In this document: positions 1-37,526 of the stretch, piece after piece
Layout: each line of letters begins with the position of its first letter
Numbering within the stretch: position 1 is the stretch's first letter
Assembly (NCBI GenBank): GCA_019748195.1
Contig: JAIEPW010000077.1
Location: forward strand, 1-37,526
DNA: 37,526 nt
DNA from: Bryobacteraceae bacterium
GTDB lineage: Bacteria > Acidobacteriota > Terriglobia > Bryobacterales > Bryobacteraceae
Direction of reading: 5' to 3'
Notes under the pieces: model-generated
What the model was told of the DNA's origin: nothing
The model's input: only the letters and a program-made list of their open reading frames with translations
The model's database searches: none
Translations under genes and position numbers: made by a program

Positions 1-137
1 TCCGACAAACCGCAGCGGCAGAGCGAAATGACGGTTCGGCCGGCAAGGCCGAACTCCTTGCCGGAGGCGTCCTGGATCGTAAACTCTCCCTCAATGCGAA
101 TGGGACCGTTATTGATGACTGTGACTTTAGCGGGCAT
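1..137 (-). CDS. CDGSH-type iron-sulfur domain protein (C-terminus outside window)
   Basis: The minus-strand frame opens with ATG at 137 and runs off the left edge after 45 codons. It begins MPAKVTVINNGPIRIEG and reaches a Cys-Arg-Cys pair in the motif LCRCGLS. That is the first half of the CDGSH signature (C-x-C-x2-S-x3-P-x-C-D-G-x-H), and the rest lies outside the window. Proteins of this family bind a redox-active 2Fe-2S cluster through three Cys and one His; the bacterial single-domain forms are small and cytoplasmic. The short beta-rich N-terminus (an '-I-x-G-x-F-x-I-x-D-x-x-G' stretch) fits bacterial members. The gene is divergent from the secreted protein gene at 215. The call rests on one partial motif, so the family is likely but the exact role is unknown. 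Confidence 0.72.
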   Translation of the reverse strand, partial: MPAKVTVINNGPIRIEGEFTIQDASGKEFGLAGRTVISLCRCGLS

Positions 138-198
138 ACCGTGGCGATGGTAGCAAAGATGGGAGAGCAGGCGCGGCGCCGGGCTCGCGCGCCGTGCT

Positions 199-207
199 TG
201 TTAGAAT
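199..207 (+). promoter_or_regulatory. Extended -10 promoter element (TGtTAGAAT), leaderless start
   Basis: TGt at 199-201 followed by TAGAAT at 202-207 matches an extended -10. Only seven bases separate it from the ATG at 215, so the predicted transcription start falls on or next to the start codon. No convincing -35 hexamer lies 16-18 nt upstream. Confidence 0.6.
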
Positions 208-214
208 GCTAGCA

Positions 215-1477
215 ATGCGGTTGGGCGTTTTCATGCTCGCGGTTGGGGCGTTATTGCCGGCGCAGGAGCTCTCCGAGGAAACCCTGTTGCTGGCGCGGAT
301 TCGCGCGCATGCGGTGCGGACGCTGCAGCGGCAGCCGAATTACACGTGCCTGGAAACGATTGAACGATCGCGGCGGAAGGCGGGCACGAAGCGGTACGAG
401 TTGTTGGACTCGCTGCGAATGGAAGTCGCGCTGGTGGAAGGGCGGGAGATGTTCGCCTGGCCCGGCGAGAAGAATTTCGAGGAGAAGCCGCTCTCCGATC
501 TGGTGACGAACGGCGCGATGGGCAACGGGAATTTCGCTTTGCATGCCAAGGCGCTGTTCCAGGGCAACGCTCCAGTGTTCACGCACCGGGGAGAGGTGAT
601 GGAAGCCGGCCGCTCCCTGGTGCGGTATGACTTCAAGGTGCCGCAGATGCTGTCGGGCTACAACATCCGGGTGGGAGCGAATCGCGCGGTAGTGGGCTAT
701 CACGGGTCCTTCTGGGCGGATTCGCGGACGCTGGACCTGGTGCGGCTGGTGGTGCACGCGGACGACATTCCGCCGTCGCTGCCGCTTGCGGCGGCGTCGG
801 ATCTGATGTCGTACGCGCCGGTAACGATCGGGGGGAAAGATTTTCTGCTGCCGAACTGGAGCGAGCTTACGCTGACGGACCTGGCGGGCAACGAGAGCCG
901 GAACCGGGTGGCGTTCGGCGAATGCCGGCAGTATGCGGGTGACAGCGTGCTCTCGTTCGAGGATCCGGCGGCCGGGCAAAGCACGGCGCCGGCGGACGTG
1001 AGGGTGCGAATCCCGGACGGCGTGGACGTGATCCTCGCTCTCGATCAGGATCTGGACCTGGAGCAGGCTTCGATCGGCGATCCGGTGCGAGCCAGGCTGG
1101 AGCAGCCGATCCGGGAAGGCCGGGCGGTGTTGTTCGCCAAGGGGGCGGGGGTAACCGGGCGTCTGATGCGGATGGAGCGCCATCGGAATTTCCTGCTGGT
1201 GGCGATCGAGTTCGGGAGCGTGCGGGAAGGCAACCGGACCGCGGAGTTGAGGCTGGAACTGGAGCGGACGGGGAACGAATTCGCGCCGGGAGGCGGCGCG
1301 CGGGAATCGATTTGGTCCAATTCCGGGATGGGCGAGTTTCTGGCGGCGGAAAAGGCCAAGGGGGCCTTCCCCCTGATCCAGACGAGCCGCATGAAGCGGG
1401 GTTTCTATTTCAAGCTGCGGAGCCTGCCGGCGGAGGGTGCGCCGGGCGGGATGGCGCAACACAGGGAGAGGCAGTGA
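215..1477 (+). CDS. Secreted hypothetical protein, Acidobacteria-type
   Basis: This 420-aa protein has a signal peptide (MRLGVFMLAVGALLPAQ) with probable cleavage after about residue 17, so it is expected to be exported. I do not recognise a named family. The early segment PNYTCLETIERSRR resembles a conserved stretch seen in many secreted Acidobacteria proteins of unknown role. The C-terminal part (about residues 270-350) reads as a compact beta-rich domain. A longer frame opens at GTG 194, but the -10 element TAGAAT at 202-207 lies inside that extension, which makes ATG 215 the better start. The stop codon overlaps the GTG of the GH88 gene by 4 nt (GTGA), so the two proteins are probably made together. 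A role in polysaccharide uptake or breakdown is only inference from this coupling. Confidence 0.75.
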   Translation: MRLGVFMLAVGALLPAQELSEETLLLARIRAHAVRTLQRQPNYTCLETIERSRRKAGTKRYELLDSLRMEVALVEGREMFAWPGEKNFEEKPLSDLVTNGAMGNGNFALHAKALFQGNAPVFTHRGEVMEAGRSLVRYDFKVPQMLSGYNIRVGANRAVVGYHGSFWADSRTLDLVRLVVHADDIPPSLPLAAASDLMSYAPVTIGGKDFLLPNWSELTLTDLAGNESRNRVAFGECRQYAGDSVLSFEDPAAGQSTAPADVRVRIPDGVDVILALDQDLDLEQASIGDPVRARLEQPIREGRAVLFAKGAGVTGRLMRMERHRNFLLVAIEFGSVREGNRTAELRLELERTGNEFAPGGGARESIWSNSGMGEFLAAEKAKGAFPLIQTSRMKRGFYFKLRSLPAEGAPGGMAQHRERQ

Positions 1478-2595
1478 TCCAGTTTTCAAACGACAACGGA
1501 CCGGTTTTCGAGCAGACGTGGAGTTACGCGCAGAAGCAGGTCCGCAAGCTGGTGGAGAAGTATCCGGACTTCTATCCGATGTACACGCAGGACGGCGCCT
1601 GGAAGCACCAGGGTCCGGCATGGACGGATTGGAGCGACGGTTTCCTGCCCGGCATGATGTGGATGTTCGGGCGGCGCAGCGAGACGGGCAGCGATGAGCA
1701 GAAGTTCTGGACGGATCATGCCATCAAGTACACGAAGCCGCTGGCGCGGCGGCGGCTGGATCCGGATCTGCACGACCTTGGGTTTCTGTTCCTGCCGACG
1801 TTCTACCGGTGGTACACGCAGACGCGCGATTCGGGGGTGCGCGACGTGCTGGTGGATGCCGGACGCAACCTGTCGTCGCGTTTTCAGGAACCGGGCGGGT
1901 ACCTGCGGTCCTTTGTGGGCGACAATTCGCTGTTCATCGACGGGATGATGAACGTGGGCGTGATCTTCTTCGCGGCTCGGGAGAGCAATGACCGGAAGCT
2001 GCGGGACATCGGCATGCGGCATACGCTGACGACGCGGCGGACGCTGGTTCGCGGCGATGGGTCGACGGCGCACGAGGGGATTTTCGACACGGATACGGGG
2101 GAGTTCCTGCGGCACTCGACGCAGCAGGGCGTGCGCAGCGATTCGTGCTGGTCGCGCGGCCTGGCGTGGGGGATGTACGGGTTCACGCGGGCGCATGAGT
2201 ATCTGCGGGATCCGAATATTCTGAACACGGCGCAGGCGTGCGCGGATTATTACATCACGCACAGTCCGGCGGACGGCGTTCCGCCGTGGGATTTCAACGC
2301 TCCGGCCGCGAATCGCGTGCTTGTGGACACGTCGGCGGCGGCGATCGCGGCGGCGGGGTTCTTCCGGCTGAGCCGCCAGGTATCGGTGCCGTTGAAAGGG
2401 CATTTGTACTGGAGCGTGGGGGTGCGGATTCTGCGCACGCTGTGCGAACGTTATGTCACGCGCACCGAGCCGAAGTGGGAGGGCATCCTGCGGGGCGGCG
2501 TATATCACGTGCACAAGGGCCTGGGCGTGGATGAAAGCGTGATCTGGGGCGATCACTTTTTCGTCGAGGCGCTGGACCAGGTGTTGGGGAACTAA
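1474..2595 (+). CDS. Glycoside hydrolase family 88 (unsaturated uronyl hydrolase)
   Basis: This 373-aa (alpha/alpha)6-barrel type protein resembles GH88/UGL enzymes, which hydrate and cleave the 4,5-unsaturated uronic acid left on oligosaccharides by polysaccharide lyases. The two catalytic aspartates of the family are matched by D101 in HDLGF and D156 in LFIDGMMN. Other family-like segments are SRGLAWGMYGF and VDTSAAAIAA. No signal peptide is present, so it should act in the cytoplasm on imported disaccharides. Start chosen: GTG 1474, overlapping the upstream stop as GTGA and preceded by AGGGAG; the open frame extends further upstream, but only inside the previous gene. Its stop overlaps the stop of the convergent minus-strand gene. 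The exact substrate (glucuronyl or galacturonyl) cannot be told. Confidence 0.85.
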   Translation: MIQFSNDNGPVFEQTWSYAQKQVRKLVEKYPDFYPMYTQDGAWKHQGPAWTDWSDGFLPGMMWMFGRRSETGSDEQKFWTDHAIKYTKPLARRRLDPDLHDLGFLFLPTFYRWYTQTRDSGVRDVLVDAGRNLSSRFQEPGGYLRSFVGDNSLFIDGMMNVGVIFFAARESNDRKLRDIGMRHTLTTRRTLVRGDGSTAHEGIFDTDTGEFLRHSTQQGVRSDSCWSRGLAWGMYGFTRAHEYLRDPNILNTAQACADYYITHSPADGVPPWDFNAPAANRVLVDTSAAAIAAAGFFRLSRQVSVPLKGHLYWSVGVRILRTLCERYVTRTEPKWEGILRGGVYHVHKGLGVDESVIWGDHFFVEALDQVLGN

Positions 2596-4967
2596 GCGCG
2601 GGAGAAAACGACGGAACGCCGCGCGCTCCGGGTTGCCGCGAGCGAAACGAGGGCGGCGGCGTACAGCAGCGCGCCGATGCCCAGCGTCCCGGCGAGGCCG
2701 ACGTAGATAGCGAAGAAGATGGCGGCCGCGGATCCGAATACGCTGGCGGCCGCGTTCAGGGACCAGGCCCAGCGGACGCTCGGCGGGTGCCAGGCCTCCA
2801 GGATGGCGAGGCCGGCGGGGAAGGGCATGCCCATCAGGAAGGCCGGAGGGGCGACCAGCAGGGCGACGGCCAGCATTTTCAGAGGAAGCGGCCACGCGCC
2901 GCCCCAGGCGCTGATCCACGACCCGGCGATGATGGTGAGCAACAGGCCCATCGCCACGGCGGCGAGCACTTTCTGCAAGGCAGGTTCCTGACGCCGCACG
3001 AAGCGCCGGCTGTAGTAGCTGCCGAGCCCGCTGGAGGCGAGCATGGTGAAGACGATCACGGCGAGCGCGTAAGTGGGGTGTCCCAGCAGCAGGACGAATT
3101 TCTGAATGAAGGCTACCTGCACCAGGACGTAACCGGCGCCGAGGCAAACGAAGTAGAGAAGGAACCAGCGGACGCCGGGTTCGGCGGGCAGGCGGGTTTT
3201 CAGCAGCAGCGGCGGCAGGACCAGGGTCAGGAGCGTTGCCAGGGCGCTGACGCCGAGCAATCCGAACAGAAGCGGGACGGCGCGGTTGATCTTGAAATCC
3301 GCGCTGCCGCGATTGCCGCTGGTGAGGTAGGTCCAGAATTCCTGAGGTTGGACACTGTAGAAGAAGAACGGCCGGTTGTCGCTTACGGGGGCGATGTCGT
3401 AGGCGTAGTCGCGTTCGAACGCCTTCCGGTCCTTGGACAACAGGAGCCCGGCGAAGGGCGTGTCGCCGGGAGCGTCGGGCGCATAGACGATCTCCAGGCC
3501 GGGGGTTAATTCGGAGCGCAGCTTGGCGAGCATCTCCGGCGAGAGCGGCTCACGCGACATCAGGACGGTGTCCTGAGCGCCCCAGCCCTGCAGAAGCGAC
3601 GCGTTCTCGCGAACCACGATGAAATGATTCGCGGGCCGGGAATTGCCGGCGCGTTCGAGGGCCGCGATGCCGAGCGAGAGCAGACGGAGCGACTCGCGGG
3701 GCGGATCGAAGCCCCAGCGGGTGAAGACCAGGACGCCATCGGGGGTCAGGCGGGAAAGGTAGTCCTGGAAGGCTTCCGTGGTGTAGAGGTTGTTTTCCGA
3801 GAGGGCGAAGGCGCCGGCGGCGGTGGAGGCCCAGGTGTCAACAAGGGTGGCCTGGATCACCTGATATTGCTCGGGCGCGCCGCGCACGAAGCTGCGGCCG
3901 TCCTCGACGACGACGCGGACCTCGGGGCGGCGGTAGAGGCCATGGCTCTCGCGGGCGAAGCGGTCGCGCATGACCGTGTTGGCGATGATGGGGTTGATTT
4001 CAACGGCAGTGATATCGCGGCTGCCGGAGGCGAGCGCACGGCCGACATCCCAGCCGCCGCCGGAGCCGAGGATCAGGGTCTTTGCGCCGGGCTTCAAGCG
4101 GTACACCAGTCCGGGACCCTGGCTGAGCAACTGGCGGCGATCGTCGGGGGTGAGGCGATCCCAGTCGAACGGAGCGATGCCGGTGGCGGCATCGGCGTCG
4201 ATCACGATGTGCAGGCGGCCTTCGCCCTCGGGGGCAACGGCGATGCGGGAGAAGCTATTCCAGCGGACGAAGATCTCCTGCTTCAAACGCTGTCCCTTGG
4301 CGTAGCGAACGTCGAGGAAGCCGGCTTTGGCGTTGATGACGGCGCCGCCGACAATGAGGAGCGCGACCGCGACGGCCACGGCGCGGCGGCGGACGCTGCC
4401 CGCAAGGTTGAACCAGACGGCGGCGGAGGTGGCGAAGAAGGCGGCCGCGGCAAGGACTGTGTTAGGGCCGCCCAGAAGGTTGAGGAAGGGGATCAGCAGG
4501 AGGCTGCCGCCGGCGGCGCCGAGCAGGTCATAGAAGTAAGCCTGCTCGATGCGCTCCATGGAATCGCTAATGACGAGGGAAACCACGGCGCCGGCCAGGA
4601 AGAAGGGCAAAGCGGAGGCGAGGTAGACGGGGACGATGGCCCATCCTGAAGGTTCGTCGCTTTGGGCGAGCAGGTAGACCAGGGCGGCGATCACGCAGAA
4701 GGAATTGGCGAGGGCGATGGAGCCGAGCCTGCCGTAGAGGTTGCCGGGGCGCCCGGCGATGACGTAAGAGAATACGCCGCCGGCGCCCAGGCCGAACATG
4801 GCCACGGAGATGGCGAGGAAAGCGAAGTGGTAATAGAAGACGACGGAGAATACCCGGGTAAGGGCCAGTTCGAGGATGAGGGCGGCGAGCGTGGTGAAGG
4901 CAAGTCCGATGAAGCGCTGGGGCCAACTGGAGGCGGAGCGAGCCGGGGAGGAGCTGACGAGGGACAA
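2592..4967 (-). CDS. Membrane-embedded spermidine synthase-like protein
   Basis: This 791-aa protein has three parts. About six or seven transmembrane helices cover residues 18-215, a Rossmann-like SAM-binding domain resembling spermidine synthase (SpeE) covers about 225-520, and another block of about seven helices covers 560-780. The SAM fold shows LILGSGGGWDVG at 299-309, the acidic residue E323 in AVEINP, VEDGRSFV, and a late segment SENNLYTTEAFQDYLSRL like the end of the SpeE core. Fusions of SpeE-like domains to membrane helices are known, but their substrate is generally unproven, so polyamine synthesis should not be assumed. Start chosen: TTG 4967, because an extended -10 (TGaTAGAGT, 4982-4974) ends six bases upstream. 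It converges on the GH88 gene with overlapping stops. Confidence 0.8.
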   Translation of the reverse strand: MSLVSSSPARSASSWPQRFIGLAFTTLAALILELALTRVFSVVFYYHFAFLAISVAMFGLGAGGVFSYVIAGRPGNLYGRLGSIALANSFCVIAALVYLLAQSDEPSGWAIVPVYLASALPFFLAGAVVSLVISDSMERIEQAYFYDLLGAAGGSLLLIPFLNLLGGPNTVLAAAAFFATSAAVWFNLAGSVRRRAVAVAVALLIVGGAVINAKAGFLDVRYAKGQRLKQEIFVRWNSFSRIAVAPEGEGRLHIVIDADAATGIAPFDWDRLTPDDRRQLLSQGPGLVYRLKPGAKTLILGSGGGWDVGRALASGSRDITAVEINPIIANTVMRDRFARESHGLYRRPEVRVVVEDGRSFVRGAPEQYQVIQATLVDTWASTAAGAFALSENNLYTTEAFQDYLSRLTPDGVLVFTRWGFDPPRESLRLLSLGIAALERAGNSRPANHFIVVRENASLLQGWGAQDTVLMSREPLSPEMLAKLRSELTPGLEIVYAPDAPGDTPFAGLLLSKDRKAFERDYAYDIAPVSDNRPFFFYSVQPQEFWTYLTSGNRGSADFKINRAVPLLFGLLGVSALATLLTLVLPPLLLKTRLPAEPGVRWFLLYFVCLGAGYVLVQVAFIQKFVLLLGHPTYALAVIVFTMLASSGLGSYYSRRFVRRQEPALQKVLAAVAMGLLLTIIAGSWISAWGGAWPLPLKMLAVALLVAPPAFLMGMPFPAGLAILEAWHPPSVRWAWSLNAAASVFGSAAAIFFAIYVGLAGTLGIGALLYAAALVSLAATRSARRSVVFSRA

Positions 4968-4973
4968 TTTTCT

Positions 4974-4982
4974 ACTCTATCA
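4974..4982 (-). promoter_or_regulatory. Extended -10 promoter element (TGaTAGAGT)
   Basis: On the minus strand TGa (4982-4980) precedes TAGAGT (4979-4974), with six bases to the TTG start at 4967. The hexamer is the same as in both rRNA promoters at the right end of the window. The predicted transcript is leaderless or nearly so. Confidence 0.6.
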
Positions 4983-5017
4983 AGGTGAGGCAGCAGATTG
5001 CCCTGATTCGATAGTGC

Positions 5018-5072
5018 GAGCCGCGCGGCTTGTCCGGCGGGTGTCGGCGCCGGATCGCCCGGGCCGCGGCTC
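5018..5072 (-). terminator. Nested GC-rich hairpin after the OPT gene, probable terminator
   Basis: An 8-bp outer inverted repeat (GAGCCGCG at 5018-5025, CGCGGCTC at 5065-5072) encloses a 7-bp inner stem (TCCGGCG 5033-5039, CGCCGGA 5048-5054). It sits between the end of the OPT gene and the promoter of the next minus-strand gene. There is no U-tract, so this may be a Rho-assisted stop or an RNA-stabilising 3' end. Confidence 0.5.
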
Positions 5073-5110
5073 TCTCCCGATACCATGTGGACGCTCTCAG
5101 CGGGATCGCG

Positions 5111-7135
5111 TTACATCATGGCTGTAGGGGGTGCGGGCTGGTTGGGATCTCCGGCATTGCCGAGCGGGGCGCGGATCATCACCGCGGCCATGCCGGCCAG
5201 GACCAGCAAGCCGATGGCGTAGGAGGGATGCTCCAAGACCTGGGGGGTTTTCTGGTCGAAGAAGTTCATGGTGGCGATGAGGAGGCCGACCAGAGCTTCG
5301 CCGGCGATGAGGCCGGAGGCTACCAGGATTCCGGTATTCTCGACGCGCGCTTTCTGGGCGTCATTTAAGCGGCGGCGCTCGGCGATCCGATCGCCGATCC
5401 AGCGGATAACCCCGCCGACGAAGATGGCGAAGGTGGTATGGAAGGGCAGGTACATGCCGACGGATACGAGCATGGGGCTGCGGACACCGAGCATGATCAT
5501 GGCGATGCCCATGAAGATGCCGACGACGACGAGGGGCCAGGCCATTTCGCCGCCGACGATGCCCTGGGCGATGGCGGCCATCAAGCCGGCCTGGGGGGCG
5601 GGCAGGTTGCGATCGCCGAAGCCGGTGCCGCCGGCCTTGATGTTGCCTTCATGCAACACCAGAAGGGGGAAGTACATCACCAGGCTGGAGAGCACGACGG
5701 CGACGAGCTCGACGAGCTGGATGGTGCGGGGTGTACCGCCGAGGATGTAGCCGACCTTGAAGTCCTGCAGGAGTTCGCCGGCAACGGCGCTGGAGACGCA
5801 AACAACGGCGGCGACGCCAAGAACCACGGCGACCCCGGCGACGCCGGAGACGCCGAGCGAGACCATGAGCAGGGCGGCGATCAGGAGGGTGGACAGGGTG
5901 AGGCCGGAGATCGGATTGTTGGACGAACCGATGAATCCGACGAGGTTGCCGGAAACGGTGGCGAAGAAGAAGCCGACCACCAGCATCACGATGGCGGCGA
6001 CGACGCCGGCGACGACTTCGCCGGAGAAGTAAATGTAGAGGGCGACCATCGCGGCGAAGACCACGCCGATGAGGGCGAAGATGGTCTTGGAGCTCATGTA
6101 GCGTTCCGTGCGGGCAAGGTCCTCGATGCGGGGTCCGCCGCCGGAGAGTTCCTTGAAGGCGCGGCCGAGCCCGGTAGAGAGGCTCTTGCGCATGCGGAAC
6201 AGGGTATACGCGGCGCCGACGAGCATGCCTCCGATGGCGATGGGGCGGACGATGAATCGCCACACGGCTCCCGCCTGTCCGGACCAGCCTTCCTCGGTGG
6301 AATTGGGAGGCAGGAAGTTCTGGAGCTGTGGTCCGAGGAAGTAGACGAGGAGGGGCACCATGAGGCCCCAGGCGAGGACGCCGCCCGTGAAGTTCAGCGC
6401 GGCGAGCCGGGGTCCGATGATGTAGCCGACGCCGACATAGGCGGGGCTGATGGAGGGTCCTTCGGCGGTGGAGATTCCGCCGACGGGGACGGTGTTGGCG
6501 CTGCCGGGAGGTCCGACGCGGACGAAGCTGCGGCCGAGCTCGCCGATTTTGAGGAAGAATTCCTTGTCGGCGGCAAAGAGCTTGAAGGCGCCGGCCAGGT
6601 AGATGGCGGCGCCGAGGCCCATGTTCCAGAAGAGGAATCGCGCGGCCTGCGCGCCCTGCTGTCCGGCTTTGTGGATTTCGGCGGCGGCCACGGATTCGGG
6701 GAAGGGAAGTTCGGGGTCCTCCACCATGACGCGGCGGACGAGGGAGACGAACAGCACGCCGAGGATGCTGCCGACCACCATCAGGGCCGTGGATTTCCAG
6801 TAGGCATCCTCGGGGCGAAAGGAGGTCCAGGCGCCGGCGATCAGGAAGGCGGGGATGGTGAAGATGGCGCCGGCGGCGACGGATTCGCCGATCGACCCGG
6901 CGGTACGGGCGAGGTTCTCCTCGAGGATGGAGCCCCTCCAGATGCGGAGCACGGCCATGCCGATGACCGCGGCGGGGTAGGTGGCGGCGATGGTGATGCC
7001 GGCGCGAAGGCCCAGATAGGCGTTGGCGGCCCCGAGAATCACCGACATGACCAGGCCGAGCAGAACCGCTCGCACGGTGAACTCGGTCATGGAGACCGAT
7101 TCGGGGACGTAGGGTTGGAACTTATCTTGAGCCAT
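5111..7135 (-). CDS. OPT family oligopeptide transporter
   Basis: This 674-aa integral membrane protein has about 14-16 hydrophobic helices and opens with the family-like segment SMTEFTVRAVLLGLVMSVIL followed by GAANAYLGLRAG. This is the bacterial branch of the OPT family, secondary transporters of peptides or metal chelates across the inner membrane. The segment GNLVGFIGSSNNPISG in the middle is also typical. Start chosen: ATG 7135 (MAQDKFQPYVPES), because the -10 TATGAT at 7150-7145 ends nine bases upstream and would overlap no further coding; a GTG at 7141 is possible. The gene is divergent from gdhA and is followed by a hairpin at 5018-5072. The transported substrate cannot be predicted. 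Confidence 0.92.
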   Translation of the reverse strand: MAQDKFQPYVPESVSMTEFTVRAVLLGLVMSVILGAANAYLGLRAGITIAATYPAAVIGMAVLRIWRGSILEENLARTAGSIGESVAAGAIFTIPAFLIAGAWTSFRPEDAYWKSTALMVVGSILGVLFVSLVRRVMVEDPELPFPESVAAAEIHKAGQQGAQAARFLFWNMGLGAAIYLAGAFKLFAADKEFFLKIGELGRSFVRVGPPGSANTVPVGGISTAEGPSISPAYVGVGYIIGPRLAALNFTGGVLAWGLMVPLLVYFLGPQLQNFLPPNSTEEGWSGQAGAVWRFIVRPIAIGGMLVGAAYTLFRMRKSLSTGLGRAFKELSGGGPRIEDLARTERYMSSKTIFALIGVVFAAMVALYIYFSGEVVAGVVAAIVMLVVGFFFATVSGNLVGFIGSSNNPISGLTLSTLLIAALLMVSLGVSGVAGVAVVLGVAAVVCVSSAVAGELLQDFKVGYILGGTPRTIQLVELVAVVLSSLVMYFPLLVLHEGNIKAGGTGFGDRNLPAPQAGLMAAIAQGIVGGEMAWPLVVVGIFMGIAMIMLGVRSPMLVSVGMYLPFHTTFAIFVGGVIRWIGDRIAERRRLNDAQKARVENTGILVASGLIAGEALVGLLIATMNFFDQKTPQVLEHPSYAIGLLVLAGMAAVMIRAPLGNAGDPNQPAPPTAMM

Positions 7136-7144
7136 GAACACAAG

Positions 7145-7150
7145 ATCATA
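7145..7150 (-). promoter_or_regulatory. -10 element TATGAT for the OPT gene
   Basis: TATGAT on the minus strand (7150-7145) ends nine bases before ATG 7135, predicting a transcript with almost no leader. The -35 region is not recognisable. Confidence 0.5.
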
Positions 7151-7210
7151 CCCCAGACGGATTCAGGGGTCGGTGGGGCGGCTTGCGGACCGCCGCAACG
7201 GGCTGCAAAC

Positions 7211-7216
7211 TATAAT
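7211..7216 (+). promoter_or_regulatory. Consensus -10 TATAAT for the gdhA-mutS-anmK operon
   Basis: A perfect TATAAT at 7211-7216 ends eight bases before ATG 7225. Transcription would start at or within one or two bases of the start codon. A TTGCGG lies at 7183-7188, but the 22-nt spacing is too long for a standard -35. Confidence 0.65.
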
Positions 7217-7224
7217 GAAACAGC

Positions 7225-8514
<1,290 letters not shown>

Positions 8515-8519
8515 CCGCG

Positions 8520-11102
8520 GTGCCGCAGGATCCGCCCTCCACGCCGCTGATGCGGCAATATCACGCGGTGAAACAGCAGGCGCCGAATGCCCTGCTGTTC
8601 TTCCGGCTAGGCGATTTCTACGAGCTGTTTTACGAGGACGCGGTGACCGCCGCGCGCGAGCTGGAGATCACGCTCACCTCCCGGAACAAGGAAAAAGGCG
8701 AACCGGTGCCGATGTGCGGGGTGCCATTTCATTCGGCCGAAGGCTACATCGCGCGATTGTTGCAGCGGGGGTACCGGGTGGCCATCTGCGACCAGATGGA
8801 AGCGCCGTCGAAAGCCACGAAGCTGGTGCGGCGCGAGATCACGCGGATTGTGACGCCGGGCACGACGACGGCATCCGCGGTGCTGCGGTCCCATGAGAAC
8901 AACTATCTGGCCGCGGTGCACGCGGCGGGCGGGCAGGCCGGCGTCGCCTACGTGGACGTATCCACGGGTGAATTTCGCGTGACGGAGATGGCGGCGGCGG
9001 ATGTGCCGCCGTTTCTCGAGAATCTCCGCGCCCGCGAGGTCCTTGTGGCGGAAGGAGCGAAGCTGGGCGGCGCGATCCTGGAGACCGGCATTGAGGGCTG
9101 GGTGTTCGCCGCGGACTACGCGGACCGCCACTTGCGGGATCACTTCCGGCTGCTTTCGCTCGACGGTTGCGGATTCGAGGGCCGCGCCTTGGCGCTGGGC
9201 GCCGCCTCCGCGATTCTGCACTATGTGCGGGACACACAGAAATCCGCGTTGGATCATCTGGAGCGGCCGTCGTTTGCCGATCGCGCGGATTGCCTGATTC
9301 TGGATCCGGTGACGGTCCGCAACCTGGAGCTGGTGGAACCGCTGTTCGCGGGCGAAAGCCGGGAATCGACGCTGCTCCACGTGCTGGATTGCTCTTGCAC
9401 GGGCATGGGCGGGAGGCTGCTGCGGCGGAGGCTACTGCGGCCCTCGATCGATCGCGCGGAGATCGAGGAACGCCTGGATGCCGTCGCGGAACTGCATCGC
9501 GACACGATTCTGAGAGCGGAGACGCAGAAGCTGTTGGTGACGATTCTGGACCTGGAGCGACTGCTGGCAAAGATGACTCTGGGGACGGCGAATCCGCGCG
9601 AAATGCTGGCGCTAGGGCGGTCTCTGGCCGTGATCCCGCCGCTGGCGGCGCGGATCGCGGTTTTCACCAGCGGCCTGCTGGGGCGGCTGAAAGCCAGGCT
9701 GAACCCGGTGGCCGAAGTACGCGACAAGCTGCTGGCGGCGATCGCGGAGGAACCTCCCGTGAACCTCTCGGAGGGGGGGACGATCCGGGACGGCTATCAC
9801 GCCGGATTGGACGAGCTGCGCAACCTGAGCCGCAACTCGCGGCAGGTGATCGCCAATATCGAGGCGCGGGAGCGGGCGCGAACGGGCATCGGGTCCCTGA
9901 AGGTGCGCTTCAACAATGTCTTCGGCTTCTACATCGAAGTGTCGAAGCCGAACCTGCCGATGGTCCCGCCCGACTACGAACGCAAGCAAACGCTGGTGAA
10001 CGCGGAGCGATTCACGACGCCGGAGCTGAAGGAACTGGAAGTGAAGATCCTGGAGGCGGAGGAGCGGAGCCTGGAGATCGAGAAGGACCTGGTGAACGAA
10101 TTGCGGATGTTCACCGCCGCGCACGCTTCGGAGATCCGCGAAACCGCGGGCGCGGTGGCGGAACTGGACCTGACCACGACGCTGGCGCAGGTGGCCGCGG
10201 AGAGGCGTTACACCAGACCCCGGTTTTCGGATTCGGGCGAAATGAAGGTGGTGGCGGGACGGCATCCTGTGATCGAGCGGCTGGCGGAACGCGAAGCCGC
10301 GCGATTCATCCCGAACGATCTCTATCTGGATGCCGAGCAGCACTTCCTGTCGATCATCACCGGGCCCAACATGGGCGGCAAGTCGACCTACCTGAGGCAA
10401 GCGGCGCTATTCGTGGTTCTGGCGCAGATGGGCTCCTTCGTGCCGGCGGAATCGGCGCTGCTGCCGGTGGTGGATCGCGTGTTCACCCGGATTGGAGCGG
10501 CCGACAACCTGGCGCGAGGGCGGTCTACATTCATGGTGGAGATGACGGAAACCGCGGTGATTTTGAATACCGCGACCGCGAAGTCGCTGATCGTGCTGGA
10601 TGAGATCGGGCGCGGGACATCGACGTATGACGGGCTGGCGCTGGCCTGGAGCGTGCTGGAGTACATACAGAGCAAGATCCGCGCCAAGACGTTGTTTGCA
10701 ACGCATTACCACGAGCTGACGGAACTTGCCGGGCAGTTGGAGGGAGTCCGCAACCTGCGGGTATCGGTGCAGGAGGCCGGGGACCAGATTCTGTTTCTCC
10801 GCAAGGTGGAACCGGGGCGCGCCGATCGCAGCTATGGAATCGAGGTGGCCCGCCTGGCCGCGCTGCCCGCGGCGGTAATCGAGCGAGCGCGGGAGATTCT
10901 AACGCTGCACGAGCGAGCCGAACACTCGGTAACGGAGGAACTCGCGCCGGGGCCGCCGGCCGTTGGGACCCAGATTCGCCTGTTCGAGCCGGTGAACTAC
11001 CAGCTTGCCGAGAAGATCCGGCGGCTGCGGATCGATCAGCTCCGGCCCATCGAAGCGTTGCAGATTCTGAACGAACTGCAGAAGGAGCTGGAGCAATCGT
11101 GA
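8520..11102 (+). CDS. mutS: DNA mismatch repair protein MutS
   Basis: This 860-aa protein has the full MutS architecture. The mismatch-recognition Phe-x-Glu is F33-Y34-E35 in GDFYELF. Connector, lever and clamp domains follow, then the ATPase with Walker A GPNMGGKST at about 615 and the Walker B/signature segment DEIGRGTSTYDG at about 694, and a helix-turn-helix dimer region near the C-terminus. It binds mismatched bases and recruits MutL. Start chosen: GTG 8520, five bases after gdhA; the next methionine is codon 11 and would trim the conserved N-terminus. The final codons overlap anmK by 4 nt (GTGA). No mutL is in the window. Confidence 0.97.
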   Translation: MPQDPPSTPLMRQYHAVKQQAPNALLFFRLGDFYELFYEDAVTAARELEITLTSRNKEKGEPVPMCGVPFHSAEGYIARLLQRGYRVAICDQMEAPSKATKLVRREITRIVTPGTTTASAVLRSHENNYLAAVHAAGGQAGVAYVDVSTGEFRVTEMAAADVPPFLENLRAREVLVAEGAKLGGAILETGIEGWVFAADYADRHLRDHFRLLSLDGCGFEGRALALGAASAILHYVRDTQKSALDHLERPSFADRADCLILDPVTVRNLELVEPLFAGESRESTLLHVLDCSCTGMGGRLLRRRLLRPSIDRAEIEERLDAVAELHRDTILRAETQKLLVTILDLERLLAKMTLGTANPREMLALGRSLAVIPPLAARIAVFTSGLLGRLKARLNPVAEVRDKLLAAIAEEPPVNLSEGGTIRDGYHAGLDELRNLSRNSRQVIANIEARERARTGIGSLKVRFNNVFGFYIEVSKPNLPMVPPDYERKQTLVNAERFTTPELKELEVKILEAEERSLEIEKDLVNELRMFTAAHASEIRETAGAVAELDLTTTLAQVAAERRYTRPRFSDSGEMKVVAGRHPVIERLAEREAARFIPNDLYLDAEQHFLSIITGPNMGGKSTYLRQAALFVVLAQMGSFVPAESALLPVVDRVFTRIGAADNLARGRSTFMVEMTETAVILNTATAKSLIVLDEIGRGTSTYDGLALAWSVLEYIQSKIRAKTLFATHYHELTELAGQLEGVRNLRVSVQEAGDQILFLRKVEPGRADRSYGIEVARLAALPAAVIERAREILTLHERAEHSVTEELAPGPPAVGTQIRLFEPVNYQLAEKIRRLRIDQLRPIEALQILNELQKELEQS

Positions 11103-12235
11103 GAGTAGCCGGGATCATGAGCGGGACTTCGCTGGACGGAATCGATGTCGCCGTGGTGGACATCAAGGGGTCGGGATTTCGAACGTCGCTGGATGTGGTC
11201 GCGCGCCACACGATCGCATATCCGGAAGCGGTGAAGCAGGCGCTGCTGGCGGTGTCGAATACGATGACCCACACGGCGCCGATCGCGCGGCTGAGCTTCC
11301 TGCTGGGGGAGCTGTATGCGGAAGCCGTTCTGGAAAGCTGCCGGCTGCACGGTGTTCCGGTGGATTCGCTGGAACTGATCGGCTGTCACGGCCAGACGAT
11401 CTTCCACGAAGGCGAGCCGGTGGAGTTTCTGGGGCGCAAAGTCGCGAGCACGATGCAGATCGGCGAGGCGGCGGTGATCGCGGAACGGACCGGCGTTCCG
11501 GTGGTGTCGAATTTCCGGGAGCGAGACGTAGCGGCGGGAGGAAAAGGGGCGCCGTTGGCGCCGTTTCTCGACTACCTGCTTTTTCGCGATCGCAAGCTGG
11601 GGCGCGTAGCCCTGAATATCGGCGGCATCTCGAACATCACCGCGATCGCGCCGGGCGCTTCGCCCGAAGAAGTGATCGCGTTCGACACCGGGCCGGGGAA
11701 CATGGTGATGGACGCGCTGGCATCGCGGCTGAGCGGCGGGGCGAGGAGCTACGACGAAGGGGGCGCGATCGCGGGGGGCGCGGCGGTGGACGAGCGCATG
11801 CTGCAGGCGATGCTTTCGGATCCTTACTATCAACTGCCGCCTCCCAAGTCGGCGGGCCGGGAGCAGTTCGGCGCGGAGTTCGTATCGGGGCTGGTGGCGA
11901 CCGGCGTTCCGCTGGAGAACCTGATGGCCACGGCGTGCGAGGCGACGGCGCGCACCATCGTGCTGGGGATCCGCAAGTGGGTTCCGTTCCGCGCCGCGGA
12001 ACTGATCCCGGCGGGCGGCGGGATTCACAACCGGCACCTGATGAGCCGTCTGGGGGAACTGCTACCGGAGGTTCGTATCCGGCCGATCGCGGATTTCGGG
12101 ATTGACGCGGACGCGAAGGAGGCGATCGCCTTCGCGGTGCTGGCGCACGAATCCTACCGGGGGCGGCCGGCGAACATACCTTCCGCGACGGGCGCCCGGC
12201 GGGCGACGCCGCTCGGCAAGATCACGCGCGCGTAG
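11099..12235 (+). CDS. anmK: Anhydro-N-acetylmuramic acid kinase
   Basis: This 378-aa ASKHA-fold kinase hydrolyses and phosphorylates anhydro-MurNAc from peptidoglycan turnover to MurNAc-6-phosphate. It starts MRVAGIMSGTSLDGIDVAVVD, the family's nucleotide-binding opening with D13 and D16. The catalytic aspartate motif FDTGPGNMVMD is around residue 196, and GCHGQTIFHEG and NIGGISNIT are also typical. The GTG start overlaps the mutS stop as GTGA, so translation is coupled. No murQ (the next step) is in the window. The last roughly 15 residues are a basic tail rich in Arg and Ala that may be lineage-specific. Confidence 0.95.
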   Translation: MRVAGIMSGTSLDGIDVAVVDIKGSGFRTSLDVVARHTIAYPEAVKQALLAVSNTMTHTAPIARLSFLLGELYAEAVLESCRLHGVPVDSLELIGCHGQTIFHEGEPVEFLGRKVASTMQIGEAAVIAERTGVPVVSNFRERDVAAGGKGAPLAPFLDYLLFRDRKLGRVALNIGGISNITAIAPGASPEEVIAFDTGPGNMVMDALASRLSGGARSYDEGGAIAGGAAVDERMLQAMLSDPYYQLPPPKSAGREQFGAEFVSGLVATGVPLENLMATACEATARTIVLGIRKWVPFRAAELIPAGGGIHNRHLMSRLGELLPEVRIRPIADFGIDADAKEAIAFAVLAHESYRGRPANIPSATGARRATPLGKITRA

Positions 12236-12236
12236 G

Positions 12237-13121
12237 TCAGGATTCGCGCAGCCGCTCCCGCGCGGCGTTGTACTCGCAGCCGAACAGTGCGATCAGCGCG
12301 AGGAGGAACATCCAGACCAGCAGCGCCATGGCCGCGCCGATGCTGCCGTAGAGCACGTTGTAGGAGGCGATATTGCGGACGTACCAGGCGAATCCGACCG
12401 TCACCGGCAGCCACAGCAGGGTAGCCGCCGTGGCGCCGGGCCAGACGTTCCGCCATGCCTGGCGCCGCGACGGTCCGAAGTAGTACATGGTTGCGGTGGC
12501 GGTGAGGATGCCGCCGAAAGCCAAGGCAAAGCGTACGAGTTGTCCGATCCATTGCACGCCGCCCTTCAGCGTGGCTCCGCGAGGCAGTAACCCGAGCCAC
12601 TCGCTGATCATCTGTTCGGTTCGCGATCCGAAGATCACCAACGCGGAGGCGAGCAGCACGGGTACAGCGGCGCCGAAGACCAGGCCCAGGGCCACGACCC
12701 GTTGCTTCCAGAAAGAGCGTCCGGTGGGGAGTCGATAGGTGGCCTGGAAGCCTTCCATCAGGCTGGCGAACACTCCGGAGGCGGCGAAGGACGACACCAG
12801 GATGGCCACCACCAGCAGGCCGATGGGCCGCCCGCCCTGGGGCTGCAGGTTGCGCACGACGTCCTCGGCGCCGGGAGGAATGGCGCGAAACAGAAACTCG
12901 ATGATGACCCGCGAGACCTCCTGGGCATTGGCTTCCACCAGCACCGCGGTCAGCGTGGTCATCACCGGCAGGAAAGCCAGCAGCGCGGAATAAGCGGCGC
13001 CCTTGGCATAGCCCAGCGCGCCGTTCTCATAGGTGCCGATCAGCGCCTGCCGGAGCAGCCACCACAATTGGCGCCACCATCCGAAGGGCGAGACATAAAT
13101 TCTCGGGAAATCGGTCGCCAT
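12237..13121 (-). CDS. YihY/virulence factor BrkB family membrane protein
   Basis: This 294-aa inner-membrane protein has six hydrophobic helices spread over residues 35-285. The family is recognised by the early GAAYSALLAFLPVMTTL segment and the later GATAATLLWLPVTVGFAWYV and GSIGAAMALLVWMFLLALI segments. The family was once annotated as RNase BN; that assignment is not supported and its role is unknown. It starts at ATG 13121 and is divergent from the membrane protein at 13151. The shared promoter region has a minus-strand TAGGAT at 13132-13127 only five bases from the ATG. It converges tightly with anmK. Confidence 0.9.
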   Translation of the reverse strand: MATDFPRIYVSPFGWWRQLWWLLRQALIGTYENGALGYAKGAAYSALLAFLPVMTTLTAVLVEANAQEVSRVIIEFLFRAIPPGAEDVVRNLQPQGGRPIGLLVVAILVSSFAASGVFASLMEGFQATYRLPTGRSFWKQRVVALGLVFGAAVPVLLASALVIFGSRTEQMISEWLGLLPRGATLKGGVQWIGQLVRFALAFGGILTATATMYYFGPSRRQAWRNVWPGATAATLLWLPVTVGFAWYVRNIASYNVLYGSIGAAMALLVWMFLLALIALFGCEYNAARERLRES

Positions 13122-13125
13122 CCGT

Positions 13126-13132
13126 TATCCTA
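13126..13132. promoter_or_regulatory. Overlapping divergent -10 candidates (TATCCT plus, TAGGAT minus)
   Basis: TATCCT at 13126-13131 could serve the plus-strand gene at 13151, and the same bases read as TAGGAT (13132-13127) on the minus strand for the gene starting at 13121. The plus-strand transcript would have a leader of about 12 nt carrying AGGA. Neither -35 is clear. Confidence 0.35.
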
Positions 13133-13150
13133 TTTGAGCGTACCAGGATT

Positions 13151-15124
13151 ATGCAGCAGGCCCGCATCCCCAAGCTTCCCGCGCTGTTGCTGTTTCTGGT
13201 GAACGCGTACGTCTGCCGGGAGCTGTTCACCACCGAATGGCTCGACCAGATGGGGTCGATCGAGGGAGCGTACATCGCGATCGCGCGGTACGCGGCCGCG
13301 AATTTCCCGGACTTAACGTGGTTTCCGCCGTGGTACGGCGGGGTGCCGTACCAGAACACGTATCCTCCTCTGCTTCATGCCATCGTGGCGCTGGTGTCGT
13401 GGGCCGGGGGCATATCACCGGCGCTGGCGTATCACGCGGTGATCGCGTTCTTCTTTTGCGCGGGTCCGGCGGCGGTGTACTGGCTGGCATGGCGTTTGTC
13501 GCAGTCGGCGCCGGCCGCGTTCCTGGCCGGAGTGTTTTACACCGCGATTTCGCCATCGGCGTTTCTGATGGAGGCGATCCGGCGGGACATGGGCGGATTG
13601 TGGGGCTCGCGACGGTTGCAAGTATTGGTGGGCTGGGGCGAAGGTCCGCACGTGACGGCGATCACGCTGTTGGCGGTGGCGCTGGCGTGCCTGCACGTGG
13701 CGCTGACGAGGCGGAGGGCGCGGGATTACGTGCTCGCGGTGCTGGCGATCGCCGCGGTGCCGCTGACCAACTGGCTGGCGGCGTTCGCGCTGGCGCTGGG
13801 AGTGGCGTGCCTGGCGGCGGCGATGTTGCCGTTCGAGCGGGGGTGGAAGCAACTGCTGCTGCCGCTTCCCGCGATGGGCGCGGCGGCGTACGCGATCGCC
13901 GGGCCGTGGATCCCGCCCTCCACGGTCCGCGTGATTCAGTTCAACGCGCGGACGATTGAAGGCGACTTCAGCGGCGTGTACGCGGATCTCCCCTGGCGTT
14001 TGGCGGCCGCGCTGGGGGTAGCGGCGCTTCTGAAGCTGATCCTGCACCGGCTGCGTGCGCCGGCGCTAGCGCAATTCGCGGCGCTGTTTGCGTGGTTCAC
14101 GGGCGCGATCACGCTGGCGAGCGCGTGGTTCGACGTGCCGGTGCTGCCGCAGCCGCTTCGCTATCACATCCCGATGGAGATGGGAGTCTGCGTGCTTGCC
14201 GCCTCCCTGCTGCTGCTTGCGCCGCGGCGGCGGTGGGCGGCGGCGGCGCTGGTGACGCTGGCGCTGGTTCCGGCGGTGAAGGACACCCGCCGCATCGCGC
14301 GAGATTTCCTGATCAAGCCCGCCGACATCACGAAAACCACCGTGTATAAAACCGCGAAATGGATGGACGAGAATTTGGGAGGCGTCCGGGTGATGGCGCC
14401 GGGCGCGACTTCTTTCTGGCTGAACGCGTTCACCGATACGCCGCAACTGGGCGGCGGATTCGAGCAAGGCGCGACGAACTGGATGAACCGGATGTCGCCG
14501 TACGTGCTCTACACCGATGACGGCGCGGGGGAGCGGAAGGCCGAGATTTCGATTGCGTGGCTGAAGGCGCTGGGCGTTCACGCGATCGCGGTGGGAGGGC
14601 CGGGCAGCGGCGAATACTACAAGCCGTTCCGGAATCCCGGCAAGTTCGCGGGCGTGCTTGCGGAGCTATGGCGCGACGGCGACGATGCGATCTATCGCGT
14701 GCCGCACCGCACCACGTCGCTGGCGCGGGTGATCCGGCCGGAGGGGAGGGTGGAACGGGCTCCGGTGAACGGCGTGGATATCGAGCCGATGCTCGCCTAC
14801 CTGGGGAACTTGGAGGACGCGAGCCTGCCGGAGGCGCGCTGGGAGTGGCTGAGCCGGCATTCCGGGCGGATCACGGGAGAGCTGCGGCCGGAGCATCTGA
14901 TCTCGCTGCAGATGTCGTATCACCCGGGCTGGTCCGCCACCCGCGGCGGCCGCGGAATCGCAATTCGCCAGGACGGGCTGGGGCAGATGCTGCTGCAGCC
15001 GGAATGCGGCGGCGCCTGCACCATCGAGGTGTCATATGACGGCGGTGTGGAGCTGCGTTTCCTGCGCGGTCTGCAGATTCTGGCGCTGGTGGCCGGCGTG
15101 GTATTCTTACTGAAGTTCAGATAG
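13151..15124 (+). CDS. Polytopic membrane protein, GT-C glycosyltransferase-like
   Basis: This 657-aa protein has about 9-10 hydrophobic helices in residues 1-390, a soluble probably periplasmic domain at about 395-630, and a last helix just before the C-terminus. The first exported loop (SIEGAYIAIARYAAANFPDL then TWFPPWYGGVPYQNTYPPLL) resembles large membrane proteins of the GT-C / PTPS-related group that transfer sugars from polyprenyl-phosphate donors. The acidic residue in the first loop would be the expected catalytic position. The assignment is by layout and general resemblance, so glycosyltransferase activity is inference. The gene is monocistronic; the 257-nt region after it holds several GC hairpins. 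Confidence 0.6.
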   Translation: MQQARIPKLPALLLFLVNAYVCRELFTTEWLDQMGSIEGAYIAIARYAAANFPDLTWFPPWYGGVPYQNTYPPLLHAIVALVSWAGGISPALAYHAVIAFFFCAGPAAVYWLAWRLSQSAPAAFLAGVFYTAISPSAFLMEAIRRDMGGLWGSRRLQVLVGWGEGPHVTAITLLAVALACLHVALTRRRARDYVLAVLAIAAVPLTNWLAAFALALGVACLAAAMLPFERGWKQLLLPLPAMGAAAYAIAGPWIPPSTVRVIQFNARTIEGDFSGVYADLPWRLAAALGVAALLKLILHRLRAPALAQFAALFAWFTGAITLASAWFDVPVLPQPLRYHIPMEMGVCVLAASLLLLAPRRRWAAAALVTLALVPAVKDTRRIARDFLIKPADITKTTVYKTAKWMDENLGGVRVMAPGATSFWLNAFTDTPQLGGGFEQGATNWMNRMSPYVLYTDDGAGERKAEISIAWLKALGVHAIAVGGPGSGEYYKPFRNPGKFAGVLAELWRDGDDAIYRVPHRTTSLARVIRPEGRVERAPVNGVDIEPMLAYLGNLEDASLPEARWEWLSRHSGRITGELRPEHLISLQMSYHPGWSATRGGRGIAIRQDGLGQMLLQPECGGACTIEVSYDGGVELRFLRGLQILALVAGVVFLLKFR

Positions 15125-15138
15125 AGGCGCGGAGATCA

Positions 15139-15333
15139 TCAGTATCCGGGCTGTGTTTCCGGCGGCAGCGGAAGCCCGGTGAAAGGGATCAGCAACTTTC
15201 CGCCGAAGCCCGTATCCGAGTCGCCGGAACGCGGGCTGGGGGTGACCGGTTAAGACCGGCCCACTGTCACCCGATCCACCGGACCGGGTGGAGCGCTATC
15301 GGAAACGGCGCGGTGCCCGCATCCGGCAAGCAT
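15139..15333 (-). pseudogene. Possible coding remnant with internal in-frame stop
   Basis: On the minus strand ATG 15333, preceded by GGAGGA, opens a frame reading MLAGCGHRAVSDSAPPGPVD that is stopped by TAA at 15252-15250. The same frame then continues with coding-like codon use to TGA at 15141-15139, encoding GGKLLIPFTGLPLPPETQPGY at its end. This may be a decayed short lipoprotein gene (LAGC resembles a lipobox) or chance in GC-rich hairpin DNA. The overlap with strong stem-loops argues for caution. Confidence 0.25.
15146..15291. other. Five consecutive stem-loops between two genes (structured RNA candidate)
   Basis: The spacer 15125-15381 holds five successive inverted repeats. H1 pairs CCGGGC 15146-15151 with GCCCGG 15174-15179, with an inner TTCCG/CGGAA. 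H2 pairs GAAAG 15181-15185 with CTTTC 15196-15200. H3 pairs AGCCCG 15207-15212 with CGGGCT 15232-15237. H4 pairs GGTGA 15241-15245 with TCACC 15267-15271, with an inner CCGGT/ACCGG around TAAG. H5 pairs CCACC 15276-15280 with GGTGG 15287-15291. None has a U-tract. They could end the upstream transcript, form a leader for the lysine operon, or be a small RNA. Confidence 0.45.
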
Positions 15334-15381
15334 CGTCCGCTCCTCCAGCCGCTTACGTCCTCTACTCTGGTGTACAAGCTT

Positions 15382-16392
15382 ATGAATGCGTTTGAGCTCA
15401 CCAGGGCTTTGATCGATATCGAATCCGTGACACCGAATGAGAAGGCGGTGGGCGAGTATCTGCGCGCCTACCTGAGCGAAATGGCGTCGCGTTTTGATGG
15501 ACACGTGGAGATGATGCCGGTGGAATCCGGGCGTTCGAACGTGTTCGCGCGCTTCGGAGATCCGGTGGTGACGTTTTCGACGCACATGGATACGGTCCCG
15601 CCGTTCTTTCGGTCTTGGGAAGACGCGGATTACATCTGGGGCCGGGGCGCGTGCGACACCAAGGGGATCATCGCGGCGATGATCCACGCCGTGCAGAACC
15701 TGCTTTCCCTGGGCGAGCGGAATCTGGGGTTGCTCTTCGTTGTCGGCGAGGAGCGCAACTCGGCGGGCGCGTACGCGGCCGCGCAGGAGCCGCGCGGCAG
15801 CCGTTTCCTGGTGAACGGCGAGCCGACCGAGAACAAGCTGGCGCTCGGCGCCAAGGGCGCGCTGCGATTCGAAATCCTGGCGCGGGGCAAAATGGCGCAT
15901 TCCGCGTATCCGGAACTGGGGGAATCGGCGATCGAGAAGCTGTTGGAAGTGCTGCAGCGGCTGCGAAGCGCGCCGCTGGCCAGCGATCCGGTGCTGGGCG
16001 CCAGCACGTTGAATATCGGCACGATCAACGGGGGGCGCGCGCCGAACGTAATCGCGGATGAAGCCCTCGCCGAGATCTTTATCCGCCTGGTGGACGGCGG
16101 CGAGGCGGCTCGCGAGATGGTGCATCAGGCCGCGGCCGGGTTCGCCGAGGCAAGGGAAGTGTTGTGCATCCCAGCGCTGCGGCTGGGCACTCTGCCGGGG
16201 TTGGAAACGACCGTGGTTTCGTTCACTACCGACATTCCCGCTTTTGGCGGCGCGTGGGGCGAGCCGTTTCTGCTGGGTCCGGGATCGATTCGAGTCGCGC
16301 ATACCAGCGAAGAGCGCATCCCGAAGAGAGAATTGATGGACGCAATCCAGATTTACCAGCGGCTGGCGTTGGAACTATCGCGAAGATCATGA
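15382..16392 (+). CDS. dapE: M20 peptidase family, succinyl-diaminopimelate desuccinylase
   Basis: This 336-aa metallohydrolase has the M20 zinc ligands and catalytic residues: H68 and D70 in HMDTVP, D92 in GACDTKG, the E123-E124 pair in VGEERNS, an acidic ligand in NGEPTENK and a late His in VAHTSEER. It is shorter than typical DapE (about 375 aa). The family also includes acetylornithine and acetyl-lysine deacetylases, so the substrate is assigned from context: it heads an operon with asd, lysC, dapB, dapA and dapD. Start chosen: ATG 15382 (MNAFELTRALIDIES), the family-like N-terminus; a frame from 15313 adds residues with no family look. A weak -10 (TACTCT 15363-15368) lies upstream. The stop overlaps asd as ATGA. 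Confidence 0.82.
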   Translation: MNAFELTRALIDIESVTPNEKAVGEYLRAYLSEMASRFDGHVEMMPVESGRSNVFARFGDPVVTFSTHMDTVPPFFRSWEDADYIWGRGACDTKGIIAAMIHAVQNLLSLGERNLGLLFVVGEERNSAGAYAAAQEPRGSRFLVNGEPTENKLALGAKGALRFEILARGKMAHSAYPELGESAIEKLLEVLQRLRSAPLASDPVLGASTLNIGTINGGRAPNVIADEALAEIFIRLVDGGEAAREMVHQAAAGFAEAREVLCIPALRLGTLPGLETTVVSFTTDIPAFGGAWGEPFLLGPGSIRVAHTSEERIPKRELMDAIQIYQRLALELSRRS

Positions 16393-17450
16393 ACTCGAAG
16401 CAACCGACTGATGTAGGAATTCTTGGCGCCACCGGGATGGTGGGCCAGCACTTTGTGAATTTCCTGAAAGCTCACCCCTGGCTGCGCGTCGCGTGGTTGG
16501 GCGCGAGCGACCGCTCCGCCGGCAAGCGCTACAGCCAGGCCACTGCGTGGCGGTTGGACGGCGATATGCCGGCGAGCGTGCGGGATCTGGTGGTGCGGGA
16601 TTGCAAACCGGAGAGCGGCGCGCCCCGCGTGCTGTTTTCCGCGATGGACGCGTCCGTGGCCACGGAGATCGAGCGCGCGTTCGCCGAAGCGGGCCACGTA
16701 ATCATTTCCAACTCCCGAAATCACCGCATGGAGCCCGACGTACCGCTGCTGATTCCGGAGGTGAACCCGGAGCACCTGCGACTGATTCCGGAGCAGAAGC
16801 GGAATCGCGGCTGGCGGGGGATGATTGTGACCAACCCCAACTGCTCCACCATCGCCATGGCGATGGCGTTGGCGCCGCTGAAGCCGTTCGGCATCCGGCG
16901 CGTGCTTGCCACCACCATGCAGGCGATTTCAGGCGCCGGCTATCCCGGCGTCGCTTCGATGGACATCACGGCGAATGTCATCCCCTTCATCGGCGGCGAG
17001 GAAGAGAAGATGGAGCAGGAGACGCAGAAAATCCTGGGCGACTTCGCGGGGGACGCGGTGACTCCGCTGGCGGCCCGCGTCAGCGCGCAGTGCAATCGCG
17101 TTCCCGTGGTCGACGGGCACCTGGTGGCGGTCTCGGTGGAGCTGGAACGGAAGGCGCGGCGGGAGGAACTGCTGGCCGCGATCTCGGAATGGCGCGGGCT
17201 GCCGCAGCAGCGATCCCTGCCGAGCGCTCCGGAGCGGCCGCTGGTCTACATGGAGCAGCCGGATCGCCCGCAGCCGCGGCGCGACGCATCGCGAGAGAAC
17301 GGCATGGCGGTCTTCGTGGGCCGGCTGCGTGAATGTCCCGTGCTGGACTGGAAGTTCCTGGCGCTGGGTCACAACACGATTCGCGGCGCGGCGGGAGCCG
17401 CGGTGTTGAACGCCGAACTCATGATCTCGGAAGGGCTGCTGGAACGATGA
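16389..17450 (+). CDS. asd: Aspartate-semialdehyde dehydrogenase (fungal/archaeal type)
   Basis: This 353-aa enzyme reduces beta-aspartyl phosphate to aspartate semialdehyde with NADPH. The N-terminal nucleotide loop is GILGATGMVGQ (10-20), the catalytic cysteine is C152 in VTNPNCSTI, and the late LGHNTIRGAAGAAV segment is typical. Features such as the insertion around IGGEEEKMEQETQKILG and MNSKQPTDVGI place it with the archaeal/fungal-type Asd rather than the E. coli type. It overlaps dapE upstream (ATGA) and lysC downstream (ATGA), so translation is coupled on both sides. It catalyses the second step of the aspartate pathway, directly after LysC. Confidence 0.95.
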   Translation: MNSKQPTDVGILGATGMVGQHFVNFLKAHPWLRVAWLGASDRSAGKRYSQATAWRLDGDMPASVRDLVVRDCKPESGAPRVLFSAMDASVATEIERAFAEAGHVIISNSRNHRMEPDVPLLIPEVNPEHLRLIPEQKRNRGWRGMIVTNPNCSTIAMAMALAPLKPFGIRRVLATTMQAISGAGYPGVASMDITANVIPFIGGEEEKMEQETQKILGDFAGDAVTPLAARVSAQCNRVPVVDGHLVAVSVELERKARREELLAAISEWRGLPQQRSLPSAPERPLVYMEQPDRPQPRRDASRENGMAVFVGRLRECPVLDWKFLALGHNTIRGAAGAAVLNAELMISEGLLER

Positions 17451-18784
17451 TCGTGATGAAGTTCGGCGGCACCTCCGTCGAGAGCGCGGAAGCGATCGCC
17501 CGCTGCGCCGGCATCGTGCGCGCGCGGCTGGATCGGAAACCGGTGGTGGTGGTGTCGGCGATGGGCAAGACCACCAACGGGCTGCTGGCGATCGCACATG
17601 CGGCGGTCAGCGGCGCTCGCGGCGAAGCTGCCCGGCTGCTGCACGAGCTAAAGGAGTATCATCGCCGGGAGTCCGGCATGGACCGCACCGTGGACGAGCA
17701 CTTCGGCGAGCTGACAGACCTTGTAAACGGGCTGGCTGTGCTGGGCGAGCTGACGCCGCGCGCGACGGATGCGATCGCCAGCTTTGGCGAACGGCTTTCC
17801 AGCCTGATCGTCGCCCGCCTGTTTCAGGATCATGGACTGCGGACGGTTCCCGTGGACTCGCGTTCGCTGATCGTGACGGACCATCGTTTCACGCAGGCGG
17901 CTCCGGATTTCGCGGCCACGTACGCCAACCTGCGGCGCGTGATCCCCGATCTTCTGGATCGCGTTCCGGTGATGGGCGGATTTATCGGCGCCACCCGCGG
18001 CGGCATCACCACCACGCTGGGACGCGGCGGGTCCGACTTCACCGCGGCCATCGTCGGGGCGGGTTTGGATGCCGGGGAAATCCAGATCTGGACCGATGTC
18101 GACGGTATGCTGACCGCCGACCCCACCTTGATCCCGGACGCGCACCGGCTGAAGCGCTGCTCCTTCGCGGAGGCGGCGGAGCTGGCGTACTTCGGGGCCA
18201 AGGTTCTGCATCCAGCCACGGTGATCCCGGCTATCGAGCGCGACGTCCCCGTCCGGATACTGAACTCGCGCCGGCCGGAGAACGAGGGCACGCTGATTGT
18301 GCGGGAGCCCATGTCCTGCTGGAACGCGATCAAGTCGATCGCCTGCAAGCGCAATATCACCGTGGTGAATATCGTGAGTTCGCGGATGCTGATGGCGCAT
18401 GGATTCCTGCGCGGGATCTTCGAAATCTTCGATCGCTTCGAAACGCCGGTGGACATGCTCGCCACCAGCGAGGTCAGCGTGTCGCTGACTATCGACAACA
18501 CGCATTCGCTGGAACCGATTCTGGCGGCGATCCGGGAGTTCGCCGAGGTTTCCGTGGAGCGCGATCAGGCGATCGTGTGCCTGGTGGGCGAGGATCTGCG
18601 CAACCGTCCCGGCCTGGCGGCCCGCATTTTCCGCGCCTTGGAGAGCATCAACATTCGCATGATTTCGCAGGGAGCGTCGTTGCTGAATGTCAGCGTGGTG
18701 GTCGCGTCCGGGGACTTGAAGCGGGCGGTGGAGCTGCTGCACGGCGAGTTCTTCCGGGAACTGGATCCGGCGGTGTTCGAATGA
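17447..18784 (+). CDS. lysC: Aspartokinase with C-terminal ACT domains
   Basis: This 445-aa enzyme phosphorylates aspartate to enter the lysine/threonine/methionine pathway. The amino-acid-kinase domain opens MIVMKFGGTSV (K5, G7-S10) and contains TLGRGGSDFTAAIVG and IWTDVDGMLTADP. The C-terminal ~140 residues form two ACT domains, with starts near NITVVNIVSSRM and AIVCLVGEDL, that usually bind lysine or threonine for feedback control. Length and motifs match the E. coli LysC type rather than the Bacillus alpha/beta type. Start chosen: ATG 17447, an ATGA overlap with asd; the frame is open further upstream only inside asd. It overlaps dapB by ATGA. No homoserine dehydrogenase domain is fused. 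Confidence 0.96.
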   Translation: MIVMKFGGTSVESAEAIARCAGIVRARLDRKPVVVVSAMGKTTNGLLAIAHAAVSGARGEAARLLHELKEYHRRESGMDRTVDEHFGELTDLVNGLAVLGELTPRATDAIASFGERLSSLIVARLFQDHGLRTVPVDSRSLIVTDHRFTQAAPDFAATYANLRRVIPDLLDRVPVMGGFIGATRGGITTTLGRGGSDFTAAIVGAGLDAGEIQIWTDVDGMLTADPTLIPDAHRLKRCSFAEAAELAYFGAKVLHPATVIPAIERDVPVRILNSRRPENEGTLIVREPMSCWNAIKSIACKRNITVVNIVSSRMLMAHGFLRGIFEIFDRFETPVDMLATSEVSVSLTIDNTHSLEPILAAIREFAEVSVERDQAIVCLVGEDLRNRPGLAARIFRALESINIRMISQGASLLNVSVVVASGDLKRAVELLHGEFFRELDPAVFE

Positions 18785-19464
18785 AGCTGGCGATCGTGGG
18801 CTACGGCCGGATGGGCCGCATGGTGGAGGCGCTCGCGCCCGCCTACGGGTTTGAGGTGATCGCGAGGATCGACGAAGGCGGAGATCTGGGTCAGGCGGCG
18901 CCCGCCGATGCCGCCATCGAGTTCACGACACCGGAGGCGGCGCTCACGAACATTGAAGCTTTGGCCGCGCTGCGCGTTCCCATCGTCTGCGGCACCACCG
19001 GGTGGTTCCAGCGGCTGGAGGCGGCGCGATCGGCCGTGGAGCGGACCGGCGGCGCGCTTGTCTACAGCCCCAACTTTTCGGTGGGCGTCCATGTGTTCGC
19101 CAGGCTGACGGAGCTGGCCGCGTCCCTGCTGAAGGACGAAAGCGAGTATGAGGCGTGGGCCTGGGAGATCCATCACTCGAAGAAAAAAGACGCTCCCTCG
19201 GGAACGCTGCTGAAGCTGTTGGAGGTAATGCGCGCCGGCGGCTATGCGCGTGCGATCGACAGCAGTTCCTCGCGCGCCGGCGCGCATCCGGGAACGCATG
19301 AAATCGGGTTCGATTCCGCGTCCGACACCATCACCCTGCGCCACGCGGCGCGTTCCCGGGAAGGCTTCGCCCGCGGGGCGTTACGGGCCGCGCAATGGAT
19401 TCGCGGCAAGACCGGCGTGTACGAATTTTCCGAAGTTCTGTTCGGCGCTGAAGGAGGCAAATAA
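18781..19464 (+). CDS. dapB: 4-hydroxy-tetrahydrodipicolinate reductase (short form)
   Basis: This 227-aa reductase is shorter than the usual 265-270 aa. The NAD(P) loop is VGYGRMGRM (6-14), the conserved CGTTG is at 70-74, SPNFSVGV at 96-103, and the catalytic dipicolinate-binding motif HHSKKKDAPSGT spans 131-142. It reduces the DapA product to tetrahydrodipicolinate. The compact N-terminal domain lacks several residues between the glycine loop and the EFTTPEA segment, which accounts for the length. The ATG overlaps the lysC stop (ATGA). The last codons form the Shine-Dalgarno AAGGAGG (19451-19457) used by dapA. Confidence 0.94.
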   Translation: MKLAIVGYGRMGRMVEALAPAYGFEVIARIDEGGDLGQAAPADAAIEFTTPEAALTNIEALAALRVPIVCGTTGWFQRLEAARSAVERTGGALVYSPNFSVGVHVFARLTELAASLLKDESEYEAWAWEIHHSKKKDAPSGTLLKLLEVMRAGGYARAIDSSSSRAGAHPGTHEIGFDSASDTITLRHAARSREGFARGALRAAQWIRGKTGVYEFSEVLFGAEGGK

Positions 19465-20358
19465 ATGTTTACGGGATGCGGCACCGCGCTGGTCACTCCG
19501 TTTCACCTGGACGGCTCACTCGATGAGAGCACGCTGCGGCGCCTGGTGCGGCGTCAGATGGATGCGGGTATCAACTTCCTGGTCCCCTGCGGCACCACGG
19601 GCGAGAGTCCGACACTGACGCGCGCTGAGCACCTGCGAGTTGTGGGCGTAACGGTGGAGGAGGCGGCCGGCCGGGTTCCCGTGCTTGCGGGAGCGGGCGG
19701 TTACAACACGCACGAAGTGATCGAGCTGGCGCGGGAAGTCGCCGCGCTGGGGGCCGACGGCATCCTGTCGGTGACTCCCTATTACAACAAGCCGACGCAG
19801 GAGGGTCTGTACCAGCATTACCGCGCCATCGCGGGAGCGGTGAACCTGCCGATCATCCTATACAGCGTGCAAGGCCGGACCGGCGTGAATCTGGAGCCCG
19901 CCACGCTGAAGCGGCTGGCCGAGATCGAAAACATCATCGGGGTGAAGGAAGCGTCCGGCAACATCGCGCAGCAGGCGATGGTGGTGCACCAGGTACCGGA
20001 GGATTTCCTGGTCCTGTCGGGCGATGACGCGGTGACCATTCCCCTGATCGCGCTGGGCGGGCGAGGGTTGATTTCGGTGGTGTCGAACGAAATTCCGGGC
20101 GAAATGACGGAACTGACCGCGCATGCGCTGGCTGGCGATTTCGCCTCGGCGCGACGCGTGCAGCGCCGTTTCCTGCCATTGATGGAAGCGAACTTCCTGG
20201 AGTCAAACCCCATTCCGGTGAAGGCGGCAATGGCTCGCATGGGCCTGCTGGAGCCCGTCTGGAGGTTGCCCCTGGCGCCGCCGTCGGCGGCCACGGAAAC
20301 CAAGCTGGAGATCATCCTGTCCGAGCTCGGGCTGCTGAAAGAAACGCATGCAGGTTGA
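19465..20358 (+). CDS. dapA: 4-hydroxy-tetrahydrodipicolinate synthase
   Basis: This 297-aa class I aldolase condenses pyruvate with aspartate semialdehyde. Catalytic residues align at E. coli numbering: T44-T45 in GTTGE, Y107 in TPYYNKP, Y133, R138 and the Schiff-base lysine K161 in GVKEASGN. The normally V-P-G-R-T loop reads V-Q-G-R-T, with Q136 in place of the usual proline. ATG 19465 follows the dapB stop directly and has the best ribosome-binding site in the operon, AAGGAGG at 19451-19457. It overlaps dapD by 11 nt. Confidence 0.97.
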   Translation: MFTGCGTALVTPFHLDGSLDESTLRRLVRRQMDAGINFLVPCGTTGESPTLTRAEHLRVVGVTVEEAAGRVPVLAGAGGYNTHEVIELAREVAALGADGILSVTPYYNKPTQEGLYQHYRAIAGAVNLPIILYSVQGRTGVNLEPATLKRLAEIENIIGVKEASGNIAQQAMVVHQVPEDFLVLSGDDAVTIPLIALGGRGLISVVSNEIPGEMTELTAHALAGDFASARRVQRRFLPLMEANFLESNPIPVKAAMARMGLLEPVWRLPLAPPSAATETKLEIILSELGLLKETHAG

Positions 20359-21184
20359 GATCGAGGCGTTGTTCGACGAAAGGCCCGCGGCTTATAGCGA
20401 CGCCCACTTCGCTCTGTTCGCGGATTTCAAGGCGGCGCTGAACGCGGGGTCCATCCGTAGCGCGTCGCCGGATGCGGGTTCGCCCAGCGGCTGGCGCGTG
20501 AACGCATGGGTAAAGAAAGGCATCCTGATCGGATTTCGCATGGGCGCGATCGTGGACATGTCGATCGACCGCTCCCGCCAGCCGTATTTCGATAAGGCGA
20601 CATGGCCGGTGAAGCAGATTGGCGCCGCGGATGGCGTCCGGATTGTTCCCGGCGGATCCTCCATTCGCGACGGCTGCTACGTCGGCAAGGGCGTTACATG
20701 CATGCCGCCGATGTACATCAACGCCGGAGCTTACGTGGGCGACGGCACCATGGTGGATTCGCACGCGCTGATCGGAAGCTGCGCGCAGATCGGCGGCGGC
20801 TGCCATATCTCCGCGGCGGCGCAGATCGGCGGCGTGCTGGAGCCGGTGGGCGCGCTGCCGGTGATCATCGAGGACGAAGTGATGGTAGGCGGCAATTGCG
20901 GCGTTTACGAAGGCACCGTGGTGAAGAAGCGGTGCGTTCTGGGCACGGGAACGATCCTGAATCGGTCCACGCCGGTGTACGACCTCGTCCGCGGACGGAC
21001 GTACGGCGCCACCGAAGATCAGCCGCTGGTGATCCCGGAGGACGCCGTGGTGATTCCGGGCTCGCGAGCCATCCAACACGGCCCCGGCAGGGATTGGGGG
21101 ATCTCGCTGTATACCCCGGTGATCGTAAAGTATCGGGACGCGAAGACGGACACCCGTATTCAGCTCGAGGATTTGCTCCGGTAA
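20348..21184 (+). CDS. dapD: Tetrahydrodipicolinate N-succinyltransferase
   Basis: This 278-aa left-handed beta-helix acyltransferase moves a succinyl group from succinyl-CoA to tetrahydrodipicolinate. Hexapeptide repeats run over about residues 95-200, with the diagnostic stretches PPMYINAGAYVGDGTMVDSH and GSCAQIGGGCHIS. Its presence shows that the operon runs the succinylase branch, consistent with dapE at the head. ATG 20348 lies 11 nt inside the end of dapA. It is the last gene of the operon and overlaps the convergent glycosyltransferase gene by 25 nt at the 3' ends. No dapC/argD aminotransferase or dapF epimerase is in this cluster. Confidence 0.96.
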   Translation: MQVEIEALFDERPAAYSDAHFALFADFKAALNAGSIRSASPDAGSPSGWRVNAWVKKGILIGFRMGAIVDMSIDRSRQPYFDKATWPVKQIGAADGVRIVPGGSSIRDGCYVGKGVTCMPPMYINAGAYVGDGTMVDSHALIGSCAQIGGGCHISAAAQIGGVLEPVGALPVIIEDEVMVGGNCGVYEGTVVKKRCVLGTGTILNRSTPVYDLVRGRTYGATEDQPLVIPEDAVVIPGSRAIQHGPGRDWGISLYTPVIVKYRDAKTDTRIQLEDLLR

Positions 21185-22257
21185 GCGCGTTCCAGCGAAT
21201 TCAGAACGGCCCCGGCCGTCCGCTCCCAGGTGAATTCGCGAGCCCGGTCGCGGCCGGCCGCGGCTAGCCGTTCCCGCAGCATTTCATCCGTCACGATGCG
21301 CCGCATCGCGTCCAGCAGGCCGGCGCGATCGGCGGGATCGAAGTACAGTGCCGCGCCGGCCGCCACCTCCCGCAGCGGCGGGATCGCGGAGCACGCGGCC
21401 GGCAAACCCGCCGCCATCGCTTCCAGCACCGGCATCCCGAACCCCTCGAAGGTGGACGGGTACAGGAACGCCCAGGCGTCGCGAAACAACCCGTATAACT
21501 CTTCCCGCGGGATCCACCCGGTCAGCGTTACGAACTCCGCTGCATTCTCCGCCGCGATCCGCCGCTCCAGCGCCTCGGCGTGGAAGCCTCGCATGCCGGC
21601 GATGACCAGACGGAACTCCGTATGCTCGCGGCGGAACTCGCTGAACGCGCTCACCAGCAGTTCCAGATTCTTATGTGGGTGCAGCGTCGAAACGCACAGC
21701 AGGAAGCGCCGCGGCCGGCCGCGGCGGAGCGTGAAGAACTCGGGCTCCACGCCGTGGTGGATCACGTCTACGGGACGGACGCCGTAGTGCTTCTCCAGGT
21801 CCGCCCGTGTAGCCTCGGAGACCGCGATCAGGCGATCCGACCGCCGCGCGCTGCCCTGAAGAAGCATGCGCCAGAAGGGCAGATCGAACCAGCGGAAGTG
21901 CTCGGGATGCCGCAGGTGCTGCAGATCGTGGAACACGGTCACCTGCGGGCATGGCGCCAGAAGCGGCGCCGTGAACCCCGGATTCAGCAGGACATCCACC
22001 TGATCGCGCCGCAGCGCGCGGAGCAGCCCGGTCTGCTCCCACGCGATCCGCCACGGCCGGTTGCGAGCCCGAACCGGCTGCACGCGCTTTACGAAATGCT
22101 CCGGGCCCAAGTCGATGCCGGTTTCGCGATTCGTGTAGAGGACGAACTGATGCGGCGGATCGAGCGCTGCCATCGCCTGCAGCAGGCGCCGCAGGTAGAT
22201 CTCGGTGCCGCCGACGCCACCCGGAATCAGGTAGAGCGCGTTGACGCCGATGCGCAT
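21160..22257 (-). CDS. Glycosyltransferase family 4 (GT-B fold)
   Basis: This 365-aa protein has two Rossmann-like halves. The acceptor side starts MRIGVNALYLIPGGVGGTE. The donor side contains LCVSTLHPHKN, LTGWIPREELYGLF and the E-x7-E motif in YPSTFEGFGMPVLEAMAAG. It is a retaining nucleotide-sugar transferase of the kind used on the cytoplasmic face in polysaccharide or glycolipid assembly. Its ATG overlaps the stop of the TPR membrane protein by one base (TAATG), so it is the last gene of a five-gene minus-strand operon beginning at 26082. The donor sugar is not predictable. Confidence 0.92.
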   Translation of the reverse strand: MRIGVNALYLIPGGVGGTEIYLRRLLQAMAALDPPHQFVLYTNRETGIDLGPEHFVKRVQPVRARNRPWRIAWEQTGLLRALRRDQVDVLLNPGFTAPLLAPCPQVTVFHDLQHLRHPEHFRWFDLPFWRMLLQGSARRSDRLIAVSEATRADLEKHYGVRPVDVIHHGVEPEFFTLRRGRPRRFLLCVSTLHPHKNLELLVSAFSEFRREHTEFRLVIAGMRGFHAEALERRIAAENAAEFVTLTGWIPREELYGLFRDAWAFLYPSTFEGFGMPVLEAMAAGLPAACSAIPPLREVAAGAALYFDPADRAGLLDAMRRIVTDEMLRERLAAAGRDRAREFTWERTAGAVLNSLERAYRSKSSS

Positions 22258-23987
22258 TACTTCCGCAGACGCTTCACGGCGTCCTGCGCCACTGTGTTGT
22301 TGGGATTCAGGCTGAGGGCGCGCTGATATTCGGCCAGCGCCTTGTCGGGCTCCTCGGTCAGCATCTCGAAAACGTTGCCCCGATAGACGTAGGTCATGTC
22401 GTAGCCCGGCTCAATTGACTCAGCCTGCCGCAGCGCTTCGAGCGCCGCGCCGGCATCCTTGCGGCGCCCGTGCGACATCCCGATCAGCGCGTAAGGGTGA
22501 GCCCGCTTTTCGAGCGAAGCCGCAAGCTGGAACTTCTCCAGCGCGCCCGTGGAATTCCCGGCGCATTCCAGCGCGAGCCCCCAATCGATGGCCAGTTCGT
22601 AGTTCATGGGCTGCAGCTTGGAGGTCCGCTCAAACTCGTCCACGGCCGGGCCGCACCTTCCCGATTCGTAGAGCGCGTAGGCGAGCTGGAAACGCGGCCT
22701 GGCCTTGGAAGGCGACTTCCGCACGGTGTCCTCCCAAAGCGTCACGGGGCTGCTCCACACCGTGGCTCTGCGATACGTGGCCACGCTAAAGACCAGCAGC
22801 AGGACGCCGGCTGCCGCGGCGAAGGTCATGGCGCTGGTGCGCCATCGCCGGGCGAATTCCAGGGTGATCATCAAGAGCCCGAAGAAGGGCAGGTACATGC
22901 GGCGCTCGGCGACCGGATCGCGAATGGGCGCCACCGAGGATGTCGGCGCCAGCAGGATCAGAAACACCAGCAGGCCGTAACACGCAAGCGGATACTTCCT
23001 GCGATGGATCCACGCCGCCGTCGCGATGCCCAGCAGGGCTGCCCACCACAGCACTCCCCCATGCTCGAATGCGGTTCGCGATATCGGGAACTCGGGGTCG
23101 ATGTTCAGGCCGGCTGGCAGCACGTACAGCCGTAGATAGGTCCAGATCGCGCGGCCCTGCGTGAAGAAGTATTGATACCAGGTCAAGTCGCGCATGCCGA
23201 AGCCCGCGGTGTCGGCGCTGGTCAGCAGGCGCAGAATCAGAACGGCGGTCGCGACGCCTCCCGCCAGCATCGGGATATAGAGCCGCCAATTACGGCGGAT
23301 CCCGTCCAGGGAGAAGCCGGGGCGGAAGAAGTAGTCGGTCAGCAGCAGCAGCGCCGGAAGGGTGACGGCGTGTTCCTTGGTGGCCGCGGCCAGGCCCCCC
23401 AGCACCAGCACGGCGGCGCTTACGCCCCATCCGATCGCCCCCGCGCGCCACAGGAAAATCACAAACGCCGCCAGGAAGAAAAACAGGCTCAGCACTTCCG
23501 AACGGCTGGAAACGTACGCCACCGATTCCGTTTGCACCGGGTGAACCAGGAACAACAAACCCGCGAATCCGGAAAGCAGAGTTCGCCGGGAGTTCACTTC
23601 TCCGGCAAGCTCCAGTACCTTCCAGGCAGCCAGCGCGATCAGCAGGCCGTTGAGGAAGTGCAGCAGCACGTTGAACGCGTGGTAGCTATAGGTTTCCGTT
23701 CCGGAAATCTGGAAGTTCAGCCAGAAGCTGGCTAACAGCATCGGGCGCGTCCCGCCGGCCCTCAACCATGCAAGAAAAGGCTGGTCGGGGCCGAAGTCCG
23801 GCCGGAAGAACGCGAAGGCGCGATCGTCGAAAAGGAAGGGACCGTGCAGCGCGGGCCCGTAGAGTTCGAGCAGGAAAAACAGAAGAAGGGCCAGCCCCGC
23901 CGCGTACAGCCCCCACTTCCGCGAGGCCCGCCTCACCTCCGCCGGCGGCGCCGCGGGCGCCTGCTTCTTCTTCTTATCGCCCTTCAC
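22257..23987 (-). CDS. TMTC-like membrane glycosyltransferase with C-terminal TPR repeats
   Basis: This 576-aa protein has a lysine-rich cytoplasmic start, about 10-11 transmembrane helices over residues 27-400, and about four TPR repeats from about 425 to the end. The first exported loop carries GPFLFDDRAF, with the acidic pair expected of GT-C enzymes. This layout (polytopic membrane domain plus TPRs) matches the TMTC-type protein O-mannosyltransferase group. The TPRs would face the periplasm and could bind acceptor proteins. The neighbouring DPM-like GT2 could provide the polyprenyl-phosphate sugar donor. Start chosen: GTG 23987, with GGAGG upstream and a 14-nt overlap with the DUF2304 gene. 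Enzyme activity is inferred, not shown. Confidence 0.78.
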   Translation of the reverse strand: MKGDKKKKQAPAAPPAEVRRASRKWGLYAAGLALLLFFLLELYGPALHGPFLFDDRAFAFFRPDFGPDQPFLAWLRAGGTRPMLLASFWLNFQISGTETYSYHAFNVLLHFLNGLLIALAAWKVLELAGEVNSRRTLLSGFAGLLFLVHPVQTESVAYVSSRSEVLSLFFFLAAFVIFLWRAGAIGWGVSAAVLVLGGLAAATKEHAVTLPALLLLTDYFFRPGFSLDGIRRNWRLYIPMLAGGVATAVLILRLLTSADTAGFGMRDLTWYQYFFTQGRAIWTYLRLYVLPAGLNIDPEFPISRTAFEHGGVLWWAALLGIATAAWIHRRKYPLACYGLLVFLILLAPTSSVAPIRDPVAERRMYLPFFGLLMITLEFARRWRTSAMTFAAAAGVLLLVFSVATYRRATVWSSPVTLWEDTVRKSPSKARPRFQLAYALYESGRCGPAVDEFERTSKLQPMNYELAIDWGLALECAGNSTGALEKFQLAASLEKRAHPYALIGMSHGRRKDAGAALEALRQAESIEPGYDMTYVYRGNVFEMLTEEPDKALAEYQRALSLNPNNTVAQDAVKRLRK

Positions 23988-24345
23988 GTGCTGCCTCCGC
24001 CTCCCGTTCCCTGCTGTTCAATTGGAACTCCAGGATCGCCACTCGCTGCGTCAGGGCGATGTTGGAGTCCTTCATCTCGGAGATGATCAATGAGAAGCGG
24101 TAGAACACGGCCAGGAACACGAAGGCGGCCAGCAACAGCAGCGCCAGGGGGCCGTCGCGCACGCCCGCGGCTTCCGCGAACCATTCCAGGCCGGAGCGCC
24201 ACCGCGACAAAGCCAGCAGAATGAAACAAGCCGCCAGCCAGCTCACCGAGTATTCCACGCGGATGTGCCGCCGCCGGACGGAGCCGAGCACCCAGATCAT
24301 GAGAAGTATGCTGAGGATCGTTGTCAGATCCAGCAAGCGGTCCAT
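23974..24345 (-). CDS. DUF2304 family small membrane protein
   Basis: This 123-aa protein has three hydrophobic helices (about residues 3-22, 30-48 and 62-82) followed by a predicted coiled coil rich in Glu, Arg and Gln. That matches the small DUF2304 proteins often found next to GT2 enzymes that make polyprenyl-phosphate sugars. It may act as a membrane anchor or partner for the DPM-like GT2, but this is inference from gene neighbourhood. Start chosen: ATG 24345, preceded by GGAGG and located just after the TGA of the GT2; the upstream in-frame extension lies inside that gene. Confidence 0.75.
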   Translation of the reverse strand: MDRLLDLTTILSILLMIWVLGSVRRRHIRVEYSVSWLAACFILLALSRWRSGLEWFAEAAGVRDGPLALLLLAAFVFLAVFYRFSLIISEMKDSNIALTQRVAILEFQLNSREREAEAAREGR

Positions 24346-24346
24346 T

Positions 24347-25078
24347 TCACTGCCTCCGTTTGCGCTGATCAATCTTCAGGATATTCACGAACACGCCCAG
24401 AAGCACGTGAATGATGTAGTAAAGCGACTTCCAGGCGGTGATGCTGCTGCGGCCCGCCTTACGGGGGCGCGAGGACACGGGCACTTCACGGAAGCGAAAC
24501 GCGCGGCGCTGCAGCACCACCAGCGCTTCGATCTCGGGGTACTCCAGGGGGAAGGTCCTGCTGAACACCGCCAGGGCGCGGCGGTTCACGCCCACATATC
24601 CGGAAGTGGGGTCATGCACCGGCTGGCCCAAGATCGGACGCAGCACGGCGCGGAAGAAACGGACGCCCAAGCCTCGCGCCACCGTGGTCGCCTTGGCATC
24701 TCCGTTCAGGAACCGGGAGCCGATCACCATTTCGCAGCCCGTCGTCTTCAAGACCTCCAGGATCTCAGGCACGTGCCTGGGATCATGCTGCCCGTCCCCG
24801 TCCAGGCGGATGACGTAATCGAAGCCCATCTCGAAGGCCAGCCGGTATCCGGCTTGCACGCAGCCGCCGAGCCCCAGGTGGTGCGGCAGGCCCAGCACTT
24901 CCGCGCCCGCAAGCTGCGCCACGGTGCGCGTTCCGTCCTCCGAGCAATCGTCCACCACCAGCACGGGGACGCCGGGCAGCGCGCGGTGCACCTCATCCAC
25001 CACGTGGCCGATGGCCGCCTCCTCGTTGTAGGCGGGGATCAGGATCATGTAGTCGCCCCTTCCGGACGCCGGCTTCAC
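24347..25078 (-). CDS. GT2 glycosyltransferase, polyprenyl-phosphate sugar synthase-like (DPM1-like)
   Basis: This 243-aa GT-A fold enzyme starts with ILIPAYNEEAAIGHVV, then VVDDCSEDG, and carries the DxD motif in IRLDGDGQHDP. It resembles dolichyl/polyprenyl-phosphate mannose or glucose synthases, which load a sugar from a nucleotide donor onto a lipid phosphate on the inner leaflet. The C-terminus has one weak hydrophobic segment (SLYYIIHVLLGVFVNIL), so extra membrane anchoring may come from the DUF2304 partner. Start chosen: GTG 25078, giving a GTGA overlap with the upstream GT2; ATG 25048 is the alternative. Confidence 0.86.
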   Translation of the reverse strand: MKPASGRGDYMILIPAYNEEAAIGHVVDEVHRALPGVPVLVVDDCSEDGTRTVAQLAGAEVLGLPHHLGLGGCVQAGYRLAFEMGFDYVIRLDGDGQHDPRHVPEILEVLKTTGCEMVIGSRFLNGDAKATTVARGLGVRFFRAVLRPILGQPVHDPTSGYVGVNRRALAVFSRTFPLEYPEIEALVVLQRRAFRFREVPVSSRPRKAGRSSITAWKSLYYIIHVLLGVFVNILKIDQRKRRQ

Positions 25079-26082
25079 AGTTCCGCCACCCGCCTCAGGG
25101 AAATGCGATGCCGATCCAGCATTTTGGACATTTGGAGAGGCTCGATTCGCCGGGACGCGGCGATCGCGCGTCTTTCGCGCAGCAGGGCGGGCAGGCGTTT
25201 CAACGTGTCCCAATGGGCCCGGACGACCACGCCGGCAAGGGCGAAGGCGGATCCGCCGCCCTGAACGAACTCGCCGGCCTTGCCGCGCCCGCCCAGCATC
25301 GCCAGCAGGTGATAGAGGTACCGGACCGCCGTAAACCAGGGCAGCAGCAATAAGCGTTTGCGCGGGAAATTCCGGACAGCCAGCCACAGACGGTTGCGCT
25401 CCACGTGATACGCCTTCAGCCGGGAGGCCCGCCCCGCGGACTGGGAATAACGATGCTCCACGACGGCGCCGGGAGCGTATACGCATTCCCAGCCTCGCCA
25501 GCGCGCTCGCAGTCCCAAATCTGTGTCCTCGCAATAGAGGAAGAAGCTCTCCTCGAAACCGCCCGTTTCCTCGAGCATCGCGCGGCGATACAAGGCCGCC
25601 GAACCGCTGGGACAGAGAACGTCCGCGCGCTTGGAGTAATCCGCCGGGGATTCGCCGTGACCGCGCTGCCGGCTGGACCCGTCGCGCGCGATGTTCATGC
25701 CCGCCGAGTCCAACATTCCGCCAGGCATGCGCACCTGCGATGCCGCCATGCCGATCTCAAAGCGGGGCATCGCCGCCACCAGGGCAGCGAGCCATTCGGG
25801 AGCGGGGACGGCGTCATCGTTCAACGCCGCGATGAACTCGGCTTGCGAGGCTCGCCACACCTGATTGATCGCCGCGCCGTAACCCACGTTGCGGGCGTTC
25901 CGCAGAAACTTCACACCCGGCCAGGACGATTCCCAGCCTTCCGTCTGATTTTTCCCGCTGTTGTCGACGACGTAAACCTCAAAATCGGCCAAGGTCTGGT
26001 TTGCCAGGGCGCGGAGGCAATCCGAGATCACGGCGCTGTCGCCCAGCGTCGGTACGGCGACGGTTACTTTTGGAAGCTGCAA
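25075..26082 (-). CDS. GT2 glycosyltransferase, rhamnosyltransferase-like
   Basis: This 335-aa GT-A fold transferase opens KVTVAVPTLGDSAVISDCLR, has a donor-site NDDAVP and the acceptor-side FFLYCEDTDLGLRARWRGW typical of WbbL/rhamnosyltransferase-like GT2 proteins. It probably adds a sugar to a lipid-linked or cell-surface glycan. Start chosen: TTG 26082, because the -10 TAGAAT at 26094-26089 ends six bases upstream, predicting a leaderless TTG start. It is the first gene of the five-gene glycan operon. Donor and acceptor are unknown. Confidence 0.88.
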   Translation of the reverse strand: MQLPKVTVAVPTLGDSAVISDCLRALANQTLADFEVYVVDNSGKNQTEGWESSWPGVKFLRNARNVGYGAAINQVWRASQAEFIAALNDDAVPAPEWLAALVAAMPRFEIGMAASQVRMPGGMLDSAGMNIARDGSSRQRGHGESPADYSKRADVLCPSGSAALYRRAMLEETGGFEESFFLYCEDTDLGLRARWRGWECVYAPGAVVEHRYSQSAGRASRLKAYHVERNRLWLAVRNFPRKRLLLLPWFTAVRYLYHLLAMLGGRGKAGEFVQGGGSAFALAGVVVRAHWDTLKRLPALLRERRAIAASRRIEPLQMSKMLDRHRISLRRVAEL

Positions 26083-26088
26083 CTCAAG

Positions 26089-26094
26089 ATTCTA
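26089..26094 (-). promoter_or_regulatory. -10 element TAGAAT sharing the pit stop codon
   Basis: TAGAAT on the minus strand (26094-26089) ends six bases before the TTG start of the first GT2 gene. Its first three bases TAG are also the stop codon of the PiT transporter. The glycan operon therefore has its own candidate promoter fused to the end of the phosphate-transport operon. Confidence 0.55.
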
Positions 26095-27123
26095 ACCCGA
26101 TTTCGCGGTGAGGAAGTGCAGGATCACCATGCAGATCCAGCCCACCAGACCGGCCGCCGGGATGGTCATTACCCAAGCCCAGAGGATGTTCGTAGCCACG
26201 CCCCACCGGACCGCTTTCAGCCGCTGCACGGCGCCGACCCCCGCGATCGCCCCCGCGGTCACGTGGGTGGTGGAAACCGGAAGGGCCAGCGCGGTTGCGA
26301 GCAGAATCGAGCCGGCGGCCGCCGTCTCCGCGCAGAATCCACTGCGCGTCTTCAGACGCGTGAGCCGCGAACCCATCGTGTGTACGATACGCCAGCCTCC
26401 GGAAAGCGTCCCCAGTGCGATCGCCGCATGCGCCCCCAGAATCACCGACCAGGGTACGTCGAACGTCTTCAGGTATCCCGCGGTCACCAGCACGCCGGTG
26501 ATAATGCCCATTGTCTTCTGTGCGTCGTTGGTTCCGTGCGAAAGGCTCAGCAATGCGGAGGACACCAGTTGGAGCCTGCGGAAATACACGTCCATGGCTT
26601 TCGGACTCACGCTGCGAAAGCTCCAGTAAACCAGCAGCATCAAACCGTAGGCGAACCCAAGTCCAAGAGCGGGAGCAATGACGATGAACGCCAAGGTCCG
26701 GATCCAGCCCTCTACGATCAGGGCATCGAGCGTGAAAGCCCAGCCTCGGGTAAGCGAGATGTGCGCCATCGCCGCCCCGGCGTATCCGCCCATCAGCGCG
26801 TGGGAAGAACTGGTGGGCAAACCCCACCACCAGGTAAGCAGATCCCAGGCGATGGCGCCGATCAGCCCGGCCATGATCACGTACGGTGTGACGTAATCCA
26901 GATTGACCATCCCGGAGCCGACCGTCTTGGCCACTCCGGTCCCGAAACCGAAGGCGGCGATGAAGTTAAAGAACGCGGCCCAGCCCACCGCCGCGAACGG
27001 GCTCAGCACGCGGGTAGCGACGATGGTCGCCACGGAGTTCGCGGCGTCATGAAAGCCATTGATGAAATCGAATGCGAGCGCGATAACTACGATGAGGATG
27101 ACGAGAACGAGGGTCGAGTCCAT
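26092..27123 (-). CDS. pit: PiT family inorganic phosphate transporter
   Basis: This 343-aa inner-membrane symporter has about ten helices and the two inverted PiT signatures: FDFINGFHDAANSVAT near residue 20, and SHGTNDAQKTMGIITG in the middle. It also has GLPTSSSHALMGGYAGAA and LALPVSTTHVTAGAIAGVG. It imports phosphate coupled to protons or sodium, usually as a metal-phosphate. It lies 15 bases downstream of the DUF47 gene and shares its sigma70-type promoter. Its TAG stop is built into the -10 of the downstream glycan operon. Confidence 0.95.
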   Translation of the reverse strand: MDSTLVLVILIVVIALAFDFINGFHDAANSVATIVATRVLSPFAAVGWAAFFNFIAAFGFGTGVAKTVGSGMVNLDYVTPYVIMAGLIGAIAWDLLTWWWGLPTSSSHALMGGYAGAAMAHISLTRGWAFTLDALIVEGWIRTLAFIVIAPALGLGFAYGLMLLVYWSFRSVSPKAMDVYFRRLQLVSSALLSLSHGTNDAQKTMGIITGVLVTAGYLKTFDVPWSVILGAHAAIALGTLSGGWRIVHTMGSRLTRLKTRSGFCAETAAAGSILLATALALPVSTTHVTAGAIAGVGAVQRLKAVRWGVATNILWAWVMTIPAAGLVGWICMVILHFLTAKSG

Positions 27124-27138
27124 GAATGGGCCGGCCGG

Positions 27139-27753
27139 CTAGCTGTTCTTCACAACTACCATCTGCAGAACGTCCGACACATTCTCACATGCCGCCGTCG
27201 CACCTGATAAATACTCATAGATCTCTTTCAACTTCATGATCTGGACCGGGTTGGATTCACTCTCGTACAGACGCGACATCTCCCGGCGCACCATCTGTTC
27301 GCCCGCGTCCTCCAACCTGTGCACTTCCAGGCAGTAATCGAGAAGGGGTTGACCCTTTTCAAGCGCCTGAAAAGCCTTCTGCAACGCCTGCGCACACTCG
27401 TGGATGATCCGGCACAACTCCTTCACAACCTTGGGGATCGGTTCCACCCGGTAGGCTACCATGCGGTACGCCGCGTCCTCGATTCCGTCCACCACGTCAT
27501 CGAGGTTGGCCGAGAGCGACTGGATGTCCTCAGGGTCCAGGGGGGTGATAAAAGTACGATTCAGCCGGACAAAGGTATCATGCGTGATCTTGTCCGCTTC
27601 GTCCTCCAGGACTTTAATCTGTTCGGCGCACGCGGCGAGATGCGCGTTGCCCGCGGTCGCGCCGTCCTCAAGCGCCTTCGCCGCTTTCACGATCAGCTCC
27701 AGGTGTTGATGAAAGAGGACGTAAAACTTTTCTTCACGCGGAAGAAGCTTCAT
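27139..27753 (-). CDS. DUF47 / PhoU-like Pit accessory protein
   Basis: This 204-aa all-helical protein begins MKLLPREEKFYVLFHQHLELI and has SLSANLDDVVDGIEDAAYRM and the late EIYEYLSGATAACENVSDVL. These match the DUF47 family, structurally related to PhoU and commonly paired with pit genes. It likely tunes the neighbouring PiT transporter. The acidic E/DxxxD-type segments typical of metal binding in PhoU-like folds are present. It is the first gene of the pit operon, with a promoter at 27802-27830 and a 5' leader of about 40 nt. Confidence 0.92.
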   Translation of the reverse strand: MKLLPREEKFYVLFHQHLELIVKAAKALEDGATAGNAHLAACAEQIKVLEDEADKITHDTFVRLNRTFITPLDPEDIQSLSANLDDVVDGIEDAAYRMVAYRVEPIPKVVKELCRIIHECAQALQKAFQALEKGQPLLDYCLEVHRLEDAGEQMVRREMSRLYESESNPVQIMKLKEIYEYLSGATAACENVSDVLQMVVVKNS

Positions 27754-27801
27754 AAGTTGCAGATCCGAACTGCCCTGTACGCGAAGGAACCCAAGATTAC
27801 C

Positions 27802-27830
27802 ATTATGTTAGGCGTGGGTACGTGGGTCAA
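27802..27830 (-). promoter_or_regulatory. Sigma70-type promoter for the DUF47-pit operon
   Basis: On the minus strand TTGACC (27830-27825), a 17-nt spacer and CATAAT (27807-27802) form a near-consensus promoter. The start codon is about 40 nt past the predicted start site, so this unit has an ordinary leader, unlike most others here. Confidence 0.65.
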
Positions 27831-27841
27831 TTTCGAATGTG

Positions 27842-28636
27842 TTACGATTCCGTTAATATCGGAAGTAATTCACTTTCAGCTACATCCGGGATGCTTTCCC
27901 CCTCCAGATCCAGATACCTGGGGTCGAGAAGCCGGCTGAGTTCCACGTTGCCCATTGCTGAGAGCAGGGTTTGTTTCAGGTTTGGATACTCCTGCTCCAG
28001 ACCGCTGAAGAGTTCCCGCAGGGAGCGGCGGACGGTGCCGGTCCGCTGCGAACAGCCGCACGGGATCACCGGAGCACCCAGGGTTTCGGCAAAACGGGCC
28101 GTCAGGTCCTCCGTGACATAAACCAGTGGCCGAATCAACCGGAAATCCCTTTCCCGACTATAGGTTACAGGAGGCAGCGAGCTCACCCGGCCGGTAAACA
28201 GCGCGTTCCGCAGAAAAGATTCGCAGAAGTCGTCCGCCGTGTGCCCGAAGGCCACCACGTTGGCTTTCAAGCCGCGGGCAATCTCGTAAACCGCGCGCCT
28301 GCGGTAGCGGCTGCAAAGGTCACAGCCGTGCCCGGGCTGTTCCTCGAGCAGGCGGAAGGATGGCTTGTCGTGGTAATAGGTCCAGTCGATCTTGCGGTCG
28401 CGCAAGTAGTCGCCCAAGGGCTCGAACGGGCGCAGAAACTTGCCTTGCTCCACCGTGAAGGCGCAAACGCTGAAGTGAATCGGCGCTCGCTCCTTCAGTC
28501 GCAACAGGGCTTCGAGCAGCGTGAGCGAGTCTTTGCCGCCGGAAAGCGCCACGGCGACGCGATCGCCCTCGCGAATCATGCGGAAGCGGGTGACGGCATC
28601 GCCGACCTTCTTCAGAATTGCTTTCTCCAGGTCCAC
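27842..28636 (-). CDS. TtcA-like tRNA 2-thiocytidine synthetase (PP-loop ATPase)
   Basis: This 264-aa protein has the PP-loop SGGKDS, the CxxC pair in GCDLCSRYRRR, and IPCGCSQR where E. coli TtcA has a second CxxC. TtcA enzymes thiolate C32 of some tRNAs using an Fe-S cluster; closely related families (TtuA/CTU-type) use the same fold, so the exact position modified is uncertain. The second motif is shortened to C-x-C, keeping at least one Cys for cluster binding. Start chosen: GTG 28636, because TATACT (28649-28644) ends seven bases upstream; a GTG at 28672 would place that -10 inside the gene. Confidence 0.82.
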   Translation of the reverse strand: MDLEKAILKKVGDAVTRFRMIREGDRVAVALSGGKDSLTLLEALLRLKERAPIHFSVCAFTVEQGKFLRPFEPLGDYLRDRKIDWTYYHDKPSFRLLEEQPGHGCDLCSRYRRRAVYEIARGLKANVVAFGHTADDFCESFLRNALFTGRVSSLPPVTYSRERDFRLIRPLVYVTEDLTARFAETLGAPVIPCGCSQRTGTVRRSLRELFSGLEQEYPNLKQTLLSAMGNVELSRLLDPRYLDLEGESIPDVAESELLPILTES

Positions 28637-28643
28637 TCTCTTG

Positions 28644-28649
28644 AGTATA
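28644..28649 (-). promoter_or_regulatory. -10 element TATACT, leaderless GTG start
   Basis: TATACT on the minus strand (28649-28644) is followed by seven bases and GTG 28636. The predicted start of transcription coincides with the GTG. No clear -35 is present. Confidence 0.55.
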
Positions 28650-28678
28650 GGGGTGGGCGGAACCGAGCGCACGCCGGA

Positions 28679-29497
28679 TCAGGAGACAGGCGGGGCGAAT
28701 CCCGGCCGGCTCAATGCGCGCTGGCGGCGAGCTTCGTATAGAAAGATCCCGGCGGCGACGGCCACGTTCAAGGATTCCACCGCGGCGGTCGGGATGCGGA
28801 TTCCCGATGTCCTGCGCGCGAGTTCCTCGCGGACCCCTTGCCCTTCACTGCCCAGCAGGATGGCGCAGGGCTGCGTAAGGTCGGAATCGTGCAGCAGGGC
28901 AGAGCCCCCGGGCATGGCTGAATAAGGCACGATCCGGTGGTCTCCAAAGGCGGCAAACAGTTGGCCTGGCTCCACGCCGGTGACGATGGGCAGGCGGAAG
29001 ATCGATCCGGCGGAAGAACGCACGCACTTGGGATTGTGCGGGTTCACGGAACCCTTCAGGAATACGGCGCCGCTGGCGTTGAATGCTTCGGCGACGCGAA
29101 GAATCGCTCCGGCATTGCCGGGGTGCTGTACGCCGTCCAGCACCATCACCAGGGGCGTGCCGAACAGAAGGTCCGGCAGGTTCCAAACAGGGGGCCTCAC
29201 CAGCGCCATCACGCCCTGGGTGGTCTCGAGGTCGGAGATCTTGCGAAACAATGAATCGGCGACCACCACGGTTCGGAGATCCTGGCCCGCCGGCGGGGTG
29301 AGGGTAAGGTGCGATTGCGCGGTTTCGCTCACCAAGACTACCGGTACCTCGCAGCGGCTTCGGAACGCTTCCTCCAGCAGGTGTGTTCCTTCGGCGACGA
29401 CAAACCCATCCGTGGTCAATTCGCCGTGGTCGATGGCGCGGCGGATTTCCTTGAGGAGCGGATTCTGCGGGCTGGTAAGAACCTTCTGTTCAGACAT
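28679..29497 (-). CDS. SpoU/TrmH family RNA 2'-O-methyltransferase
   Basis: This 272-aa protein has an N-terminal substrate-binding region (about residues 5-100) and a C-terminal SPOUT trefoil-knot domain. The three SpoU motifs are visible: DGVQHPGNAGAILRVAEAF, LLGSEGQGV and VESLNVAVAAGI. It methylates a ribose in rRNA or tRNA using SAM; the target (RlmB-, TrmH- or other type) cannot be told from sequence alone. Start chosen: ATG 29497 (MSEQKVLTSPQNPLLKEI), the family-like N-terminus; the longer frame upstream runs through the divergent promoter region. It is divergent from the YdcF-like gene. Confidence 0.9.
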   Translation of the reverse strand: MSEQKVLTSPQNPLLKEIRRAIDHGELTTDGFVVAEGTHLLEEAFRSRCEVPVVLVSETAQSHLTLTPPAGQDLRTVVVADSLFRKISDLETTQGVMALVRPPVWNLPDLLFGTPLVMVLDGVQHPGNAGAILRVAEAFNASGAVFLKGSVNPHNPKCVRSSAGSIFRLPIVTGVEPGQLFAAFGDHRIVPYSAMPGGSALLHDSDLTQPCAILLGSEGQGVREELARRTSGIRIPTAAVESLNVAVAAGIFLYEARRQRALSRPGFAPPVS

Positions 29498-29509
29498 TTC
29501 TGAGATCGT

Positions 29510-29516
29510 TACAATA
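29510..29516. promoter_or_regulatory. Overlapping divergent -10 elements (TACAAT plus, TATTGT minus)
   Basis: TACAAT at 29510-29515 faces the plus-strand YdcF-like gene, and the overlapping TATTGT (29516-29511, minus) faces the RNA methyltransferase gene. Both sit within the palindrome-like TTACAATAA. The minus-strand leader would be about six bases. Confidence 0.45.
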
Positions 29517-29542
29517 AGAGTGTCGCGCAATTGAAGCCACTC

Positions 29543-30136
29543 ATGAGAACGGCCGCATGGGCAGGCGCGGGCCTGCTGCTGACGATTGCCGCCGGAGCCG
29601 GAACGCTCCGGATCGCCAGGGAGATCCAGCGCCAATCGACCGTGGACGAGGCTCGTCCCGCCGACGTGATTGTCGTTTTGGGAGCCGCTGAATACGCAGG
29701 GCGGCCGTCGCCCGTGCTGCAGGCGAGACTAAACCACGCTCTCTGGTTATATCTGCAAAAGATGGCGCCACGCATTCTTACCACCGGAGGCGCCGGTGGC
29801 GATCCGATTCACACCGAGGGTGAAGTGGGCCGTGCGTACCTCTCCCGGCGCGGGGTACCGTCGGAAGCCATTATCGTGGAGAACGAAGGTTCCAGCACGG
29901 TGGAGTCGACAACCGCTGTCGCCGAGATCATGGATCGAATGAATCTGAAGTCCTGCATCGTGGTCAGCGACGGGTATCACATTTTTCGGGTGAAACGGAT
30001 GCTGGAGACCAAGGGGCTGTATGTGTATGGATCGCCGAGGCCTTCGGACCAGGCGATGGATGACTGGGCGCACCGCTGGCTATATTTGCGCCAGGCCGTA
30101 GCCTATGCTTTGTGGTCGGCGGGCGTCAAGATTTAG
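29543..30136 (+). CDS. YdcF/SanA-like DUF218 membrane-anchored protein
   Basis: This 197-aa protein has an N-terminal membrane anchor (about residues 3-22) followed by a DUF218 domain: DVIVVLGAAEYAGRPSPVL, TGGAGG, the VENEGSSTVEST segment and CIVVSDGYHIFRVKRM. Family members are small Rossmann-like proteins linked with envelope processes, but the biochemical role is not established. ATG 29543 is used here; a TTG at 29531 (adding four residues) sits closer to the -10 at 29510-29515. It is followed 25 nt later by the TPR gene with its own promoter. Confidence 0.86.
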   Translation: MRTAAWAGAGLLLTIAAGAGTLRIAREIQRQSTVDEARPADVIVVLGAAEYAGRPSPVLQARLNHALWLYLQKMAPRILTTGGAGGDPIHTEGEVGRAYLSRRGVPSEAIIVENEGSSTVESTTAVAEIMDRMNLKSCIVVSDGYHIFRVKRMLETKGLYVYGSPRPSDQAMDDWAHRWLYLRQAVAYALWSAGVKI

Positions 30137-30143
30137 AAGGGTT

Positions 30144-30152
30144 TGTTACAAT
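30144..30152 (+). promoter_or_regulatory. Extended -10 element (TGtTACAAT), leaderless GTG start
   Basis: TGt at 30144-30146 and TACAAT at 30147-30152 form an extended -10. Nine bases later comes GTG 30162. The element lies just after the stop of the YdcF-like gene. Confidence 0.6.
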
Positions 30153-30161
30153 AACGAAGTT

Positions 30162-30899
30162 GTGGACAAGCAGCATCGGAAAGAACTAAAGCACGACGTA
30201 TTCGTCGAAGAAGTCGCACACAGCGTGGACTGGCTCGGCCAGCACCGGCAACTGGTGACCCGGATCGGAATCGGCGTGTTGGCGCTGGTGGTGGTGGGGC
30301 TCGCCGTTACGGTGTATATGCAGCGCCTGCAAAGGGAGCGGCAGCAGGACCTTTACCAGGCGCTCCGGATCTATAACGCCCAGGTGACCCCCGAGCCGGC
30401 GGGCCCCGGTCTTGTCACCTATACGTCGAACGACGCCAAGCAGAAGGATGCGACCAAGGCGTTTCAGGATCTGGCCGCCAAGGGCGGCGAAGAGGGCGCG
30501 ATTGCTAAGTTCTATCTGGGGGCCATGGCGCTGGAAAACGGAAAGACCGCCGATGCGGAAAAGCACCTGAAGGAAGCGGCGGACGGCGCCGGCAAGCAGT
30601 ACGGCAGTGTCGCCAAGCTGGCCTTGGGGCAGCTTTACGTCGGAGTGGGCAAAAAGGCGGAAGGCGAAAAGCTGATCCGCGAGTTGATCAACAGTCCCAC
30701 CGTCCTGGTGTCCAAGGAACAGGCCACCATCGCCCTGGCGGAAGTGATCGCCAAGGAGAACCCGGCCGAAGCCCGAAAGCTGCTGGAGCCGCTCCGGACC
30801 GATCGCAGCGCGGTCAGCCGCGCCGCTCTGTCCCTGCTGGGGTCCATCAGCCTGTCGAACCCGCAACCCGCGGCGACACCCGCGCCGGCGAAACCCTGA
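30162..30899 (+). CDS. Membrane-anchored TPR protein (YfgM-like)
   Basis: This 245-aa protein has a charged cytoplasmic start (MDKQHRKELKHDVFVEEVAH), one transmembrane helix at about 33-54, and a helical domain of TPR-like repeats, for example AIAKFYLGAMALENGKTADA and KLALGQLYVGVGKKAEGEKL. It ends in a Pro/Ala-rich tail. The layout matches YfgM, a chaperone-linked partner of the Sec translocon in Gram-negatives, but the repeats are loose and the role is inferred. Start chosen: GTG 30162, placed by the extended -10 at 30144-30152; an upstream frame from 30105 runs inside the previous gene. dgt begins four bases after the stop. Confidence 0.75.
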   Translation: MDKQHRKELKHDVFVEEVAHSVDWLGQHRQLVTRIGIGVLALVVVGLAVTVYMQRLQRERQQDLYQALRIYNAQVTPEPAGPGLVTYTSNDAKQKDATKAFQDLAAKGGEEGAIAKFYLGAMALENGKTADAEKHLKEAADGAGKQYGSVAKLALGQLYVGVGKKAEGEKLIRELINSPTVLVSKEQATIALAEVIAKENPAEARKLLEPLRTDRSAVSRAALSLLGSISLSNPQPAATPAPAKP

Positions 30900-30903
30900 A
30901 AGC

Positions 30904-32028
30904 GTGGGCGCAACCGGGAAACCGCTCGCCCATCTCCGATTTCCGGTGAATGCAAGCCGGGGACGGCGCTTTCCGGAGCCACCCCACCCGTTCCGCAATC
31001 CCTTTCAGCGGGATCGCGACCGCGTCATCCATTCCCGTTCCTTCCGGAGGCTGGAAAACAAGACGCAGGTCTTCACTTCCGCGCTTTCTGACCACTTTCG
31101 GAACCGGCTGACACACACCTTGGAGGTCTCGCAGATCGCGCGCACCGTCGCACAGGCGCTGGGGCTCAACGAGGACCTGACCGAGGCGCTTGCGCTGGCG
31201 CATGATCTGGGCCATCCCCCGTTCGGACACGCAGGAGAGATGGAACTCGACCGCGTGATGCAGCGCTTCGGCGAGCGTTTCGAGCACAATCGCCACGCGC
31301 TACGCATCGTGGAGAGCTTTGAGCAGCGCTATGCCCGGCACCCCGGACTGAACCTGACGTTTGAAGTGCGGGAGGGAATCCTGAAGCACTCCCGCGATCT
31401 CGATCCGGCTCAGGACGCGGGCTATGAGGATTATCTTCCCGGCCACCGGCCGCCGCTCGAAGCACAATTGATCGACACCTGCGATGAGATTGCCTACAAC
31501 ACCGCCGATCTCGAGGATGCATACGTGGCGGGGCTGCTTCACCCCGGGGATCTGGAGCGGGATCTGCCCGTTTTCGCCGCCCTTTCCGAACAGGTCCGCC
31601 GCGCATATCCGGAAGCAAACGAGAAGCTGAGATTGATGGAAATCACGCGAAGCATCATTAATGTCCTGGTGGAAGGATTACTGGAAGGAACAGTACAAGC
31701 CGCGGGCGAAGTGGAGAGCCATGAGGCGGTACGCACCCATCCGGCGCGGCTGGTGCGGCTGTCCGGCGCCGCGGCGGAATTCAACCGGACGTTGAAGGCG
31801 TTCCTGCGGAAACACGTTTACGATTCACGGGCGCTCGAGGATGAGCGGATTCGCCTGACCCGCAAACTGCCTGAGCTGTTCGATTTCTACCTGGAGCACC
31901 CGGACCGCATGCCGGAAGCGTACCGGCGCGAGGCCGAGGGTCAGCCGCTGCATTGGCAGATCTGTGACTATATCGCCGGGATGACCGATCGGTTTTTCCT
32001 GCGAACGCACCAGCAGGTTTGCGGGTAG
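30904..32028 (+). CDS. dgt: Deoxyguanosinetriphosphate triphosphohydrolase-like protein
   Basis: This 374-aa HD-domain hydrolase has the segment RDRDRVIHSRSFRRLENKTQ, the histidine in NRLTHTLEVSQIA, the HD pair in LAHDLGHPPFGHAGE and the late acidic residue in DTCDEIAYNTADLEDA. The family cleaves dNTPs to nucleoside and triphosphate and affects dNTP pool balance; exact nucleotide specificity varies. Start chosen: GTG 30904, four bases after the TPR gene, though the first ~25 residues are not family-typical and GTG 30946 is possible. A small hairpin follows at 32042-32059. Another nucleotide gene, tdk, is found nearby at 34799. Confidence 0.92.
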   Translation: MGATGKPLAHLRFPVNASRGRRFPEPPHPFRNPFQRDRDRVIHSRSFRRLENKTQVFTSALSDHFRNRLTHTLEVSQIARTVAQALGLNEDLTEALALAHDLGHPPFGHAGEMELDRVMQRFGERFEHNRHALRIVESFEQRYARHPGLNLTFEVREGILKHSRDLDPAQDAGYEDYLPGHRPPLEAQLIDTCDEIAYNTADLEDAYVAGLLHPGDLERDLPVFAALSEQVRRAYPEANEKLRLMEITRSIINVLVEGLLEGTVQAAGEVESHEAVRTHPARLVRLSGAAAEFNRTLKAFLRKHVYDSRALEDERIRLTRKLPELFDFYLEHPDRMPEAYRREAEGQPLHWQICDYIAGMTDRFFLRTHQQVCG

Positions 32029-32041
32029 CGCCCCCGTTCCA

Positions 32042-32059
32042 GGCTCCCGTGCAGGAGCC
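32042..32059. terminator. Short hairpin between convergent genes
   Basis: GGCTCC (32042-32047), loop CGTGCA, GGAGCC (32054-32059) form a 6-bp stem between the ends of dgt and the small minus-strand gene. It could act for both strands. There is no U-tract, so confidence is low. Confidence 0.35.
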
Positions 32060-32085
32060 GTGCTAATGAGTACTTCGGAAGGGCG

Positions 32086-32310
32086 CTACTGCTGTCGCTG
32101 CCGAAGCGAATCGAGCGGATCGCCCTTGCCCTGCCACCGGCGCTGTTCTTTCCGGCTGGGCTTACGCAGATTCTTGCTGGAGAACTTAGGCGGTTTTGAG
32201 GCGGGGCGGGAGATCCGCGGTGATTTGTCCTTCGGGTTGCCGAACCTCGGTTTGATCTCGCGGGCTCCCGCCGCAACGATCAGGCACAGGGCAGCCGCCA
32301 GCAGCTTCAT
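32086..32310 (-). CDS. Small basic secreted protein, unknown
   Basis: This 74-aa protein has a clear signal peptide (MKLLAAALCLIVAAGA) and a mature part of about 58 residues that is strongly basic (Lys, Arg, Pro, Ser-rich) with no cysteine or histidine. I recognise no family. Its ATG lies three bases after the stop of the CusF-SCO1 gene, in the same direction, so it is very likely co-transcribed. The charge and lack of hydrophobic core suggest a disordered periplasmic peptide. A role with copper delivery is only inference from position. Confidence 0.6.
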   Translation of the reverse strand: MKLLAAALCLIVAAGAREIKPRFGNPKDKSPRISRPASKPPKFSSKNLRKPSRKEQRRWQGKGDPLDSLRQRQQ

Positions 32311-32313
32311 TCC

Positions 32314-33192
32314 CTATTGATCGGCGGATGGCCGCTCCAACTGCAGCCGAATTACATGGCCCAACTGTTGGGCCGTGAAGCCAAGACCCTCCACCACCGC
32401 TTTCAGGCGTCCGTCGCGTCCGATCACCGCGACGGAAGTCGTGTGCGTAATCAGACCCTCCTCAGGCCAGTACACGAGACCGAAGTATCCGGAGATCAGC
32501 CGGATAGCATCATTAGGGCCGGTTAAGAACCTCCATCGCGAAGGGTCCGCCGCGTAGCGCCTGGCGTAATCGGAAAGAATCGCGGGCGTGTCGTACGCCG
32601 GATCCAGGGTCAGCGACAGCAGCGTCAGCGGGGCGTCGGGAAACTGCCGCTGTAGTGCCGCGAAACCCGCCGACAGGCGAGGGCAGACCTCCGGAAGCGG
32701 ACAACGGGTGTAGATGAAATCCACGGCCACCACCCGGCCTCGGAAATCGGAAAGCCGCACGTTGCGCTCCTGCTGGTCCGTCAACTCGAAATCCGGCACC
32801 AGGTCACCGATCTTGAGCTTCTGCGCAGGCACCGGAATGCGAATCGGCTCGTCGGCTCGGGTGTCGCCGCTGATCGATGCGGCGGGCCTCCGCACTTTGC
32901 GCGCGACGGCGCCGGACTTCGAAACGCGCAGTTCAAACTCAACCCGCGACCCCGGCGTCAGGCCCTCCAATTCGCCTGGTTTCTCCACCCGAAAGGGCAT
33001 CGCCATGGCGGGCATGTAACCCCGGATCTCGCGATGGGAAACGATCATCGTGCCGCCGGCGGGGTTGGTTTCGAGTACCAGACCCTCCACGGCGTAGCGC
33101 TTGGCGCATCCGCCTGATCCCGCCAGCAGGATCAGCGGAAGTAGAGCACGTCGGGCCGGATGAACAATTTGATTTCCGAGCAAGGTCCACAT
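32314..33192 (-). CDS. CusF-like copper-binding domain fused to SCO1/SenC thioredoxin-like protein
   Basis: This 292-aa exported protein has an N-terminal hydrophobic segment ending in GSGGC29, a possible lipid-attachment cysteine with an imperfect lipobox. Residues about 33-105 resemble CusF, with H53, M60, M63 and M65 in SHREIRGYMPAMAMPF as candidate Cu ligands. Residues about 125-290 are SCO1/SenC, with a cysteine pair C164/C170 in TRCPLPEVCPR and the His in LITHTTSVAV. The pair spacing is C-x5-C rather than the classical C-x3-C. SCO proteins deliver copper to the CuA centre of cytochrome oxidase. Start ATG 33192 overlaps the FkbM gene by 61 nt; TTG 33183 is an alternative. Confidence 0.85.
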   Translation of the reverse strand: MWTLLGNQIVHPARRALLPLILLAGSGGCAKRYAVEGLVLETNPAGGTMIVSHREIRGYMPAMAMPFRVEKPGELEGLTPGSRVEFELRVSKSGAVARKVRRPAASISGDTRADEPIRIPVPAQKLKIGDLVPDFELTDQQERNVRLSDFRGRVVAVDFIYTRCPLPEVCPRLSAGFAALQRQFPDAPLTLLSLTLDPAYDTPAILSDYARRYAADPSRWRFLTGPNDAIRLISGYFGLVYWPEEGLITHTTSVAVIGRDGRLKAVVEGLGFTAQQLGHVIRLQLERPSADQ

Positions 33193-34043
33193 TCCATCTG
33201 GTAGTCGGCGCGGGCGGCGCGGACCATATTCTGAATCTCCACGGGTTCAAAGTCGGTGTGATGCGCCGTTACCGACAGCCTCGGCCGGAAACGCTTCATC
33301 GTCTCGCGAGCCCCCGCCAGCGCCCGCGGCTCCGCGCCCTCGATGTCCATTTTGATGAAGTGCACGGCCTCCAATTTGTGTTTGACGACCAGTCGATCTA
33401 TGGTCGTCAGCGGCACCTTCTGCACCACCTCCGCGCCGGGGATCTGCAGCACGAAGGTGTCCGTTGCCGAATTCCGCGGGTTGACGAACAAAGTAAGGGA
33501 GTCCTCGCGATCCCAGACGCCCAGCGGCTCCACGATCACACGCCCCGCTTCAATCTCGTCCCTCAGATTGCGGCGGAAGCAGGCCAGATTCTCGGGCGCC
33601 GGTTCGATGGCGATGACCAGCTTTGCTCCCGCGGCAAGCGCTCGCTTGGTAAAAACGCCGACATTGGCTCCGCAGTCCAGAACGATCTCGCCAGGCTGCA
33701 CCGCGTGAGATCCGTCGCCGTAGATCCTGCGTTCCTGCTCAGCCAGCAGCCAGGGAAGCTGCAACTCGCTTCCGCTCGGAACCCAATAGCGGCCTTCGGG
33801 GGTTTCCCAAAGGGCCCGGCCCTCTGGATCCACTTCCAGGCGGCGGCTGGCGTGCAAGATGCGGTCCTTGATCGCCACCTGGCGTTGATAGCCGGAATGC
33901 GCGGAGACGGCATCCTCGAAGGAGCAAATGGAGCTGCGGCCGGCGAGCTGCAGGGCGGCATGACGAACGGGCGGATAGAAGCGCGCCGCCACCGCGGCCA
34001 CGACGATCAGCAGCAGGCCCAACTTGAGGACGCGGGAAATCAT
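33132..34043 (-). CDS. FkbM family methyltransferase, membrane-anchored
   Basis: This 303-aa protein has an N-terminal helix (about residues 5-21) that would anchor or export it. The SAM-binding domain has VLDCGANVGVFTKRA (121-135), the acidic AIEPAPENLACFRRNL, and the FkbM-type VHFIKMDIEGAEPRAL. FkbM enzymes methylate sugar hydroxyls or small molecules; here the target is unknown. A membrane anchor on an SAM enzyme is unusual and suggests work on a membrane-linked glycan at the inner leaflet. Start ATG 34043, 14 nt after the extended -10 TGaTAAAGT (34066-34058). It overlaps the SCO gene downstream. Confidence 0.85.
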   Translation of the reverse strand: MISRVLKLGLLLIVVAAVAARFYPPVRHAALQLAGRSSICSFEDAVSAHSGYQRQVAIKDRILHASRRLEVDPEGRALWETPEGRYWVPSGSELQLPWLLAEQERRIYGDGSHAVQPGEIVLDCGANVGVFTKRALAAGAKLVIAIEPAPENLACFRRNLRDEIEAGRVIVEPLGVWDREDSLTLFVNPRNSATDTFVLQIPGAEVVQKVPLTTIDRLVVKHKLEAVHFIKMDIEGAEPRALAGARETMKRFRPRLSVTAHHTDFEPVEIQNMVRAARADYQMECGPCSEIKLFIRPDVLYFR

Positions 34044-34057
34044 CGGCCTTCGAAGCT

Positions 34058-34066
34058 ACTTTATCA
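34058..34066 (-). promoter_or_regulatory. Extended -10 (TGaTAAAGT) sharing the methyltransferase stop codon
   Basis: On the minus strand the TGA stop of the methyltransferase gene (34066-34064) forms the TGn part of an extended -10, followed by TAAAGT (34063-34058). The FkbM ATG at 34043 is 14 bases downstream, giving a leader of about seven bases. Confidence 0.5.
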
Positions 34067-34747
34067 CTTGCGGCTCGGGCCGCCCCCGGCGCGGCCCATA
34101 AGGGACAGCCGGAAGGAAGGGCGGTGGCGCCGCACCCGCACGCCGGTTAAACCCGCCGCCTCGGCAAGTTCCCGCAGTTCCGGCGGGCGGAAGGAAGCCT
34201 CCACCGAGATCGGCCCGTCGTGCAGCGTCACCTGATCCCAACCGAACCACCAACGAGTGGCGGGCAGGAAGTAGTAAGCCAGCGGATGCCGCTCGAGATC
34301 GATGGTCAAGACCGCTTGGCGGGCCACGCGTCTTCCCTCCCGGTACAGGCGGATCACGTCTTCATTGGAAAAGTGATGAAGAAACAGGGAGGAGAACACG
34401 AAGTCGAAGCTGCCATCCCGGAACGGGAGGCGGAAGGCGTCCGCCGCAACCCGATCTCCCGCCGAAGGCAAATGGCTGAGGGCGTAATCGAGAAGGGTAA
34501 CGCGGGCGCCAGGGTACAGCCGGCGGGTTTCGGCCGCGAGATCCCCGGACGCAGCGCCCACATCGAGCATGGTGAAGGACTCGCCGGCCCGGACGAGGGT
34601 GGCTAGAAGTTCGCGAAGAACCCGGTATGCGCCGGTTTCGCGATTGATGCGGGTGAGATCGGCCAGGCTGGCGCGAGCCTCCCCGGCGGGCAGCGTGTCC
34701 AGGATCTCGGGCCGGATCAGGCGTGGTCCCGTAGCCCGCAGGCGCAT
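34064..34747 (-). CDS. Class I SAM-dependent methyltransferase (UbiE-like fold)
   Basis: This 227-aa protein has motif I LDVGAASGDLAAET (61-74), an acidic residue in LLDYALSHL, the DAFRLPFRDGSFDFVFSSL segment, then LHHF and a late EEA-type helix, all typical of a small-molecule class I methyltransferase. The substrate cannot be predicted; members of this type next to polyketide or lipid genes methylate quinones or phenolics, but such genes are not seen here. Start chosen: ATG 34747, placed by TATAGT at 34763-34758; an ATG at 34795 would run through the divergent tdk promoter. Confidence 0.82.
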   Translation of the reverse strand: MRLRATGPRLIRPEILDTLPAGEARASLADLTRINRETGAYRVLRELLATLVRAGESFTMLDVGAASGDLAAETRRLYPGARVTLLDYALSHLPSAGDRVAADAFRLPFRDGSFDFVFSSLFLHHFSNEDVIRLYREGRRVARQAVLTIDLERHPLAYYFLPATRWWFGWDQVTLHDGPISVEASFRPPELRELAEAAGLTGVRVRRHRPSFRLSLMGRAGGGPSRK

Positions 34748-34757
34748 GATGATCCCT

Positions 34758-34786
34758 ACTATATCCGCTGCGGCCTCGACTATACT
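34758..34786. promoter_or_regulatory. Back-to-back divergent -10 elements 17 nt apart (methyltransferase and tdk)
   Basis: TATAGT on the minus strand (34763-34758) is 10 bases from ATG 34747, and TATACT on the plus strand (34781-34786) is 12 bases from ATG 34799. The two hexamers are separated by 17 nt, so each sits where the other's -35 should be. Confidence 0.5.
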
Positions 34787-34798
34787 CGTAGGCATCCG

Positions 34799-35419
34799 AT
34801 GGACATGATGACGGCGAACACGGGCTGGATTGAAGTGGTTTGCGGCCCCATGTTTTCAGGCAAGAGCGAGGAACTGATCCGCAGGCTGCGCCGTGCCCGG
34901 ATCGCGCGAAAACGTGTGCAAGTGTTCAAGCCGGTTCTCGATGACCGCTATTCGCTGACGGAGATCGTCTCGCATGGCGCGATTCGCATGCCCAGCGAAA
35001 CTGTACAGGACGCCGCGGAAATTCTGAAGAAGCTCGACTGGCGGACCGAAGTGGTGGGCGTCGATGAAGCCAACTTTTTCGGTACGCCGCTGATCGACCT
35101 CGCGCAGCAGCTCGCGGATTCGGGCAAACAGGTGATCATCGCCGGTCTCGACACGGATTTCATGGGGCGTCCCTTCGCCCCCATGCCGGAATTGCTGGCG
35201 TTGGCCGAGTCGATCGCAAAGACGCTGGCGATCTGCATGCGTTGCGGCAATCCTGCCAAGCATACGCAAAGGCTGGTGGAATCCACGGATCTGATTGTGG
35301 TGGGTGCGGCTGGAATGTATGAGGCTCGTTGCAGGCGTTGTTTCGAGCCGGGAGTCCCGAAACAGGAGTCCTTCGAATTTCTCCGCCCCGGCGCCGCGCG
35401 AACCACAGCCGCCGATTAG
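34799..35419 (+). CDS. tdk: Thymidine kinase (type II)
   Basis: This 206-aa cytoplasmic kinase phosphorylates thymidine for salvage. Walker A is GPMFSGKS (16-23), the DEANFF segment gives the Mg/catalytic acid region, the lasso segment is GLDTDFMGRPF, and zinc ligands are the pairs CMRC and CRRC. The fold and length match the bacterial/human TK1 type. Three close ATG codons (34799, 34805, 34808) are possible starts; 34799 is used because all lie after the predicted transcription start. It is followed by a 134-nt spacer with a new promoter. Confidence 0.96.
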   Translation: MDMMTANTGWIEVVCGPMFSGKSEELIRRLRRARIARKRVQVFKPVLDDRYSLTEIVSHGAIRMPSETVQDAAEILKKLDWRTEVVGVDEANFFGTPLIDLAQQLADSGKQVIIAGLDTDFMGRPFAPMPELLALAESIAKTLAICMRCGNPAKHTQRLVESTDLIVVGAAGMYEARCRRCFEPGVPKQESFEFLRPGAARTTAAD

Positions 35420-35508
35420 GGTGCTTTGGTACCGGAAACGGGGAAGGGCTACGGCTTTGCGCCGATTCCGTGAAACCTCAGGCCGTCCAAGCCCATCCCA
35501 AGTGGCAG

Positions 35509-35517
35509 TGATACAAT
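35509..35517 (+). promoter_or_regulatory. Extended -10 (TGaTACAAT) and Shine-Dalgarno for the coiled-coil gene
   Basis: TGa 35509-35511 and TACAAT 35512-35517 form an extended -10. About 30 nt of leader follow and include AGGAGG at 35539-35544, nine bases before ATG 35554. That spacing favours 35554 over ATG 35545. Confidence 0.6.
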
Positions 35518-35553
35518 TTGGGGAAGTACCCCTGTATCAGGAGGATGGAAACG

Positions 35554-36429
35554 ATGACGGACAATCCCTACGCAGCACCGCCGAGCAACAGCGGCGGCGG
35601 CATCAAGATCGCGATTCTGTTTGGTGCGGTCCTGGCGCTGCTGGCAGCCACTCTTTACTTGTATTTCCAGGTGAACACCCTGCAGACCGAACTGGCGCAA
35701 ACGCGCGAGAATCTGCTGTCAGAGGTCGCCAAAGTGCGGGAGACCTCATCGGTAACGGCGCAGACCCATGCCAAACGCGTGGATACGCTGAAGGATGAAC
35801 TGGCGGCAGCGCAGCGGCAGGCCGCGGCGGCCACCGGGCAGGCTCGCGCGGACGTGGAGAAGAAGGCCGAGCAACTGGCCGCGCAGCTTCGCGCCGAGCA
35901 GCAGAAACAGGCAGCGGCGATCACGGCGGAGGTCTCGAGCGTAAAGGAAGCAGCCACCGCGGCCAATACCAAGATCGGCGAGGTTTCGGGCGAGGTTTCG
36001 AGCGTAAAGACGGAAGTCGCCGCCACGAAGACCGAGCTCGAAAAAACGGTTGCCGACCTGAAGCGTGTAAACGGCGATCTGGGCGTCCAGAGCGGGCTGA
36101 TCGCCACCAATGGCAAGGAGCTTCTGGCTCTCAAGCAACTGGGCGAGCGGAACTACTTCGAGTTCAAGCTGGCCAAGAGCAAGCAGCCGCAGCGTGTGGG
36201 CGATATCACGCTGCTGCTGAAGAAGGCCGACGAGAAGCGGAATCGCTTCACGGTGGAACTGGTGGCGGACGATAAGCGCGTGGAAAAGAAGGACAAAAGC
36301 GTCAACGAGCCGCTGCAGTTCTACACTTCCAAGGCGCGGCAGCCTTACGAGCTGGTGATCAACGAAGTGAAGAAGGACCAGATCGCCGGATACCTGGCGA
36401 CGCCGAAGGTGCAACAGGTTCGGAACTAG
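35554..36429 (+). CDS. Membrane-anchored coiled-coil protein, unknown
   Basis: This 291-aa protein has a short Pro/Ser/Gly-rich cytoplasmic start (MTDNPYAAPPSNSGGG), one transmembrane helix at about 18-38, a long coiled coil rich in Ala, Glu, Lys and Gln at about 40-190, and a C-terminal compact beta-rich domain (FEFKLAKSKQPQRVGDITLL and so on). I do not recognise the family. The single anchor and long rod suggest a periplasmic spacer holding the C-terminal domain away from the inner membrane. A 12-bp tandem duplication (35977-36000) adds GEVS to the coil. It is followed by a strong hairpin at 36458-36486 and then the rRNA operon. Confidence 0.7.
   Translation: MTDNPYAAPPSNSGGGIKIAILFGAVLALLAATLYLYFQVNTLQTELAQTRENLLSEVAKVRETSSVTAQTHAKRVDTLKDELAAAQRQAAAATGQARADVEKKAEQLAAQLRAEQQKQAAAITAEVSSVKEAATAANTKIGEVSGEVSSVKTEVAATKTELEKTVADLKRVNGDLGVQSGLIATNGKELLALKQLGERNYFEFKLAKSKQPQRVGDITLLLKKADEKRNRFTVELVADDKRVEKKDKSVNEPLQFYTSKARQPYELVINEVKKDQIAGYLATPKVQQVRN
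35977..36000 (+). repeat. 12-bp perfect tandem duplication inside the coiled-coil gene
   Basis: GGCGAGGTTTCG occurs twice in a row at 35977-35988 and 35989-36000, encoding GEVS-GEVS. A similar AGGTCTCGAGCGTAAAG at about 35929-35945 shows that the coil grew by duplication. The unit of four residues is not a whole heptad, so it should shift the coil register. Confidence 0.85.
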
Positions 36430-36457
36430 CGGCCTGGGTTCCTGGGAGGCTGTGGAG

Positions 36458-36486
36458 GCGGGCGCGGCCGTTGCGGTCGCGCCCGC
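36458..36486 (+). terminator. Strong GC hairpin after the coiled-coil gene
   Basis: GCGGGCGCGGCC (36458-36469), loop of 5 nt, GGTCGCGCCCGC (36475-36486) form a 12-bp stem with one G-T pair. It separates the coiled-coil gene from the rRNA promoters. The following bases (TAACGCTTTA) have only a weak T-rich tract. Confidence 0.7.
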
Positions 36487-36575
36487 TAACGCTTTAATAG
36501 CGTGTCGGCCCGGGAACCGGAAGCCGCAGCCGGCGTCCGGGACGGCTGGGGAGGCGGGAAAAATCCCCGTAACCG

Positions 36576-36604
36576 TTGCGAAGCGGAACGCATCTTGTTA
36601 GAGT
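36576..36604 (+). promoter_or_regulatory. rRNA promoter P1
   Basis: -35 TTGCGA (36576-36581), 17-nt spacer, -10 TAGAGT (36599-36604) with TGt directly before it. AAAAATCC at 36559-36566 lies nine bases upstream of the -35 and may be part of an UP-like element. Confidence 0.7.
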
Positions 36605-36746
36605 AGTGGAGGTCGGGTTGGCGGTGCCGGCTCGATCGTGTGGACTCGCCTGAGTTGGAAAGTTCTCCTCCCCCGGAAGTGCTTGGAAGGGCGGAGCGTC
36701 GGCGGGTGGGATCTGTAGCGGAAACGAAAAAAATCCGAGAAACAGG

Positions 36747-36775
36747 TTGCCAACCGGTTGGAGTCCTGATAGAGT
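36747..36775 (+). promoter_or_regulatory. rRNA promoter P2
   Basis: -35 TTGCCA (36747-36752), 17-nt spacer, -10 TAGAGT (36770-36775) with TGa directly before it. AAAAATCC at 36729-36736 lies ten bases upstream of the -35, as in P1. The bases after both -10s are alike (AGTnGA). Confidence 0.7.
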
Positions 36776-37188
36776 AGTTGATGGGCAGTTTGAGACGTAA
36801 GCCCGAAAGGGTGAGCGGGCCGCTGGACTGGGTGGCCGTCCTGAAAAGGACAGCCGGATCGGGAAGGTGGCTGGTAAGAGGGACGGCAGTAAGACTCCGT
36901 TAGGTCCTGGTGGTTCCTCTCAGAAGTTCTTCGAGTTTCCCAAGTTTCTAGGATGCGGCCGTAGGCGTCCCTGGAAGGCAGTAAGGAATTCCAGGTTGAA
37001 GCCGGTTGCGTTCCGTGGGGTTCCGGAAGGAGCTCCGAACAAGTTTCGAGGCCGGCGCTTCGATCAGTTTTCGCAAGATCGCTGATTGAGGTAGCCCAGA
37101 TCTTTGACAATCTGGTTGAACGCGAAATTTTATCCCGTTCTAGAACTCTGAGTAATTCAACCGGAGCGAAAAGTCAAACTCTACAATT
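36776..37188 (+). other. rRNA operon leader, no protein gene
   Basis: The 413 nt between P2 and the 16S gene show no credible coding frame. They hold a hairpin GTCC/GGAC (36838-36851) extendable to GGC/GCC with one mismatch, G/T-rich stretches, and the boxA-like element at 37099-37112. The last roughly 70 nt before 16S are A/T-richer and probably pair with sequence downstream of 16S in the RNase III processing stem, which is outside the window. Confidence 0.65.
37099..37112 (+). promoter_or_regulatory. boxA-like antitermination element
   Basis: The segment GATCTTTGACAATC resembles boxA (TGCTCTTTAACA in E. coli), at the usual place about 80-90 nt before 16S. The flanking CAGAT (37097-37101) and ATCTG (37110-37114) could expose it in a hairpin loop. 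It also contains TTGACA (37104-37109), which could instead be a -35. Confidence 0.5.
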
Positions 37189-37526
37189 TTCAACGAGAGT
37201 TTGATCCCGGCTCAGAATCAACGCTGGCGGCGCGCCTAACACATGCAAGTCGAACGAGAAAGGGGAGCAATCCCTGAGTAAAGTGGCGTACGGGTGAGTA
37301 ACACGTGGGTTATCTACCTCCTGGCGGGGAATAACTCTGGGAAACCGGAGCTAATACCGCATAAGCCCGAAAGGGGAAAGCAGCAATGCACCGGGAGAGG
37401 AGCCCGCGGCCGATTAGCTAGTTGGTGAGGTAATGGCTCACCAAGGCTACGATCGGTAGCCGGCCTGAGAGGGCACACGGCCACACTGGCACTGAAACAC
37501 GGGCCAGACTCCTACGGGAGGCAGCA
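37189..37526 (+). rRNA. rrs: 16S ribosomal RNA (5' part, runs off window)
   Basis: The conserved 5' end AGAGTTTGATC starts at 37196 (E. coli position 8). The segments GGCTCAG, ACGCTGGCGGC, ACATGCAAGTCGAACG, GGGTGAGTAACACGTGGG and finally ACTCCTACGGGAGGCAGCA (ending at 37526) are universal 16S landmarks. The V1-V2 sequence looks like Acidobacteriota of the Solibacter/Bryobacter group, which I infer by resemblance. Base 20 (E. coli numbering) is C where U is usual: the sequence reads GATCCCGGC. The start coordinate is estimated by alignment to E. coli numbering. Confidence 0.97.

Follow-up and report, generated by a model that had tools for sequence, protein, structure and literature searches.

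Do five tightly packed genes for glycosyltransferases and membrane proteins in a Bryobacteraceae bacterium form a single pathway, and if so, what would the pathway decorate? The window, i.e., the whole 37,526-nt stretch that was analysed, carries these genes on the minus strand from 26082 to 21160, in the order GT2, DPM-like GT2, DUF2304, membrane/TPR protein and GT4. Successive genes are joined by a 4-nt overlap (GTGA), a 1-nt gap, a 14-nt overlap and a 1-nt overlap, so that the gene calls confirm the original prediction of a compact cassette; the five genes are one operon, and not a chance adjacency. For the DPM-like gene, the GTG at 25078 was taken as the start, in agreement with aligned relatives, as the mechanical open reading frame begins further upstream. 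The features are as follows.

26082 (TTG) to 25075, minus strand: gene 1, GT2 glycosyltransferase, 335 aa (PF13641, 1.1e-22; PF00535, 1.1e-22)
25078 (GTG) to 24347, minus strand: gene 2, DPM-like GT2, predicted polyprenyl-phosphate-sugar synthase, 243 aa (PF00535, 6e-20)
24345 (ATG) to 23974, minus strand: gene 3, DUF2304 small membrane protein, GacJ/WpsB-like partner, 123 aa (PF10066, 6.6e-18, over cut-off)
23987 (GTG) to 22257, minus strand: gene 4, TMTC-like GT-C glycosyltransferase with C-terminal TPRs, 576 aa (TPR_2, AF2 model, fold)
22755 to 23987, minus strand: predicted GT-C membrane domain of gene 4, residues 1-411, 11 TM helices (AF2 pTM 0.84; positive-inside pattern over 18 sequences)
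23823 to 23828, minus strand: invariant DD (D54-D55), motif M1, in periplasmic loop 1 (alignment of orthologues)
22260 to 22748, minus strand: TPR domain of gene 4, residues 414-576, predicted periplasmic (TPR_2, 1.1e-8; ten helices in the AF2 model)
22257 (ATG) to 21160, minus strand: gene 5, GT4 glycosyltransferase, 365 aa (PF00534, 1.4e-31; PF13439, 1.3e-23)

The five genes are kept together in relatives, where their separation would have counted against the original interpretation. All five genes were found in 44 of 61 Bryobacteraceae genomes, and in 39 of these 44 complete sets they lie on one contig within 9 kb; none of the five was found in 13 genomes at the cuts used. The cuts were placed by eye at gaps in the match lists, dropping GT-C matches weaker than E 4.8e-48, GT2 matches weaker than 1.5e-70 and GT4 matches weaker than 1.5e-67 (the GT4 of genome G003, at 1.3e-58, was retained as an exception), and rows under the cuts were treated as paralogues or fragments. 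The 13 genomes scored as having none do contain such weaker paralogues, and some assemblies are incomplete (e.g., G006 at 80% and G059 at 82%). A single orthologue of the DPM-like GT2 was found per genome in 46 genomes (61-74% identity, leaving aside the genome of the window), GT2 orthologues that are 46-60% identical occur in 46 and GT4 orthologues in 45. Of the 46 genomes with a DPM-like gene, 44 have GT2 and GT4 together with the rest of the set. Of 49 DUF2304 places in the family, 44 are followed on the same strand by a GT-C match, at a distance of 23-162 nt in 43 and of 1413 nt in one. The five genes stand in order at 30 of 33 loci fetched (from 51 strong GT-C rows) and at 13 of the 18 loci of a second set, the other five being cut by a contig end; four loci of this second set repeat a contig of the first. 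Inserts consist of 348 nt between the DPM-like and DUF2304 genes at L073 and of a further gene at L089, where the value for the GT2-DPM overlap is an artefact, start codons of relatives having been chosen by script. Two complete sets that are not on one contig look truly rearranged: GT2-DPM is separate from DUF2304-GT-C-GT4 in G026, and GT2-DPM, DUF2304-GT4 and GT-C all lie apart in G023. For G011, G016 and G050, a broken assembly seems to explain the split. Incomplete sets comprise G001 (GT-C only), G039 and G058 (both without GT4) and G034, which has only GT-C, at a contig end, and GT4, with no DPM-like or DUF2304 match in the whole genome. That the five might be mere neighbours, unrelated or in decay, which share no pathway is contradicted by this tally, given their presence and absence as a set and their conserved overlaps; we found nothing to support such a reading and regard it as extremely improbable.

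Gene 4 had been predicted to be a TMTC-type GT-C enzyme. The full-length protein was modelled by AF2 with a pTM of 0.85, and a fold search with this model returned a list filled by TPR proteins, with the STT3 chain 8age_A among them (Z 18.8); the membrane domain was therefore folded alone (pTM 0.84). In VIA-align, ranks 1-44 for this domain were GT-C-type chains with Z 8.6-19.6, and rank 45 had Z 4.7. The list is headed by 8age_A (Z 19.6, rmsd 4.8, 326 aligned) and includes ArnT, 5ezm (Z 17.6, rmsd 4.6, 317 aligned); four of the 44 rows are GPI-transamidase chains, which we take to be GT-C-like. Foldseek with the membrane domain gave nothing at E<=0.001, its best match being 7oci at 0.013, followed by 5ezm at 0.016, with probability 1.00. 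The TPR domain aligned at Z of about 19-21 to TPR proteins including OGT and MamA, and TPR_2 is present in 18 of 18 members. AF2 helices and the charge pattern over 18 sequences together predict an inner N-terminus, 11 TM helices and an outer C-terminus with the TPRs: the six inner segments have 0.8-5.8 K+R per 10 aa versus 0-2.0 in the six outer ones, where the maxima of 2.0 and 1.6 stem from a conserved K and ERR. The same topology, with 11 TM helices and the TPRs outside, has been proposed for TMTC (PMC6801728).

Comparison with the TMTC models gave a divided answer. The family model itself, PF08409 (TMTC_DUF1736), had no match in the window's genome at E<=1, and was not among the 14 families matched by the membrane halves of 18 orthologues at E<=10. 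The membrane half also gave no significant match in Pfam (PMT_2 in 2 of 18 members, best 0.0093; Mannosyl_trans4 in 1 of 18, 0.0031), none in NCBIfam (window protein only), and eight unrelated matches in the PDB, all at E 0.17 or worse. Homology to PF08409-positive proteins stood: a membrane-domain profile matched 15 of 15 loci of such Acidobacteriota proteins at E<=2.7e-13, and hhalign aligned the two with a probability of 100 over 390 columns. At E<=10, the profile matched 85 of 1865 ORFs (88 of which have at least six hydrophobic windows), all in GT-C/TPR loci. Because sequence searches of the PDB, Pfam and NCBIfam gave nothing significant, GT-C homology rests on the profile bridge and the fold. 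None of the sequence and fold lists contained a TMTC entry, which carries no weight either way.

Motif counts were taken over 51 rows, from the 18-locus set (including the window) and the 33-locus set (including the cassette-less L097 and L099), at least four loci of the former repeating a contig of the latter. The residues described as metal- and phosphate-binding in TMTCs (DD, KE, D of DW, ERxxY; PMC7801869) are kept in the orthologues of the window protein. The acidic DD pair of loop 1 (M1) is invariant, with D54 and D55 in 18/18 and 33/33 rows, i.e., 51/51; loss of acidic loop conservation would have counted against the original interpretation. For M3 (RxD), R162 is found in 51/51 and E or D at position 164 in 51/51; for M4 (KE(T/Q)xxT), K204 in 51/51 and E205 in 48/51, the third residue being mostly H or Q; for M5 (DW), D297 in 51/51, with W only in part; and for M7 (ERxxY, loop 5), E361 in 49/51 (D in 2), R362 in 50/51 and Y365 in 51/51. 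M2 (SHKSYRP, loop 1) is reduced to R81 (51/51) and P82 (47/51), the residues before R81 differing in the 18 rows of the 18-locus set, so that S-H-K-S-Y, which docking is said to place in contact with mannose (PMC7801869), is missing. PxxP of M6 in TM9 was likewise not found, the 18-locus rows having PTSSxxP.

Fold, profile homology and the DD thus support the assignment of the TPR protein as a GT-C-fold protein of TMTC type, as judged from sequence and models. It is TMTC-like and not a proven member of GT105, because it is homologous to PF08409-positive bacterial proteins, yet without a PF08409 match itself; the likeness is drawn through published motifs and bacterial homologues. With the animal protein O-mannosyltransferases TMTC1-4 (CAZy GT105), it shares a GT-C domain with 11 TM helices followed by outer or lumenal TPRs, and the DD, RP, RxE/D, KE, D and ERxxY residues (motifs from PMC7801869). 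It differs from them in its lack of a PF08409 match, of S-H-K-S-Y in M2 and of PxxP in M6, and in that the cassette encodes its own donor synthase and two soluble glycosyltransferases, with a donor that is probably not mannose.

What donor would this enzyme use? The DPM-like GT2 matched AglJ (2.5e-23) and PpgS (2.2e-20) in NCBIfam, both under cut-off, the AglJ model (TIGR04182) scoring 82.9 bits versus a curated cut-off of 325, and its profile matched dolichol-P-mannose synthase 5mlz at 4e-18. It is directly followed by the DUF2304 gene, which is the GacI/GacJ-type arrangement: DUF2304 is the domain of GacJ-like proteins adjoining GacI homologues (PMC8327497), GlcNAc-P-C55 is made by WpsA with WpsB as activator (PMC10821137), and mycobacteria have an equivalent in PpgS with Rv3632 (PMC3485146). 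These matches support the predicted assignment of the pair to a known kind of lipid-linked-sugar synthase. Polyprenyl-P-GlcNAc is the product of GacI/GacJ and of WpsA/WpsB, to which the pair is similar, so HexNAc is by analogy a likelier donor sugar than mannose. O-mannosylation, implied originally by the comparison with TMTC O-mannosyltransferases, finds no support, because the mannose-touching part of M2 is absent and the pairs described in the cited papers make HexNAc donors.

Taken together, the operon, which is conserved throughout much of a soil-bacterial family, would probably decorate exported proteins with sugar. The family of the synthase pair, the GT-C fold, motifs and topology, and the conserved linkage are computed results; the donor sugar, its extension, a flippase and a protein acceptor are inferred. 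DUF2304 would hold the DPM-like GT2 at the membrane and activate it, and this enzyme would put one sugar, probably HexNAc by analogy with GacI/GacJ, on polyprenyl phosphate. The GT2 and GT4 products are cytosolic, with no export signal as judged by eye, and they need nucleotide sugars, and so must act before flipping; they would lengthen the glycan, while it still faces the cytoplasm, into a short oligosaccharide linked to lipid monophosphate. A flippase encoded elsewhere would turn it over, and the TMTC-like GT-C would transfer it in the periplasm to exported proteins recruited by its TPR domain. We hold this dedicated periplasmic glycosylation operon, as a whole, to be slightly short of evenly probable. 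Its parts differ: the GT-C very probably uses the product of the linked synthase, the acceptor is reasonably likely to be protein, and an oligosaccharide is marginally favoured over a single sugar. Against this model, the cassette has no conserved acceptor gene and no linked flippase gene, gene 4 has no PF08409 match, some GT-C copies of its clade occur outside the cassette, and the glycan of the GT2/DUF2304 pairs in the cited papers goes to polysaccharide, not protein.

TPR domains also serve as scaffolds for complexes. The GT-C might instead use polyprenyl-P-HexNAc to decorate a polysaccharide, LPS or a lipid, in the manner of GacI/GacJ-type or three-component systems, with the TPR docking the enzyme to an assembly complex. 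This possibility, to which we give clearly less weight, draws on the cell-wall polysaccharides served by the DUF2304/GT2 pairs of the cited papers; however, no TPR-bearing GT-C is mentioned for such systems in the available text of PMC8035078 (TMTC, tetratricopeptide) or PMC11127046 (TPR), and the nearest relatives of gene 4 for which a function has been put forward are TMTCs, which modify proteins. GacI/GacJ, WpsA/WpsB, EpaI/EpaJ and PpgS/Rv3632 likewise place a GT2 beside a DUF2304 or small membrane partner, but supply Gram-positive or mycobacterial wall polysaccharides, whereas the cassette pair belongs to an Acidobacteriota family and is tied to a GT-C gene with TPRs. The three-component systems of periplasmic glycosylation (GtrA/GtrB/Gtr; CsbB/GtcA/YfhO) also combine a polyprenyl-P-sugar synthase, a small membrane protein and a GT-C; unlike them, the cassette adds two soluble glycosyltransferases and a TPR domain, and the window's genome has no GtrA family member (PF04138, 0 matches at E<=0.01; 8 of 14 control genomes match, 7 over cut-off). 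The lack of a flippase noted originally holds at the locus, and for the GtrA family in the whole genome.

TMTCs are considered to pass on a single mannose, taken from a monophosphate lipid. In a strict version of this mode, one sugar would pass from polyprenyl-P-sugar to Ser/Thr of exported proteins, and GT2 and GT4 would make another product and be only co-regulated. The retained residues of M1, M4 (KE), M5 (D) and M7 agree with it, but the mannose-touching part of M2 is not kept and GT2 and GT4 remain with the other three genes as counted above, and we consider it unlikely. In haloarchaeal Agl systems, AglJ primes dolichol phosphate and AglB, an STT3, transfers. The cassette resembles these in its DPM-like primer (AglJ being the best NCBIfam match), soluble extenders and GT-C transferase, with STT3 topping the fold list; it differs in the AglJ score, far under cut-off, and in TPRs that replace the STT3 C-terminal domain.

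The cassette survey covered Bryobacteraceae and its class. DUF2304 occurs in 9 of 122 class genomes outside the family (8 over cut-off), in none of them within 2 kb of a GT-C among the matches listed (to about E 1e-19). In a tree of 85 rows, made without the window sequence and arbitrarily rooted on one PF08409-positive tip, the cassette GT-Cs fall in one 53-tip group (support 0.931). Four copies from outside the cassette (G001, G034 twice, G058) belong to it too, so there were occasions on which the linkage broke down or the gene was duplicated. GT-C clade copies without the cassette are those of G001, G034 (C335) and G058 (C189, a 3-kb contig), and a further one (E 1.4e-87) lies in G180, a genome without DUF2304. 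A parallel that favours the operon model comes from f4, a second family within the class: at five of the six loci fetched there, from 5 genomes, GT-C/TPR genes have a different DPM-like GT2 directly upstream. At the sixth, this place is taken by two GT2 genes together with a flippase gene of the Polysacc_synt (Wzx-type) family. PF08409-positive Acidobacteriota proteins share architecture, motifs and profile homology over the whole membrane domain with gene 4, as do prokaryotic TMTC homologues. Unlike the cassette, which has both, their loci have a GT2/DPM-like or DUF2304 neighbour in 0 of 15 cases (7.6-15 kb each, broader GT2/GT4 models); one (L153) has a GT4-like neighbour, on the opposite strand, where narrow models gave no glycosyltransferase.

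Full-length prokaryotic TMTC homologues were already reported in PMC7801869, so a bacterial TMTC-type protein, contrary to what had been suggested, is not new in itself; what is new is the fixed cassette of donor synthase and transferase. The enzymatic activity of TMTCs themselves was described as not yet demonstrated in 2021 (PMC7801869), and we found no paper on the donor, acceptor or role of bacterial TMTC-like genes. The cassette ties one TMTC-like enzyme to its likely donor synthase, so that a single small operon offers access to tests of both donor and acceptor. It could be a simple model for protein choice by TPR-bearing GT-C enzymes. More tentatively, gene 4 may be a bacterial TMTC-type oligosaccharyltransferase, in which a GacI/GacJ-like primer and two extenders build a short polyprenyl-monophosphate glycan that is then handed over en bloc to exported proteins picked by the periplasmic TPR domain. 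If true, this would add a third route to those of PglB-type and PglL-type enzymes for attaching a preassembled glycan to periplasmic proteins, and would provide a prokaryotic model for animal TMTCs.

The original prediction described five close-packed glycosylation genes, and re-reading of the gene coordinates and junctions confirmed both their position and their packing:

26082-25075, minus strand, GT2 (gene 1)
25078-24347, minus strand, DPM-like GT2 (gene 2), its GTG start overlapping the gene 1 stop by 4 nt
24345-23974, minus strand, DUF2304 (gene 3), after a 1-nt gap from the DPM-like gene
23987-22257, minus strand, membrane-plus-TPR protein (gene 4), overlapping the DUF2304 gene by 14 nt
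22257-21160, minus strand, GT4 (gene 5), overlapping gene 4 by 1 nt

Within this 5.83 Mb genome, the cassette is preceded by a PHO4 phosphate transporter gene and a PhoU_div gene, and is followed by convergent dapD, dapA and dapB (dapB-dapA-dapD, window 18577-21184). The chromosomal site is partly conserved, since dapD adjoins GT4 in 11 of 33 unnamed family loci.

The five genes had also been expected to stay together in relatives, and this proved to be the case. Gene-by-gene searches over the same 61 genomes of the family, taken to be Bryobacteraceae (Acidobacteriota), were tallied per genome: all five genes are present in 44, four in 2, two in 1, one in 1 and none in 13, and in 39 of those 44 the whole set fits into 9 kb of a single contig. 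The DPM-like gene is present as a single copy in each of 46 genomes, and its occurrence follows that of the GT-C gene (both 46, GT-C only 2, DPM only 0, neither 13). A same-strand GT-C match follows DUF2304 at 44 of 49 places, 23-162 nt away in 43 and 1413 nt away in one. The gene order is kept in 30 of the 33 loci examined (L067-L099, from 51 strong GT-C loci). Named genomes, when scanned, yielded 18 relatives of the TPR protein (labelled Bryobacteraceae, 5; Bryobacterales, 3; Terriglobia, 5; Candidatus Sulfopaludibacter, 1; Acidobacteria, 3; Acidobacteriia, 1), four of them on contigs also present in the 61-genome set; the order is kept in 13 of these 18 loci, the remaining 5 being interrupted by a contig end. 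Short gene overlaps recur across family loci; with script-chosen starts, GT2 and the DPM-like gene overlap by 4 nt in 23 of the 29 unnamed loci for which this junction was scored. Identity to the window's proteins is ~68% for the DPM-like protein, dropping to ~46% for GT-C. Two genomes carry split sets, in two separate parts (G026) or three (G023), which argues that the set itself matters and not just its position.

In G026, the GT2 and DPM-like genes are located away from DUF2304, and in their place upstream of it is a gene (L076:10158-11342) whose start resembles, by eye, glycine C-acetyltransferase. In G056, an extra 441-aa membrane gene (L089:5397-6722, minus strand) separates DUF2304 from the GT-C gene; it has a weak PMT_2 match under cut-off (8.2e-5), as if a second GT-C enzyme used the same donor.

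The membrane half of the TPR protein showed no significant match in Pfam, NCBIfam or PDB sequences. Modelled alone, with 17 relatives, this domain reached a pTM of 0.84, and the best 44 VIA-align rows (one per entry) were all GT-C-type chains, with Z from 19.6 to 8.6 (STT3 19.6, ArnT 17.6, AftD 15.9, PMT 15.8, ALG12 15.8, PglB 15.4); four of these are GPI-transamidase chains, which we take to be GT-C-like. The following row was a receptor at Z 4.7. Foldseek on its own gave weak matches, the best at E 0.013. Model helices and the positive-inside pattern indicate 11 TM segments with the N-terminus in and the TPR domain out, the same layout as that proposed for TMTC (PMC6801728).

The model search suggested for the 22257 protein gave a divided answer. 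PF08409, the TMTC loop model, matches over cut-off in 33 of 297 Acidobacteriota genomes but does not match the cassette protein, whereas a profile of the cassette membrane domain matched 15 of 15 fetched PF08409-positive loci (E<=2.7e-13), thus forming a bridge to these proteins. Run against 1865 ORFs, of which 88 have 6 or more hydrophobic windows, this profile gave 85 matches at E<=10, all within GT-C/TPR loci, and profile-profile alignment with the PF08409-positive proteins covered 390 columns. Compared with the motif list for human TMTCs (PMC7801869), cassette orthologues retain KE, the D of DW, ERxxY and DD, the acidic loop pair whose conservation had been anticipated; RxD is present as RxE/D, SHKSYRP (M2) is reduced to RP, and PxxP as written is absent. 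Docking put the M2 part missing here adjoining mannose (PMC7801869). The TMTC-type assignment therefore holds for the GT-C fold, layout, DD and profile homology, but not for PF08409, most of M2 or PxxP. With a fold, a layout and catalytic residues like those of TMTC, the protein is classed as TMTC-like and is not filed as GT105.

Other GT-C/TPR loci were compared. Seven further family paralogues (L100-L106) lack any GT2 gene, DPM-like or other, within 2 kb; two have one 3.9-6.7 kb away. In motif M3 all seven carry T, S or I instead of E. One is a second, orphan paralogue in the window's own genome (L100:7959-9515; G000:C147:38626-39936), 33% identical and without linked GT2, GT4 or DUF2304 genes. 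No GT2/DPM-like or DUF2304 neighbour was found in the 15 PF08409-positive loci (7.6-15 kb examined); one has an opposite-strand GT4-like gene (L153 in G256, 8338-9729, plus strand), divergent from and adjoining the PF08409-positive GT-C/TPR gene. In f4, another family of the class, six loci were fetched from 5 genomes among the strongest matches; a different DPM-like GT2 directly precedes the GT-C/TPR genes in five (L140-L144), and the sixth (L145) has two GT2 genes and a Polysacc_synt flippase gene directly upstream (PF13440, 1.5e-18). Two f4 loci carry tandem GT-C/TPR genes of ~730 aa each (L141:4642-9026, L142:8080-12499). Directly before the f4 DPM-like GT2 and GT-C/TPR genes lies a gene of 349-380 aa (L140:4824-5894, L141:9705-10754, L142:6263-7405). 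Its product, which by eye seems to start with a signal peptide and matches no Pfam model above cut-off, could be an acceptor or a partner.

For the cassette's DPM-like protein, a profile alignment to dolichol-P-mannose synthase was obtained (5mlz, 4e-18); among NCBIfam models AglJ and PpgS score highest, each below cut-off. Rv3632, the partner of PpgS, is presumably a DUF2304 protein. GacJ-like proteins, whose genes come immediately after those of GacI homologues, carry the DUF2304 domain (PMC8327497); GlcNAc-P-C55 is made by WpsA, activated by WpsB (PMC10821137), and mycobacterial polyprenyl-P-GalNAc is made by PpgS together with the small membrane protein Rv3632 (PMC3485146). Like GacI/GacJ, WpsA/WpsB and PpgS/Rv3632, the cassette pairs a DPM-like GT2 with a small membrane protein, here DUF2304, and by analogy its donor would be likelier a HexNAc than mannose. 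Elsewhere in the class, DUF2304 genes adjoin other DPM-like GT2 genes (L149:6562-7649, L150:6784-7903, L146:7289-8310) in loci where no GT-C/TPR gene is recognised, so the pair seems to be reused in several pathways. The cassette GT2 and GT4 appear to be cytosolic enzymes that would take nucleotide sugars as donors, which leaves them able to act only before flipping; most simply, they would lengthen the lipid-linked sugar at that stage. A search for the GtrA family found no such flippase in the window's whole genome, so export of the lipid-linked sugar would occur either with the help of DUF2304 or by another, unlinked flippase.

Full-length TMTC homologues have already been stated for many prokaryotes (PMC7801869). 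In the titles and abstract starts of the open-licence papers searched, we found no such cassette and no function described for a bacterial TMTC-like enzyme. The five-gene glycosylation operon is real and conserved, and probably functional; it ties a TMTC-like enzyme to a GacI/GacJ-like donor synthase, and its predicted use is most likely protein glycosylation.
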